Position numbers and translations under genes: made by a program. Below the pieces are notes generated by a model. It saw nothing but the letters and a program-made list of their open reading frames with translations. It searched no databases and had not been told where the DNA came from. A stretch of 64,000 bases of DNA, taken from NCBI GenBank assembly GCA_902595125.1, contig CACJOY010000002.1, positions 124,001-188,000 on the forward strand, written 5' to 3'. Origin of the DNA: an uncultured Pelagibacteraceae bacterium. Its GTDB lineage: Bacteria > Pseudomonadota > Alphaproteobacteria > Pelagibacterales > Pelagibacteraceae. Each line of letters begins with the position of its first letter. Position 1 is the stretch's first letter. Below, in pieces: positions 1 to 64,000 of this stretch.

Positions 1-1023
1 TTTTTTGAAGAACATAATATTAAGGTTTTTGGACCGAGTAAAGTTGCTGCTCAACTAGAGGGGTCAAAAATATTTACCAAGAAAATCTGTCAAAAATATA
101 AAATTCCAACTGCAAAATTTGGTATTTTTCAAAACAAAATTGATACAAAAAAATATTTAGAGGGTTGGAATTATCCCGCTGTAATTAAAGCTGATAATTT
201 AGCTTCAGGAAAAGGTGTGTATATATGTAATAACCAAAAAGAGTCAGATACAGCAATAAATGAAATATTTGATGGAAAATTTGGTAAAGCTAAAAATATT
301 CTTATTGAAGAATTTCTTGAGGGTGAAGAAATGAGTTTTTTTATAATCAGTGATGGGAAAACATTTAAATGTTTTGGTACTGCACAAGACCATAAAAGAG
401 TTTTTGAGGGTGATAAAGGAAAAAATACTGGAGGTATGGGTGCTTACTCTCCATCAAGATTAATTTCTAAAGAATTAGAAAAAAAAATTCTTAAAAAAAT
501 AATTAAACCCACAATATCAGGATTGTCAGAACTCAATTCCAATTACAAAGGATTTTTGTATGCTGGATTAATGATTGTAGATAACGAGCCATATTTGATT
601 GAATATAATGTGAGAATGGGAGATCCTGAGTGTCAAACTATTCTTCCAAGACTAAAGTCTGATTTGGCAGTAATTATGAATTCCTGTTGCAATGGAACAT
701 TAGATAAAATAACAATTGAATGGGAAGATAAAAAAAGTTTATGTGTAGTTCTTTGTGCAAAAGGTTATCCAGATACTTTCAAAAAAGGTACAGAAATTCC
801 AAACCTCGATAATATTTTAATAAATTCTGACAATCATTTATTTCATGCTGGAACAAAAAAAGTGATTAATAAAATAATTGTTAATGGTGGAAGGGTATTA
901 AATTTTGTGTCAATATCAGATGATTTTCTTAGTGCACGAGAAAAAGTACATAAAATTATTGAAAAAGTAAATTGGACTGATGGATTTTATCGAAAAGATA
1001 TTGGTTATAAAGTAATCGATTAA
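1..1023 (+). CDS. purD: Phosphoribosylamine-glycine ligase, 5'-truncated by window edge
   Basis: Frame 1 is open from base 1 (FFEEHNIKVFGPSKVAAQLEGSKIFTKK...ASGKGVYI), continuous with the ORF given from 217; GARS motifs such as MGDPECQTILPRLKSDL. Confidence 0.95.
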   Translation, partial: FFEEHNIKVFGPSKVAAQLEGSKIFTKKICQKYKIPTAKFGIFQNKIDTKKYLEGWNYPAVIKADNLASGKGVYICNNQKESDTAINEIFDGKFGKAKNILIEEFLEGEEMSFFIISDGKTFKCFGTAQDHKRVFEGDKGKNTGGMGAYSPSRLISKELEKKILKKIIKPTISGLSELNSNYKGFLYAGLMIVDNEPYLIEYNVRMGDPECQTILPRLKSDLAVIMNSCCNGTLDKITIEWEDKKSLCVVLCAKGYPDTFKKGTEIPNLDNILINSDNHLFHAGTKKVINKIIVNGGRVLNFVSISDDFLSAREKVHKIIEKVNWTDGFYRKDIGYKVID

Positions 1024-1592
1024 TGAGAATTATTGCTGGAATTTTCAAAGGACGAAAAATACTAAAACCAGTTGATACATCAACGAGACCTCTTAAAGAT
1101 ATGGTTAGAGAGTCAATTTTTAATATTTTAGAACACTCAAAATTAACTAATAATAAATTAAAAAATCTTAATGTTTTAGATTTATATTCTGGAATAGGTT
1201 CATTTGGTTTAGAATGCATATCTAGAGGAGCTAGGAAAGTTTTTTTCATTGAAAAACATCTCCCGACTCTCAAAATACTAAAAAAAAATATTAAGACTCT
1301 CAATTGTGAAAACGACTGTGAAATTATAGAAAATGATGTAACAAGACTTAAAGAATTTTCTAAAATTTTAAATCATAAATTTAATTTAGTTTTTTTAGAT
1401 CCACCTTTTAAAGATATGAACGTAAATTTAATTATAAACTTTATTTATGATATGAAGATATTAGATAATAAAGCAGTAATTATTGTTCATAGAAATAAAG
1501 ATACTAAAGAAAAATATAATGAAAAATTGAAAGAAATAAGAGTAGAAAACTACGGAAAATCAAAAATTATTTTTAATCAATTATTGGATTAA
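1023..1592 (+). CDS. rsmD: 16S rRNA (guanine966-N2)-methyltransferase
   Basis: MRIIAGIFKGRKI start, VLDLYSGIGSFGLECISRGA SAM motif, FLDPPF motif; start overlaps the purD stop. Confidence 0.92.
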   Translation: MRIIAGIFKGRKILKPVDTSTRPLKDMVRESIFNILEHSKLTNNKLKNLNVLDLYSGIGSFGLECISRGARKVFFIEKHLPTLKILKKNIKTLNCENDCEIIENDVTRLKEFSKILNHKFNLVFLDPPFKDMNVNLIINFIYDMKILDNKAVIIVHRNKDTKEKYNEKLKEIRVENYGKSKIIFNQLLD

Positions 1593-1593
1593 T

Positions 1594-2754
1594 TTATAAA
1601 AGTATTTTTTTAGTATCTGTTTTTATAAGCTCAACAGCAGGCTGTGTGTATGGATTTATATTCATCAGTTTTCCCAGCAAAATAGTTTCAAGAATAAAAA
1701 AAGTGAATAATTCTCCTAAACTTTTTTCATTTCTTTTATTCAAATAAAAACTTCTAAATGGAATATTTTTCTTTTTAAATACTTTTTGTGTAGCTAGAAG
1801 TTGTGCTTCACATATTTTAAAAATATTTTTATTCTTAAGATAATAATGTGAATTTAAAATATCTTTATTAATAATCTTGTCACTCGACTCATTCTTAACG
1901 AAAAAAAAAGTAAAAAAACTGTTTCTGTTTCCATCCAAGTAATATTGCATTAAACTATGATTATCTTTAGGCATATTCGAGATAACTGGCAATAAACCTC
2001 TCCCTTTTTTACCTAAACTTTCTGCAACTAATTGCTGGTACCAACTGAATAAATCATATGAGTTTATATCATAATTTAAAATTATAGAATTAAATCTTTT
2101 TTTTTTTATAAATTCGTAAATATTTGAAACGTTTAAAATTAAAGAATTCATAAAATTTTTATTTTTGATTAAATCATTAAATTGTTTAAATTTTTTTTGA
2201 TTTAGGCCCATCAATTCTGCTGGGAGCATTCCAACTTCTGATAATACAGAATATCTTCCACCTATAAAATCATTATGATGTATAACTTCAGCTTTAAGTT
2301 TTTTTGCTAAAGTCATTAAGTAACTTTTTCGGTTTTGTGTTATAAAAATATTCTTGTGATTTTTTTTTACTAAAATATTAGTGTTGGTTATTGTTTCTAG
2401 TGTATTGCCTGATTTAGAAATAATTAAATTCAAAAAACTTTTTTTTTTTTTAATCTTATTATTTTTTAGCTCTAGAGAGTCTACAAAAATAAATTTTTTT
2501 TTTATTTTGTCTTTGAAAAAACTATAAATTGCCCGAGCACCTAATGTTGAGCCTCCCATACCAATTAATTTTATTTCTGAATATTTTTTTAACTTTAAAA
2601 TAATACTCTTTGAATATGAGTTTTGATATGAACTGGTTAATGATCGAATAATCTGATTTTCGTTTAAAGTAAGATCTTTTAATAATCTATATAATTTTAT
2701 GTTAACCTTTTTTCTTTTAAAATTTTTAAAGTAAATGCCCTCAGATATCTTCAT
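1594..2754 (-). CDS. pgi: Glucose-6-phosphate isomerase family protein
   Basis: GMGGSTLGARAI, ISKSGNTLET, NPYTQPAVELIK motifs. Confidence 0.85.
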   Translation of the reverse strand: MKISEGIYFKNFKRKKVNIKLYRLLKDLTLNENQIIRSLTSSYQNSYSKSIILKLKKYSEIKLIGMGGSTLGARAIYSFFKDKIKKKFIFVDSLELKNNKIKKKKSFLNLIISKSGNTLETITNTNILVKKNHKNIFITQNRKSYLMTLAKKLKAEVIHHNDFIGGRYSVLSEVGMLPAELMGLNQKKFKQFNDLIKNKNFMNSLILNVSNIYEFIKKKRFNSIILNYDINSYDLFSWYQQLVAESLGKKGRGLLPVISNMPKDNHSLMQYYLDGNRNSFFTFFFVKNESSDKIINKDILNSHYYLKNKNIFKICEAQLLATQKVFKKKNIPFRSFYLNKRNEKSLGELFTFFILETILLGKLMNINPYTQPAVELIKTDTKKILL

Positions 2755-3068
2755 CTATTTTTTATTTTTTCTAAAACTGAGGTCTCTATGTTTGAAGATC
2801 CTGTAATTTTAGATGATTGACTCTTTGTTGAACCATCTTTGCTTAACAAGTTTTTAATATCACTTGTCTCATCATTATTTTGTTGTTTAATTTTGTTATC
2901 GTCAGGTGTTGGTAAATCGCCGAAACTTGGGGGTAACACTAATGGATTTTTTTTCTCAACTAAAAACTCATCAGCATTGGATCTTTTTTGTTGGGTTAGA
3001 CCATCTTTAGCAGCCTGACAGGCACTTAAAAAAATAAAGATTAAGCTAAATAAAAATAATTTATTCAT
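2751..3068 (-). CDS. Small lipoprotein (DUF3035-like)
   Basis: Start placed at the internal Met (MNKLFLFSLIFIFLSAC) giving a signal peptide with LSAC lipobox; the ORF track start is 3092. Confidence 0.7.
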   Translation of the reverse strand: MNKLFLFSLIFIFLSACQAAKDGLTQQKRSNADEFLVEKKNPLVLPPSFGDLPTPDDNKIKQQNNDETSDIKNLLSKDGSTKSQSSKITGSSNIETSVLEKIKNR

Positions 3069-3537
3069 TAATTTTTTTTTTAAAAAATTCAAAATATATT
3101 AATAAAATTACACCCATAGAGATGAATATATCAGCAACATTAAATATAAACCAATTAAAATTATTGAAATGTAAATCTATAAAATCTGGCACAGACGCGT
3201 AGACTAATCTATCAAAAATATTTCCTAAAGATCCCCCAAAAATCATCAAAAAAGCAATTTTTTCTAAGCCTCTAGTTTTTAAAATCATCCAGAGAATAAT
3301 AGCTGTGACTAGTATAATAATAATTGTTAAAAAATTATAATATAATTTTTCATCAAATGAAAATAAGCCAAATGCTATACCTTCGTTCCATATTAGATTA
3401 AAGCTTAAAAAATTTGTTACTTGAATATTTCCATTGTCAGAATTTTCTAATAAATTGATTATTGAAATTTTTGAGACTCGATCCAATAAAAAAACAGTGA
3501 GAATAAAAAAAAAATTCCAAAAAAATTTTTTTTTCAT
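3061..3537 (-). CDS. lspA: Lipoprotein signal peptidase II
   Basis: NEGIAFGLF, GGSLGNIFDRL, FNVADIFISMGV motifs. Confidence 0.93.
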   Translation of the reverse strand: MKKKFFWNFFFILTVFLLDRVSKISIINLLENSDNGNIQVTNFLSFNLIWNEGIAFGLFSFDEKLYYNFLTIIIILVTAIILWMILKTRGLEKIAFLMIFGGSLGNIFDRLVYASVPDFIDLHFNNFNWFIFNVADIFISMGVILLIYFEFFKKKINE

Positions 3538-6263
3538 TTTTTAAGTTCACAGTTAGGTCTCTGACATCCATCTTGGCTAATTTTCCAACATAAAGGGCAT
3601 TTCTTTCCAAGTGCTTTAGTAGTCAAAACATTGATTCCGTTTTCCGATCCATTTTTTATTTTTACAGATGATGCGATACAGAGTTCTGCAAAATCTATAT
3701 CTTTAAAAATATTAAATGATTCTTTGTCTAGCTCTATTTCTAAACTAGACTCTAAACTTGAACCAATCTCTTTACTTGCTCTTTTTTCCTCAATACTCAA
3801 ATTACAAATATCTCTAATCTTTAACAACTTAACCCATTTTTCATCAAGTTTTTTGTTTTCAAATTTTTTTGGGAAATTTACAAATTTTTCTAAGTGAATA
3901 CTTTTTTTCTCCTTTGAAACAAGCTGGTAAATTTCCTCTGTGGTAAAAGATAAAATTGGAGCAAACCATTTTAACAAAGCATTCAAGATAATATTTAACA
4001 ATAACAAAGTAGATTTTCTTTTTTTAGAATCTTTTGAATCACAATACAAGGTGTCTTTTCTAATATCGAAATAGAAAGCGGATAGATCTACAGTGCAAAA
4101 ATTTAGTAATTCCTTATAAAGATTATGAAAATCATAATTCTTAAAATATTCAATAAAATTAAAATTTAATTTATAAATCTTATGAAGCATCAGCTGCTCT
4201 AGTTCTGGCAATTCATTCAGTTGTAGTTTTTCCAATTCTAAACCTTCGTATTGGTCATTTAAATTTCCAAGTAGATATCTAAATGTATTTCTAATTTTTC
4301 TATATGACTCAGCATGCTGATCCAATATTGAGTAATCTATTCTTAGATCCTCTGCATAATTTGATGAAGCAACCCAAATTCTAAGTATATCTGCTCCATA
4401 TTTTTTTAAAATGTCCTCAGGTGCGATTACGTTACCTAAAGATTTTGACATCTTTAAACCTTTTCCATCAACAACAAATCCATGTGAAAGTATAGATTCA
4501 AATGGTGCTCTGTCTCTTGTTCCACATGACTCTAATAAAGAGGAATGAAACCACCCCCTGTGTTGATCTGAACCTTCTAAATACATTGATGCAGGCCATT
4601 TTAAGTCTTTTCTTTTTTCTAGTACAAATGAATGTGTTGATCCACTATCAAACCATACCTCGACAATATCACTTAGTTTTTCATAATCATCAGATTTATA
4701 TTTCTTCCCAAGAAATTTTTGACTGTTATCTGAAAACCAACAATCTGAACCTTCATTCTCATAAATTTTAGCAATGTTTTCAAAAACTTCGTCATCTACC
4801 AAAATTTTTTTAGTCTTTTTATTTATAAAAATAGGTAAAGGAACTCCCCATACTCTTTGTCTAGAAACACACCAATCAGGCCTTGTTTCAATCATTGATT
4901 TTAATCTCTCTTTTCCTTTGCTAGGATAAAAAGTTGTTTCATCAATTGCTTTTAAAGCTTTACTTCTAAGTTTGTGGCTATCCATAGAAATAAACCATTG
5001 TGGCGTTGCTCTATGAACTAATGGGGCCTTAGATCTCCATGAATGAGGATAAGAATGAATTAGCTCACCATTAGATAAAAGTTTTTTTTGATCTTTTAAT
5101 TTTTCAATTACAATAGGATTAGATTTGAAAATATGCACTCCCTCAAAGAGAGCAACACTACTTGTATACTTTCCGTCTCCATCAACTGTCTCTATTGCTT
5201 TAATTCCATTATTTATACATAAATTAAAATCATCTGGTCCGTGACTTGGTGCACAATGAACAATACCTGTTCCTTGTTCTGTTGTAACAAAACGTGCTTC
5301 TAACATTGGTATTTCATAGTCATAACCTAATTTAAAAAAAGGATGATTACAAATTGTGCCTTTAAAATCTTTACCTTTAAATTTTTTAATCTTTTTATAA
5401 TTTTCAATTTTACAATCTTGTATTACAGACTCTAATAAAGCATCTGCAAAAACAATTCGTTTATTTTTAAAATCACCATTGTCATTTATTTCTACTAATA
5501 AATAATCTAAGCTTTCATTGTAAGCTAAGGCTCTATTTGCTGGAATAGTCCACGGAGTTGTTGTCCAGATTATTATTTCAGTATTATTTAATTCTTTGAT
5601 ATTTGATGATTTGACAGGAAATGAAGCATAAATAGTATCTGACTTATGATCTTGATACTCAACTTCTGCATCTGCTAAAGCTGTTTTTTCAACTGTAGAC
5701 CACAAAACTGGTTTAAAGCCTCTATATAAACTTCCTTCTTTTAAAAACTTTCCAAGCTCTCTAACAATTTGAGCTTCTGCGTCGAAACTCATTGTAGAGT
5801 AATAATTATCCCAATCTCCAACAACTCCTAACCTTTTAAATTGATCTTTATGAACATCTATCCATTTTTCTGCAAAAGCCCTACACTCTTTTCTAAATTC
5901 AACTATTGGTACATCATTTTTATTTTTTTTATTTTTTTTATATTGTTCTTCTATTTTCCATTCAATTGGTAATCCATGACAGTCCCATCCTGGAACATAC
6001 ACTGAGTCTTTTCCATCCATTTGATGAAATCTAACAATAATATCTTTTAAAATTTTGTTGTAAGCTGTCCCCATGTGTATATTTCCATTCGCGTATGGTG
6101 GACCATCATGCAGCACAAATTTTTCATTTTCCTTACTTGATTTTCTTAATTCATCATAAAGATTTATATCTTTCCAAAGTTTTAAAACTTCAGGTTCCCT
6201 TGTTGGTAAATTTGCCTTCATGGAAAAGGCTGTTTTAGGTAGATTAATTTGAAATTTACTCAT
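3534..6263 (-). CDS. ileS: Isoleucyl-tRNA synthetase
   Basis: HDGPPYANGNIHMGTAYNKILKD, KMSKSLGN, C-terminal zinc ligands CPLCWK...CQRPNC. Confidence 0.97.
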   Translation of the reverse strand: MSKFQINLPKTAFSMKANLPTREPEVLKLWKDINLYDELRKSSKENEKFVLHDGPPYANGNIHMGTAYNKILKDIIVRFHQMDGKDSVYVPGWDCHGLPIEWKIEEQYKKNKKNKNDVPIVEFRKECRAFAEKWIDVHKDQFKRLGVVGDWDNYYSTMSFDAEAQIVRELGKFLKEGSLYRGFKPVLWSTVEKTALADAEVEYQDHKSDTIYASFPVKSSNIKELNNTEIIIWTTTPWTIPANRALAYNESLDYLLVEINDNGDFKNKRIVFADALLESVIQDCKIENYKKIKKFKGKDFKGTICNHPFFKLGYDYEIPMLEARFVTTEQGTGIVHCAPSHGPDDFNLCINNGIKAIETVDGDGKYTSSVALFEGVHIFKSNPIVIEKLKDQKKLLSNGELIHSYPHSWRSKAPLVHRATPQWFISMDSHKLRSKALKAIDETTFYPSKGKERLKSMIETRPDWCVSRQRVWGVPLPIFINKKTKKILVDDEVFENIAKIYENEGSDCWFSDNSQKFLGKKYKSDDYEKLSDIVEVWFDSGSTHSFVLEKRKDLKWPASMYLEGSDQHRGWFHSSLLESCGTRDRAPFESILSHGFVVDGKGLKMSKSLGNVIAPEDILKKYGADILRIWVASSNYAEDLRIDYSILDQHAESYRKIRNTFRYLLGNLNDQYEGLELEKLQLNELPELEQLMLHKIYKLNFNFIEYFKNYDFHNLYKELLNFCTVDLSAFYFDIRKDTLYCDSKDSKKRKSTLLLLNIILNALLKWFAPILSFTTEEIYQLVSKEKKSIHLEKFVNFPKKFENKKLDEKWVKLLKIRDICNLSIEEKRASKEIGSSLESSLEIELDKESFNIFKDIDFAELCIASSVKIKNGSENGINVLTTKALGKKCPLCWKISQDGCQRPNCELKK

Positions 6264-6264
6264 T

Positions 6265-7191
6265 TTAATTTTTTGCTTTTAATAAGTCAGTTTTAATTTG
6301 TTTTCTAAGTTGTTTAATATTTTTGAATTTTTTTTCTTTTCTTATAAATTTTTTAAATTCTACTGTTAAATACTTATTATAAAGATTTCCAGAAAAATTA
6401 AATAAATGAACCTCTAGCAATATTTTTTTTCCATTGAATGTTGGTCGGTAGCCTAAATTTGCAATCCCTTTTAAATAATTATTTTCATTTACCTTTTTTG
6501 CTCTAACAGCATATACACCTGGACAGGCTAAAATATAATCTTTGATATCAATATTTGCAGTTGGAAATCCTATTTTTTTTCCCAGTCGTTTCCCTTTTTG
6601 AACTTTTCCATAAATTGACCAATTTCTATTAAGAATCTTATTAGCTTTTTCAAGTTTTCCTTTTTGCAACAAAACTCTTATCAAAGAGGAGGAGGCTACT
6701 TTTTTATTAGTTAATAATGGTTGTGGCTTAACCACTTTATAACCACATACTTTTTCAAATTTAATCAATTGTTCAACATTACCTTCTCTTTTGTTTCCAA
6801 ACCTGAAATTATTACTAACAAAAATAAATTTTGGTTTTAGCTTTTTTCCTAATATCTCTTTTATAAAAGTAATAGATTTTATTTTTGAAAATTTGCGATC
6901 AAATTTTTTAATAATCATAAAATCAACATTTAGATATTTAAGGTGACTTATTTTTTGCTCCAATCTAGATATTCTAAAATTTTTTAATTTTTTATTAAAA
7001 AACATTTTTGGAATAGGCTCAAAGGTTAGTACTCCGATTTTTGACAAATATTTTTTTTTATATTTTTTAGCTAATAAAAATAATTTTTGATGCCCTTTAT
7101 GAATACCATCAAAATTACCAACTAAGATAATTGCATTTTTATGTCGATTATCAATACTAAAATTTTTGTATATCTTTGTTAATTTTACCAT
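6265..7191 (-). CDS. ribF: Bifunctional riboflavin kinase/FAD synthetase
   Basis: GNFDGIHKGHQKL, SSSLIR, GFPTANI, GVYAV motifs. Confidence 0.93.
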   Translation of the reverse strand: MVKLTKIYKNFSIDNRHKNAIILVGNFDGIHKGHQKLFLLAKKYKKKYLSKIGVLTFEPIPKMFFNKKLKNFRISRLEQKISHLKYLNVDFMIIKKFDRKFSKIKSITFIKEILGKKLKPKFIFVSNNFRFGNKREGNVEQLIKFEKVCGYKVVKPQPLLTNKKVASSSLIRVLLQKGKLEKANKILNRNWSIYGKVQKGKRLGKKIGFPTANIDIKDYILACPGVYAVRAKKVNENNYLKGIANLGYRPTFNGKKILLEVHLFNFSGNLYNKYLTVEFKKFIRKEKKFKNIKQLRKQIKTDLLKAKN

Positions 7192-8003
7192 TTAAGTTCT
7201 GATTGAATATAATTACAAATTGCTTCGTAAGATTTTGCAACTTTTTCAATTCCTCTTTGATTAATCTCATTTTTATGAACACCATTTGAAATTATTAAAG
7301 AATCATAATTCAAAAGATTCGCTCCTTTAATATCTGTATTTAAATTATCGCCTATTGAAAGAATTTTTTTATTACTATTATCTATAGATTGATTATATAC
7401 TTCTGGATAAGGTTTTCCAAAATAAATAACTTCTCCACCCATTTTTTCAAAGACCATAGCAACAGAACCTGCACAAAATTCTCTAGTAACACCTCTGTCT
7501 ACGATTAAATCTGGATTTGTACAAATCATTTTTTTTTTAATATTTTTTTCAAATAAATCTTTATAATACTTTAAGTCTTCATTGTGTTCGTCAAATAATC
7601 CTGTACATAAAATATAATTACATTTCCCTATTTGGTCTAATTTCATATTTTTAAAATCTTTAAATAAGTCAAAATCTCTTGGAGGACCTACGTGAAAAAA
7701 AGTTTTGTCTAAGAAATTTTTTCTCAAATATATAAGTGCTGCCTCACCAGAAGTAAAAACATGATTTCTAATTTCTTTTTCCATACCCATTTTCTCTAAA
7801 AAAGATTTGACTGCATGATTGGGTCTTGGTGCATTTGTAAGTAAGATATAATCCTTCCCCTTTTTTGTTATTTCTTTTAAGGCTTTTATTGCTTCCTCAT
7901 GCAGAGAAATTCCGTTGTGAACTACCCCCCATAAATCGATATAAAACAATTGATAATTGTCTACTATGGAGCTTAAACCCTCTTTATCTAAATTTTTAGT
8001 CAT
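7185..8003 (-). CDS. HAD-superfamily hydrolase, subfamily IIA (TIGR01459-like)
   Basis: IDLWGVVHNG, LLTNAPRP, GKPYPEVY, SIGDNLNTDIKGA HAD motifs. Confidence 0.85.
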   Translation of the reverse strand: MTKNLDKEGLSSIVDNYQLFYIDLWGVVHNGISLHEEAIKALKEITKKGKDYILLTNAPRPNHAVKSFLEKMGMEKEIRNHVFTSGEAALIYLRKNFLDKTFFHVGPPRDFDLFKDFKNMKLDQIGKCNYILCTGLFDEHNEDLKYYKDLFEKNIKKKMICTNPDLIVDRGVTREFCAGSVAMVFEKMGGEVIYFGKPYPEVYNQSIDNSNKKILSIGDNLNTDIKGANLLNYDSLIISNGVHKNEINQRGIEKVAKSYEAICNYIQSELKW

Positions 8004-8071
8004 CAGATTAATCTATAAACCATAAAACCTTGAAATTCCTTAATTTTTGACCAACTTATTTTTAACTATAT

Positions 8072-8099
8072 CTTGAAATAGTAATGCCAATCTCTATAT
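8072..8099 (+). promoter_or_regulatory. Heat-shock (sigma32-type) promoter candidate upstream of groES
   Basis: CTTGAA at 8072-8077, 16 nt, CTATAT at 8094-8099; upstream of groESL. Confidence 0.55.
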
Positions 8100-8125
8100 G
8101 AAGACCATATTAATAAGGAGAATTT

Positions 8126-8416
8126 ATGAAATTTAGACCGTTACACGATAGAGTTTTAATAGAAGTTTTAGACAGTAGCGAAAAAACTGCTGGTGGCATA
8201 ATTATACCAGATACAGCTCAAGAAAAGCCTCAAGAAGGTAAAGTTATTGCAATTGGGGGTGGAGCAAAAACTGAAGATGGAAAAAAAATTCCAATGGATG
8301 TTAAAGTTGGAGACAAAGTTTTATTTGGCAAGTGGTCAGGAACTGAAGTCAAAATTGATGGCAAAGAATACAGCATAATGAAAGAGTCAGACATTATGGG
8401 TATTTCAAGTAAGTAA
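8126..8416 (+). CDS. groES: Co-chaperonin GroES
   Basis: [44 protein letters not shown]. Confidence 0.98.
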
Positions 8417-8421
8417 ATTAA

Positions 8422-10101
<1,680 letters not shown>

Positions 10102-10126
10102 CCTACTCTTTTGTAGCAAAAATTCT

Positions 10127-10156
10127 AAAAGGCCATCAAAAGATGGCCTTTTTTTT
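10127..10156 (+). terminator. Rho-independent terminator after groEL
   Basis: GGCCATC-AAAA-GATGGCC perfect 7-bp stem (10131-10148) followed by T8. Confidence 0.92.
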
Positions 10157-10176
10157 ATAATAACTAAAATCACATT

Positions 10177-10290
10177 ATGTCCAAACGTTACAGCGGAAAA
10201 TCTTTTAAAGACTCAAGTGTAAATAAGAAGCCAAAATTAACTTTAAAAGAAAAAAGAAGATTAAAAAGAGAAAAATCTAAAAAATCCTAA
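10177..10290 (+). CDS. Small basic protein, 37 aa, unknown function
   Basis: ATG...TAA ORF MSKRYSGKSFKDSSVNKKPKLTLKEKRRLKREKSKKS, absent from the ORF track because of its length; overlaps the convergent rhlE stop by 4 nt; no clear SD. Confidence 0.45.
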   Translation: MSKRYSGKSFKDSSVNKKPKLTLKEKRRLKREKSKKS

Positions 10291-11771
10291 AATTTTCTTC
10301 TCTTTTTATTATGTTTTTTAAAGGTAAATTGTTTAGGTCTATTATTTCTACTTTTAAATTTCCTTTTACCTTTAAAATTAAACTTTTTTCTTTCTACATT
10401 TGAAGTTAAATCTTCTAAGGGGTTTTTTCCAAAATATTTAGGGTTATTAGTAAATCCTGATGGTTTCGTTTTCTTCTGTTTAAAAAAATTTTTTTTTCTT
10501 TTAAAATCAAAATCTTTTTTTACTTCAAATTGTCCTACTTGATCTTTTCTTCTTTTTTCAAAAGATTTTTTTTTATTTTTAAAGTTTAAATTTTTCTTTT
10601 CCCTAAATTTTCTTTTTTTATTGTAAGGTCTATCTCCTTTTCTTTTATTTCTTGAGTTTCTTGTCAAATTGCTTTGTGCTAATTTAAAATTTGGGTTTAT
10701 CAATTTATTAATAGAATTCCACATTGGTCTATCATCTGAACTTAGAAAAGTTAAAGCGGATCCCTCTGATCCAGCTCTAGCTGTCCTTCCGATTCTGTGT
10801 ACGTAATCCTCAGGAACTTGAGGTAAGTCATAATTAATCACATGTTCAATTAAAGGAATATCAAGACCTCTTGCCGCTACATCTGTTGCAATTAAAATTC
10901 TTTTTAAGCCTTTTCTAAAAGAGTTTATAACACGATCTCTTTTACTCTGGCGAAGATCACCATGGATTGCGTCTGCAGAATGTCCTTCTTCCTTAAGACG
11001 TTTAACCATCTTGTCAGCACTTCTTTTAGTTTTAACGAAAACTAAAATAGATCCTTTTCTTGCTAGAAATTGATTAATTAGTTCGTCATACTTATTTTCT
11101 TTGAAAACTTGAAGTGTTTCTTGTTTAATTTTTTTAACTGGAATTGAAGTAGCACCTGCAGATATCCTTTTAGGTTTATTTAGATATCTTTCTGAAATTC
11201 TTAAAATATTTTGAGGTAGCGTTGCTGAGAATAATAAAGTTTGATGATTTCTAGGTATAAATTTTAAAACCATTTCAATTTGTGGGGTAAATCCCATATC
11301 AAGCATTCTATCAGTTTCATCTAAAACCAAATATTTTGTTGCTGATAAGTTTAAACTTTTCCTTTTTAAGTGATCATTTATTCTACCAGGTGTACCAACT
11401 ATAATTCTAGACCTGTTACTTAATTGTCTAAGTTGTTTTTGCATAGATTCACCACCAATTAATAAAGCTGTTTTAATATTTATCTTCTCACTAACAATAC
11501 TTTTAATTGTTTCCATTACTTGTGAAGCTAGTTCTCTTGTTGGGCACATTACTAGTGCAAAAGCATTTTTATCTAAAATTAATTTATTAATTAGAGGTAT
11601 AGTAAAAGCTAAGGTTTTACCTGTGCCAGTCTGAGCTGTACCTAAAATATCTTTGCCCTCTAATGCAACTGGAATAGCCATCCCTTGAATAGGTGTTGGT
11701 TTAATAAAATTCATTTTGAATAATGAATTTTTTAAAGAATCTTCTATTTTTATTGATGTGAAATTTTCCAT
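10287..11771 (-). CDS. rhlE: DEAD-box RNA helicase with long basic C-terminal tail
   Basis: GTAQTGTGKT, PTRELA, DETD (DEAD-box variant), SAT, HRIGRTAR motifs; Lys/Arg/Asn-rich tail of about 120 aa. Confidence 0.9.
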   Translation of the reverse strand: MENFTSIKIEDSLKNSLFKMNFIKPTPIQGMAIPVALEGKDILGTAQTGTGKTLAFTIPLINKLILDKNAFALVMCPTRELASQVMETIKSIVSEKINIKTALLIGGESMQKQLRQLSNRSRIIVGTPGRINDHLKRKSLNLSATKYLVLDETDRMLDMGFTPQIEMVLKFIPRNHQTLLFSATLPQNILRISERYLNKPKRISAGATSIPVKKIKQETLQVFKENKYDELINQFLARKGSILVFVKTKRSADKMVKRLKEEGHSADAIHGDLRQSKRDRVINSFRKGLKRILIATDVAARGLDIPLIEHVINYDLPQVPEDYVHRIGRTARAGSEGSALTFLSSDDRPMWNSINKLINPNFKLAQSNLTRNSRNKRKGDRPYNKKRKFREKKNLNFKNKKKSFEKRRKDQVGQFEVKKDFDFKRKKNFFKQKKTKPSGFTNNPKYFGKNPLEDLTSNVERKKFNFKGKRKFKSRNNRPKQFTFKKHNKKRRKF

Positions 11772-11960
11772 TAGATAATTAAAAAGTTTATTTTGAAATT
11801 TAGTTCTTGATTATTTGTTGGTTTTGATTTTATTGCGATATCTATATGTTTTTAAAACAATCACAAGAAATGAATTTTTTATCAAACCCTTTTAATCCAC
11901 TAAATATTGACTTTTTTTAAGTTTTCAAATTAAAGAATTAATGTATAAGAGCCACAATTT

Positions 11961-13787
11961 ATGAACAACAATATCAGAAACATCACTATAATTGCTCACG
12001 TAGACCACGGCAAAACTACTTTAATTGATAATTTGATGAAACAAAGTGGATCTTTTAGAGAAAATGAAGTTGTTGATGAAAGATTAATGGACTCTGGTGA
12101 ACTTGAAAAAGAGAGAGGAATTACAATTTTAGCTAAACCAGCTTCAATTAATTGGAAAAACTCAAGGATTAATATCATAGATACCCCAGGTCACAGAGAT
12201 TTTGCTGCAGAGGTTGAAAGAGTTTTAAGCATGGCTGATGGGGCTTTGCTATTAATTGACTCTGCAGAGGGAGTAATGCCTCAAACGAAATTTGTGTTAT
12301 CAAAAGCCTTAAAGCAAGGATTAAAACCAATTGTAGTAATAAACAAATTAGACAAAACAGACCAGAGAGCAAATGAAGTTTTAGATGAAACTTTTGATTT
12401 ATTTGTAAGTTTAGATGCCAATGAAGAGCAATTGGATTTTCCAGTTTTATACGCAAGTGGAAGATCAGGATGGGCAGATAAAGAAGTTGATGGACCTAGG
12501 AAAAATTTAGATCCTCTTTTAAATCAAATTATTGAACACGTTAAACCAGCTAAGTTAGATAAGTCAAAACCATTTGCTATGCTTTCTACCCTTCTTTATG
12601 CAGACAATTTTTTAGGTAGAAGTTTAGTAGGTAGAATTACACAAGGTACTGCAAAAGCAAATCAGGCTATAAAAGCGATAAATTTAAAGGGTGACAAAGT
12701 AGATGAAGGAAGATTAACAAAAATCTTCAGGTATGAGGGTACTAAAAAAGTTCCAATTGAAGTTGGAGAGGCAGGTGACATTGTTGTTGTCGCAGGTTTA
12801 GAAAAAGCAAACGTGGCAGATACAATATGTGATTTAGAGGTTAATAAACCAATTGAAGCTACGCCAATTGATCCTCCAACGATGTCCATTAATATAACGG
12901 TTAATACATCACCATTAGCAGGAACAGAGGGGAAAAAATTAACAAGTACACAAATAAGAGACAGACTGATTCAAGAAGCACAAAATAACGTGGGAATTTC
13001 ATTTTCGGAAAATGACAAAAATGATTCTTTTGTAGTAAGTGGAAGAGGTGAATTAATGCTTGAAATTCTTCTGACTCAAATGAGAAGAGAAGGCTTTGAA
13101 CTAACTGTTAGCCCTCCAAAAGTTTTATACAAAAAAGATGATGCTGGTAAAAAACTCGAACCGATAGAAGAAATTACAATTGATCTTGACGAAGAATATT
13201 CATCAAAAATAATAGACTCTATGAACAGAAGAAAAGGTAAATTAATAGAACTAAAAGATACTGGTAAAGATAAAAAAAGATTAATATTTCATGCTCCAAC
13301 AAGAGGATTAATGGGTTACAATAGCAGGTTCCTTACACTTACAAAAGGAAATGGCGTAATAAATAGAATTTTTCACGATTATGGTCCATTTGAGGGAGAA
13401 ATGGAAGGTAGAAAAAATGGCGCTTTAATATCGATGGAGCAAGGCAAGGCTGTTGCTTTTGCAATATTCAATCTGCAAGCAAGAGGTGAGATGTTTGTAA
13501 CTCACAACGATCCAGTTTATCCAGGAATGATAGTTGGTTTATCTCCTAAACCAGGAGACATGATAATTAATGTAATGAAGGGTAAAAAATTAACTAATAT
13601 GAGAACACAGGGCACTGATGAAAATGTTGTTCTTACACCAGTTAGAAAAATGTCAATAGCAGAACAATTAAGTATTTTAAATTCAGATGAAGCTCTTGAA
13701 ATTACACCTATGTCTTGTAGATTAAGAAAGGCTATTCTTGATCCACATGATAGAAAAAGAAATGAAAAATCTGGTGCAGCAGCTTAG
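11961..13787 (+). CDS. typA: Translational GTPase BipA/TypA
   Basis: IAHVDHGKTTL, RGITI, DTPGHRDF, NKLDK; full-length TypA C-terminus. Confidence 0.97.
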   Translation: MNNNIRNITIIAHVDHGKTTLIDNLMKQSGSFRENEVVDERLMDSGELEKERGITILAKPASINWKNSRINIIDTPGHRDFAAEVERVLSMADGALLLIDSAEGVMPQTKFVLSKALKQGLKPIVVINKLDKTDQRANEVLDETFDLFVSLDANEEQLDFPVLYASGRSGWADKEVDGPRKNLDPLLNQIIEHVKPAKLDKSKPFAMLSTLLYADNFLGRSLVGRITQGTAKANQAIKAINLKGDKVDEGRLTKIFRYEGTKKVPIEVGEAGDIVVVAGLEKANVADTICDLEVNKPIEATPIDPPTMSINITVNTSPLAGTEGKKLTSTQIRDRLIQEAQNNVGISFSENDKNDSFVVSGRGELMLEILLTQMRREGFELTVSPPKVLYKKDDAGKKLEPIEEITIDLDEEYSSKIIDSMNRRKGKLIELKDTGKDKKRLIFHAPTRGLMGYNSRFLTLTKGNGVINRIFHDYGPFEGEMEGRKNGALISMEQGKAVAFAIFNLQARGEMFVTHNDPVYPGMIVGLSPKPGDMIINVMKGKKLTNMRTQGTDENVVLTPVRKMSIAEQLSILNSDEALEITPMSCRLRKAILDPHDRKRNEKSGAAA

Positions 13788-14431
13788 TCGAATATTCTAT
13801 CAACTAAGAATAAACCTAAAGCAACACATGGTCCAATTCCAAAAGCAAATAATAAAGTTCCAACCCCCACTGTTCCACCTAAGTACCATCCAATACTAAC
13901 AACTGAGATCTCTAAAAATGCTCGAACAGCAGCAACTGGAAAGTTTGTTTTTTTTTGTAAACCAATCATCAATCCATCTCTTGGTCCAGCCCCAAGATTA
14001 GAGACCAAATAAATACCACCTCCAATACCAACTGTAATTACGGAAATAATTGCTAAAATTAATTGATAGACATAATTAGAAGGTGTTGGGACAAATTTTA
14101 TACAAAGATCAATCATCAATGCAATTATTAATGCATTAAATATTGTTCCCATACCAGGTTTTTGACCAAGAGGTATCCACAAAATTAAAACCGCAATACT
14201 AATTAAAAGTGTTATCGTTCCTATACTTAAGTTAATATTTAATGAGATACCTTGTGCTAAAACACTCCAAGGAGAGGCGCCAGTAAATGATACAATTAAT
14301 AGACCTTCTCCAAGTCCAAATAACATCAAACCAAAACATAAAAAAAAGAATGTAGAGAATTTTGGTTTAAAATTATAAGGCTTATCTGAACTCCAATTAA
14401 CCCTTGGTATTTTCTTAATTTTTAAAAACAT
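13784..14431 (-). CDS. Integral membrane protein, YczE/YitT-like family
   Basis: Multiple hydrophobic helices, GIGGGIYLVSNLGAGPRDGLMIGL motif typical of YczE-type proteins. Confidence 0.7.
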   Translation of the reverse strand: MFLKIKKIPRVNWSSDKPYNFKPKFSTFFFLCFGLMLFGLGEGLLIVSFTGASPWSVLAQGISLNINLSIGTITLLISIAVLILWIPLGQKPGMGTIFNALIIALMIDLCIKFVPTPSNYVYQLILAIISVITVGIGGGIYLVSNLGAGPRDGLMIGLQKKTNFPVAAVRAFLEISVVSIGWYLGGTVGVGTLLFAFGIGPCVALGLFLVDRIFD

Positions 14432-14481
14432 TTTAATAAGTTATTTCTATTGTTAATAAAGTCTATTAAACTAATTGTTAA

Positions 14482-15162
14482 ATGAAAAAAATTATAGTCA
14501 TTTTATTTCTTTTTATTTATCCAACAAATTCAATCGCTCATATTGGACATTACATTAAATATAACAAAATTGAGATGGAGATTTTTCGAAATGGTGAGCT
14601 TATTGGCTATAATCATTATTTTTTCAATAGAAATGGATCAGAAACTATTGTTACTAATCAAATTAAATTTGTAGTTAAACTTTTAGGAGCAACAGTTTTC
14701 CAAGTTGAAGGTTATAGCGAGGAAAAATTTTTCAAAGATCAATTAGTTTCTTATAATTCTAAAACTTTACAAAACGACAAAAAGAAGTTCGTTAATTTAA
14801 CATTTAATCAAAAAAATAAAAAATTTGATATCAAAGGCTCTTCATATAGTGGAGAAGCCTCAGCTGATAACGTGATTGGAAATTGGTGGAATCACAAAAT
14901 TTTACAAGCGAGTTCTCAAATAAGTCCTATCTCAGGAAGTATTAAGGATCAAGTGGTAACTTTTTTGGGCAAAGAAAAAATAGATCTTTATGGAAAAGTT
15001 TATGATGTTGATCATTTTACACTGAAGTCTAAAGACATGAGTATACCAAAAGATAAAAGATTAGATTTTGATATTTGGTATGATCGTAAAAATTTAATGA
15101 TATTAAAAGTATCCTATTCAAGAATGGGTAACTGGGAATATAAATTAAAAAATTTTAATTAA
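14482..15162 (+). CDS. Secreted protein, DUF6134-like
   Basis: N-terminal signal peptide; beta-rich sequence with YDVDHF and DIWYDRKNLMILKVSY. Confidence 0.6.
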   Translation: MKKIIVILFLFIYPTNSIAHIGHYIKYNKIEMEIFRNGELIGYNHYFFNRNGSETIVTNQIKFVVKLLGATVFQVEGYSEEKFFKDQLVSYNSKTLQNDKKKFVNLTFNQKNKKFDIKGSSYSGEASADNVIGNWWNHKILQASSQISPISGSIKDQVVTFLGKEKIDLYGKVYDVDHFTLKSKDMSIPKDKRLDFDIWYDRKNLMILKVSYSRMGNWEYKLKNFN

Positions 15163-15163
15163 T

Positions 15164-16135
15164 CTATCTTGAGATTTTTTTAAATAAATCATGTGCACTT
15201 ATCCATCCTGACTCTAATCTAGGTCCTACAAACCAATCTGCACAAACACCCAATTTTTTTCTAGGATCCCAATAACTTTTAATTTTAAATGGTTTCGAAT
15301 TTGAAGAGTATTTCCAACCGTGATTAAGTGAATAATAAATTTTTGTTTTTTTGATATTTGAAAGTTTTAAAAATTTATCGATCATAATTTTTGAATTTTT
15401 TTTTTTGTTATTCTTGTTTTTATTAATCTTTATATTTGCCCATTTAAATGTACTTTGAAGAGTCCATAAATCATATTTCGATTTAAACCTTTTTTTTGAG
15501 TTTTCATTTCCAGCCCAACCAAGAATTGGATCTTCAAAAAGATAGCTACTATTTGAATTCTTACTTTTTTTTATTGCAATCATGGTAGTAATATTTGCAT
15601 CCATTTTTATAGACTTACTTAAAAAAGAATTATTAATAAATTTCTTAGAAAGTTTTTTTAATTGTGGAAAAGGACAAGTCAAAATTAGGTTTTTAAAGTA
15701 TCTTAATTTTCCATCGTCAAATAACAAATACCAGAGTTTATTTTTATAATAGATTTTTTTTAATTCACTGTGATAGTTGCAATTAATTTTCTTTAGTAAA
15801 TGTTTGCTAATATCATTGTTTCCATTTTTACCAATTACTTTTAGATGTTTTTTATCCTGTTTTTTTTTTGAATTAAGAAAAACGTGTTTGCCAATCCATA
15901 CTTTTAAAATTCTTTTTTTTATTAAATCTTTAGTAAATTTTTTAAATTCTCTAGTTTTTGGTGAAATATACTGAGTGCCATGATCAAAACCTGTTTTGCC
16001 TTTTATTCTTTTAAAAGATGCACGACCCCCAGGGCCTCTTGCTTTGTCGAACAGAATTACTGAATGTTTTTTATTAAGAAGATTTGCAATTGTGGATCCA
16101 GATATTCCAGAACCAATTATACAAAATTCACTCAT
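15164..16135 (-). CDS. Renalase-like FAD/NAD(P)-binding oxidoreductase
   Basis: GSGISGSTIANLL Rossmann motif, FDKARGPGGRAS, GVCADWFVGPRLESGWISAHDL C-terminus. Confidence 0.8.
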   Translation of the reverse strand: MSEFCIIGSGISGSTIANLLNKKHSVILFDKARGPGGRASFKRIKGKTGFDHGTQYISPKTREFKKFTKDLIKKRILKVWIGKHVFLNSKKKQDKKHLKVIGKNGNNDISKHLLKKINCNYHSELKKIYYKNKLWYLLFDDGKLRYFKNLILTCPFPQLKKLSKKFINNSFLSKSIKMDANITTMIAIKKSKNSNSSYLFEDPILGWAGNENSKKRFKSKYDLWTLQSTFKWANIKINKNKNNKKKNSKIMIDKFLKLSNIKKTKIYYSLNHGWKYSSNSKPFKIKSYWDPRKKLGVCADWFVGPRLESGWISAHDLFKKISR

Positions 16136-17448
16136 TTACCAGCAACAACCATTCCCTCTATTAACATGGTTGGTGAGTTAGTTGCATATTTGAACTCCAA
16201 GTCATTTGCTAAGGTAATATTTTGAAACATGTCTTTAAAATTACCTGCTATGGTAATTTCATTTATTGGATATTTAAACTCACCATTTTCAACTAAAAAC
16301 CCAGTTGCTCCAACTGAATAATCTCCGGTCACAATATTACTTCCATGACCTATGGTTTCTGTAATATAGAGACTTTTTGAATTTGAATTCAGTAAATCTT
16401 TAAAACTAATATTTCCATTTTCAAAATAAAGATTACTTGTTCCTCCACATCTTCCATTAGATTTAAGATTTAATTTTTTTCCATTGTAAGTATCAATCAG
16501 ATAATGTTTCAAAATTCCTTGATCCACCAGTTTAAGTGTGTCGGTCTTTACCCCTTCACTATCAAAATTTCTTGAGCCTAAGCCTTTGAGCATATCAGGT
16601 TTGTCAAATACATTTATTTTATCTGACAATATTTTTTGATTAGCTTTATCCTTTAAAAAAGAAGTTCCTCTTGATATCGCTGATGAAGAAATGGCACTTG
16701 CAAAAGTATTTAATATTCCCTTAGCTATTCTTTTATCGAAAATTATAGCAATTTTCTCACTACCTATTTTTTTTGGACTTAATTTTCTAATAGTTTGATT
16801 AGCAGCTAGAGTGCCTAATTCATCTGCGTCATCTAAGTCTTTAAGAAAACATTTACTAGAATATTCGTAATCTCTTTCCATGCTTTTTTCATCTTTTGCA
16901 ACTGTTACACTTGATGCTGTGAATGAAGATGTTTTGTAACCGTCACAAAAACCTTCGCTATTAGCTAAAGTAAAATTAGATTTATTTTGAGTAAAACTAG
17001 ATTCAGTATTGATAATTTTTTTATCGCTTGAAGCAGCAGCCTCTAATTTTTTTAAATAATCTATTTTTTGATCATTCGCTATATGACTATCATCATAGAG
17101 ATCTAAATCTTTAACTTCTTTTGATAATAAATCTCTGTCCGGTAAAGAATTAAATTCATCCTCAGGAGTATTTTTTGTAGTTTCGACACATTTTTCAATC
17201 AAAATACTCAAATTATCAGTAAGCAAATTAGATGAAGATATTGATGATTTCTTTTTACCAATGTAAGTAGTGATGCTTATACCTAGATCATCTGACCTAT
17301 TAGCTTCATCTAATTTTTTATTTCTAAAATTAACAGTTTCAGAAACTGAATTTTTTACAACCACACTTGTATCTGTTGCACCAAATTTCTTCGCTAAACC
17401 TAAACAATATGACGCTTTTTTCTCTAAAAATTCTTGATCCTTAACCAT
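16132..17448 (-). CDS. pmbA: TldE/PmbA metalloprotease-like protein
   Basis: Full-length PmbA: GRCGGTSNLYFENG, GDYSVGATGFLVENGE; adjacent to tldD. Confidence 0.9.
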   Translation of the reverse strand: MVKDQEFLEKKASYCLGLAKKFGATDTSVVVKNSVSETVNFRNKKLDEANRSDDLGISITTYIGKKKSSISSSNLLTDNLSILIEKCVETTKNTPEDEFNSLPDRDLLSKEVKDLDLYDDSHIANDQKIDYLKKLEAAASSDKKIINTESSFTQNKSNFTLANSEGFCDGYKTSSFTASSVTVAKDEKSMERDYEYSSKCFLKDLDDADELGTLAANQTIRKLSPKKIGSEKIAIIFDKRIAKGILNTFASAISSSAISRGTSFLKDKANQKILSDKINVFDKPDMLKGLGSRNFDSEGVKTDTLKLVDQGILKHYLIDTYNGKKLNLKSNGRCGGTSNLYFENGNISFKDLLNSNSKSLYITETIGHGSNIVTGDYSVGATGFLVENGEFKYPINEITIAGNFKDMFQNITLANDLEFKYATNSPTMLIEGMVVAGK

Positions 17449-18867
17449 TTAAAGTTTTGTACCACCTACAGTCATCTTATCGATTAATATTGATGGCTGT
17501 GCAACACCTACAGGTACACCTTGTCCAGCTTTACCACATGTCCCAATACCAGGATCCATCATCATATCATTTCCTACCATGGAAACTTCTTTTAAAATTG
17601 AAGGACCATCACCAATTAACGTTGCACCTTTAATTGGTGATCCAATTTTACCATCAACAATTTCATAAGCTTCAGTGCAATTAAATACAAATTTTCCAGA
17701 TGTTATATCAACTTGTCCACCACCAAAACTAACTGCAAAAATACCTTTGTCGACAGCTTTAATCATTTCTTCTTGGGTCTGCTTACCACTTAGCATCATC
17801 GTATTTCTCATTCTTGGTAGAACTATATGTCTATAGTTTTCTCTTCTTCCATTGCCAGTAGATCTTGTTTTCATCAAACGTGCGTTAAGTCTGTCTTGCA
17901 TAAAATTTTTTAAAATTCCATTTTCTATTAAAACAGTTTTTTCTGTTGGTGTTCCCTCATCGTCAATTGTAAGACTACCTCTTCTTTTATCAATTGTACC
18001 GTCATCAATAATTGTAACTCCCTCACTTGCAACTTTTTGGCCCATTAGATTATGAAATGCTGAAGTTTTCTTTCTATTAAAATCTCCCTCTAAACCATGA
18101 CCAACAGCCTCATGAATTAATATTGCAGGCCACCCAGGTCCGAGTACAACCTTCATCTCACCTGCTGGCGCGGGTTTACTCTCTAAATTCACTGATGCTA
18201 TCCTTAAAGCTTCATCACAAACACTTTTCCAATTTTCATCTTTTAAATATGAGTCGTAAGATTGTCTTCCACCAACACCGTATACGCCTGTTTCTTTTCT
18301 GCCATCTTTTTCCACCATAACTGAAACATTAAATCTTACCAAAGGACGAACATCTGACAAAGTCTCTCCACCAGATCTAATTATTTCTACAGACTTTTGC
18401 TCTCCCAAAAAATTAGCTGTAACTTGTTTAACCTTATCACCTTTAGATCGTAAATAATCATTTACATCGTTCAATATTTTAATTTTTTCATTAAGAGACT
18501 TTTGCTCAATGGGATTAATATTGTCATAATACTTTTTATTTGATTTAGGAATTTCATGATTATAAGTACCTTTAACAGATTTTAATGTTGACTTTAAATT
18601 TTCTGAAGATTGTTTTAAAGAGTTCTTAGAAATTTCATTAGAATGAGAATAAGCAACCACTTCATCCGATATAGCTCTAAAACCAAATCCTAAATCTGAA
18701 TTATAACTAGAATTTTTAATCTTATCGTCATCCAAAAGAATTGACTCTGATTTTGAATTTTCTAAGTATAGTTCTCCATCATCACATTTTTGCAAGGTGT
18801 CCGAAATAATATTTTCAGCTTCTTTTCTAGATAGGTCGGTTTTTTCAAAGAAATTACTCATGAGCAT
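17449..18867 (-). CDS. tldD: Metalloprotease TldD
   Basis: HEAVGHGLEGDFNRK (HExxxH), GTCGKAGQGVPVGVAQPSILIDKMTVGG. Confidence 0.96.
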   Translation of the reverse strand: MLMSNFFEKTDLSRKEAENIISDTLQKCDDGELYLENSKSESILLDDDKIKNSSYNSDLGFGFRAISDEVVAYSHSNEISKNSLKQSSENLKSTLKSVKGTYNHEIPKSNKKYYDNINPIEQKSLNEKIKILNDVNDYLRSKGDKVKQVTANFLGEQKSVEIIRSGGETLSDVRPLVRFNVSVMVEKDGRKETGVYGVGGRQSYDSYLKDENWKSVCDEALRIASVNLESKPAPAGEMKVVLGPGWPAILIHEAVGHGLEGDFNRKKTSAFHNLMGQKVASEGVTIIDDGTIDKRRGSLTIDDEGTPTEKTVLIENGILKNFMQDRLNARLMKTRSTGNGRRENYRHIVLPRMRNTMMLSGKQTQEEMIKAVDKGIFAVSFGGGQVDITSGKFVFNCTEAYEIVDGKIGSPIKGATLIGDGPSILKEVSMVGNDMMMDPGIGTCGKAGQGVPVGVAQPSILIDKMTVGGTKL

Positions 18868-18955
18868 CTTTACATAGTTTGTTTCAAAGATTTTTCAACT
18901 AGTGTATTTTACGCATGTACATTAATAAGATAAATTAGTAATAAATTGTCTTATT

Positions 18956-19303
18956 ATGAAAGTTTATTTTAACAATTCTTGTAAAATTTGTAAGGCTGAA
19001 ATTGATCTTTATAAAAAAGAAAAAATAGATGAGATAAATTGGATTGATATTACAGATAATAAATTAGCTGAAAAAGAAACTTCTAAAGATAGCAAGCAAC
19101 TTTTAAGAAGACTTCACATTAAAGATGGTGAAAAGGTTTTAGGAGGAGCAGAAGCATTTTTATTGTTATGGAAAAAAATGCCAAAATATAAATTTCTCTA
19201 TAATTTTTTTAAACTACCAATAATCTTTAATATGTTTTCTGTTGTATATGAGATAGTAGCTTTTTTTCTTTATCTCAAAAATAAAAAGCAATTAAAAAAC
19301 TAA
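18956..19303 (+). CDS. DUF393 / thiol-disulfide oxidoreductase DCC family protein
   Basis: MKVYFNNSCKICKAEIDLYKK, CxxC-like N-terminus, GAEAFLLLWKKMP. Confidence 0.75.
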   Translation: MKVYFNNSCKICKAEIDLYKKEKIDEINWIDITDNKLAEKETSKDSKQLLRRLHIKDGEKVLGGAEAFLLLWKKMPKYKFLYNFFKLPIIFNMFSVVYEIVAFFLYLKNKKQLKN

Positions 19304-19593
19304 CTAAAGAAAAATAATAAAAATTTACTTAGTAGAGACATTGAGGATATAAACATTACTAAGACTATTGAATACATTAATAAGATAGTCTTATTTTTTT
19401 TTCTTCTAAGTCTTACAAAATCTTTATCATCTAGATCGGAAATATCTCTTTCCCCAATTACTGGATAATCATAAGTAAATCTCCAAGTGCTGTCGCCGAG
19501 TCTTGGGTCTAAATTATTTAAATAACCTATCCAAGCAATAATGTATCTAAAAATTAAATATAGAATTATTAAAAAAACGGATCCCAGAATCAT
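19300..19593 (-). CDS. Small membrane protein, unknown
   Basis: Two hydrophobic segments; RLGDSTWRFTYDYPVIGERDISDLDDKDFVRLRRKKN. Confidence 0.5.
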   Translation of the reverse strand: MILGSVFLIILYLIFRYIIAWIGYLNNLDPRLGDSTWRFTYDYPVIGERDISDLDDKDFVRLRRKKNKTILLMYSIVLVMFISSMSLLSKFLLFFFS

Positions 19594-19622
19594 TAAAGAT
19601 AATACCTAAATAAAAAAAAAAT

Positions 19623-20819
19623 TTAATTGTTATTTTTGGTCCTTTTCTTTGCAATGAGTTGCGTTAAAGAATCTACCATGGTGTCTGAAGCTTTAAAAAT
19701 ATCCACATTTCTAAACTCATGAGAAAGATTTTTTTCTGGATTTGTTTTATCCTCAATAATAATTCCTTCATCTGGAGAATTATTTTTAATATAAATTAAT
19801 AATAGCCACTCATCATCTTGTGACTCGTCCCACTTAATAAAAACTTCTCCAGTTTCAAATCTTCTATCTATACATCGAAAAATAGACATATCCCGAGTAA
19901 TATGTCTTTTGTTAAGTTGGAATACCAAACTACTTGCACTTCTATAAAAACTTTCTAGTGCAAATTCAATTTTTTGCCTTGCTAAAGTATATTCTTTTTC
20001 TTTTTCTAATAAAGTTTCTCTATCTTCATCTCCCTGTAGTTTTACACCTAATGCTTCGACTCTCTCTTTAATTTTTTGATCTCGAAGTAATCGGTATTTA
20101 TCTTTAAGTTTATCAATTCTTTCTTGTAATCCTGCGTAATCTTCTCTTTTTTCTCTTAAAGAAATTTTCTCAAGTTTTTCTAATTCTTTAACTTCTCTTA
20201 CTCTGAATTTTTCAATTTGTTTATCTAATCTTAATTTTTTTAAAAATTCTTTCTGTTTTTCTGCTTGTTCAATTCTTAGAAGTGCTTGTTCTTTTCTTAA
20301 AAATAATTTTATATCTTTTGTTCGCTGTTTTTCTAATCTAGCTTCTTCTTTAAGAGCTTTTTCTTTATGTTTAACTTTAAGCACTTCCTCTTCTTTTTTT
20401 TGTTTTGCTAGCTCAATTTTTTCTTCTCTCTCCTTTTCAATCTTTTCTATTTTAATTCTTCTTCTTTCATCACGTTTTAAAACCTTATAACTTAAAATTG
20501 TTTCTGAAATTTTATCAAAAAAACTTTGAATATGTTTTTCTAAATTAAAATTGAATTTAAAATTAAATTGAGGCTTTAAAGATAATTGAAACTTTACTAG
20601 TTTTAAAATTATACTTTCTTTTTGAAGTTTTTTTATTTGGGCTTGATTTTTGTTTTTTGTTAATTTTTTAAATCTAATCTTTTTTTTTTTGGTATTTCTC
20701 TTTTTTTTGGGTTTCTTTAAACTCTTTTTAATTCTTCTTAGTCTACTTTGAGCTTTGTAAACTTTGCTCCTTTTTTTTGTTTTTTTCTTTTTTTTTGATT
20801 TTTTTTGTTTTTTTTTCAT
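19623..20819 (-). CDS. Lys/Glu-rich coiled-coil protein with small C-terminal domain, unknown
   Basis: 398-aa ORF; polylysine N-terminus, long charged helix, then a folded-looking C-terminal region (MSIFRCIDRRFETGEVFIKWDESQDDEWLLLIYIKNN...). Confidence 0.7.
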   Translation of the reverse strand: MKKKQKKSKKKKKTKKRSKVYKAQSRLRRIKKSLKKPKKKRNTKKKKIRFKKLTKNKNQAQIKKLQKESIILKLVKFQLSLKPQFNFKFNFNLEKHIQSFFDKISETILSYKVLKRDERRRIKIEKIEKEREEKIELAKQKKEEEVLKVKHKEKALKEEARLEKQRTKDIKLFLRKEQALLRIEQAEKQKEFLKKLRLDKQIEKFRVREVKELEKLEKISLREKREDYAGLQERIDKLKDKYRLLRDQKIKERVEALGVKLQGDEDRETLLEKEKEYTLARQKIEFALESFYRSASSLVFQLNKRHITRDMSIFRCIDRRFETGEVFIKWDESQDDEWLLLIYIKNNSPDEGIIIEDKTNPEKNLSHEFRNVDIFKASDTMVDSLTQLIAKKRTKNNN

Positions 20820-20848
20820 TTCTGAGAAGAAATGATCTTATCAATAAT

Positions 20849-22036
20849 TTATTGATAAATATAGTCCCTAGTCACAGGAGTTGATCTATAATTTTTAGTT
20901 AGTTGAAATTGATATACAACTTGATCTCCCCACTTAAATGCCATTTCACAACCAGCAAGATAAAACTCCCACATTCTAAAAAATTTCTCATCAAACATTT
21001 TGATAATTTTTTGTTTATTTTTAATACAATTCTCTTTCCAGTGTCTTAAAGTATGTGTGTAATGTAGTCTTAAAACCTCAATATCAGCTACTATTAAACC
21101 TGCATTTTCTATAGGTGTTGTTACTTCACTCAAACTTGGTGTGTAACCGCCTGGAAATATATATTTTGTTATCCATGGATGTGGGTCTCGCGGTGGATTA
21201 ACTGATCCAATTGTATGTATAAGTGAAACACCGTCGTCATTTAATAAATTTTCTATTTGTTTAAAAAATTTTTTATAAAATTTTCTACCTACGTGTTCAA
21301 ACATTCCAACACTTACTATTCTATCAAATTTTTCCTTAAGTTCTCTATAATCCATTAATCTAAATTTTAATTGATTTTCTAAGTTCAGCTCTTTCGCTTT
21401 TTTATTACAATAATTCAATTGGTTTTCTGACAATGTTATTCCAGTAACTTCACAACTTGCACTTTTTGCAATTTCAATCGCTAATGAGCCCCAACCACAG
21501 CCTATATCTAAAACTTTTTGATTTGGTTTTATATTAAGTTTTTTGATAATGTGGCTAATTTTATTATTTTGAGCAGTTTCTAAACTATCATTTTCATTTT
21601 TAAAATATGCACATGAGTATTGCCTTTTTGGATCTAAGAACAAATCATACAAGTCGTCTGAAATATCATAATGATGTGATACATTCATTTTAGATTTTTT
21701 AATAAAATTAAAATTAGTTAAATATCTATACGAGCCTCTTAGTCTATTTAATAAATAACTAAAAAAATTTAGCTCTCCTCTTCCAAAATTCATCAATGCT
21801 ATGTCTAAAAAGTCAGTTAAAGATCCATTTTCTATAATTATTTCTCCATTCGTATAAGCCTCACCAAAATATAGATCTGGATATAATAAAAGCTTATAAT
21901 GAAGTTTTTTGTCTAAAATTTTGAGTTTAATTGCTTTATCACCAGGATTACCAATAATATAGTCTTTACCATTAGCATCAGTTAAGATGAAACCATCTTT
22001 TTTAAAAACTTTATTTAAGAAACTCGCAAGTTGCAT
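20849..22036 (-). CDS. cfa: Cyclopropane-fatty-acyl-phospholipid synthase family
   Basis: HHYDISDDLYDLFLDPKRQYSCAYF, VLDIGCGWGSLAIE, ITLSENQ. Confidence 0.93.
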   Translation of the reverse strand: MQLASFLNKVFKKDGFILTDANGKDYIIGNPGDKAIKLKILDKKLHYKLLLYPDLYFGEAYTNGEIIIENGSLTDFLDIALMNFGRGELNFFSYLLNRLRGSYRYLTNFNFIKKSKMNVSHHYDISDDLYDLFLDPKRQYSCAYFKNENDSLETAQNNKISHIIKKLNIKPNQKVLDIGCGWGSLAIEIAKSASCEVTGITLSENQLNYCNKKAKELNLENQLKFRLMDYRELKEKFDRIVSVGMFEHVGRKFYKKFFKQIENLLNDDGVSLIHTIGSVNPPRDPHPWITKYIFPGGYTPSLSEVTTPIENAGLIVADIEVLRLHYTHTLRHWKENCIKNKQKIIKMFDEKFFRMWEFYLAGCEMAFKWGDQVVYQFQLTKNYRSTPVTRDYIYQ

Positions 22037-22037
22037 A

Positions 22038-22922
22038 TTAAGCTGCCATCGATGATTTATTTGTAAAATTTAAGTGCTTTAAAGATTGAATTAAATTTTT
22101 TTCATCATCCTCATTTAAAAGTCTTAAAGGAGGTAAAATATTTCTATGAATAATATTTTCTTTAGCCCAAAAAGTATGGAGTCCAGAAATTAGATCATAC
22201 TTGTCAAAAATTTTCCTAACTTCACACAATTTTTCATTTTGTGTTTGTTCTTTTCCTTTAATAAAATCATCATAAACTTTCCTTGATAATTGTGCAGTAA
22301 CATTACAGGTAGCTGAAATTATCCCCGAACAACCAATCTGTAAACCTTCCAACAATTTCAATTCTGATCCCGGAAAAATTGAAAAATTTTCTAATCTTAA
22401 TTCTTTATATAAATTATATGAACTATCTTTTATACCAACAATTTGTTTTGGAAATTTTTTAACAAGTTCTTTTACACAATTAATACTAAATTTATACCCA
22501 CATAATTTTTCAAAATTATATAAGATTATTTTACATTCAGGATTAGCTTCTACAACTTTTTTGTAAAATTCAATTACTTCAATGTCTCCATATTTGTAAT
22601 AAGCAGGTGGCATAATAAGAAATTTTTCAAAATTTAATGATTTCGCAATTTTCATAAAATTTATTGTTTCACCTAATGAGTTAAAACCAGTGCCTATTAA
22701 ATTTTTATCCTTAAATTTACTAAACGAAAGTTTATTTAATAATTCAATCTTTTCTGAAATTGGAATTAGTTGAGCCTGACCGGTACTTCCAAATATTACT
22801 GTGCCATGACACCCTTGTTCAATTAAATTTTCAGCGTGATCTATTGTTTTCTCAATATTAAGGCTTAAATCAGAATTTAAGACTGACATAGTTGCTGCTA
22901 TAATTCCACTTATTTTTGTCAT
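22038..22922 (-). CDS. Dihydrodipicolinate synthase/N-acetylneuraminate lyase family aldolase
   Basis: GSTGQAQLIPISEK, LYNF, VGIKDSS (Schiff-base Lys). Confidence 0.85.
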   Translation of the reverse strand: MTKISGIIAATMSVLNSDLSLNIEKTIDHAENLIEQGCHGTVIFGSTGQAQLIPISEKIELLNKLSFSKFKDKNLIGTGFNSLGETINFMKIAKSLNFEKFLIMPPAYYKYGDIEVIEFYKKVVEANPECKIILYNFEKLCGYKFSINCVKELVKKFPKQIVGIKDSSYNLYKELRLENFSIFPGSELKLLEGLQIGCSGIISATCNVTAQLSRKVYDDFIKGKEQTQNEKLCEVRKIFDKYDLISGLHTFWAKENIIHRNILPPLRLLNEDDEKNLIQSLKHLNFTNKSSMAA

Positions 22923-22970
22923 AATAAAAATTTATATAAAAATATACTCAGTAAAGTTTATAAATACTAT

Positions 22971-23933
22971 ATGAAAATATTAGCAGTTCAGAATAGAAAA
23001 GGTGTTGGAGATACTGTAATTTTCTTACCATTTATTAAGGCTTTGTCAAAAAAATTTAATTCACCAATAAGTATCTTGGTAAAAGAAAACTCTAAAGCTG
23101 ATCAATATTTACATCAAACAAACTATATAGATAAAATTCTTATTTTAGAAAGAGATGATAAAACGAATAATAAACATGGTGGGTTTTTTGGTATTTTTAA
23201 TTTAGCTAAAGATTTAAAAAAACATAAATTTGATAAAATTTTTATCTTTAATTCATCTTTAAGATTTAACTTAATTGCTAAAATGTCAGGTATTCCAAAA
23301 ATTTATCAATATCCATTGTTCACAAAAACCAAACAACACATAACCGAGGTTCCTAAAAAATTCTTGAAAACAAATTTGGATTTAGATGTAAATGAAGATC
23401 CAGAAATTCAAATTAATAATGATTTAGTTTTTAAAGCAACACAAAAATTTCAAATAGATAAAAAGGAAATAAATATTCTTCTAGGAATAGGCGGCTCTGG
23501 ACCTACAAAAAGAATTCCAGCAAAAACTTTTTTAAGTGTAATCGATAAAATATCAAAAATAAAAAGTTGTAAATTTTTTCTTGCAACAGGTAAGGCATAC
23601 GAGGAGCAAGAAATATTAAATGAAATTTTGAGATCAAAATTTAAAAATTTTTGTATTCGTTTAGATAATCTAACTATTAAAGAAATTTTACCATTAATCA
23701 AAAATTGCGATATATCTATTTGTAATGACTCAAGTTTTAGTCATTTATCATCAGCTTTGGGTATCAACACGATTACTTTAATGGCAGATACTCCTCTTAT
23801 ATATGGAAATTATAGCACAAAAATGTATCCAATAATTCCAGAGGGAGAAAAAACAGTTACACATAATACTTTAGGTAAAGAAAAAATAGATCCACAAAAA
23901 ATTTTTGAAAAACTTTTAAAAATTATTGATTAA
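22971..23933 (+). CDS. Glycosyltransferase family 9 (heptosyltransferase-like)
   Basis: RKGVGDTVIFLPFIKAL, GIGGSGPTKRIP, CDISICNDSSFSHLSSALG. Confidence 0.85.
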   Translation: MKILAVQNRKGVGDTVIFLPFIKALSKKFNSPISILVKENSKADQYLHQTNYIDKILILERDDKTNNKHGGFFGIFNLAKDLKKHKFDKIFIFNSSLRFNLIAKMSGIPKIYQYPLFTKTKQHITEVPKKFLKTNLDLDVNEDPEIQINNDLVFKATQKFQIDKKEINILLGIGGSGPTKRIPAKTFLSVIDKISKIKSCKFFLATGKAYEEQEILNEILRSKFKNFCIRLDNLTIKEILPLIKNCDISICNDSSFSHLSSALGINTITLMADTPLIYGNYSTKMYPIIPEGEKTVTHNTLGKEKIDPQKIFEKLLKIID

Positions 23934-24433
23934 GAAATATCATTTAATACAATATCTTTAGCCTCATTAACTATCGATGATAGTCTTGAGGTTTCAGGAG
24001 AAATATCAGGATGAATTTTTTTTTGTATCTTAATATATGCTTTATTAACATCTTCTTTAGTAACTTTTTTATTCATGTTTAAGTTTAAAATTTTATAGGC
24101 CTCAGAAACTGATATAGATGAAACATTATTTGAGCCTGCTTGATTAAAAGAAAATCGGCCAGATCTTCTTAAAGTTTGAATAAGTCTAAAAAGAGAAATT
24201 AATTGGAAAATTGATAAACCTTTTAATTTTAATAAAGCTAAACTTGCCAAAGTCAAAGGTAAGGTTAATAGAAATTTTCCGCCAATAGCAAACAAAATTG
24301 CTAAAGCAATTAATCCTAATATAATCAGAAATCTAAGCCCTTTTGAAATTTTTTTAGATGACACTTTCGTTATAAAACGAAGTAAAAAATAAAAAATGGT
24401 TAATATAACCACTGTATAAATTATTATATTCAT
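23930..24433 (-). CDS. Membrane-anchored J-domain (DnaJ/TIM14-like) protein
   Basis: N-terminal TM segments; C-terminal ISVSEAYKILNLN...AYIKIQKKIHPDISPE with HPD motif. Confidence 0.8.
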   Translation of the reverse strand: MNIIIYTVVILTIFYFLLRFITKVSSKKISKGLRFLIILGLIALAILFAIGGKFLLTLPLTLASLALLKLKGLSIFQLISLFRLIQTLRRSGRFSFNQAGSNNVSSISVSEAYKILNLNMNKKVTKEDVNKAYIKIQKKIHPDISPETSRLSSIVNEAKDIVLNDIS

Positions 24434-24447
24434 ATATTTTTATCTTA

Positions 24448-26523
24448 ATGAAAATACCACAACTTAAAAAAAAACCAGAGCTTAAATCTTGTCACAATAC
24501 AACTTGGGAGGATAATTATAGTTGGATACATCAAGAAAATATTCTTGAGGTCTTAAAAGATGGTTCTAAATTATTGCCTGATGTTAGAAAATATCTTGAA
24601 GAGGAAAATAACTATACAGAACATAATTTAAAAAACACAAAAAAATATCAAAAAATTTTGTTTAATGAAATTAAAGGTAGAATTAAATTAGATGATGAGT
24701 CTCTTAAATACAAAGACAAAGAATATGAATACTGGACAAAAACAACTGCAAAAGGAAATTATTCAATAAAACTTAGAAAAAAAATTGGAACGGATAATGT
24801 TGAAGAAATCTGGAATGGAGACAAAGAAAAAGAAAAATTTAATACTGAATATTTCGGTATCGGTGATTTAGAGGTAAGTTACAATGACAAATATTTAGGT
24901 TATTCACTGGATTTAAAAGGATCTGAATATTTTACAATATACATAAGAGATATTTCCACTAAGAAATTTATCACTGAAAAAATAACGGAAACCAGTGGAA
25001 GTATTACTTTCAGTTTAGATGACAAATATATTTTTTACTCAAAACTTGATGAGTTCCATAGACCAAGAAAAATTTTTAGACACAAGATAGGATCGCCCTG
25101 TAAAGATGATGAGCTCATATTTGATGAAAAAAGTGAGGCTTTTACAGTTGGCATTGGTCTGAGTTCTGATGAAAAATATTTTTTCATAACAACTTCAGAT
25201 CACAACACGTCTGAACAATATTATTTTGGAGTAAACGAAGAAAAACCGAAACCAAAATTAATTAAAAAAAGAAAAAAAGGTATAATTTATTCAATAAATT
25301 CATGGAAAAACTATTTTTACTGTCATACCAATGAAAACGCTGAAGATTTTAAGATTGAAAGGTGTTCTGATTTAAGTAGTCAAATTTGGGAAGATTATAT
25401 TTCAGCTAAAAATGAAGTTTTAATTGGTGGACTAGTTTTTTTAGATGACTGGGTGATTAGAGGTGAAAAATCTAACGCTCTTGGAAAATTATTTATAAAA
25501 GATAATCAATCTGGTGTCGAAGAAGAATTAAATTTTACTGATGAAAATGTAATTGCACCTAGTGTTTCATTGATTCAAAGAGACAAAAATACTAATTTAG
25601 TATATTTATCTTATTCCTCTCCTAAAACGCCAAGTAAAACTTATCTTTATAATTTAAAAACAAAAGAAAAAAAACTAATTAAAGAACAAGAGATTCCGTC
25701 TGGTCATGATCCAAATGATTATATTGTTGAAAGATTAGAGTGTCCTTCTCATGATGGAAGATTAATTCCAATTACAATAACTAGACATAAAAAAACAAAA
25801 ATTGATGGTTCTGCAAATTTACTTTTATATGGTTATGGATCATATGGAAATTCAATGACACCTGACTTCTCTTCAACAAAATTTAGTTTAATTGATAGAA
25901 ATATAATTTGGGTAACAGCACACATTAGAGGAGGAATGGAAAGAGGAATGAAATGGTGGAAAGAGGGAAAACTTCTTAATAAAAAAAATACATTTGAAGA
26001 TTATATATACGCAGCAAAGTTTCTAATCGAAAAAAAATATTCATCAAAAGGAAAAATAATAGGCATGGGTGGTTCAGCAGGTGGTTTATTAATGGGGGCA
26101 GTAGTAAATCAATCACCAGATTTATTTCTTGGAGTTGTTATGGCAGTACCATTTGTTGACTCTTTAACAACTAACCTAGATCATTCTTTACCCCTAACTG
26201 TTGGGGAATTTGATGAATTTGGAAATGCAAAAGATAACAAAGATCATTTTGAGTACATCTACTCATATGCGCCATATAATAATATCAAAAAAATGGATTA
26301 CCCTCATATGTTAATTACAACAAGCTTGAGTGATAATAGAGTTTTATTTGATGAGCCAGCAAAATTTACAGCTAAACTTAGAGATTTTAAAACAGATAAT
26401 AACTTGCTTTTACTAAAAACTGAAATGAGTGCGGGGCATGGAGGAAAATCAGGTCGCGACGGTGCAATTGAAGAAATCGCTTTTGACTATGCATTTATAT
26501 TAAAAATTTCTAAAAAAATTTAA
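24448..26523 (+). CDS. ptrB: Oligopeptidase B (S9 prolyl oligopeptidase family)
   Basis: GYGSYG, VTAHIRGG, GMGGSAGGLLMG catalytic Ser, AGHGGKSGR catalytic His. Confidence 0.95.
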   Translation: MKIPQLKKKPELKSCHNTTWEDNYSWIHQENILEVLKDGSKLLPDVRKYLEEENNYTEHNLKNTKKYQKILFNEIKGRIKLDDESLKYKDKEYEYWTKTTAKGNYSIKLRKKIGTDNVEEIWNGDKEKEKFNTEYFGIGDLEVSYNDKYLGYSLDLKGSEYFTIYIRDISTKKFITEKITETSGSITFSLDDKYIFYSKLDEFHRPRKIFRHKIGSPCKDDELIFDEKSEAFTVGIGLSSDEKYFFITTSDHNTSEQYYFGVNEEKPKPKLIKKRKKGIIYSINSWKNYFYCHTNENAEDFKIERCSDLSSQIWEDYISAKNEVLIGGLVFLDDWVIRGEKSNALGKLFIKDNQSGVEEELNFTDENVIAPSVSLIQRDKNTNLVYLSYSSPKTPSKTYLYNLKTKEKKLIKEQEIPSGHDPNDYIVERLECPSHDGRLIPITITRHKKTKIDGSANLLLYGYGSYGNSMTPDFSSTKFSLIDRNIIWVTAHIRGGMERGMKWWKEGKLLNKKNTFEDYIYAAKFLIEKKYSSKGKIIGMGGSAGGLLMGAVVNQSPDLFLGVVMAVPFVDSLTTNLDHSLPLTVGEFDEFGNAKDNKDHFEYIYSYAPYNNIKKMDYPHMLITTSLSDNRVLFDEPAKFTAKLRDFKTDNNLLLLKTEMSAGHGGKSGRDGAIEEIAFDYAFILKISKKI

Positions 26524-26532
26524 ATTTAATAT

Positions 26533-26560
26533 CTTGAAAAAGGTAAATTAATCACCATGT
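26533..26560 (+). promoter_or_regulatory. sigma32-type heat-shock promoter for the Hsp20 gene
   Basis: CTTGAAA (26533-26539), 15 nt, CCATGT (26555-26560), close to CTTGAAA-N11-16-CCATNT. Confidence 0.65.
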
Positions 26561-26567
26561 AAATATC

Positions 26568-26619
26568 GTTAGTTGCCTAATGGGGCTAACAATAAATAAA
26601 CTTGCTTAACAAAGGAGGA
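26568..26619 (+). promoter_or_regulatory. Candidate ROSE-like RNA thermometer in the Hsp20 leader
   Basis: Hairpin 1: GTTAGTT(G)CC-TAAT-GGGGCTAAC (26568-26590). Hairpin 2: CUUGCU (26601-26606) opposite AGGAG (26613-26617) with bulged G26604, masking the SD. Confidence 0.5.
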
Positions 26620-26623
26620 TATT

Positions 26624-27070
26624 ATGACAAGTAAGGATTTATCAATATTTAACTCTCTAAGACCTTTTTCAATTGGTTTTGATGATATGTTTGATCAATT
26701 TGAAAATATGTTAGGAAATGGTTCTTTGACTATGCAGTCAAATTACCCACCTTACAACATTAGAAAAACTGGAAAGGATAAATATGCAATAGAAGTTGCA
26801 TTAGCTGGTTTTAATAAGAAAGATGTTGAAGTTGAGTTTGAGGATAATTTATTAACAGTTAGAACAAAACAAGTTAATAAATTGGACGAAAATAATACTG
26901 ATGGAGAGATTATTCATAAAGGTATATCTCAAAGACAATTTGCAAGATCGTTTACTATTGCTGATGATGTAAAAGTAAATGGGGCAGAACTTAAAGATGG
27001 TCTTTTAACAGTATCTTGTGAAAAAATTATACCTGAGCACAAAAAGAAAAAACTTATTGAAATTAAGTAA
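26624..27070 (+). CDS. Small heat-shock protein, Hsp20/IbpA family
   Basis: Alpha-crystallin domain: YPPYNIRKTGKDKYAIEVALAGF...GISQRQFARSFTIADDV. Confidence 0.95.
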   Translation: MTSKDLSIFNSLRPFSIGFDDMFDQFENMLGNGSLTMQSNYPPYNIRKTGKDKYAIEVALAGFNKKDVEVEFEDNLLTVRTKQVNKLDENNTDGEIIHKGISQRQFARSFTIADDVKVNGAELKDGLLTVSCEKIIPEHKKKKLIEIK

Positions 27071-27081
27071 TTCCAACCTTG

Positions 27082-27106
27082 CTTGTGGGGCATAAATCCC
27101 CACAAG
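27082..27106. terminator. Hairpin between convergent genes, probably bidirectional terminator
   Basis: CTTGTGGGG-CATAAAT-CCCCACAAG, perfect 9-bp stem; only a short T run follows. Confidence 0.6.
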
Positions 27107-27107
27107 T

Positions 27108-27410
27108 TTAAATACATCCACTTGATGTAAAACTCTCTATTATATTTTTTTTATTAATTTCAAATTTTCTTTCACAAGGTATTCCATATTTTTTTGTTTT
27201 ATAAACATATACTTTATTTCCTGACTCATTTACGTAATCCTCTATAGGATTACCTAATTCAATTTTTAAGTCATTCATTTTTTTTCCAACTAATTGCCCA
27301 TATTTTTTATTTTCTTTTTCAGCAATTGAGTCGGATTTATTTTTAATAGTTTGACAGCCTGAAAAAATGAAAAAAATTGATAAAATAATTAATAAATTTT
27401 TAAAATTCAT
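27108..27410 (-). CDS. Small lipoprotein, unknown
   Basis: MNFKNLLIILSIFFIFSGCQ lipoprotein signal; GQLVGKKMNDLKIELGNPIEDY. Confidence 0.65.
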   Translation of the reverse strand: MNFKNLLIILSIFFIFSGCQTIKNKSDSIAEKENKKYGQLVGKKMNDLKIELGNPIEDYVNESGNKVYVYKTKKYGIPCERKFEINKKNIIESFTSSGCI

Positions 27411-27557
27411 TTTTACAATGTATCATAAATTTTCGATTGGTAATTAACCTGAGAGTTGTAAATTTAATCAAAATAATAACAATTATAGATAAAAGATTGT
27501 ACTCCAAAAAGATTTTTTAATTCGAATCAATTACTCTATGAAAAAAATGGAGGTTTA

Positions 27558-28847
27558 ATGTTAGATAATTACTTTAACTATAAAAAACATAAAACAGATT
27601 TTAAAACAGAAGTCATTGCTGGAGTGTCGACCTTTTTAACAATGGCTTACATCATGTTTTTAAATCCTGTTATACTATCCGACGGTGGTTTTGATTTTGG
27701 CGGTGTTTTTACAGCAACAGCTCTTGCGGCAGCTCTAGCTTGTTTTATTGCTGCATTTTATGCTAAAACTTGGCCAGTTGGTCTCGCACCAGGAATGGGG
27801 ATTAATGCCTTTATCGCTTACGGTGTTTGTTTAGGCATGGAATATAGCCCTGATGAAGCGCTAGGTGCTGTTTTAGTTGCTGGTGTAGTCTTCTTAATAA
27901 TTTCTTTAACACCATTGCGAGCATGGTTGATAAATTCAATACCTAAAAGTTTAAAACTAGGGATTGGTGCTGGGATAGGATTATTTTTAGCAATTATTGG
28001 TTTTCAAATTATGGGGCTAACCACTGATAATCCTGTAGTTCTTGTGCAGCTTGGTGACCTCTCTAATCCACTTTTACTTTTAGGAGCTGGTGCATTTATT
28101 TCAATGATAGTAATGGAAAAAATGAAAATAAAAGGAAATATAATTATTGGAATAATTGTTTTTAGTGCAATTGCATGGGTAACTGGTTTAGGGAAATTTA
28201 ATGGAGTTGTCTCGTCTCCTCCATCAATGACTCACCTAATGACCTTTGATTTGGGCGCAGCTCTAAGTGCATCAATGGTAACTGTTATTTTTACTTTATT
28301 TTTTATTGACTTTTTTGATACTGCTGGAACACTTACTAGTGTAGCAAATGTATCAGGCAAAATAGGTCCAGATGGAAAAATTAAAGATATTAATAAAGCA
28401 ATGCTATCAGACAGTGCTTCTACAGTTGTTGGGGCTGTTTTAGGAACATCCACGGTCACAACTTATGTTGAAAGTGCAGCAGGAGTAAAAGCAGGTGGAA
28501 GAACAGGAATGACATCACTCGTAATAGGAATATTATTCTTGTTTTGTTTATTCTTTAGTCCACTAGCTACATCTTTACCTAAAGAAATTGATGGAGCTGC
28601 TTTGATATACATTGCTACTTTATTTGTAAGAAATATTGCTGATATTGAATGGGATGATATTGCAGAGTCTGGTCCAGCAGTTCTTGCGATGATTGCCATG
28701 CCATTCACTTATTCTATATCTAATGGAATAGCATTAGCTTTTGTTGCTTATGCAGCTATTAAACTTTGCACAGGGAAATTTGACAGTACTAGTCCAGCAA
28801 TTTGGGTTATCGCTGCTCTTAGTATAGTAAGTTTTTTAGTAGCCTAG
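27558..28847 (+). CDS. NCS2 family purine/hypoxanthine-guanine permease
   Basis: TEVIAGVSTFLTMAYIMFLNPVIL, GLAPGMGINAFIAY, FFDTAGTLTSVAN. Confidence 0.93.
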   Translation: MLDNYFNYKKHKTDFKTEVIAGVSTFLTMAYIMFLNPVILSDGGFDFGGVFTATALAAALACFIAAFYAKTWPVGLAPGMGINAFIAYGVCLGMEYSPDEALGAVLVAGVVFLIISLTPLRAWLINSIPKSLKLGIGAGIGLFLAIIGFQIMGLTTDNPVVLVQLGDLSNPLLLLGAGAFISMIVMEKMKIKGNIIIGIIVFSAIAWVTGLGKFNGVVSSPPSMTHLMTFDLGAALSASMVTVIFTLFFIDFFDTAGTLTSVANVSGKIGPDGKIKDINKAMLSDSASTVVGAVLGTSTVTTYVESAAGVKAGGRTGMTSLVIGILFLFCLFFSPLATSLPKEIDGAALIYIATLFVRNIADIEWDDIAESGPAVLAMIAMPFTYSISNGIALAFVAYAAIKLCTGKFDSTSPAIWVIAALSIVSFLVA

Positions 28848-28864
28848 AATAAATTTTAAAAATT

Positions 28865-28897
28865 AGGGCGGCTTTCAAGTCGCCCTTTTTATTTTTT
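28865..28897 (+). terminator. Rho-independent terminator between NCS2 permease and convergent phosphoribosyltransferase
   Basis: AGGGCG-GCTTTCAAGT-CGCCCT followed by TTTT-A-TTTTTT. Confidence 0.8.
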
Positions 28898-29413
28898 ATG
28901 CTTTTTAATAATTTCATCAATCCTTATTTCTTCATAAATTTCAAAAGGTTGAACGATCCATGGATCACTATCTAATTTAGTTGCACAAAAATCAGGTTTA
29001 AATGTAGATTTTTTTTTCTTCCATAAAGTTGCTGTTTTAATATCTTCTATTTTTCCTTTAATTGGTTCATATTTTTTTAACCAATCGATACTTTTATTAA
29101 ACGTAATTCCAGTATCTGACAAATCATCACACAATAAAATTTTTCCACCCATATTAGGAGCTATAGAGCTCATCTCTCTTGAGAACACAATATCGCCTTG
29201 CTCGTCTTCTACACCTTTTCCACTGTAAGACTCAACTGCAAGGTAAGCACATTTTAATTTAAAAATTCTACTTAACACATCAATCATTGGAGCTGCACCC
29301 CTCATGATCCCTATTAATATTGAGGGCTTGTAATTACTTTCTTCGATCTGAATTGCCAATTTTTCAACTGTTTTATTATAATCATCCCAATTAATAATTA
29401 ATTTATCAGACAT
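28889..29413 (-). CDS. Phosphoribosyltransferase (xanthine/guanine PRT-like)
   Basis: PSILIGIMRGAAPMIDVLSR, ILLCDDLSDTGITF PRPP-binding motif. Confidence 0.8.
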   Translation of the reverse strand: MSDKLIINWDDYNKTVEKLAIQIEESNYKPSILIGIMRGAAPMIDVLSRIFKLKCAYLAVESYSGKGVEDEQGDIVFSREMSSIAPNMGGKILLCDDLSDTGITFNKSIDWLKKYEPIKGKIEDIKTATLWKKKKSTFKPDFCATKLDSDPWIVQPFEIYEEIRIDEIIKKHKK

Positions 29414-29497
29414 TTTTATAATTTAATCAAAGCTTTTATTTAATATTTAATTAATCTTCGATTTATATCAAAATTTATAATAAAACAATAAATCTAT

Positions 29498-30391
29498 ATG
29501 AAAATCTTTGATTGCTTTATGTACTTTGATGAAGATTTAGTCTTAGATGTAAGATTAAACCTATTAAATAGTTTTGTAGACAAGTTTATAATAATAGAGT
29601 CAAAATATGATCACAAAGGAGAAAAGAGAAAACCTCTTTTTGATATTAAAAAATTCAAAAAATTTGAAAAAAAAATTACGTACATATTAAAAGAGAACCA
29701 ACCAGATAATCTAGAAAAGATACATAATAACGATGATGAAAAAGAATACTATAGAAAATCACTTTTTAATGCTTCAAAGAGAGAAAGCTCACAAAGAAAT
29801 TATATTTTAAGTGGATTAAATGAAGCACAAGCTGACGATTGGATAATTATTTCAGATTTAGACGAAATACCAAATTTAGAAAAAGTCGACTTTAAAAATA
29901 TTAATAATAAGTTTTTATTTTTTAAACAAGATATGATGTATTACAAATTTAATCTAAGATTAGAAAATTTTACTTGGATCGGAAGTAGAGCTTGTAAGTT
30001 CAAAGATTTACAATCTCCCCAATGGATAAGAGATATAAAAACTAAAAAATTTGCTTGGTGGAGGTTTGATACATTATTCTCTAAAAAAAAATACAAAGAT
30101 ATATTTTTTTTAGAGAATGGGGGTTGGCATTTTTCTTATTTAAAAACTCCTGAAGATATTGAAAAAAAACTCAAATCATATCTCCATCATATTGATTATG
30201 ATAGAAACCCTCTAGGAATAGAAAAAATAACAGAAATCGTGAAGAATAATAAAGCTATTTATGATTTAAATATCGATCAACGAAAAAATAAGTTTTTTTC
30301 TAATAATGAACTAACTAAAATTGACATAAATTTAATGCCTAATTATATAAAAATAAATTCCTCAAAATTCTCTGAATGGATTGAAAAATGA
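29498..30391 (+). CDS. Glycosyltransferase family 17-like protein
   Basis: MKIFDCFMYFDEDLVLDVRLNLLNSFVDKFIIIESKYDH, IISDLDEIPN, GGWHFSYL. Confidence 0.8.
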   Translation: MKIFDCFMYFDEDLVLDVRLNLLNSFVDKFIIIESKYDHKGEKRKPLFDIKKFKKFEKKITYILKENQPDNLEKIHNNDDEKEYYRKSLFNASKRESSQRNYILSGLNEAQADDWIIISDLDEIPNLEKVDFKNINNKFLFFKQDMMYYKFNLRLENFTWIGSRACKFKDLQSPQWIRDIKTKKFAWWRFDTLFSKKKYKDIFFLENGGWHFSYLKTPEDIEKKLKSYLHHIDYDRNPLGIEKITEIVKNNKAIYDLNIDQRKNKFFSNNELTKIDINLMPNYIKINSSKFSEWIEK

Positions 30392-30678
30392 AGAAAGCTT
30401 ATTGGGTGTGTATATTTGAAAAAATCAGTAATACAGAGAAATTAAAAGAGTATGCAATTAAAGCAAAACCAGCTGTAGAAAAATTTTCTGGAAAATTTTT
30501 AGCAAGAGGAGGAAAAAGTAGAACAAACGAGGGAATTGACTCTCCAAGAGTAGTTGTTGTTGAATTTCCCGATTATAATACTGCTTTAAAATGTTATGAC
30601 TCTGTGGAATATCAAGAGGCACATGATATTCTTAATGGCCATGTAGTTAGACATCACCAAATAGTAGAAGGTAATTAA
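30388..30678 (+). CDS. DUF1330 domain protein
   Basis: KFLARGGKSRTNEG, RVVVVEFPDYNTALKCYDSVEYQEA. Confidence 0.85.
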   Translation: MKKAYWVCIFEKISNTEKLKEYAIKAKPAVEKFSGKFLARGGKSRTNEGIDSPRVVVVEFPDYNTALKCYDSVEYQEAHDILNGHVVRHHQIVEGN

Positions 30679-31310
30679 TATTGTATTGGCTCAGGATCTA
30701 TACTTCTCCATAAATACCATGTCGCAACTGAACAGTAAGGAGAAAATTTTTTTTTTAAAGATCCAACAAACTTTTCTGGTGGTAAATAGTTTTTTTTATA
30801 ATTTTTGGAAATTGCTCTTAAAAGACCGATATCTTGAATTGGCCAAATATTTGGTCGGTTATAAGTAAAAAGAAGTATCATTTCAGCAGACCATTTTCCG
30901 ATTTGTTTTAATTCAGAGAGATAACTAATCGCATCATCATCGTTCATTTTTACAATTAGTTTAGGATTAAAAGATTTATCCAGCATTTGTTTTGCTAAAC
31001 TTTTTATTCCTAAAACTTTCTGACGACTTAAACCACATCTTTTAAGTTCACTGAAGGTCAATTTTGACACTATTTTTGCATTAACTTTATTTTTACATTT
31101 TTTTTTAAATTTAAGAAAAACAGAATTTGCAGCAGCAACACTTATTTGTTGTCCAATTATACTTTTACAAAGTGAAAAAAAAATATCCCTTCTAGATGTA
31201 AGAATAACTTCTGATGGACTTTTATAATTTTTAATTAATCTTGACATGATTTTATCCTTTTTTGATAAATATTTTTTTGCCTTATTCCAATATTTTGGTA
31301 CTTTAGTCAT
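30675..31310 (-). CDS. alkA: DNA-3-methyladenine glycosylase II-like (HhH-GPD)
   Basis: LCKSIIGQQISVAAA, ELKQIGKWSAEMILLF HhH, WPIQDIGLLRAI. Confidence 0.88.
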   Translation of the reverse strand: MTKVPKYWNKAKKYLSKKDKIMSRLIKNYKSPSEVILTSRRDIFFSLCKSIIGQQISVAAANSVFLKFKKKCKNKVNAKIVSKLTFSELKRCGLSRQKVLGIKSLAKQMLDKSFNPKLIVKMNDDDAISYLSELKQIGKWSAEMILLFTYNRPNIWPIQDIGLLRAISKNYKKNYLPPEKFVGSLKKKFSPYCSVATWYLWRSIDPEPIQY

Positions 31311-32187
31311 TTAATGTTTTTGAAGTAACAATATTCTTATTATAAATTTCTCTTCTAAAAATTATTAATGTTGAAATAATTACTAAAAATGCTCCCGATA
31401 GTGTTTTAATAGTAGGTATCTCTTCCCAAATAAAATATCCAAAGATTACTGCAAATACTAAAGCTAAATATTTCAATGGCGTTACTAGTGAAACTTCAGA
31501 ATATTTATATGAAAGACTTAACCATAAATTAGCAACACCTCCAAAAATACCGATTAAAGACAATAAGATAAAATGATTAAAACTTGGCATTACCCAGCCC
31601 TGAGGAATAGTTAAAAAACTTAAAAACATAATTGATAAAGAAAAATAGAAAGAAATTAACCAAGGTGGCTCAGTAGTAGATAATTGTCTAATTGTAATAG
31701 CAACATAAGAAAGTCCTAAACAAAAAATAATTGGAAAAATGTAATATACATTTAATTCACTAATTCCAGGTTCAGTTATAACGAGTATTCCAATGAAACC
31801 AATAATAACAGCCATCCATCTAAAAATTCCTACTTTTTCACTTAGTAAGAAAATCGATAAAATAGTTGTGAATATAGGTGCAGCGAAAGAAATGCTTACC
31901 ACTGTTGCTAAAGGTAACTCTCTAAGAGCTATGAATATTGAAATTAAAGCTATAAGGCCAGCTAAACATCTAAGTGCATGCAAACCAGGTCTTTTAGTTT
32001 GATAAAAATTAATTAATCTTTCTTTTGGTATTACAAAAAAATAAAAAATTATTCCAAAAAAACCTCTAAAAAATAGAACCTGTCCTATAGGATAATCTAT
32101 GGACCACTTTACAATAACATCCATTAAAGAAAATGCACATATAGACATAAACATGTACAAAAAACCTAATTGATTTTTACTTAGCAT
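31303..32187 (-). CDS. EamA/DMT family transporter
   Basis: About 10 hydrophobic segments; VKWSIDYPIGQVLFFRGFFG, PLKYLALVFAVIFGYFIWEEIP. Confidence 0.85.
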   Translation of the reverse strand: MLSKNQLGFLYMFMSICAFSLMDVIVKWSIDYPIGQVLFFRGFFGIIFYFFVIPKERLINFYQTKRPGLHALRCLAGLIALISIFIALRELPLATVVSISFAAPIFTTILSIFLLSEKVGIFRWMAVIIGFIGILVITEPGISELNVYYIFPIIFCLGLSYVAITIRQLSTTEPPWLISFYFSLSIMFLSFLTIPQGWVMPSFNHFILLSLIGIFGGVANLWLSLSYKYSEVSLVTPLKYLALVFAVIFGYFIWEEIPTIKTLSGAFLVIISTLIIFRREIYNKNIVTSKTLND

Positions 32188-32222
32188 ATGAATAATTTGT
32201 AAATTAATTTAAATCTTAATCA

Positions 32223-32666
32223 ATGGAAATAGCAGTTTTAGCTCTTGGATGTTTTTGGGGACCAGAAATCAAATATAGTAAAATTCCTGGCATAATAAAA
32301 ACTGAGGTAGGATATTGTGGAGGTGATAAACCTAAAGTGACCTACAAAGAAGTATGCACAGGCAAAACCAATCATGCGGAAGTAGTAAAACTTGATTTCG
32401 ATGAAAAGCAAATATCTTATGAGAAAATTATATATAAATTTTTTGAATTCCATGATCCGACGACTTTAAATTCTCAAGGACCAGATTTTGGAACTCAATA
32501 CAGAAGTGAAATTTTTTATTTAAATGAAAATCAAAAAGTAATAGCTGAAAAAATTTGTAAGGAAGTAAATGACAAATTGTCTGGTAAAGTTGTGACCAAT
32601 ATCACTCTTCTTAAGAACTACTGCCCAGCTGAGGAATATCATCAAAAATATTTAGAAAAAAAATAA
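32223..32666 (+). CDS. msrA: Peptide methionine sulfoxide reductase A
   Basis: LALGCFWGPE, GYCGGDKPKVTYKEVCTGKTNHAEVV, YHQKYL. Confidence 0.95.
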   Translation: MEIAVLALGCFWGPEIKYSKIPGIIKTEVGYCGGDKPKVTYKEVCTGKTNHAEVVKLDFDEKQISYEKIIYKFFEFHDPTTLNSQGPDFGTQYRSEIFYLNENQKVIAEKICKEVNDKLSGKVVTNITLLKNYCPAEEYHQKYLEKK

Positions 32667-32667
32667 T

Positions 32668-33483
32668 ATGTCATTAGTTGAAACTGATTGGCTCGAAAAA
32701 AATTTAGATCGTGTAAAAATTATTGATTGTTCATGGCATATGCCAAAATCTAACAGAAATGGATTTGAAGAATATAAATCACAACACATTCCTTACTCTG
32801 TTTTTTTTGATTTAGATAAAAATTCGAAAAAAAACTCTCATCTTCCTCATATGCTTGTTGAAAAAGAAGATTGGGAAAAAATTGTATCCAAAATGGGGAT
32901 AGAGAATAATGATGAAATAATTGTTTATGATAATTCTGATGTAATAAGTTCATGTCGATGTTGGTTTAACTTTATTTACTTTGGTCATGATCCTAAATTA
33001 ATTCACATTTTAAATGGTGGATTAAAAAAATGGATTAAAGAAAAAAGAAAGATTACGCAGGATATTCCCCAAATAAAATTCACTAAATATAAATCTTTCA
33101 AAAAAAAAGATCTGGTTAAAAATAAAGAGTTTATTGACGCAAATATTCAAACTAAAAAATTTAAAGTGATAGATGCAAGGAGCAAAGAAAGATTTGAAGG
33201 TAAAGTACCGGAGCCCAGAATAGGTCTAAGAAGCGGTAGTATAGAAAATTCTTTTTGTATGCCTTTTTCTAATTGTTTAAATCCAGATAAAACCTTTAAA
33301 GATAATAAAGAACTAAAGAATATTTTTGAGTCATATGTAAAAAATATAGATGAAAAAAATATTGTTTTTTCATGTGGTTCGGGAGTAACTGCGTGTGTTT
33401 TGGCACTAGCTTATTCTCTAATAAATGATAAATATCAGCCTTGTATTTACGATGGCTCTTGGGCTGAATACGGTTTAATTTAA
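32668..33483 (+). CDS. sseA: 3-mercaptopyruvate/thiosulfate sulfurtransferase
   Basis: Tandem rhodanese domains, active site CGSGVTACVLALA. Confidence 0.92.
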   Translation: MSLVETDWLEKNLDRVKIIDCSWHMPKSNRNGFEEYKSQHIPYSVFFDLDKNSKKNSHLPHMLVEKEDWEKIVSKMGIENNDEIIVYDNSDVISSCRCWFNFIYFGHDPKLIHILNGGLKKWIKEKRKITQDIPQIKFTKYKSFKKKDLVKNKEFIDANIQTKKFKVIDARSKERFEGKVPEPRIGLRSGSIENSFCMPFSNCLNPDKTFKDNKELKNIFESYVKNIDEKNIVFSCGSGVTACVLALAYSLINDKYQPCIYDGSWAEYGLI

Positions 33484-33490
33484 ATTTAAA

Positions 33491-34360
33491 ATGAAAAGAT
33501 CAACTAAAACTATTTCTATAATATTCCTATTTTTTCTCATTATAGCAATTGTGATTATTGGAAGAACAATGATTGGGAATCATTTTAAAAAAAAATTTAG
33601 TAAAATGCCTCCTCCAGGAATTATAATTACAGAAGTTGTTAAGAAAGAATTTTCACAAAAAATAGAAACTTTTGGAACAGCAATTTCAAAAAGATCTGAA
33701 ACATTTAAGATTAAAAAAGATGATCTTATTGAAGATTTAAAGTTAAAAAATTTTGTTAAAAAAGGTGAAGTTTTAATTAAATTGAAAAGTGGTGATGTAA
33801 TAGCTCCATTTAGTGGAGTGTTGGGATATACTGGACTTACAGAAGATATACTTGTTTCAAACAATATAGTCATTATCACAATAGATGACAACTCAACTAT
33901 ATATTCTGATATTAAAATCCCTGAAAATTACTCAGCGTATATAAAAAAAGGGTTACCAGTCAAAGTAAAAATAGCCAGCTATAAAGATAAAATATTTGAG
34001 GGTGAAGTTGATTTTGTTTCAAGTAGAATAAATGCTGATACTAGAAGTTTACTATCAAGGATAAAAGTAAAAAATAAAGACTTAGAATTAATTTCAGGAT
34101 CATTACTAGAGGTTAGCGTTAAATTTGACTTAAGAAATTCTTTAAGTGTTCCTGATACAAGTGTAATGGTTGAGGGAGATAAGTCATATGTGTATAAGAT
34201 TAATGATGAAAATATTGCTAATAAAATAGAAGTAAAAACAGGTTTAAGAAGTGAAAAAAATATAGAAATAGTCTCTGGTTTGGCTCAAGGAGATATTATT
34301 GTAGCTGAAGGATTAAGAAAAGTTAGACCACAAGGAAAAATAAAACCCATCAATCAATAA
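33491..34360 (+). CDS. RND efflux periplasmic adaptor subunit
   Basis: PPGIIITEVVKKEFSQKIETFGTA; C-terminal GLRSEKNIEIVSGLAQGDIIVAEGLRKVRPQGKI. Confidence 0.88.
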   Translation: MKRSTKTISIIFLFFLIIAIVIIGRTMIGNHFKKKFSKMPPPGIIITEVVKKEFSQKIETFGTAISKRSETFKIKKDDLIEDLKLKNFVKKGEVLIKLKSGDVIAPFSGVLGYTGLTEDILVSNNIVIITIDDNSTIYSDIKIPENYSAYIKKGLPVKVKIASYKDKIFEGEVDFVSSRINADTRSLLSRIKVKNKDLELISGSLLEVSVKFDLRNSLSVPDTSVMVEGDKSYVYKINDENIANKIEVKTGLRSEKNIEIVSGLAQGDIIVAEGLRKVRPQGKIKPINQ

Positions 34361-37300
34361 ATGTTTATATCTGAATTAAGCATAAAAAGACCGACCGTCT
34401 CTTGGGTTATGTCACTTATATTGATTGTTTTTGGCTTGTTTGTTTTTTGGAAATTACCAGTTAGAGAACTGCCAAATGGGATACAGCCACCAGTAGTACA
34501 AATTCAAGTAGATTATAAGTCTGCTGCAGCTTCAATAGTAGATCAAGAAGTAACACAAGTTGTTGAGGATGTTATTGGAGGAGCTGAGGGAATAAAAAAT
34601 ATTGATTCTAAATCTGAAAATGGAAGAAGTACAATTAATGTAGAATTTGACACTAGCATAGATTTAGATAATGCGGCTAATGACATTAGAGAAAGAGTTG
34701 CTCGAATTGTTGATAATTTGCCTTCTGAGTCTGATGCTCCACAAATACTTAAAAGAGCAGCTGGTTTTACTACTACTATGTGGCTTTCCTTATCATCCTC
34801 TACATGGAGTGATCTTGAATTAGGAGATTATGCAGAAAGATATTTAGTTGATCAATTTTCTAGTGTTAGAAATGTTGGAAGGATCAGGGTTGGAGGATTA
34901 AGAGAATTAAGTATCAGAGTGTGGATTGATCCTATAAGGCTTGCTGCAAATGATTTGACAATTAAAGAGGTTGAAACTGCCATGCGAGGAGAAAATATTA
35001 GTCTTCCAGCTGGAACTCTTGAGGCAGACAATATTGATTTAACACTTAATTTAGATAAATCATATAACAATATTAATTCTATCAAGCTGCTACCAATAAA
35101 AAAAACTAAAAACAAAGTTATTTTATTATCTGATGTTGCAAATATAGAATTTGGGCCAGTTTCAGAAAAAACACTATTTAAAGCTCAAACTAAAGACCAA
35201 ATAAATTTAAAAACTGTTGGAATAGGTATTTATGCTAGAAGTGGTGCATCAACAGTTGAACTTTCAAACGATATCAAGAAAAAAATTATTCAAGTCAAAA
35301 AATCGTTACCTGATGAATTAGACTTAAGAGTTTCTTTTAATAGAGCAAACTATGTTGAAGCAGCTATTCAGGAAGTTTATAAAACTTTATTAATAGCGTT
35401 TATTTTAGTTGTATTAATAATCTATCTATTTTTAGGAAATCTGAAGGCAGTTATTGTGCCTGCTATAGCACTCCCTGTAAGTCTAATAGCTTCTTTTTTA
35501 GGTTTATATATATTTGGACTATCAATAAATATTTTTGTCCTTTTAAGTTTTATTTTAGCAATAGGAATAATCACAGATGATTCTGTCATAATGACAGATG
35601 CAATTTATAGAAGAATAGAAAATGGTGAAACTCCATTAGTTGCTGCATACAAAGGTTCTAAACAAATATCTTTTGCCATTATAGCTACAACACTTATTTT
35701 AGTAGCAGTTTTTCTGCCATTAATTTTTATTGAGGGAATTTCAGGAACTTTATTTAGAGAAACAGCAATTGCATTATCTTTTTCAATTGTTGTATCCTCT
35801 TTTGTAGCATTAACTTTATCTCCAATGCTTGCTAGTAAGTTTTTATACAAAAATACATCAAAAAAAAAATTTATACAAAAGTTTGAAAGAATTTTTCAAA
35901 GTTTTTCTAATTTTTATAAAGAAACTTTAGACTTAATTATTGATAAAACAAAAGCTGTAAGTTTTTTTATAATCTTAATAGTTGTAGCATCAGTACTATT
36001 ATTTAGTTTTTCAAAAAAAGAGTTGTTGCCTTTAGAGGATCGAGGAGCATACTTAATTATTGGCTCGACTGACGAAGGAAGTTCTTTTGAGTATACTCAA
36101 GAGCAAGCCCAAAAAGTAGAAGCGAGACTCATCCCTCTCCTCCAAGCTGAGGATAGCCCTTATGCAAGATTTATAATGAGAGTGCCTGGATTTGGTAATT
36201 CTGCAAATTCTTATAACAGTTTTATAATAATTGCTTTACTCGATGACTGGAAAAACAGAAAAAAAGGACAACAAGTAGTTTTAAGAGAAGCTATAGGAAA
36301 AATAGTTACTCTACCTCAGGCATTAGCATTCCCTATCTCTCCTCAATCAATAAGAGTATCTAATTATAATAAACCTGTACAGATGGTCATTTACGGAAGT
36401 ACTTATGAGGAGCTAGAAGAAATACAAAAAAAAGTTATACAAAAGTTAAGATCAAACAAAAACCTCTCTAGAATTGAGTCCGACTACAATCGAAATAAGC
36501 CCGAGATAAAATTAATCATTAATAAGAATAAAGCCAAAGATTTAGGAGTTTCAACAAAATCAATAGGCGAAACACTCGAAACTCTTTACGGAGGAAAAAA
36601 AATAACAACTTTCAACAAACTGGGTAAAGAATATCCTATAATTGTTCAACAATATTTATCTGATAGAAGAAATAAAGAAGGCGTTTCGAAAATATTTGTC
36701 CGTTCAGAGACAAATAGAAAATTAATTTCTTTAGCAAATCTGGTTAGTTTTAAAGAAGAAGGCTCAGCAAAAGAACTTGCAAGATATAATAGACAAAGAG
36801 CAGTAACAATATCAGCAAATATTAATGAGGGTTATACTTTAACACAGGCAATAGGTTTTTTTGAAGATGTGATGGTTGATATTGCTCCAGAAAATCAAAT
36901 TACTTGGAAAGGTAAATCTGAAGAAATTAAAGAAACAAGTAATGAATTATTTATAATTTTTACACTAGCACTACTTACTGCATATTTAGTAATGGCGGCT
37001 ACATTTAACTCTTTTGTTCATCCATTCATAATTGTTTTAACTGTTCCATTGGCTATTTTTGGTGGATTAATATTTATCTTATTCCTTAATAGTTCAGTAA
37101 ATATTTTTTCTCAAATTGCTTTAATTATATTGATCGGTATTTCTACAAAAAATAGTATTTTAATTGTCGACTATGCAAATCGAATAAGAACAACAGGAAA
37201 AAACATAAGGGCAGCTGTTAAGGAGGCATGTTCAGCAAGATTCAGACCTATTATTATGACATCACTGAGTACTATGATTGCTATGGTACCCCTTGTAATT

Positions 37301-37489
37301 GGCAATATTGGTCCAGGTGCTGGTGAAGGATCAAGATTAGCTGTGGGTTCTACTATTTTAGGTGGAATGATAATCTCAACATTTTTTACTTTGTATGTTA
37401 CTCCATCAATGTATTTAGCATTAGCAAAAAATACTAAAAGAATTGATGAGGTAGATTTGGAGTTAAAAAAAGAGTTATCTAAAAAATAA
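34361..37489 (+). CDS. RND efflux permease
   Basis: 1042-aa AcrB-type protein: FISELSIKRPTVSWVMSLILIVFG, GIITDDSVIMTDAIYR, ISTKNSILIVDYANR. Confidence 0.95.
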   Translation: MFISELSIKRPTVSWVMSLILIVFGLFVFWKLPVRELPNGIQPPVVQIQVDYKSAAASIVDQEVTQVVEDVIGGAEGIKNIDSKSENGRSTINVEFDTSIDLDNAANDIRERVARIVDNLPSESDAPQILKRAAGFTTTMWLSLSSSTWSDLELGDYAERYLVDQFSSVRNVGRIRVGGLRELSIRVWIDPIRLAANDLTIKEVETAMRGENISLPAGTLEADNIDLTLNLDKSYNNINSIKLLPIKKTKNKVILLSDVANIEFGPVSEKTLFKAQTKDQINLKTVGIGIYARSGASTVELSNDIKKKIIQVKKSLPDELDLRVSFNRANYVEAAIQEVYKTLLIAFILVVLIIYLFLGNLKAVIVPAIALPVSLIASFLGLYIFGLSINIFVLLSFILAIGIITDDSVIMTDAIYRRIENGETPLVAAYKGSKQISFAIIATTLILVAVFLPLIFIEGISGTLFRETAIALSFSIVVSSFVALTLSPMLASKFLYKNTSKKKFIQKFERIFQSFSNFYKETLDLIIDKTKAVSFFIILIVVASVLLFSFSKKELLPLEDRGAYLIIGSTDEGSSFEYTQEQAQKVEARLIPLLQAEDSPYARFIMRVPGFGNSANSYNSFIIIALLDDWKNRKKGQQVVLREAIGKIVTLPQALAFPISPQSIRVSNYNKPVQMVIYGSTYEELEEIQKKVIQKLRSNKNLSRIESDYNRNKPEIKLIINKNKAKDLGVSTKSIGETLETLYGGKKITTFNKLGKEYPIIVQQYLSDRRNKEGVSKIFVRSETNRKLISLANLVSFKEEGSAKELARYNRQRAVTISANINEGYTLTQAIGFFEDVMVDIAPENQITWKGKSEEIKETSNELFIIFTLALLTAYLVMAATFNSFVHPFIIVLTVPLAIFGGLIFILFLNSSVNIFSQIALIILIGISTKNSILIVDYANRIRTTGKNIRAAVKEACSARFRPIIMTSLSTMIAMVPLVIGNIGPGAGEGSRLAVGSTILGGMIISTFFTLYVTPSMYLALAKNTKRIDEVDLELKKELSKK

Positions 37490-38075
37490 TATATTTTTTT
37501 TTGTTGAGCGAATTTTGACATTTTAATAATTGTTTCCTATAAATATTAGATTGTTTTTCAACCTTTTGTGCTAGGCCAATTACTTTTTTGTTTTTTTTAT
37601 AATATTTATAATTCCCCCAACCCTCATGATATGCAAGATATTGTTTGAAGGCATCTTTTTTTGAAACTTTAAGAATAGACTCTGTTTTATTTGTATACCA
37701 CCCAATAAAATCAACACTATCTTTAAATCTAGCTCTTGTTGCAAGTTTGTTTCCTGTTTCTTTTTTATATTGCTCCCAAGTACCTTTAACTGCTTGAGAA
37801 TAACCAAATGAACTTGAGGGTCTTTTAAAGGGAATAACTTTAAAAATTTTTTGTCTTGGAGGCTTTGCTAACCAGTCAAAGTCGGACTCCATTTTTATTA
37901 TTGCCAATTGAACATAAATAGGTGTGCCCCATTTTTGTTCAACTTTTTTTGTATGTTTATACCATAGATACCTTTCATCAAATATTAAACAACTATTAGC
38001 AGTATTCATTGGAATTGAAGAACATCCAATTAATAAAAAAAAAATTAGAATTAAAAAGTTAATTTTGGGAGCCAC
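37479..38075 (-). CDS. Lipoprotein with lytic-transglycosylase/SLT-like domain
   Basis: LLIGCSS lipobox; IKMESDFDWLAKP, SSFGYSQAVKGTWEQYKKETG. Confidence 0.75.
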   Translation of the reverse strand: MAPKINFLILIFFLLIGCSSIPMNTANSCLIFDERYLWYKHTKKVEQKWGTPIYVQLAIIKMESDFDWLAKPPRQKIFKVIPFKRPSSSFGYSQAVKGTWEQYKKETGNKLATRARFKDSVDFIGWYTNKTESILKVSKKDAFKQYLAYHEGWGNYKYYKKNKKVIGLAQKVEKQSNIYRKQLLKCQNSLNKKKYIIF

Positions 38076-38454
38076 AATATTTATTTATAAAACTGTTTAG
38101 AAAAATTACAACAATGACACCAAATAAATTTCCAAATAAATCTGACCACTGAAAACTTCTTGCTGGAATAATTAAATGGAAAACCTCAAGAAGTATTGAC
38201 AATACTATTAAATAAATGATTAAATATTTTCTTTGTTTTGAAGTCATAAAACTTAATAAACCAATTACTGACAATACTATAAATATGTAAAAATGATTCG
38301 ACGATATAATAAAATTAGGTGTAATTTGAGGCTGAATATTAATGTCATTATATATCGCTAAACCCAATATACTTCCTGGAAAAATATACAAAACAATTGT
38401 AACAAAATTTATTAAATAAAAAATAAATCTATTTTTTGAGAAAAATTTAATCAT
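38059..38454 (-). CDS. VanZ-like membrane protein
   Basis: Four hydrophobic segments; EVFHLIIPARSFQWSDLFGNLFGVIV. Confidence 0.65.
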   Translation of the reverse strand: MIKFFSKNRFIFYLINFVTIVLYIFPGSILGLAIYNDINIQPQITPNFIISSNHFYIFIVLSVIGLLSFMTSKQRKYLIIYLIVLSILLEVFHLIIPARSFQWSDLFGNLFGVIVVIFLNSFINKYCGSQN

Positions 38455-38499
38455 TTAATTATATAGTTTTATTTATAAATATATTTTAAAAATAACAAT

Positions 38500-39213
38500 A
38501 TGAGTTTTATAATATTAATCAGACATGGGCAAAGTACTTGGAATCTTGAAAAAAGATTTACAGGCTGGGTAGATGTGGATCTAACTGAAAAAGGAAAACT
38601 TGAGGCTGAAAAGGCGGGTTCTTTGATAAAAAATAGAGATGTCAAAATTGATTTCTATTATTCATCTTTACAATTGAGAGCTAATAAAACGCTTAAAATA
38701 ATTCAAAAAATTTTAGATGATAAAAAAACCTACAAAAGAGCTTGGGAGCTTAATGAAAGGCATTATGGAGCTTTAACAAGCCTTAACAAAATTGAAATGA
38801 GTAAAAAACTTGGTGAAGATAAAGTGCATGAATTTAGAAGATCTTGGGATGTTAAACCAGAACCTCTTAGTAAGAGAAGTCCTTTTCATCCAATTAATAT
38901 TGAAATTTATAAAGATATACCAAAAGAAATAATTCCTGATACTGAGTCTTTAAAAGATACTTACGAAAGAGTTTTAAAATATTTTAAAGATGAAATGGAA
39001 GAAAAATTGATTAAAGGAAATATTTTAGTTTCTGCTCATGGAAATTCAATAAGAGCTTTATGTAAATATTTATTCAACCTAGATAATAATAAAATTTCTA
39101 AATTAGAAATTCCTACAGGGAATCCTTTAATAATAGATTTAAATAAAGACTTGGAGATAAAGAGTTGTGAATATCTTGATAAAGAAAGAGCTAAAGACCT
39201 TTTAGTTTTTTAA
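38500..39213 (+). CDS. gpmA: 2,3-bisphosphoglycerate-dependent phosphoglycerate mutase
   Basis: LIRHGQSTWNLEKRFTGWVDVDLTEKG, ELNERHYGALTSLNK, SAHGNSIRAL. Confidence 0.96.
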   Translation: MSFIILIRHGQSTWNLEKRFTGWVDVDLTEKGKLEAEKAGSLIKNRDVKIDFYYSSLQLRANKTLKIIQKILDDKKTYKRAWELNERHYGALTSLNKIEMSKKLGEDKVHEFRRSWDVKPEPLSKRSPFHPINIEIYKDIPKEIIPDTESLKDTYERVLKYFKDEMEEKLIKGNILVSAHGNSIRALCKYLFNLDNNKISKLEIPTGNPLIIDLNKDLEIKSCEYLDKERAKDLLVF

Positions 39214-39880
39214 AAGTTTCTAAATTTGTTAAATGATGGAATTTATTAAAACTCTCAAAACCATTCAATTTATTTTTTTGCAACAATTCATCCCATATTT
39301 CAGAAATAGAGAAATTTTCTACTCTATATTTTCTAAATAAATTTCTATTCAAAATTTGACAACCAGTATAAATGAAATTATTTCCATTCTCTCTTTTAAG
39401 TAAATTATTTCTTAATTGAAAATCTCCTTTACAGCTTTTATCAAAACTCAACTCTTTTTCTACAGTTAAAAGGATATTGCTTAATTTATTTAAAAAATAA
39501 AAATTACACATATCTTGTATCTCTTTTATATAATTTTCATTCCAGAGAGTATCAGGATTAAAAATCAAATAATCACTGTCAGACGCATTGTTAATCATAT
39601 TCAGTATACCACCTCCAGTATCCAAAATATCTTTTCCATCGTCAATTATTTGAATATTAATAGGAAAATTTTTATTTTTAACAAAATTTGAAATTTGTTC
39701 ACTTAAGTAAAAAGTATTTAAATAAATTTTTTTAATACCTAATTTAATAATTACAGAAATACATTTTTCTAAAATAGTTTTATCTTTAAATAACAGTAAG
39801 GGTTTTGGTGTTTTTAAAGTTAATGGATTTAACCTTTTTCCAAAACCTGCACATAAAATTAATGCTGAATTAATTTGCAT
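39191..39880 (-). CDS. murU: Nucleotidyltransferase, MurU-like (N-acetylmuramate-1-P uridylyltransferase)
   Basis: ALILCAGFGKRLNPLTLKTPKPLL, NPDTLWN; adjacent to AmgK-like kinase. Confidence 0.78.
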   Translation of the reverse strand: MQINSALILCAGFGKRLNPLTLKTPKPLLLFKDKTILEKCISVIIKLGIKKIYLNTFYLSEQISNFVKNKNFPINIQIIDDGKDILDTGGGILNMINNASDSDYLIFNPDTLWNENYIKEIQDMCNFYFLNKLSNILLTVEKELSFDKSCKGDFQLRNNLLKRENGNNFIYTGCQILNRNLFRKYRVENFSISEIWDELLQKNKLNGFESFNKFHHLTNLETFKKLKGL

Positions 39881-40826
39881 TTAATTCTTTTTTAAAATTT
39901 TGATTTAAAAGATCATTTAGATCTTTAAATACTTTATTTTTATTAATTCTAATACTAATCAATTTCCAGGCATAAGGAATTAATTTTAAATATTTAATTT
40001 TACCATCTCTAATAGCTAAACGAGTAAATATACCAATGATTTTTAAATTTCGTAAGACTGATAAAATTTCAAAATCATTCTTAAATTTTTTTTTGTTTAT
40101 CTTTTTATTTTTACTTAAATAAAAATTGAATATCTTTTTTTTTAAAGATTCTGAAGTTTTAATTCTTACATCATCTACAAATGAAGCTAAATCGTAAGCT
40201 CTATTTCCAATCAAAGCATCTTGACTATCTATTATACCTATCCTCTCTTTTACTAGCATTAAGTTAGATACATGAAAATCTCTGTGAACAAATATATTAT
40301 TTCTCAATTTCAAATTATTAACTAAATCTTTAATTATTTTTTCAAACTCCTTAATAAAATTAATTCTCTCATTTTTAAATAATTTATCTTTAATATACCA
40401 ATTACAAAACAAATTGGCCTCATTCATAAGAATTGCTTTGCTATATTTTGGGATAGTATATGTGTTTTTTTTAAAACTTTTGATTTTTCTGTTTTTTATA
40501 ATTTGAAGCTGATTTAATAATTTTATTGCATTTTTAAAGTAAAATAATTTTTTAGTTTTTTTTTTTTTTAAAACTTTATAAATTGAATTGTCTCCAAAAT
40601 CCTCAATCTCAATAAAATTCTTATTATAACTCTCATAATAAGTAATTGGTGCTAAAATTTTATTTATTATTAAAATCTTATTAATGGCATCATAGACTAG
40701 TAAGTTTTTAAATTTTTCTTTTTCAGCAAAAACAACAATTGAGGAAAAATTTTTATTTCTTTTTCTATAAAATTTACGAAATGATGCATCACCTTTAATT
40801 TTTTTTAAATTCTTAAAATAATTCAT
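39870..40826 (-). CDS. amgK: Aminoglycoside-phosphotransferase-fold sugar kinase, AmgK-like
   Basis: GDASFRKFYR, FVHRDFHVSNLMLV, GIIDSQDALIGNRAYDLASFVDD. Confidence 0.82.
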   Translation of the reverse strand: MNYFKNLKKIKGDASFRKFYRKRNKNFSSIVVFAEKEKFKNLLVYDAINKILIINKILAPITYYESYNKNFIEIEDFGDNSIYKVLKKKKTKKLFYFKNAIKLLNQLQIIKNRKIKSFKKNTYTIPKYSKAILMNEANLFCNWYIKDKLFKNERINFIKEFEKIIKDLVNNLKLRNNIFVHRDFHVSNLMLVKERIGIIDSQDALIGNRAYDLASFVDDVRIKTSESLKKKIFNFYLSKNKKINKKKFKNDFEILSVLRNLKIIGIFTRLAIRDGKIKYLKLIPYAWKLISIRINKNKVFKDLNDLLNQNFKKELNAN

Positions 40827-40834
40827 TAAATTTA

Positions 40835-41290
40835 CTACAAATCTAAACCTTTAACTTGAACTGATCTTTTCTTATGATTATCCTCATAATTAAATCTTAA
40901 TTCTATCAAATTTTTTGGTTTTTCTTTTATAATTTGTGGCCATTCAATCAATGTAATAGTTCTTGAATATGACTCAAATAAATTTAAATTTTTTACCTCT
41001 TCTACTGATTTTAACCTAAATAAATCATAATGATTTATCTTTATTTGATTGATGTCGTACTCATTTAAAAGATTAAATGTTGGGCTTGTGATTTCGCTCA
41101 ACTTTAAATTATTTTTTTTTTGAAATGCATTGATTAAATATTTTATAAAAGTGGTTTTTCCAACTCCCATTTCGCCATATAAAAAAATTATATCTCCAAC
41201 CTTCAGTTTTTTAAGGATTTTATTTGCTAAATCTTTAGTTTTATTTTCTGAAGATAAATCAATCTTTCCTTGACTAATAGCGGTAGGCAT
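40835..41290 (-). CDS. tsaE: tRNA t6A ATPase TsaE
   Basis: [42 protein letters not shown]. Confidence 0.93.
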
Positions 41291-42560
41291 CAGGTTTGAA
41301 TGGACCTTCCATTTTTACACTAATGTAGTCTGCCTGATCTTTTGACAACTTAGTTAACTTCGCTCCTACTTTTTTAAGATGTAATGTTGCAACTTTCTCA
41401 TCCAAGTGTTTAGGTAGAACGTAAACTTTATTTTCATATTTTTTAGAATTTTCCCAAAGTTCTATTTGAGCAATTACCTGATTAGTAAATGAAGCACTCA
41501 TTACAAAACTTGGATGACCTGTACCACAACCTAGGTTTACCAATCTTCCTTCAGCAAGTAATATTATTCTTTTTTTACTTGGTAAGGTGATTTCATGAAC
41601 TTGAGGCTTTATTTCATCCCATTTATAATTTTTTAATGCTTCTACTTGTATCTCATTATCAAAATGTCCAATGTTACATAAAATAGCTCGGTCTTTCATT
41701 TCTCTCATGTGGTCTGCTGTGACAATGTCTTTATTACCTGTAGCTGTAACAACAATATCTGCTTCACTTATCATATCGTCCATTGTTACCACCTCATAAC
41801 CCTCCATAGCGGCTTGCAATGCACATATAGGATCGGTCTCTGTAATCATCACCCGTGCACCTGATACTCTTAAGGATGCTGCGCTACCTTTACCTACATC
41901 TCCAAACCCAGCAACAATAGCTACTTTACCTGACATCATTACATCTGTTGCTCTTTTAATTCCATCAACTAAACTTTCCCTACATCCATACAGATTATCA
42001 AATTTAGATTTTGTTACAGAGTCGTTAACGTTTATTGCTGGCACTAATAAAGTTCCCTCATTTTCCATTTTTTTGAGTGCTAAAACACCAGTAGTAGTCT
42101 CCTCAGATAAACCTTTAATATCTTTCATTAAATTTTTATAATCTTTATGCATTAAAGCCGTTAAATCTCCTCCATCATCCAAGATCATATTAGGTTTCCA
42201 ATCTTTTTTTCCTTCAACTGTTTGTTTCACACACCACCAGTATTCCTCTTCTGTTTCACCCTTCCATGCATATACCGGTATACCAGCTTTTGCTATCGCT
42301 GCAGCTGCATGATCCTGGGTTGAAAAAATATTACAAGATGACCATCTAACTTCGGCACCTAAGTGGACTAAAGTTTCTATTAGTACCGCAGTTTGTATCG
42401 TCATGTGCAGACAACCAACAATTTTTGCTCCTTTTAATGGATGTTTTCCAGCATATTCTTCTCGTAAAGCCATTAATCCAGGCATTTCACTTTCAGCTAT
42501 CGAAATTTCCTTACGTCCAAAATCAGCTTGAGACAAATCTTTTACTTTAAAATCTTCCAT
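41274..42560 (-). CDS. ahcY: Adenosylhomocysteinase
   Basis: [48 protein letters not shown] start at 42560 (ORF track uses an upstream TTG at 42575). Confidence 0.97.
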
Positions 42561-42603
42561 GGGGGCTTCTAACAAATAAGAATTGAATAATCAATAGAAC
42601 ACT

Positions 42604-44148
42604 TTATGCTTTTGGAAAAATAATTTCCATGCTTGCTCCCATTTCATCAGTTCTATTTGATGCTTTTATTGATGCATTATGTAAATCAACCAAGTTTTTA
42701 ACAATATTCAATCCAAGACCAGAATGTTGTCCAAATTTATCAGGTCTATTACTATAGAATCTATTAAATATTTTATTTGTGTCTTTTTCCTTAAATCCTT
42801 GACCTTCATCTAATACATTGATGACAACTTTATTATCATTTAATTTAGAAACTTTAACTATTACATCCTTGTTGTCTTGACTAAAAGATATTGCATTTTC
42901 TAAAAGATTGGCAATAATTTGTTCTATCCTATTCCCGATTCCATTAATAAAATATTTACTTTTACCATCATTTTCATAAGTAATATTTATTCCTCTTTTC
43001 AATTTGTAAATATTATTAAAATCATCCACAACAGATTTTACAATTGGTTCAACATCCAATTTCTTTATCTTTTCTTTACTTAAAGCAACTTCATCTTTAA
43101 GCATTTGTGAATAATCAGTGATTAATCGTTCAATTCTTTGCACGTCGTGACTTAAAATATTTACTAACTTAATTCTTTGATCAATATCATTTGTATCATG
43201 AAGTATTTCTGAAGCACTTTTAAGCGATGCAAGAGGATTTCTAATCTCGTGTACTAAATCTGTGGAAAAATTTTCTGCATGAGAAATTCTTTTTTGTAAT
43301 TCAAGCGTCATATCATCTAAAGATTTTGAAAGTAAGCCCAATTCATCATTTCTTAATTTTAATGTATCGATATTTATAGTTTTTAAATTTTTATTTTTAA
43401 TTGTTTTTGTATAGCTTACTAAATTTTTAATTGGTTTCAAAAAGTATCTATTTAAAACATAAGAAAAAATAAAAATTACAATCCCTACAGCAATAGCGGT
43501 TCTAATTATAAAAGATTTTCTTTCATCAATCGCTGCTTTTATATCATTTGCATTTTCAGTTATCGCAAGGTAACCAATATTAATTTCATTATGCATCACG
43601 TTTTTTATTGTTGTTAATTTAAATTTATTAAATTCCTCTTGAGTAAAAGTAAAAGGAATGCCAAAATTTTTAGATCCAGCATAGTTTAATAAAATATCCT
43701 TCAATGAAACAGCATTATCTTTTCCAATATCTATATTTTTTTCTTCAGTAATTTCTTTTGTTTTTTTTTCATTTAAAATTTCTAATTCAACGGTATCCAA
43801 TCTTTTTGAAAAAGATCTTGGATCAAGGTCTAAAGTATCTGTATCACCCACTAAATCCAACTGATTATCAAAAAAAATTACTCTATCAAGATTTTGAAAT
43901 AAAAATCTTGTAGAAAATAAAAATTTTCTTATATCTTCTTCAACAAACTTTACATCTAATCTTGTTAAATTATCAATTGTATTATTAATTACCTCAATAT
44001 GATTTGAAGATTTTTTTTTAATTAAATTTGGTTGGACATTTTTTAAGTATACAAACGTAAAAAGTCCTATTATTGTAAAAAATATAAAATTAATAAATAA
44101 AAATTTTTTTAAAATAGATAAATTTTTAAGAAAATTGCCAAACATCAA
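42604..44148 (-). CDS. chvG: Sensor histidine kinase, ChvG-like
   Basis: Two TM segments, HAMP-like region, [14 protein letters not shown]-box, [10 protein letters not shown]; next to the response regulator. Confidence 0.85.
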
Positions 44149-44852
44149 CTAACATTCCACCTATATCCACTTCCATATCTTGTCTCAATAGCTGAAAATT
44201 CTGGATCAACTTTTTTAAATTTTTTTCTGATTCTTTTAACATGACTATCGATTGTTCGATCCTCTATGTCTGTGTCTTCTCTATAAGCTATATCCATTAG
44301 TTGTGCTCGCTCTTTTATGATACCTGGTCTTTTAGCAAGTTCTTTAACTAATAAAAACTCTGTAGTTGTTAACTTATCAGGTAACTGTTTTCCATCCCAC
44401 TCACACTCCAATTGTGAAGGATCTAATTTTAATTTTCCATGAGAAATAACACTTTTGTTTTCCTCTAGTGAATCTTTTGAATCTTTTCTTCTTAGTTGAA
44501 CTCTAATTCTTTCTATTAAAACTTTTATTGAAAAACCTCCTGATTTTTTAATAAAATCATCAGCACCTAATTTTAAACCAAGTAATTCGTCTATTTCGTC
44601 ATCTTTTGAAGTTAAGAAAATGACTGGTAAAGATGTTTTTTTTCTTAATTTTTTTAGTAATTCCTCACCATCCATTTTAGGCATTTTAATATCAACAATA
44701 GCTAAATCTGGGGGCGTTCTTGTAAGACCAATTAGTGCACTTTCTCCATCTATATAAGTTTGAACCGTAAATCCCTCTTTTTCAAGAGCTATACTAAGGG
44801 TTGTAAGAATATTCCTATCATCATCTACTAGGGCTATTGTCTGTTTATGCAT
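44145..44852 (-). CDS. chvI: OmpR-family response regulator, ChvI-like
   Basis: [26 protein letters not shown]-terminal winged helix [15 protein letters not shown]. Confidence 0.9.
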
Positions 44853-44897
44853 ACTTCTATTTAAAAATACTAAATTGTTCTTATTTGGGCAATTAAA

Positions 44898-47672
44898 TTA
44901 ATGTAGGGCCCCCCAGTTTTCACCTGTATTCAAATCTACTGTTAAAGGTATTGAAAAGGAATGTTGATCGCTCTTAACCACACTAGACATTTCTTCAACT
45001 ATCATTTTACTGACTCTTTTTACATCTTCCTTTGGAGTTTCGAAGATTAACTCATCATGAATTTGTAATAACATCTTTGTTTTTTGGTTTATTTTTTCGT
45101 CTAATCTTTTACTTAATCTTATCATGGCAAGCCTCATTATTTCTGATGCTGATCCTTGAATTGGCGCATTAATAGCTGCACGTTCTTGAAAATTTCTTAT
45201 ATTATAATTCTTATCATTAATATTTATAAAATGTGATCTCCTTCCAAAGATGTTATTTACATAACCGCTCTTTCTACAAAATTTGATTGTTTTATCCATG
45301 TAAACTTTGATTTCAGGAAATCTAGCAAAATATGAATTTAAAAATTCTTCAGCTTCGTAATTTGACACATTTATTTGTTTAGCTAAACCATATTGAGATA
45401 TTCCATAAATAATACCAAAATTTATCGCTTTTGCTTTTCTTCTTTGATCTTGATTTACTTTTTTAATTTCTACATTAAATATCTGACTTGCCGTTAATGA
45501 ATGAATGTCTTCATTATTTTTGAATGCTTTTTTGAGTTCTTTTACATTAGCCAAATCAGCTAGAATTCTCATTTCAATTTGATTATAATCAGCTGAAATT
45601 AAAAAATTATCTTTTTCTGCTATAAAAGACTTTCTTATATCCCTGCCATCTTCACTTTTAATTGGGATATTTTGTAAATTTGGATCGCTAGATGCTAATC
45701 TTCCGGTAGTAGTCGCGGCAAGTAAAAATGAAGTATGAACTCTATTTGTTAAAGGGTTAATATGTTCGGGAAGAGAGTCGGAATAAGTATTTTTTAATTT
45801 AGAAACCTGTCTCCAGTCTAAAACTAACTGAGGAAATTCATATCCTTTAAAAGCAAGATCTTCCAGTACTGCAGCACTTGTAGCAAAACTACCTTTTTTA
45901 GTTTTTTTTAAATCTGCTATTTTAAGTTCATTATATAAAATCTCTCCAAGTTGTTTTGGAGATGCGATATTAAATTCTTTTTTGGATATTTTAAAAACAT
46001 TTTTTTGAATTTTTTCAATTTTTTTTTCAAATTTAGATGATAAAGCTTTTAAAAATTTTTTATCAATCTTAATACCTTCAATTTCCATAAAAGCTAAAAT
46101 TTTTATCATTGGTTTTTCAAAAACTTCATAAATATTTACCATCTTTTCATCTTTAAGACTTTTTTGAAATTTTTTATATAACCTAAAAGTTATATCAGCA
46201 TCTTCAGCGGCATAATCTTTTGCTTTATCTATATCAACATCCTTGAAATTAATTTCTTTTTTTCCAGTTCCTACTAAATCTTTGAAGGCAATTGTTTTAT
46301 GATTTAAATGTATCTCTGATAATGAATCCATATTATGTCTATTTTTTCCAGCATCCAAAACGTAAGACATTAGCATTGTATCTTCCATAGCAGAAATGGT
46401 AATGCCATGTTTAAATAAAACAATAAAATCAAACTTAATATTTTGACCAATTTTTCTTATACTCAAATCCTCAAGCAAAGGTTTTAATTTTTTTAAAACT
46501 AATTCTTTATTTAAATTATTTTGTGACTTATGACCTAATGGAATATAACATGCCTTACCAATTCTAGAACTCAAAGAGATACCAATTAAATCGGCTTGAT
46601 GTGGATCTAAAGAACTCGTTTCAGTATCAACAGCAACATCTCCAACTTCTTCAGCTTCATTAATCCAATTATCAATTTCTTTTAGATCTTTAATTAAGTG
46701 ATAATCCTTTTTGTTAATTGAATTTTGAATTTCTTTAGAAACAGTCTCATTTTTAATACCTTCTAAATTTGGTTCTCCATATGTTGATATTGCTGAACTA
46801 AGAAGTCTATTGAATTCCATTTCTCTCAAGAATTTATAAAGTTTATCTTTGTCAATTTCTTTCAATTTGAACTCGGACAATTCTCTATTAACTGGAGCAT
46901 TATGTTTTAATGTTACCAACTGTTTACTAATTAAAGCTTTATCCTTATTTTCAATTAATGTTTCTCTTCTTTTATTCTGCTTGATCTCATGTGCAGATTT
47001 TAAAAGTTTTTCTAAATTGCCATACTTATTTATTAATTCTGCTGCTGTTTTTACTCCAATCCCAGGAACACCTGGAACATTATCGCTGCTATCTCCTGCT
47101 AAAGCTTGAACATCAATTACTTTACTTGGATCAACACCAAATTTATTTTGAACATCCTCTTCTGAAATGAATTTATTCTTCATTGGATCAAAAATTCGAA
47201 CCTTATTTTTGAATAACTGCATTAAATCTTTATCTGAAGAAACAATTGTAACTCTTGCTCCTTTTTTTAAAATTTGATCAACATATGTTGCTATTAAGTC
47301 ATCTGCCTCATAATTAGCAAGATCAACCGAAGGTAAATTAAAAGCTAATACAGATTTTCTTATATATTCAAATTGAGGAGCTAAATCATCAGGTGCTTCA
47401 GAACGATTAGCTTTGTAATCACTATAAATTTCATTCCTAAAAGTTTTTCTAGCAGAGTCAAAAATTACAGCAAAATGGGTTGGTTTATGTTTATTTTCAT
47501 TTGATTTAGAATCTTCAAGAAGTTTAAACAACATACTACAAAAACCACTAACTGCCCCAGTTGGTAGTCCATCAGTTTTTCGCGTTAATGGAGGTAGTGC
47601 ATAATAAGCTCTAAATATATATCCGGATCCATCAATAAGATAAAAATGATCTGTTTTTTGAATTTTACTCAT
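44898..47672 (-). CDS. polA: DNA polymerase I with 5'-3' and 3'-5' exonuclease domains
   Basis: FLIDGSGYIFRAYYALP, DVAVDTETSSLD, DYNQIEMRILA, LQIHDELIFE. Confidence 0.97.
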   Translation of the reverse strand: MSKIQKTDHFYLIDGSGYIFRAYYALPPLTRKTDGLPTGAVSGFCSMLFKLLEDSKSNENKHKPTHFAVIFDSARKTFRNEIYSDYKANRSEAPDDLAPQFEYIRKSVLAFNLPSVDLANYEADDLIATYVDQILKKGARVTIVSSDKDLMQLFKNKVRIFDPMKNKFISEEDVQNKFGVDPSKVIDVQALAGDSSDNVPGVPGIGVKTAAELINKYGNLEKLLKSAHEIKQNKRRETLIENKDKALISKQLVTLKHNAPVNRELSEFKLKEIDKDKLYKFLREMEFNRLLSSAISTYGEPNLEGIKNETVSKEIQNSINKKDYHLIKDLKEIDNWINEAEEVGDVAVDTETSSLDPHQADLIGISLSSRIGKACYIPLGHKSQNNLNKELVLKKLKPLLEDLSIRKIGQNIKFDFIVLFKHGITISAMEDTMLMSYVLDAGKNRHNMDSLSEIHLNHKTIAFKDLVGTGKKEINFKDVDIDKAKDYAAEDADITFRLYKKFQKSLKDEKMVNIYEVFEKPMIKILAFMEIEGIKIDKKFLKALSSKFEKKIEKIQKNVFKISKKEFNIASPKQLGEILYNELKIADLKKTKKGSFATSAAVLEDLAFKGYEFPQLVLDWRQVSKLKNTYSDSLPEHINPLTNRVHTSFLLAATTTGRLASSDPNLQNIPIKSEDGRDIRKSFIAEKDNFLISADYNQIEMRILADLANVKELKKAFKNNEDIHSLTASQIFNVEIKKVNQDQRRKAKAINFGIIYGISQYGLAKQINVSNYEAEEFLNSYFARFPEIKVYMDKTIKFCRKSGYVNNIFGRRSHFININDKNYNIRNFQERAAINAPIQGSASEIMRLAMIRLSKRLDEKINQKTKMLLQIHDELIFETPKEDVKRVSKMIVEEMSSVVKSDQHSFSIPLTVDLNTGENWGALH

Positions 47673-47718
47673 TAAAAATTAATATAGATTATAGATAAAA
47701 ATAAGAGTATTATTTTTT

Positions 47719-48270
47719 ATGGAACTTATAAAGCAAAATTCTCAATCAAAAATAATTAAATCACTAATTATTATTTTTTTTGGCTCAATAACTCTAGCTA
47801 TTTCAGCAAAAATTAAAATTCCTTTCTATCCTGTGCCAATGACTATGCAAACCTTCGTTGTATTATTTTTAGGAATAAGCTTTGGATATAAGATAGCTGT
47901 TACTACTGTAGGTTTATATTTAATTGAGGGAATTGCAGGGATACCTGTTTTTTCTAATTCTCCTGAAAGAGGAGTAGGTTTGATTTACTTTACTGGTCCA
48001 ACTATGGGTTATTTATTAGGATTTATATCAGCTTGTTTTTTAGCATCTTTTGTAAAAATTAAAGATAATTACCCTTTGATTTTTATAAAATTAATCTTAT
48101 CAGTTTCGACAATATATATTTTAGGTGTTACTTGGTTAGGAATAATTATTGGATGGGAAAAGCCACTTATTCAACTTGGTGTTACACCTTTTTTATTAGC
48201 TGAAGTTACAAAAATGTTGCTTTTAACTGTCCTAGCCAAAAAACTTTTAAAATTAAGAAAATTTATTTAG
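47719..48270 (+). CDS. bioY: Biotin transporter BioY
   Basis: KIPFYPVPMTMQTFVVLFLG, YLIEGIAGIPVFS, GPTMGYLLGF. Confidence 0.93.
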   Translation: MELIKQNSQSKIIKSLIIIFFGSITLAISAKIKIPFYPVPMTMQTFVVLFLGISFGYKIAVTTVGLYLIEGIAGIPVFSNSPERGVGLIYFTGPTMGYLLGFISACFLASFVKIKDNYPLIFIKLILSVSTIYILGVTWLGIIIGWEKPLIQLGVTPFLLAEVTKMLLLTVLAKKLLKLRKFI

Positions 48271-48826
48271 GAGATCTTTTTGAAAGAATTCTTTGTAAGG
48301 TTCTTCTGTGCATCTTGAGTCTTCTTGCTGTTTCGGATACATTTCTATTACATAATTCAAATACTCTATGAATGTGTTCCCACTTAACTCTATCTGCTGA
48401 CATGGGATTTTCAGGTGGAGCGGCTTTTTTCGATGGATCTGCTAGTAAAGCTTTTTCAACATCTTCAGCATCTGCTGGCTTGGCCAAATAATCAATTGCA
48501 CCCTCTTTAATTGCTGCAACTGCTGTTGGTATGTTGCCATATCCAGTTAACATAATGATTCTACTTGATGAATTAGAATTTTGAATTTCTTTTACAACAT
48601 CTAGACCATTTCCATCACCTAATCTGAGATCAACTACCGCAAAACCAGGTTTTTTTGCTTTAACAGAATCTATCCCTTTTTGTACACCCTCTGCTTGAAT
48701 AACCTCAAAGCCCTTTTTTTCCATAGCTCTAGCTAATCTCTCCCTAAAAGGGTTGTCATCATCGACTATTAATAGTGATTTATTCTCGAAATCAGCTAAA
48801 TTTTGAAGTGATGCTTCGTTTTTCAT
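48263..48826 (-). CDS. regA: ActR/RegA/PrrA-type response regulator
   Basis: LLIVDDDNPFRERLARAMEKKGF, AVVDLRLGDGNGLDVV, C-terminal Fis-like HTH CNRNVSETARRLKMHRRTLQRILSKRSP. Confidence 0.93.
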   Translation of the reverse strand: MKNEASLQNLADFENKSLLIVDDDNPFRERLARAMEKKGFEVIQAEGVQKGIDSVKAKKPGFAVVDLRLGDGNGLDVVKEIQNSNSSSRIIMLTGYGNIPTAVAAIKEGAIDYLAKPADAEDVEKALLADPSKKAAPPENPMSADRVKWEHIHRVFELCNRNVSETARRLKMHRRTLQRILSKRSPK

Positions 48827-48972
48827 GTCCTATATATGGATACTTTTTATAACTATTCAATAGGTAATTATTTGCTTTACATTAAGCAACTATTCAATTA
48901 ATTGCTCGAATTACTAAAGTTTTTAATTAAAAAAAGCTTTTTTTTATTAAATTTTTTTGGGGAGCATTTATA

Positions 48973-50157
48973 ATGCAAAAATTTAAATCGGTTGAAGAAC
49001 TTGTAAATCAACTGAGACCTGATAAGCCAGTTTATTGCATCAGAAAGAATTCTATTCTTTCTGCGTCGAAATACTTTCAAAGAAAATTTCCAGGAAAAAT
49101 TTTATATGCAGTGAAAACGAATCCTCATGAGGAAGTGATTAAAACCTTAATAGAAAGTGGAATAGACCAATTTGATGTGGCTTCTATTGCAGAAGTAAGA
49201 GCAGTCAGAAAATTCAGCCAAGATGCTAAATGTTCTTATATGCATACGGTTAAGAGTAGAGAAAATATTAAGGAAGCTTATTTTAAGTTCGGTATTAAAA
49301 CATTTGTTTTAGATACAAAAGATGAATTAGTAAAAATTATTGAAAGTACTAATAATGCTAAAGATCTTGAATTATTTGTAAGAGTTGCAGTATCAAATGA
49401 ACATGCTGAAATAGATTTATCTAAAAAATTTGGTGCTACAAATTCTGAGGCTTCAGGATTATTAAGATTAGTTAAACAAAATTCAAAAAAGATTGGATTA
49501 AGTTTTCACGTTGGATCACAATGTATGCATCCAATCTCTTATACTAAAGGTATTGCTGAAATCGGAAATATAATTAAAAAAACAAAAATTATACCAGATT
49601 ACATTAATGTGGGTGGAGGTTTCCCAACAATATATCCAGATTTAGTTCCTCAATCTTTAAATAATTACATGGAAGAAATTAAAAGAAGTTTAGATAATTT
49701 AAAATTAAATAATATGCCAGAAATTATTTGTGAGCCTGGAAGAGCTTTAGTTGCTGAAAGTGGTTCTACCATAGTAAGAGTTGACCTTAAAAAAAAACAA
49801 AAGCTTTATATAAATGATGGAACCTATGGAACGCTTTTCGATGCAGGAACTCCAAATATAGTTTTTCCATCTAAAATGATAAAAGATAATTCTAATAAAA
49901 TTATTTCAAAAAAATTAACTGCTTTCGATTTTTATGGTCCGACTTGTGATAGCATGGATTATATGAAGGGTCCTTTTCTTCTACCAAATAATATAAAAGA
50001 AAACGATTATATCGAACTTGGTCAATTAGGTGCATATGGTTTGACTTTTAGAACACAATTCAATGGTTTTTTCTCTGATGAGATTTACGAAGTTGAAGAT
50101 AAACCAATTATGACGCTTTATGACAAAGAGATAAATAAAGCAACTTTGGTTGCTTAA
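48973..50157 (+). CDS. Type III PLP ornithine/lysine decarboxylase
   Basis: ILYAVKTNPHEEVIKTL (PLP Lys), GGGFPTIYP, CEPGRALVAESG, GPTCDSMDYM. Confidence 0.92.
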   Translation: MQKFKSVEELVNQLRPDKPVYCIRKNSILSASKYFQRKFPGKILYAVKTNPHEEVIKTLIESGIDQFDVASIAEVRAVRKFSQDAKCSYMHTVKSRENIKEAYFKFGIKTFVLDTKDELVKIIESTNNAKDLELFVRVAVSNEHAEIDLSKKFGATNSEASGLLRLVKQNSKKIGLSFHVGSQCMHPISYTKGIAEIGNIIKKTKIIPDYINVGGGFPTIYPDLVPQSLNNYMEEIKRSLDNLKLNNMPEIICEPGRALVAESGSTIVRVDLKKKQKLYINDGTYGTLFDAGTPNIVFPSKMIKDNSNKIISKKLTAFDFYGPTCDSMDYMKGPFLLPNNIKENDYIELGQLGAYGLTFRTQFNGFFSDEIYEVEDKPIMTLYDKEINKATLVA

Positions 50158-51200
50158 TGTCAGAGAATAAAAGTTTAGGTCATAATAGTAAGAAAGATTT
50201 TTTAAAAAATCCCGTAGAACATATAGATATTACATCTTTTGATGCCAGAAAGATTATTTCATCTATGGAAAAAATGTCATTTGTATCTAGAGAAACTGCT
50301 AAAGCCGCAAATATTTATAATGAAATGCTGAAAGATAAAGATTGTACAATCTTTTTAACATTAGCAGGCTCTACTTCTGCTGCTGGATGTATGAACATTT
50401 ATAAAGATTTTGTAAAATATAATATGGTAGATGCTATTGTTGCGACTGGAGCATCAATAATAGATATGGATTTTTTTGAAGCTTTAGGTTTCAAACATTA
50501 TCGAGGATCACAGTTTCAAGATGACACTGAACTAAGAAAAAACTATATTGATAGAATTTATGACACTTATATCGATGAGGAAGAATTACAAATTTGTGAT
50601 AAAAAAATTTCTGAAATAGCAGATAATTTAGAACCTAGAAGTTATACCTCTAGAGAATTTATCCATGAAATGGGTAAGTACTTAAAAAAAAATTCAGTTA
50701 AAAAAGACTCTTTAATTGAAACAGCATATGACAATAATGTTCCGATATTTTGTCCTGCTTTTACTGACTCTAGCGCAGGTTTTGGATTAGTAATTCATCA
50801 GGAAAAAAATCCAAAAAATCACATGACAATTGACTCGATTAGAGAGTTTAGAGAGTTAACAGAAATTAAAATTCAATCAAAAGGTTCTGGTTTATTTATG
50901 ATTGGCGGAGGAGTGCCAAAAAATTTTATTCAAGACACAGTAATATGTGCTGAGCTTTTAGGTAAAGAAGTTGATATGCATAAATATGCTATACAAATCA
51001 CTGTGGCTGATTCTAGAGATGGGGCTTGTAGTAGTTCAACCTTAAAAGAAGCTAGTTCTTGGGGTAAGGTTGATATGACTAAAGAGCAAATGGTTTTTGC
51101 AGAAGCTACAAGTGTTCTTCCATTAATAGCTAGTGATGCCTATCATAAAGCTGAATGGAAAAATAGAGAAAGAAAAAATTTCTCAAAAATATTTGGATAA
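50157..51200 (+). CDS. Deoxyhypusine synthase-like protein (putative polyamine aminobutyltransferase)
   Basis: FLTLAGSTSAAGCMNIYKDFV, IVATGASIIDMDFFEALG, EASSWGKVD containing the DHS catalytic Lys context (WGK). Confidence 0.88.
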   Translation: MSENKSLGHNSKKDFLKNPVEHIDITSFDARKIISSMEKMSFVSRETAKAANIYNEMLKDKDCTIFLTLAGSTSAAGCMNIYKDFVKYNMVDAIVATGASIIDMDFFEALGFKHYRGSQFQDDTELRKNYIDRIYDTYIDEEELQICDKKISEIADNLEPRSYTSREFIHEMGKYLKKNSVKKDSLIETAYDNNVPIFCPAFTDSSAGFGLVIHQEKNPKNHMTIDSIREFRELTEIKIQSKGSGLFMIGGGVPKNFIQDTVICAELLGKEVDMHKYAIQITVADSRDGACSSSTLKEASSWGKVDMTKEQMVFAEATSVLPLIASDAYHKAEWKNRERKNFSKIFG

Positions 51201-51204
51201 TAAA

Positions 51205-52080
51205 TTGAAATATCTATCAAATAGAAAAGGTTTTTTAGGAGTTGATAACAAGTTCAATTTTCGAGAAAAAGTTGTGATAGTCCCCTTTGGACTAGAAAAA
51301 ACTGTTAGCTACGGGGGAGGTACTAAAAATGGTCCTAAAGAGATAATTAAAGCTTCTCACCAAGTAGAATTATATGACGAAGAGTTAAACTGCGAACCTT
51401 ATAAAAAGATAGGAATTAAAACATTAAAACCTTTTAAAATTGATAAAAATGTAAAAAAAGCTCTAAAAAAAATTGCAATTTTAAATAAAGAAATCATAAA
51501 TAGAAAACTTTTTCCTATGACACTTGGAGGTGAACATTCAATTACACCTGGATGTATAGGTCCCTTTGTAAAAAAATATAAAAAAATTTGTCTTTTGCAT
51601 TTTGATGCTCATGCAGATTTAAGAGATAGCTATAACGGTAACAAATTTTCTCATGCATCAGCTATCAGAAGATGTTTAGACCACAAAAATGTTTCAGTTA
51701 TTTCATTTGGAATAAGAAATATTTCAGAGAGTGAAATCCCATTTTTAAAAAAAAATAAATCCAGAATAAATATTTTTTGGGCTAAAGATAAAGCAAATTG
51801 GAATCTCCAAAAATTCAAAAGATTAATAAAGAATAAAACTGTTTATCTTACTTTTGACGTTGATGGTTTTGACTCAAGTATTATGCCAGCCACTGGTACA
51901 CCAGAACCAGGTGGATTGTTTTGGGATGAAACTTTAAATATAATTAAAATAGCAGCTAAAAATTCTAAAATAGTCGGAGCAGATATTAATGAACTTGCGC
52001 CAATCAAGGGTTTTAACTCATACAATTTTTTAGTAGCAAAGTTAGTATATAAAATACTGACTTATAAATATTTATATTAA
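51205..52080 (+). CDS. Agmatinase/ureohydrolase family protein (SpeB-like)
   Basis: GGEHSITPG, HFDAHADLRD, TFDVDGFDSSIMPATGTPEPGG. In-frame TTG at 51205 sits after the upstream stop; the ATG at 51133 would overlap the upstream gene by 68 nt. Confidence 0.85.
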   Translation: MKYLSNRKGFLGVDNKFNFREKVVIVPFGLEKTVSYGGGTKNGPKEIIKASHQVELYDEELNCEPYKKIGIKTLKPFKIDKNVKKALKKIAILNKEIINRKLFPMTLGGEHSITPGCIGPFVKKYKKICLLHFDAHADLRDSYNGNKFSHASAIRRCLDHKNVSVISFGIRNISESEIPFLKKNKSRINIFWAKDKANWNLQKFKRLIKNKTVYLTFDVDGFDSSIMPATGTPEPGGLFWDETLNIIKIAAKNSKIVGADINELAPIKGFNSYNFLVAKLVYKILTYKYLY

Positions 52081-52082
52081 GT

Positions 52083-52631
52083 CTATACGGGTTTGAATGT
52101 TTTTAGTAGAAACCTGAATGGAATTAGCATTATTAACGCTACTAAAACCTTAACTGCTAAATCTCCAAATAAAAGTGTGACCCAAGGTACTCCCGTTGCA
52201 TAAAAGGATATTGAGAAAAATAGGAATGTATCTACTGTAGATCCAATTAGTGAAGATGTTAATGGAGCAATAAACCAGTCTTTTTTTCTAAGTCTATCAA
52301 ATATTTGAACATCTAATAATTGAGCAATTAAAAATGCAATACCTGAACCAATTGCAATTCTTATGGATATTAAGTCTGCAAAATTTGTTGAAAATAAAAG
52401 AGTAAAACTAATTCCTATAGCAAAACCAATATATACTATTTTTCTAGCAACCATTTTGCCATAGGACCTATTAGCAAGATCAGTTATTAAAAAAGCAATT
52501 GGGTAACTGAATGCACCATACGTTAATATTTCCCCTAAACCATAATATTTTATTGGAAACTGAACTAAATAATTTGATGCCAGTACTATAATTCCCATTA
52601 AGAATGATAGTATCAGGAATATCTTATTCAT
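52083..52631 (-). CDS. Queuosine precursor transporter family (YhhQ/VUT)
   Basis: GAFSYPIAFLITDLANRSYGKMVARKIVYIGF. Confidence 0.85.
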   Translation of the reverse strand: MNKIFLILSFLMGIIVLASNYLVQFPIKYYGLGEILTYGAFSYPIAFLITDLANRSYGKMVARKIVYIGFAIGISFTLLFSTNFADLISIRIAIGSGIAFLIAQLLDVQIFDRLRKKDWFIAPLTSSLIGSTVDTFLFFSISFYATGVPWVTLLFGDLAVKVLVALIMLIPFRFLLKTFKPV

Positions 52632-52948
52632 TAGACTGACTTAGATTGAACTATTTTTTTTTTTTGGAATGGAGATTTAATCAGCAAGTTTTTTTTTAAT
52701 TTTTTTAATCTTGGAGATAAGTTTTTATTTTTAACAGTCTTTAAAAATTCATCAAAACTTCCCTTTTTATCAACACTTCTTACGCCAGCATTGCTAACTG
52801 TTAGTTTCATACTTCTTTTTAAAAGATCACTTGTAAATTTTACTTTTTTTAAATTAGGTAAAAATCTTCTTTTAGTCTTGTTGTTAGCATGACTAACATT
52901 ATGACCTTTCATAGGATTTTTACCAGTTAGTTCGCATTTTTTTGCCAT
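52631..52948 (-). CDS. rpmB: 50S ribosomal protein L28
   Basis: [43 protein letters not shown]. Confidence 0.97.
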
Positions 52949-52999
52949 GATGACTCGACTATATAAAGTGAGATATGGATTGCGTCAAGTTTATATGAT

Positions 53000-54052
53000 T
53001 TAAGACTCTCTTTTTTTACCTATAATTTCAGTAAAATTCTTAACACCATCCTTCAATAATAATTCTTTTAACTCTTTTTTGATAATCCCTACTATATTTG
53101 GACCTCTATAAACCATCCCAGTATAAAGTTGAACATAATTAGCGCCTGCTAAAAATTTTTTATATGCACTTTTACCTGAGTCTACCCCACCTACCCCTAT
53201 AATTTTAATTCTTCCTTTTAGGATACTATAAAATTTACTTATCAATTTTGTGGATTTTTCCTCAATTGGTTTACCTGACAATCCACCTTTTTGGTGTTTA
53301 GAAATATTACTTAACCCATCTCTAGTCGAGTCAGAGGTATTTGAAATAATAACTGCTTCAATACTGTTATCCAAAAGAACATCTGAAATTTTACTGATAT
53401 CTTGATCACTTATATCAGGCGATACTTTCACAACCATTGGAATTGATGAATTCAAAATTTTTTTTTCTTTGTTAATTATTTTTAATAATTCATTTAATTT
53501 TAATTCATTATGAAAACTTCTTAAATCTTCGGTATTTGGTGAAGAAATATTTATTGTGATATAATCTGCAACTTCATGAAAGGTTTTAAAACAGTCGACG
53601 TAATCATTATTTCTATCTTTAGACTCTTTGTTTGGACCTATATTTATTCCCAATAAACCGAGCTTTTTTTTAGATTTAATCCTTTCTAAAACATTTTTTG
53701 CACCAAAATTGTTAAATCCTAATCTGTTAATTAAAGCCTCGTCTTCAATTAACCTAAAAACTCGAGGTTTAGGATTTCCATACTGCTTAAGAGGTGTGAC
53801 CGTCCCAACTTCAACAAAACCAAAACCAAGTTTAAATAATGAGTTGTATACTTCTGCATTTTTATCAAAACCAGCAGCGATCCCTATGGGGTTTTCTATA
53901 TCTTTTTTAAATAATTTTGTTTTAAATATAGGATTATTTTTGTCTTTATCTAAAATATTACTAGCAAAGTTAAATTTAAGAGATTTAATGGCTAAACTAT
54001 GAGCAGTCTCAGGATCTAATTTGAAAATTAAGGATCTTATATTTGAAAACAT
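53000..54052 (-). CDS. pyrD: Dihydroorotate dehydrogenase (quinone), class 2
   Basis: NPIGIAAGFDKNAEVYNSLFKLGFGFVEVGTVTP, NISSPNTEDLR, IGVGGVDSGKSAYKK. Confidence 0.96.
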   Translation of the reverse strand: MFSNIRSLIFKLDPETAHSLAIKSLKFNFASNILDKDKNNPIFKTKLFKKDIENPIGIAAGFDKNAEVYNSLFKLGFGFVEVGTVTPLKQYGNPKPRVFRLIEDEALINRLGFNNFGAKNVLERIKSKKKLGLLGINIGPNKESKDRNNDYVDCFKTFHEVADYITINISSPNTEDLRSFHNELKLNELLKIINKEKKILNSSIPMVVKVSPDISDQDISKISDVLLDNSIEAVIISNTSDSTRDGLSNISKHQKGGLSGKPIEEKSTKLISKFYSILKGRIKIIGVGGVDSGKSAYKKFLAGANYVQLYTGMVYRGPNIVGIIKKELKELLLKDGVKNFTEIIGKKRES

Positions 54053-55614
54053 TATTTAATTTTATTTATTATAAGATCTTTTGTCTCTTTAACACCAAAA
54101 AAACTTATAAAAAAACCCATTCGAGGACCATTATCATCACCAAATACTACTTGATAAATCAACTTAAACCAGTCTCTAAGATTTTCTGCATAACCATTTT
54201 CTTTTCCAGTTGAGTAAATTAGTGTTTGAATATCCTCAGGAGTCATTTTGTCGTTACAAGTTTCCAAAGTTTTAACTAAAGCTTCTAGAGCTTTTTTTTC
54301 ATCTAAATTAGGAGTTTTATATTTTTTCTTTACCTTAATTATGTCATTAAAATATTTGATAGCATAACCTACCAAATTATCAAAAATAGGATGATCTTTT
54401 TCTAAGATATTTTCTTTATATTTTTTAACGAACTTCCACAAAAGTTCTTTATTGTCTGCATTGCTAGTTTCGACAAGATTCAACAACATTGAAAAAGACA
54501 TAATTGTATTTTCTTTAGGAACATTGCTATTATGAACATGCCATACAGGATTCATTAATAATTGTAATTCATTTTGATCTTTTGCTTTTTCAATTGAATC
54601 TAAATATTCATCTACGGCTTTAGGAACGATTTCATTATAAAGCTTTTTTGCTCTTTTAGGATTTTGATACATGTACAGTGACAAACTTTCAGGTGAAGCA
54701 TATTGAAGCCATCGATCTATTGTAATGCCATTCCCTTTTGATTTCGATATTTTTTCACCTTTTTCATCTAAAAATAGTTCATAAGCAAAACCAGACGGAT
54801 TTTTTTTTCCAATTAATTTAATAATCTTTGTTGATAAAATTGCACTTTCTATAAGATCTTTTCCATACATTTCAAAATCAACATCTAAAGCATACCATCT
54901 CATAGCCCAATCAACTTTCCACTGTAATTTACAGTTTCCATCAAGAATGCTAGACTCTAAATCTTTTCCTTTATTATCAAAAATAATTATCGATTTTTTT
55001 TTAATTATCTCTTTTACTGGAATTTCCAATACATGTCCTGTTTCAGGACATATCGGTAAAAATGGACTATAAGTTTTTTGGCGTTCTTTTCCTAAAGTTG
55101 GTAATATAATGTTCATAATACCTTCATAATTTTTTAAAATAACTTCTAAAGAAGGATTAAAGAAACCTGATTTATAAAGTGCAGTTGAACTTTTAAAATT
55201 ATAAATGAATTTAAAATTATTCAAAAAATCTTTTAACATTTCATTATTGTGTTCACCAAAACTATTATACTTATTAAAAGGATCTGGAACTTGAGTAAGA
55301 GGTTTGTGTAAATTTTCTTCTAACAATTCTTTATTAGGAACATTATCAGGTACTTTTCTTAATCCATCCATGTCATCAGAAAAAGTAAGTATTTCAGTAG
55401 GAAGATCAGTTAGATGTTTTAAAGCATTTACCATCATTGAAGTTCTAGCTACCTCTCCAAAAGTTCCTATGTGGGGCAATCCACTTGGTCCATAACCAGT
55501 CTGAAGTGTGATTTTTCCTTTTTTCTCAATAATGGATTTTCTTTCTCGAAGTAATTTTTTAGCCTCAACGAATGGCCATGCGCTTGTTTTTTCCAAGTTT
55601 TCTTTTTTAATCAT
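54052..55614 (-). CDS. lysK: Class I lysyl-tRNA synthetase
   Basis: TGYGPSGLPHIGTFGEVARTSMM (HIGH-like), KISKSKGN (KMSKS-like); ATG at 55614 preferred over the ATT-started extension to 55629. Confidence 0.94.
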   Translation of the reverse strand: MIKKENLEKTSAWPFVEAKKLLRERKSIIEKKGKITLQTGYGPSGLPHIGTFGEVARTSMMVNALKHLTDLPTEILTFSDDMDGLRKVPDNVPNKELLEENLHKPLTQVPDPFNKYNSFGEHNNEMLKDFLNNFKFIYNFKSSTALYKSGFFNPSLEVILKNYEGIMNIILPTLGKERQKTYSPFLPICPETGHVLEIPVKEIIKKKSIIIFDNKGKDLESSILDGNCKLQWKVDWAMRWYALDVDFEMYGKDLIESAILSTKIIKLIGKKNPSGFAYELFLDEKGEKISKSKGNGITIDRWLQYASPESLSLYMYQNPKRAKKLYNEIVPKAVDEYLDSIEKAKDQNELQLLMNPVWHVHNSNVPKENTIMSFSMLLNLVETSNADNKELLWKFVKKYKENILEKDHPIFDNLVGYAIKYFNDIIKVKKKYKTPNLDEKKALEALVKTLETCNDKMTPEDIQTLIYSTGKENGYAENLRDWFKLIYQVVFGDDNGPRMGFFISFFGVKETKDLIINKIK

Positions 55615-55702
55615 GAATAATTCAATCAAAATCTAATATTAACGAACAACTTAATTCTTATAGAGTTGAAATTTATTTACCATAAAATAATGTTCTTTCA
55701 AA

Positions 55703-57142
55703 ATGTCTAATTATAAAACCGTTTTTTTTACACTTGGGATACTTCAAATAATTCTGGGGATTTTTATGCTTGTACCTATTATCGTGCAACTGATCTACAG
55801 CCAGTTTGATTCGTCTTTTTTTAGTGCCTCTTTAGTAACAATGGTTTTTGGTACTTTGTTTTTTTTATCAAATCTAGATCATGAAAAAAAACTAAATTTG
55901 CAACAAGCTTTTTTGCTCACTGCATTATCTTGGTTAAGTATCGCAATCTTTGGATCTCTACCTTTTGTATTTTCAAATCTAAACTTTTCGTTCACTAACG
56001 CTTTTTTTGAAAGTATGTCAGGTATAACTACCACTGGTTCAACGATTATCTCAAATTTAGAGGATATGCCAAAAGGTATTTTGTTATGGAGAGCAATACT
56101 TCAATGGCTAGGTGGGATTGGTATAATTGTAATGGCAATTACATTAATGCCGATTATGAATGTTGGAGGTATGCAGCTATTTAAAATATCTAATAATGAC
56201 TCATCTGAAAAAATTCTTCCAAAATCAAAAGAGATCGCACTTAGATTAATTTATATCTATTCGAGCCTGACTGCTCTTTGTGCAATTACTTATAATATTT
56301 TTGGAATGGATATTTTTGACAGTATTACTCATTCTATGACAACCATAGCTACAGGGGGTTTTTCAAATTATAATCAGTCTATTGGTTATTTTAACAGCAT
56401 ATCAATTGAAACATCAGCAACAGTTTTTATAATTTTAGGAAGTCTTCCTTTTATTGTTTATATAAAATTTTTGAATGGGAACAGATCCATTTTTACCTCT
56501 GACACTCAAATAAAAGCTTTTTTAAAAGTTGTAATTGTATCTATTATAATTTTATCAATATATCTATCCATCAATAATTCAAGTTCATTTAATTTAAGAT
56601 CAGTCTTTTTCAATGTTATTTCAATTTTGACAGGAACTGGTTATGTAAATGCACAATTTGATAATTGGGGCAGTTTTCCATTAGTTTTATTTTTAGGCTT
56701 AATGTTTATAGGAGGATGTGCAGGGTCAACAACGTGTGGAATTAAAATATTTAGACTCCAAATTCTTTATTCATTTGTAGTTAATCAGCTTAAAAAAATT
56801 ATATATCCTAAAGGTATTTTTATTTTAAAATATGATCAAAATTCAATCGATAACAAATTTATTGCATCAATAATTTCCTTTATATACATGTATTTGATAA
56901 TATTTTTTTTGTTATCAGCCTTATTGTCTTTGACAGGACTCGATTTTATTACTGCTATTTCGGGTGCTGCTACATCTATTTCAAATGTTGGACCTGGTTT
57001 AGGAGCAATTATCGGTCCTAATGGTAATTTTTCAACTCTTCCTGATGTTTCTAAATGGATTTTAACTTTAGGTATGATTTTAGGAAGACTAGAGCTATTT
57101 GCGATTTTAGTTCTATTCCTTCCATCCTTTTGGAGAAATTAA
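55703..57142 (+). CDS. trkH: Potassium uptake protein TrkH/KtrB family
   Basis: SMSGITTTGSTIISNLEDMPKGILLWRAILQWLGGIGIIVMAI, MFIGGCAGSTTCGIKIFR. Confidence 0.93.
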   Translation: MSNYKTVFFTLGILQIILGIFMLVPIIVQLIYSQFDSSFFSASLVTMVFGTLFFLSNLDHEKKLNLQQAFLLTALSWLSIAIFGSLPFVFSNLNFSFTNAFFESMSGITTTGSTIISNLEDMPKGILLWRAILQWLGGIGIIVMAITLMPIMNVGGMQLFKISNNDSSEKILPKSKEIALRLIYIYSSLTALCAITYNIFGMDIFDSITHSMTTIATGGFSNYNQSIGYFNSISIETSATVFIILGSLPFIVYIKFLNGNRSIFTSDTQIKAFLKVVIVSIIILSIYLSINNSSSFNLRSVFFNVISILTGTGYVNAQFDNWGSFPLVLFLGLMFIGGCAGSTTCGIKIFRLQILYSFVVNQLKKIIYPKGIFILKYDQNSIDNKFIASIISFIYMYLIIFFLLSALLSLTGLDFITAISGAATSISNVGPGLGAIIGPNGNFSTLPDVSKWILTLGMILGRLELFAILVLFLPSFWRN

Positions 57143-57143
57143 A

Positions 57144-58520
57144 ATGATTGAAATAAAAAAACAATCTCTTTCAGAAACTTTCTCAATTTATTTTGATAAG
57201 AGAATGTTAAAAATATTATTACTTGGAGCAATCTCTGGATTTCCTTGGGTTTTGATTGGGAGTAGTCTTAGTTTATGGTTAAAGGAAGATGGACTTAGTA
57301 GATCAACGGTTGGTTGGGCTGGGCTTATATTTGGTGTTTATGCTTTTAATTATTTATGGGCACCTTTAGTTGATAGGATACAAATACCCTTTCTTACAAA
57401 AAAAATTGGACATAGAAGAGGCTGGATTGTATTAATGCAATCATTAATTTTATTATCTCTTTTTTTGTGGAGTATAATTAATCCTTCAGAAAATTTAGTA
57501 TTAGTTGTTACCGTAGGGCTATTAATTGCAGTAGCATCAGCAACCCAAGACATAACAGTTGATGCATTAAGAATAGAACAAATTGGTGAAAATGAAGGTA
57601 GAGCCATGGCTGCAGGAGCTGCAATGGCTGTAGTTGGATGGTGGAGTGGATATAAACTTGGAGGTGTATTATCTTTATTTTCTGCAGAATTTTTACAAAA
57701 TGTAGGTTTCCAAAATTACTGGCAATTAACTTTTTTGATTTTAAGTATTTTAATAATTTTAATGAATATTGGGCTTATGTTTATTGATGAAACAAGTTAT
57801 GAAGATAGACAAAAAAAGCAGTTAGAAAATGATAAATTAATTTTAAATAAATTTAAAAAAAAAAATATTATTACCCAATTATTATCTTGGGTTGGTGGTA
57901 CTATTAGTGGTCCAATTACAAGTTTTTTTAAAAAAAATGGCTTTGAAATTGCTATTGGTATATTAGGCTTTGTTTTTTTATTTAAAGTAGGCGAAGCTTT
58001 TTTAGGTCGAATGTCTATTATTTTTTATAAAGAAATAGGTTTTAGTAAGTCAGATATTGCTATCTATTCCAAAGCATTAGGTTGGATGACAACAGTAATT
58101 TTTACTCTTTTAGGGGGACTTTTTGTAATTAGATCTGGTGTTTTAAAAGCTATGTTTCTAGCAGGAATTATTATGGCAACTACAAATCTTTTGTTTAGCT
58201 TATTAGCTTGGAGTGACAAATCTGAACTATTATTTGCTATCGCAGTAATTTTTGATGATATTGCAGCAGCATTTGCAACTGTTGCGTTTGTAGCTTTTAT
58301 TTCATTATTAGTTGATAGAGCTTACACTGCAACACAATATGCTCTTTTAGCTTCAATAGGAACTGCTGGAAGAACAACATTAGCGTCTTCATCTGGTGCA
58401 CTTGTAGACTGGCTAAACGGTGATTGGGGTACTTTTTTTATACTTACTGCATTGATGGTAATACCATCACTAATTATATTATGGATCATGAGAAATAAAT
58501 TGAAGCTTTATGAAAAATAA
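57144..58520 (+). CDS. ampG: AmpG-like MFS muropeptide permease
   Basis: SGFPWVLIGSSLSLWLKEDGLSRSTVGWAGL, YLWAPLVDR, GHRRGW, ATQDITVDALRIE. Confidence 0.85.
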   Translation: MIEIKKQSLSETFSIYFDKRMLKILLLGAISGFPWVLIGSSLSLWLKEDGLSRSTVGWAGLIFGVYAFNYLWAPLVDRIQIPFLTKKIGHRRGWIVLMQSLILLSLFLWSIINPSENLVLVVTVGLLIAVASATQDITVDALRIEQIGENEGRAMAAGAAMAVVGWWSGYKLGGVLSLFSAEFLQNVGFQNYWQLTFLILSILIILMNIGLMFIDETSYEDRQKKQLENDKLILNKFKKKNIITQLLSWVGGTISGPITSFFKKNGFEIAIGILGFVFLFKVGEAFLGRMSIIFYKEIGFSKSDIAIYSKALGWMTTVIFTLLGGLFVIRSGVLKAMFLAGIIMATTNLLFSLLAWSDKSELLFAIAVIFDDIAAAFATVAFVAFISLLVDRAYTATQYALLASIGTAGRTTLASSSGALVDWLNGDWGTFFILTALMVIPSLIILWIMRNKLKLYEK

Positions 58521-59262
58521 TTTTCTTAACATTGCTTTAACAAATATTCATTCAAAACCGTCTGTAAAGTCAGAGGTTACTTCTCAAATTTTATATGGGG
58601 AAAAATTTAAAATTTTATCTAAAAAAAAAAATTGGGTTAAAATTAAAACTAATTTTGATGATTATATCGGTTTTATAAAAAGAAATGAATTTTATAGAAA
58701 CTTTAACCCTTCATTTAAAATCTATAGACCTAAATCAGAAATATTAAAAAAAAAAAATAATAGATATGTCCCAACAAATAAATTTCTTTTTTTTGGCTCA
58801 GGAATTAAAGTTCTTAGCCAAGATAAAAACTATATTGAATATAAAAATAACAAATGGATAAAAAAAAAAGACTTAAAAAAAATTAATCATATTGAAAAAA
58901 ATTTTTTAAAAATATTTAAATCGTTTTTAAATTGCAAATATATGTGGGGTGGCAAAACTTCTGACGGTATAGATTGCTCAGCTTTAATTCAAATTTTTTT
59001 TTATTACAATAGAATTTTTTTTCCAAGAGATACAAAGGATCAGATAAAATTTTGTAAAAAAAAAGTGAATAATAAAATAAATAAAGGTGATATTATTTTT
59101 TGGAAGGGTCACGTAGGTATAAGCTTAGATCAGTCAAAATTTATTCACGCTTATGGTCCAAGAAAAAAAGTTCTAATAATGCCAACTAATTACGCAATAG
59201 ATTTAATTTTTAAGACTACAAATTTGAAAGTAAAAAAAATAACGAATATAAAAAATTATTAG
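58510..59262 (+). CDS. NlpC/P60 peptidase with N-terminal SH3-like domain
   Basis: YMWGGKTSDGIDCSALIQ (catalytic Cys), GDIIFWKGHVGISL (His); no obvious signal peptide. Confidence 0.88.
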   Translation: MKNNFLNIALTNIHSKPSVKSEVTSQILYGEKFKILSKKKNWVKIKTNFDDYIGFIKRNEFYRNFNPSFKIYRPKSEILKKKNNRYVPTNKFLFFGSGIKVLSQDKNYIEYKNNKWIKKKDLKKINHIEKNFLKIFKSFLNCKYMWGGKTSDGIDCSALIQIFFYYNRIFFPRDTKDQIKFCKKKVNNKINKGDIIFWKGHVGISLDQSKFIHAYGPRKKVLIMPTNYAIDLIFKTTNLKVKKITNIKNY

Positions 59263-60155
59263 TCTCTTCCAAAATTAGGCTTGTTAGTATCTTGTTTTAA
59301 TTTAATGATTTGAGATCTAACTGTTTTGGTTTGAGCTAGTTTTTTAAGGATTGATTTATTTTTATTTAAATTAATATCTTTTTTAAATTCATTTAAACTT
59401 TTAATAAACAAGTTTATAGCTTTTGAAACATTTACTTTATTATCAAAGAATATATCTCTCCACATTACCTCGTTTGAAGCTGCTATCCTTGAAAAATCTC
59501 TGAGACCACCCGCGCTAAATTTTATTAAATTATGTTTTTGTTTTTTTTCAAAAATTTGGGCTGTTTTAACTAAATTATAAGCAATCAAATGAGGTAGATG
59601 ACTAGTAATAGAAAAAATTTTATCATGTTTTTCTGAACTCATCAAAACAGTTTTAGATCCCATTTTTTTCCAAAAAGACTCCAATAATTTTAAATGTTTA
59701 AGATTAGTTTTTTTATCTTTTATCAAAACACACCACTTGCCCTCAAATAAATCTTTTTTGCCATGTTCTGGCCCACTCACCTCAGATCCAGCTATTGGAT
59801 GACTTGAAGTCCAGGAAATATTCTTTTTCAAATTTCTTTTAATTATTTTTAAAGAATTTGATTTTGATGAGCCAATATCTGTGATTATATGATTTGAAGT
59901 AAAATATTTATTTAATTTCAAAATAATCTTTTTATATTCACTCATTGGTGTACAAAAAATAATCATATTTGACTGAGATATTGCATCTTCAGGTTTTTTC
60001 ACGATTATTCCTGGTAACTTCAATTTTTTAATTTTAGATAAATTTTTTTTCGACTTTTCGAAAATAAAAATTTTTTTTGCTAATTTTTTTTTTTTGATTT
60101 TTCTTAATAAAGAAGAGCCTAGCAGTCCGCATCCAATAATTAATATATTTTTCAT
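59259..60155 (-). CDS. tyrC: Prephenate/arogenate dehydrogenase
   Basis: IIGCGLLGSSLLRKI, TDIGSSKSN, SHPIAGSEVSGPEHG. Confidence 0.93.
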   Translation of the reverse strand: MKNILIIGCGLLGSSLLRKIKKKKLAKKIFIFEKSKKNLSKIKKLKLPGIIVKKPEDAISQSNMIIFCTPMSEYKKIILKLNKYFTSNHIITDIGSSKSNSLKIIKRNLKKNISWTSSHPIAGSEVSGPEHGKKDLFEGKWCVLIKDKKTNLKHLKLLESFWKKMGSKTVLMSSEKHDKIFSITSHLPHLIAYNLVKTAQIFEKKQKHNLIKFSAGGLRDFSRIAASNEVMWRDIFFDNKVNVSKAINLFIKSLNEFKKDINLNKNKSILKKLAQTKTVRSQIIKLKQDTNKPNFGRD

Positions 60156-61237
60156 TTATTAAATATACTTTCTACGCTTCTCATAAATTTAAGATTATCA
60201 TTTTTTGAACCTATTGTAAGTCTCAAACAGTTTTTAATTTTATAACCATACTCTGTCGATCTTAAAATGATTCCTTTTGTTTTTAATTTTTCATAAAAGT
60301 TTTTAGCTCTAAATTTACATTTTGAAAAGTTTAACAATAAAAAATTTGCGCTAATTTCATTTGAGTAAATATTGTATTTATTCAAAAATTTTTTTATTTT
60401 TGAAGCATAAAATAAATTATGTTTTACTGACTTGGATACAAATTTTTTGTCTTTAAGAGACTCTATTGCAGCAAGTTGAGCAACCTCATTAACATTAAAT
60501 GGTGGTTTTATTAAATTTAAAGCATCAATAATTTTTCTAGAACCATAACCCCATCCTATTCTCAATGACGCTAATCCATATATTTTTGAGAATGTTCTTA
60601 AAATGAAAACATTATTTTTATTTTTAAATAAATCTAGTCCAGACTTATAATCTGAATTTTTCATATATTCAAAGTAAGCATCATCTACAACAAGTAGTAT
60701 ATTCCTTCTTAGCTTTTTCCTTAATTGTATTAATTCAAATTTATCTAAGTAAGTACCTGTGGGATTGTTTGGATTAGCTAGAAAAACTATCTTAGTTTTT
60801 TTAGTTACTTTTTTTAAAATTTCAGAAATTGATATTTTAAATTTTAATTCTTTAGAAAAAATAACTTTTGCTCCTACTATTTTTGAGTAAATTCTGTACA
60901 TCAAAAAACTATATTGGGGGACTATAACCTCATCTTTTGATTTTAGAAAAAGTTGACATAACATTTGAATTATCTCATCAGACCCTGCTCCACAAATAAT
61001 TTTGTCTTTATTGCATTTAAATTTTTTAGATATTTGATCTCTTAACTTTTTCGATTTTCCGTCTGGATATCTAAAAAAAATTGTATTTTTTTTTGAAATT
61101 GCTTTTTTTGCTTTATGACTTACACCTAAGGCAGATTCATTTGCAGATAGCTTAATAGCCTTTTTCAATTTTTTAATACTAGATTTGCCTGGTTCATAAG
61201 CATCTATATTAATTTTTTTAAATGATAGATTCGTCAT
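60152..61237 (-). CDS. hisC: Histidinol-phosphate/aromatic aminotransferase
   Basis: KLSANESALG, FLANPNNPTGTYL, RTFSKIYGLASLRIGWGYG PLP Lys. Confidence 0.93.
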   Translation of the reverse strand: MTNLSFKKINIDAYEPGKSSIKKLKKAIKLSANESALGVSHKAKKAISKKNTIFFRYPDGKSKKLRDQISKKFKCNKDKIICGAGSDEIIQMLCQLFLKSKDEVIVPQYSFLMYRIYSKIVGAKVIFSKELKFKISISEILKKVTKKTKIVFLANPNNPTGTYLDKFELIQLRKKLRRNILLVVDDAYFEYMKNSDYKSGLDLFKNKNNVFILRTFSKIYGLASLRIGWGYGSRKIIDALNLIKPPFNVNEVAQLAAIESLKDKKFVSKSVKHNLFYASKIKKFLNKYNIYSNEISANFLLLNFSKCKFRAKNFYEKLKTKGIILRSTEYGYKIKNCLRLTIGSKNDNLKFMRSVESIFNK

Positions 61238-61313
61238 GTTTTTTTTAAATTTAAGCTCTTTATAAATAAAATAACAATTTTTTATATAGTATTAGTGGGA
61301 TTATTTAAAAAAA

Positions 61314-61342
61314 TTGACATACTAAATAACTTCTAGTACAAA
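61314..61342 (+). promoter_or_regulatory. Sigma70-type promoter for metX leader
   Basis: TTGACA (61314-61319), 17 nt, TACAAA (61337-61342); predicted start about 61349, at the aptamer's first base. Confidence 0.65.
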
Positions 61343-61347
61343 ATTTA

Positions 61348-61398
61348 TGCGCTGATTTACCTGAATTGCGAGCGCTTTAAAAAAACCGCTAAAAAAGT
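61348..61398 (+). promoter_or_regulatory. SAM-II-type riboswitch aptamer upstream of metX
   Basis: GCGCTGATTTacctgAATTGCgAGCGC...CCGCTAAAAAAG closely resembles the SAM-II consensus GCGCUGAUUUAACCGUAUUGCAAGCGC...GUAGCUAAAAAGG; P1 GCGCT/AGCGC intact; precedes metX. Confidence 0.88.
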
Positions 61399-61431
61399 TT
61401 TTTTTCTCACAATTCACCAATCAGCACAATT

Positions 61432-62547
61432 ATGAATTTAAAAGAACATATAAAAACACTGCTTATTGAAAAACCACTTAAACTGGATTGTGGACAAACT
61501 ATCAATAACTTTCCTCTGGCATACGAAACCTATGGTGAGCTTAATAAAAGCAAAGATAATGCAGTTTTAGTTTTTCATGCTCTGACAGGGGATCAATTTG
61601 TTACAGGTAAGAATCCTATTACAAAAAAAGACGGATGGTGGACTTATGCTGTTGGTCCAAATAAATCAATTGATACAAATAAATACTTTGTCATTTGTGC
61701 AAATGTAATTGGAGGATGTATGGGCTCTTTTGGTCCAAGTCATAAAAATCCTAAAACAAATAAAACATATGGCACAGATTTTCCAGTTATAACAATAAAT
61801 GATATGGTAAATGCTCAGATTAATTTACTAGATCATTTTGGAATTAAAAAACTTTTTTCTGTTATAGGGGGTTCAATGGGTGGAATGCAAGTATTGCAAT
61901 TTGTAAGTAACTTTCCTGATAAAGTAAAAACTGTAATACCTATAGCTTGTACATCAAGTCATTCAGCACAAAATATTGCTTTTAATGAGCTTGGAAGACA
62001 AGCGATCACTGCAGATCATAATTGGTCCAAAGGAGAATACTCCTCAAAAGATACTGTTCCTGATAAAGGTTTAGCCGTAGCAAGAATGGCTGCACATATA
62101 ACATACCTGTCTAAAAAAGGTCTACAAGAAAAGTTTGGAAGAAAGCTTCAAGAAAGAGATGATCTTAAATTTGGCTTTGATGCTGATTTTCAAATAGAAA
62201 GTTATTTAAGGTATCAAGGCTCAGTTTTTGTAGATAGGTTTGACGCAAATAGTTATCTATACATCACTCGTGCAATGGATTATTTTGATTTAGCTAAACA
62301 ATTTAAAGGTAATTTATCTAATGCTTTTATTAAAACTAGTGCAAAATTTTTTGTAATATCTTTTACGTCTGATTGGCTTTATCCAACACAAGAAAATAAA
62401 GATATAGTAATTGCCTTAAATGCTATTGGAGCAAATGTTGGTTTTGTTGAAATAGAGTCTGATAAAGGTCACGATTCTTTTTTATTGGATGTTCCAGATT
62501 TTTTAAATGCTCTTAAAAATTTTTTAGATCAATCTTATAAGGAATAA
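61432..62547 (+). CDS. metX: Homoserine O-acetyltransferase
   Basis: VFHALTGDQFV, VIGGSMGGMQVLQF (nucleophile elbow), KGHDSFLLD. Confidence 0.96.
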   Translation: MNLKEHIKTLLIEKPLKLDCGQTINNFPLAYETYGELNKSKDNAVLVFHALTGDQFVTGKNPITKKDGWWTYAVGPNKSIDTNKYFVICANVIGGCMGSFGPSHKNPKTNKTYGTDFPVITINDMVNAQINLLDHFGIKKLFSVIGGSMGGMQVLQFVSNFPDKVKTVIPIACTSSHSAQNIAFNELGRQAITADHNWSKGEYSSKDTVPDKGLAVARMAAHITYLSKKGLQEKFGRKLQERDDLKFGFDADFQIESYLRYQGSVFVDRFDANSYLYITRAMDYFDLAKQFKGNLSNAFIKTSAKFFVISFTSDWLYPTQENKDIVIALNAIGANVGFVEIESDKGHDSFLLDVPDFLNALKNFLDQSYKE

Positions 62548-62550
62548 ATT

Positions 62551-63147
62551 TTGAAATTAGAATTTAAAATTATTGCAGACTTATTGGAAGAAAACACCAG
62601 AATCTTAGATGTTGGATGTGACGACGGAACTTTAATGGAGTTTCTAAAAAAAAATAAAGATATAGATATAAGAGGCATTGAGATTTCTAAAAAGAAAGTT
62701 CAAATTTGTATCTCAAAAGGATTAACTGTACTTGAGGGTAATGCTGAATTTGACTTAAAACAATTTCCAGAAAATTCTTTTGATTATGTTGTGCTAGGAC
62801 AAACCCTACAGGCTTTTGTAAATCCTGAGATAGTTATTAAAGAACTTTTAAGAGTAGGAAAAAAAGCAATTGTGACTATTCCTAATTTTGGTCATTGGAA
62901 AGTTAGACTCAATCTATTAACTCAAGGAACCATGCCTGTCACAAAAACATTACCAAATGATTGGTATAACACACCAAACATTCACATGTGTACAATAAAA
63001 GATTTTGTAAAATTTTCTAAAACTATCAATTTCAAAATTTATAAATCTCTAGCACTAACAAACAAAAACGTTTCTAATATAAACAGCTCTAACTTATCTC
63101 TTAAAAATTTATTTGCTGAACTTGGTATATTTTTAATAGAAAAATAA
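62551..63147 (+). CDS. metW: Methionine biosynthesis protein MetW (TTG start)
   Basis: ILDVGCDDGTLMEFLK, DYVVLGQTLQAFVNPE, IVTIPNFGHWKVR; directly downstream of metX. Confidence 0.95.
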   Translation: MKLEFKIIADLLEENTRILDVGCDDGTLMEFLKKNKDIDIRGIEISKKKVQICISKGLTVLEGNAEFDLKQFPENSFDYVVLGQTLQAFVNPEIVIKELLRVGKKAIVTIPNFGHWKVRLNLLTQGTMPVTKTLPNDWYNTPNIHMCTIKDFVKFSKTINFKIYKSLALTNKNVSNINSSNLSLKNLFAELGIFLIEK

Positions 63148-63148
63148 T

Positions 63149-63868
63149 ATGAAAGTAGAAATAATTAAATGTCTCAAAGATAATTACAGTTATATTATTG
63201 TTGATAAAGAGAAACAGTCAGCGTGTGTTATTGACCCAAGTGAAGCAGAGCCGATCATTAATTTTGTTGAAAACAAAAAAATCCATTTAAAATACATCTT
63301 AAATACTCACCACCATTATGATCATGTTGGAGGAAATCTAGAACTTAAAAAAAGATATAATTCTAAAATTGTTGGATTCAAGAATGATAAAGACCGCATT
63401 CCAGGAATTAATGATTTTGTAAAAAATAATCAAGTTTGGAAAGGTGATAATTTTGAAGCAAAAATTTTTCATGTCCCAGGTCATACCTCAGGACATATTG
63501 CTTATCATTTTTATAAAGAAAAAAAAATTTTTACAGGTGATACTCTATTCTCTTTAGGTTGTGGTAGAATTTTTGAAGGAACATATGAAGAAATGTTTAA
63601 TTCTTTAAATAGAATAAAAAATCTTTCAGACGATACAGAAATTTACTGTGGACATGAGTATACTTTGCAAAATTCAAAATTTTGTATTTATCATGACTCA
63701 AAAAATTTAAATCTCAAAAAAAAAATTATTGAAGTTGAAGAGAAATTAAAAAAAGGTTTGCCTACTATTCCATGTATTTTAAAAGATGAAATTAAGTGTA
63801 ATATATTTCTAAAAGCAAAAGATTTAGAAAGCTTTTCAAAATTAAGAGATTTAAAGGATAATTTTTAA
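63149..63868 (+). CDS. gloB: Hydroxyacylglutathione hydrolase (glyoxalase II)
   Basis: ILNTHHHYDHVGGN (THxHxDH), VPGHTSGHI, FTGDTLFSLGCGRIFEGT. Confidence 0.96.
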   Translation: MKVEIIKCLKDNYSYIIVDKEKQSACVIDPSEAEPIINFVENKKIHLKYILNTHHHYDHVGGNLELKKRYNSKIVGFKNDKDRIPGINDFVKNNQVWKGDNFEAKIFHVPGHTSGHIAYHFYKEKKIFTGDTLFSLGCGRIFEGTYEEMFNSLNRIKNLSDDTEIYCGHEYTLQNSKFCIYHDSKNLNLKKKIIEVEEKLKKGLPTIPCILKDEIKCNIFLKAKDLESFSKLRDLKDNF

Positions 63869-63878
63869 GTTATAGAGC

Positions 63879-63906
63879 TTGACTAAAATATGGCTGAGAC
63901 TATATT
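63879..63906 (+). promoter_or_regulatory. Sigma70-type promoter upstream of rplU
   Basis: TTGACT (63879-63884), 16 nt, TATATT (63901-63906). Confidence 0.55.
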
Positions 63907-63932
63907 GCGGTTACAAATTTTAACATTATTTT

Positions 63933-64000
63933 ATGTCATACGCAGTAATACAAACAGGTGGTAAACAGTACAAAGTAAAATCTGGGGATATTCTTAAAAT
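63933..64000 (+). CDS. rplU: 50S ribosomal protein L21, 3'-truncated by window edge
   Basis: MSYAVIQTGGKQYKVKSGDILK. Confidence 0.95.
   Translation, partial: MSYAVIQTGGKQYKVKSGDILK

Follow-up and report, generated by a model that had tools for sequence, protein, structure and literature searches.

A conserved two-hairpin, ROSE-like leader and putative RNA thermometer in the hsp20 transcript of a SAR11 bacterium

Because SAR11 bacteria are the most abundant heterotrophs in the ocean and possess few regulators, a cheap RNA sensor of warming in a chaperone gene would bear on how they meet heat. Does the leader of a SAR11 small heat-shock gene hold such a sensor? The window analysed here is a stretch of 64,000 nt from a 1.18-Mb Pelagibacteraceae (SAR11) genome. 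Its hsp20 gene (26624–27070, forward strand) encodes a 148-residue small heat-shock protein of the alpha-crystallin family (Pfam PF00011, E 1.1e-17) that is 40% identical to E. coli IbpA. A prolyl oligopeptidase gene precedes it, and a lipoprotein gene on the opposite strand and a permease gene follow. Downstream of the coding region, at 27082–27109 on the forward strand, the sequence reads as a likely intrinsic terminator (CTTGTGGGG / CCCCACAAG, then TTT). Terminator-like hairpins were also found after hsp20 at loci L155 and L166.

The preliminary description of this locus had proposed a σ32-like promoter at 26533–26560 on the forward strand, and this assignment holds. It consists of CTTGAAA (26533–26539), a 15-nt spacer and CCATGT (26555–26560). 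The pattern CTTGAAA-N11-17-CYATRT occurs twice in the window, against 0.29 occurrences expected, with the second match lying upstream of groES. All but two of 151 SAR11 hsp20 leaders (149) retain TTGAAW, and the genome encodes rpoH (TIGR02392, 357.7 bits). Judged by its sequence, hsp20 therefore has both marks of a σ32 regulon member, namely a promoter of the form CTTGAAA–spacer–CCATNT and, in the same genome, rpoH. Transcription would start near 26567, which would place the first of the two hairpins described below at the extreme 5′ end of the transcript. Dual heat control of hsp20, transcriptional and translational, is plausible because the promoter is conserved and rpoH is present. The groES locus (window positions 8072–8404) has a similar σ32 promoter, CTTGAAA-N-CTATAT at 8072–8099, and a short leader without a ROSE motif.

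The presumed thermosensor, hairpin II, occupies 26601–26617 of the forward strand. The leader reads CTTGCT (26601–26606), TAACAA (26607–26612) and AGGAG (26613–26617), followed by the start codon at 26624. The proposed pairing of CUUGCU with AGGAG around a bulged G26604 was borne out base by base: C26601 pairs with G26617, U26602 with A26616, U26603 with G26615 as a wobble, C26605 with G26614 and U26606 with A26613. An additional pair, U26607–A26612, closes an AACA tetraloop, so that the full stem can be written as CUUGCU(U) with (A)AGGAG. The Shine–Dalgarno (SD) sequence AGGAGG (26613–26618, forward strand) lies inside this hairpin and is predicted to be sequestered.

The arrangement is highly conserved. 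UYGCU with (A/T)GGAG is found in all 151 aligned SAR11 hsp20 leaders. Among the 102 distinct leaders used for counting the core, every one has UUGCU (UCGCU in genus g6) with AGGAG, or UGGAG in a single case; the U-to-C change falls at the only position where the ROSE class permits it. The two strands stay constant while the loop between them varies from 5 to 10 nt, and leaders that lack the top U–A pair mostly acquire a C–G or U·G pair at the base of the hairpin. G26604 and its equivalents, presumably bulged, are invariant in SAR11 leaders. Because of the variable loop, hairpin II is misplaced in the MAFFT alignments A1 and A2 where loop length changes; one alignment restricted to sequences of equal loop length (A3) and another fitted to the model (A4) were used instead. 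No covariation was detected in hairpin II among 73 leaders: four of its six pairs are constant and one varies on one side only. Conservation of the SD sequence would on its own fix one strand of the hairpin. The core motif by itself is not rare, since the 1.18-Mb genome contains 15 copies of TYGCTN{3,10}AGGAG and 10 of a reversed control pattern. Of the 15 copies, a single one is followed by a start codon that opens a reading frame of at least 60 aa, and it belongs to hsp20; together with the conservation, this led us to reject a chance origin of the motif.

Hairpin I occupies 26568–26590 of the forward strand, beginning about 8 nt 3′ of the promoter, and agrees with the second bulged-G hairpin proposed earlier. 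It comprises a lower stem of 5 bp, two U·G pairs, the bulged G26575, two C–G pairs and a UAAU loop (GUUAGUU-G-CC UAAU GGGGCUAAC). Its stems are exchanged among SAR11 leaders with pairing kept (GUUAG/CUAAC, GUAAG/CUUAC, UAAGG/CCUUU and others), around a constant part in which U/C-U/C-G-C-C/U stands opposite GGG or GG, one G being extra. In 73 distinct leaders, aligned by fitting to a covariance model, six of the nine pairs have changed on both sides. Standard pairs fill 98.2% of the pair cells, and 59 cells are double-changed, compared with 14.6 ± 3.1 after shuffling. The covariation score of 0.264 exceeds the shuffled value of 0.145 ± 0.007, is reached in none of 500 shuffles and falls to at most 0.083 when the pairing partners are slid. 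A MAFFT alignment of 31 leaders, independent of the model fit, agrees with this result. Hairpin I undergoes real compensatory change. Its predicted ΔG37 is −7.0, with ΔG reaching zero at about 66 °C, and it thus supplies the stable hairpin 5′ of the thermosensor that ROSE leaders contain; the Rfam ROSE_3 model includes a homologous hairpin.

The Rfam search suggested in the preliminary description gave a mixed answer. The best match in the 400-base leader region is indeed a ROSE family, ROSE_3, at 26567–26629 (22.2 bits, E 0.02), and the alignment is full-length (model positions 1–69), matches the order of the two hairpins and keeps both bulged G residues in register. The score of 22.2 bits lies below the gathering cut-off of 43 bits, and membership of RF02523 cannot be claimed from it. 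The ROSE_2 (RF01832) and ROSE (RF00435) models have no match up to E 10 in 26400–26800. ROSE_3 scores are similarly modest elsewhere, with 28.3 bits for SAR11 leader L002 and 28.6 and 34.5 bits for two other alphaproteobacterial leaders; over whole SAR11 genomes, none of 97 in the order rises above the cut-off and matches are weak and scattered. The fast-filtered genome scan with ROSE_3 misses even the window's own leader, and a model built from SAR11 leaders was substituted for it. The validated ROSE element of E. coli ibpA scores 100.4 bits with ROSE_2 and only 20.8 bits with ROSE_3, so a sub-threshold score is what would be expected of a distant true relative. The gene is a PF00011 member and its leader is conserved within the order, as befits the leader of a small heat-shock gene. 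We class the element as ROSE-like, rather than as an accepted RF02523 member, because its score lies under the gathering cut-off. Given that Rfam scans miss the SAR11 element, the number of ROSE elements in AT-rich marine genomes is probably underestimated.

The substituted covariance model (R1), made from 31 SAR11 leaders only, has a single match in the window's genome, at 76.7 bits, and this is the hsp20 leader. Of 297 genomes in the order, 257 have matches at E up to 1, and the best among those listed sit at hsp20 starts. Outside the order, each of the six best alphaproteobacterial matches (E 2e-7 to 1e-4) lies in front of an Hsp20 gene; class-wide matches weaker than E 5e-4 are mixed and were given no weight. 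Matches in the sister family f2 are weak. This family (L029, L030, L156–L165) has a different Hsp20, about 40% identical, and a leader (UUUAAUC-G-CU UAAGG AGGAUUAAA) with a UCGCU/AGGA core, a longer stem and further hairpins upstream. An Rfam search of the f2 leaders found no ROSE element.

The leader architecture extends to viruses. Marine viral contigs carry hsp20 genes up to 64% identical to that of the window, and 494 phage records, mostly of cyanophages, contain an hsp20 match. In a set of 51 non-redundant phage leaders (including two UNVERIFIED records resembling host DNA), UYGCU-N-AGGA is present in 43, a bulged-G hairpin I in 43 and both in 36; the corresponding frequencies in composition-shuffled phage leaders are 0.3%, 1.8% and 0%. 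The two-hairpin leaders come from L363–L370 and L372–L381 (phage records) and L295–L360 (IMG/VR). Their hairpin I stems (GACAA/UUGUC, GAGAA/UUCUC, AGUGGUU/GACCACU) are unlike those of SAR11, with the bulged G in the same place. Fourteen phage leaders have a late-type promoter, TATAAAT, no more than 75 nt away. When eight complete phage genomes (54–197 kb) were searched with the SAR11 model, the hsp20 leader was the top match in each, and the only other matches at E up to 1 had E values of 0.34 and 0.41. These genomes include the Pelagibacter phages Mosig EXVC030M, HTVC008M and HTVC103P and the cyanophages S-CRM01, P-SSM4, S-CAM1 and S-H9-2. The UUGCU/AGGA core, which the preliminary description expected to recur in related leaders, is kept, with U(U/C)GCU variation, in all SAR11 hsp20 leaders examined, and it recurs in leaders of other Alphaproteobacteria and of phages. 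With the compensatory changes of hairpin I, this leaves the reading as a ROSE-like thermometer well supported.

We consider it rather probable that ROSE-type leaders form part of phage equipment, by which T4-like phages would adjust chaperone production to the temperature of the water while they infect. The carriers would be T4-like phages infecting SAR11, marine cyanobacteria and Methylophilales, with the same two bulged-G hairpins and in some cases with an adjoining TATAAATA late-type promoter, and the SAR11 element would belong to a thermosensor-plus-chaperone module common to host and virus. Such leaders would place temperature sensing among the regulatory tools of marine viruses. A search of open-access papers returned none linking phage small heat-shock genes with RNA thermometers. 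Several phage records show further features. A glutamine (glnA-type) riboswitch of 64.1 bits lies just 3′ of phage hsp20 at L321 (1106–1156) and L326 (1108–1158). Record L371 (OQ572409.1, UNVERIFIED Pseudomonas phage Y7) contains a Pseudomonas ibpA-like gene with a σ32 promoter and a full ROSE_3 element (69.2 bits), and is probably host DNA in a phage record. In L382 (UNVERIFIED Campylobacter phage A11a), the leader core resembles that of E. coli ibpA.

How stable would the thermosensor be? The energies given here are nearest-neighbour estimates, of which only the comparison between leaders is meaningful. Hairpin II of the window, taken in isolation, has a predicted ΔG of −2.8 kcal/mol at 20 °C, which shrinks to −0.6 at 37 °C and reaches zero at about 42 °C. 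The median zero point of 101 SAR11 leaders is likewise 42 °C. Deleting G26604 is predicted to change the value at 37 °C to −4.4, and the substitution U26603C to −3.5. In these calculations, the bulged G is decisive for the marginal energy of hairpin II, and so weak a hairpin would suit a sensor tuned to cooler water. When the transcript is folded as far as the AUG, the SD sequence is predicted to be 82–90% paired at 5–37 °C, with a mean unpaired probability of 0.10–0.18. Predicted folds extended to +45 are inconsistent from leader to leader, and whole-leader melting curves were dropped because predictions beyond codon 5 differ too much among homologues. The predicted working temperature is lower than those of the E. 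coli and Pseudomonas elements, so that comparing them offers a test of thermal tuning in RNA thermometers.

Taken together, the sequence, its conservation, the covariation of hairpin I, the promoter and the calculated energies make it very probable that the hsp20 transcript starts at a σ32 promoter and carries a two-hairpin, ROSE-like RNA thermometer that controls translation, with melting in the cell and translational control being what we infer from them. Hairpin I, at the 5′ end, would be stable and stay folded across the working range. Hairpin II would pair U(U/C)GCU with the SD sequence around the bulged G and keep ribosomes off at normal sea temperatures; warming would weaken this marginal hairpin, expose the SD sequence and raise Hsp20 translation alongside σ32-driven transcription. 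In addition, the Hsp20 protein may bind and repress its own leader, as IbpA does in E. coli.

This last step, taken further, yields a distinct explanation: the leader could be mainly an Hsp20 binding site for self-repression, temperature acting indirectly as the protein is drawn to aggregates. In E. coli, IbpA binds the 5′ UTR of its own mRNA and thereby represses translation, an activity that requires R93 and Y34 (PMC10474464). The equivalents in the window protein are R104 and Y41, and the SAR11 Hsp20 proteins examined retain the residue corresponding to R93. However, R93 is widespread in alpha- and gammaproteobacterial Hsp20 proteins and hence weak evidence, and in E. coli autoregulation works together with the thermometer, not in its place. 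Self-repression as the main role of the leader is possible, though we would bet against it.

A second alternative arises from the coding sequence. Codons 2–4 (ACA AGT AAG, 26627–26635, forward strand) are invariant at the nucleotide level, and within them AAGUAAG (26629–26635) is complementary to CUUGCUU (26601–26607), the anti-SD strand of hairpin II. In 128 distinct SAR11 hsp20 coding sequences, they are the sole invariant codons among 116 conserved degenerate ones. Codon 4 is AAG in all 126 coding sequences that keep the lysine, whereas 76% of the lysine codons of the gene are AAA. General conservation of first codons was rejected as the explanation, as groES and the neighbouring permease gene, used as controls, vary and display no comparable invariance. 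When codons 2–5 are added to the folded transcript, the predicted best fold pairs CUUGCUU with AAGUAAG instead of forming hairpin II, leaving the SD sequence in a 21-nt loop at all temperatures. The invariance of these codons in 128 coding sequences is the reason why we do not dismiss this pairing as a folding artefact.

The leader might accordingly be bistable, the anti-SD strand switching between the SD sequence (hairpin II, the first to form as the RNA is transcribed) and codons 3–4; the latter pairing would either latch the SD sequence open after heating or enclose it with the AUG in a larger loop. In line with this, the codon 3–4 helix is predicted to be stabler than hairpin II (−7.1 versus −2.8 kcal/mol at 20 °C) and to be the main fold of the leader in the window. 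In most homologues, however, predictions do not favour this helix; CUUGCUA leaders lack a compensating ACA-to-ACT change, and the complement to the anti-SD strand is absent from genera g6 and g10. Among 48 synonymous variants, the wild-type codons have no consistent predicted effect on SD accessibility, and the notion that they raise it was discarded for want of a consistent direction. A bistable switch is thus unlikely, and the predicted folds do not account for the invariance of codons 2–4, which raises the question of whether coding sequence is part of the ROSE switch. The last alternative, in which a DNA-level operator or ordinary initiation signals explain the conservation and the hairpins have no regulatory role, would fit the sequence-invariant SD and UYGCU strands and the lack of compensatory change in hairpin II, but is highly improbable, and as a pure DNA operator is rejected, because hairpin I stems are replaced wholesale in SAR11 and phages with pairing and the place of the bulged G kept, and because the arrangement recurs in phages under a different, T4-late-type promoter.

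How does the thermometer reading compare with known systems? The translational switch of lambda cIII uses alternative structures that involve coding sequence, as the SAR11 leader would if the codon pairing is real; it is non-homologous and lacks the U(U/C)GCU motif. Rhizobial ROSE1 (RF00435) shares the class-defining pairing of UYGCU with the SD sequence, its G being unpaired or non-canonically paired, but has three or four hairpins, and its model does not match the SAR11 leader. E. coli ibpA (RF01832, ROSE_2) shares the gene family, the U(C)GCU/AGGA core with a bulged G and σ32 control; its leader is larger and its thermosensor hairpin much stronger (ΔG37 −4.1, ΔG zero at 68 °C). The closest likeness is to Pseudomonas ibpA (RF02523, ROSE_3), which also has a small heat-shock leader of about 60 nt, a σ32 promoter and two hairpins, with the bulged G of hairpin I before C-C/G-G and that of hairpin II within U(U/C)GCU opposite the SD sequence. 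In this proven two-hairpin ROSE element, hairpin II melts and hairpin I does not, and stabilising deletions, including that of the bulged G, abolish induction (PMC3669281). The Pseudomonas leader, represented by L371, scores 69.2 bits with ROSE_3, compared with 22–28 bits, under the cut-off, for SAR11, and hairpin II is weaker in SAR11 (ΔG37 −0.6 versus −3.8 kcal/mol, ΔG zero at 42 versus 60 °C). Unlike Pseudomonas ibpA, SAR11 has in addition invariant codons complementary to the anti-SD strand. The ROSE-like kind of thermometer is already known; what this locus adds to it are first codons that are invariant at the nucleotide level and a device that is widespread among marine phages.
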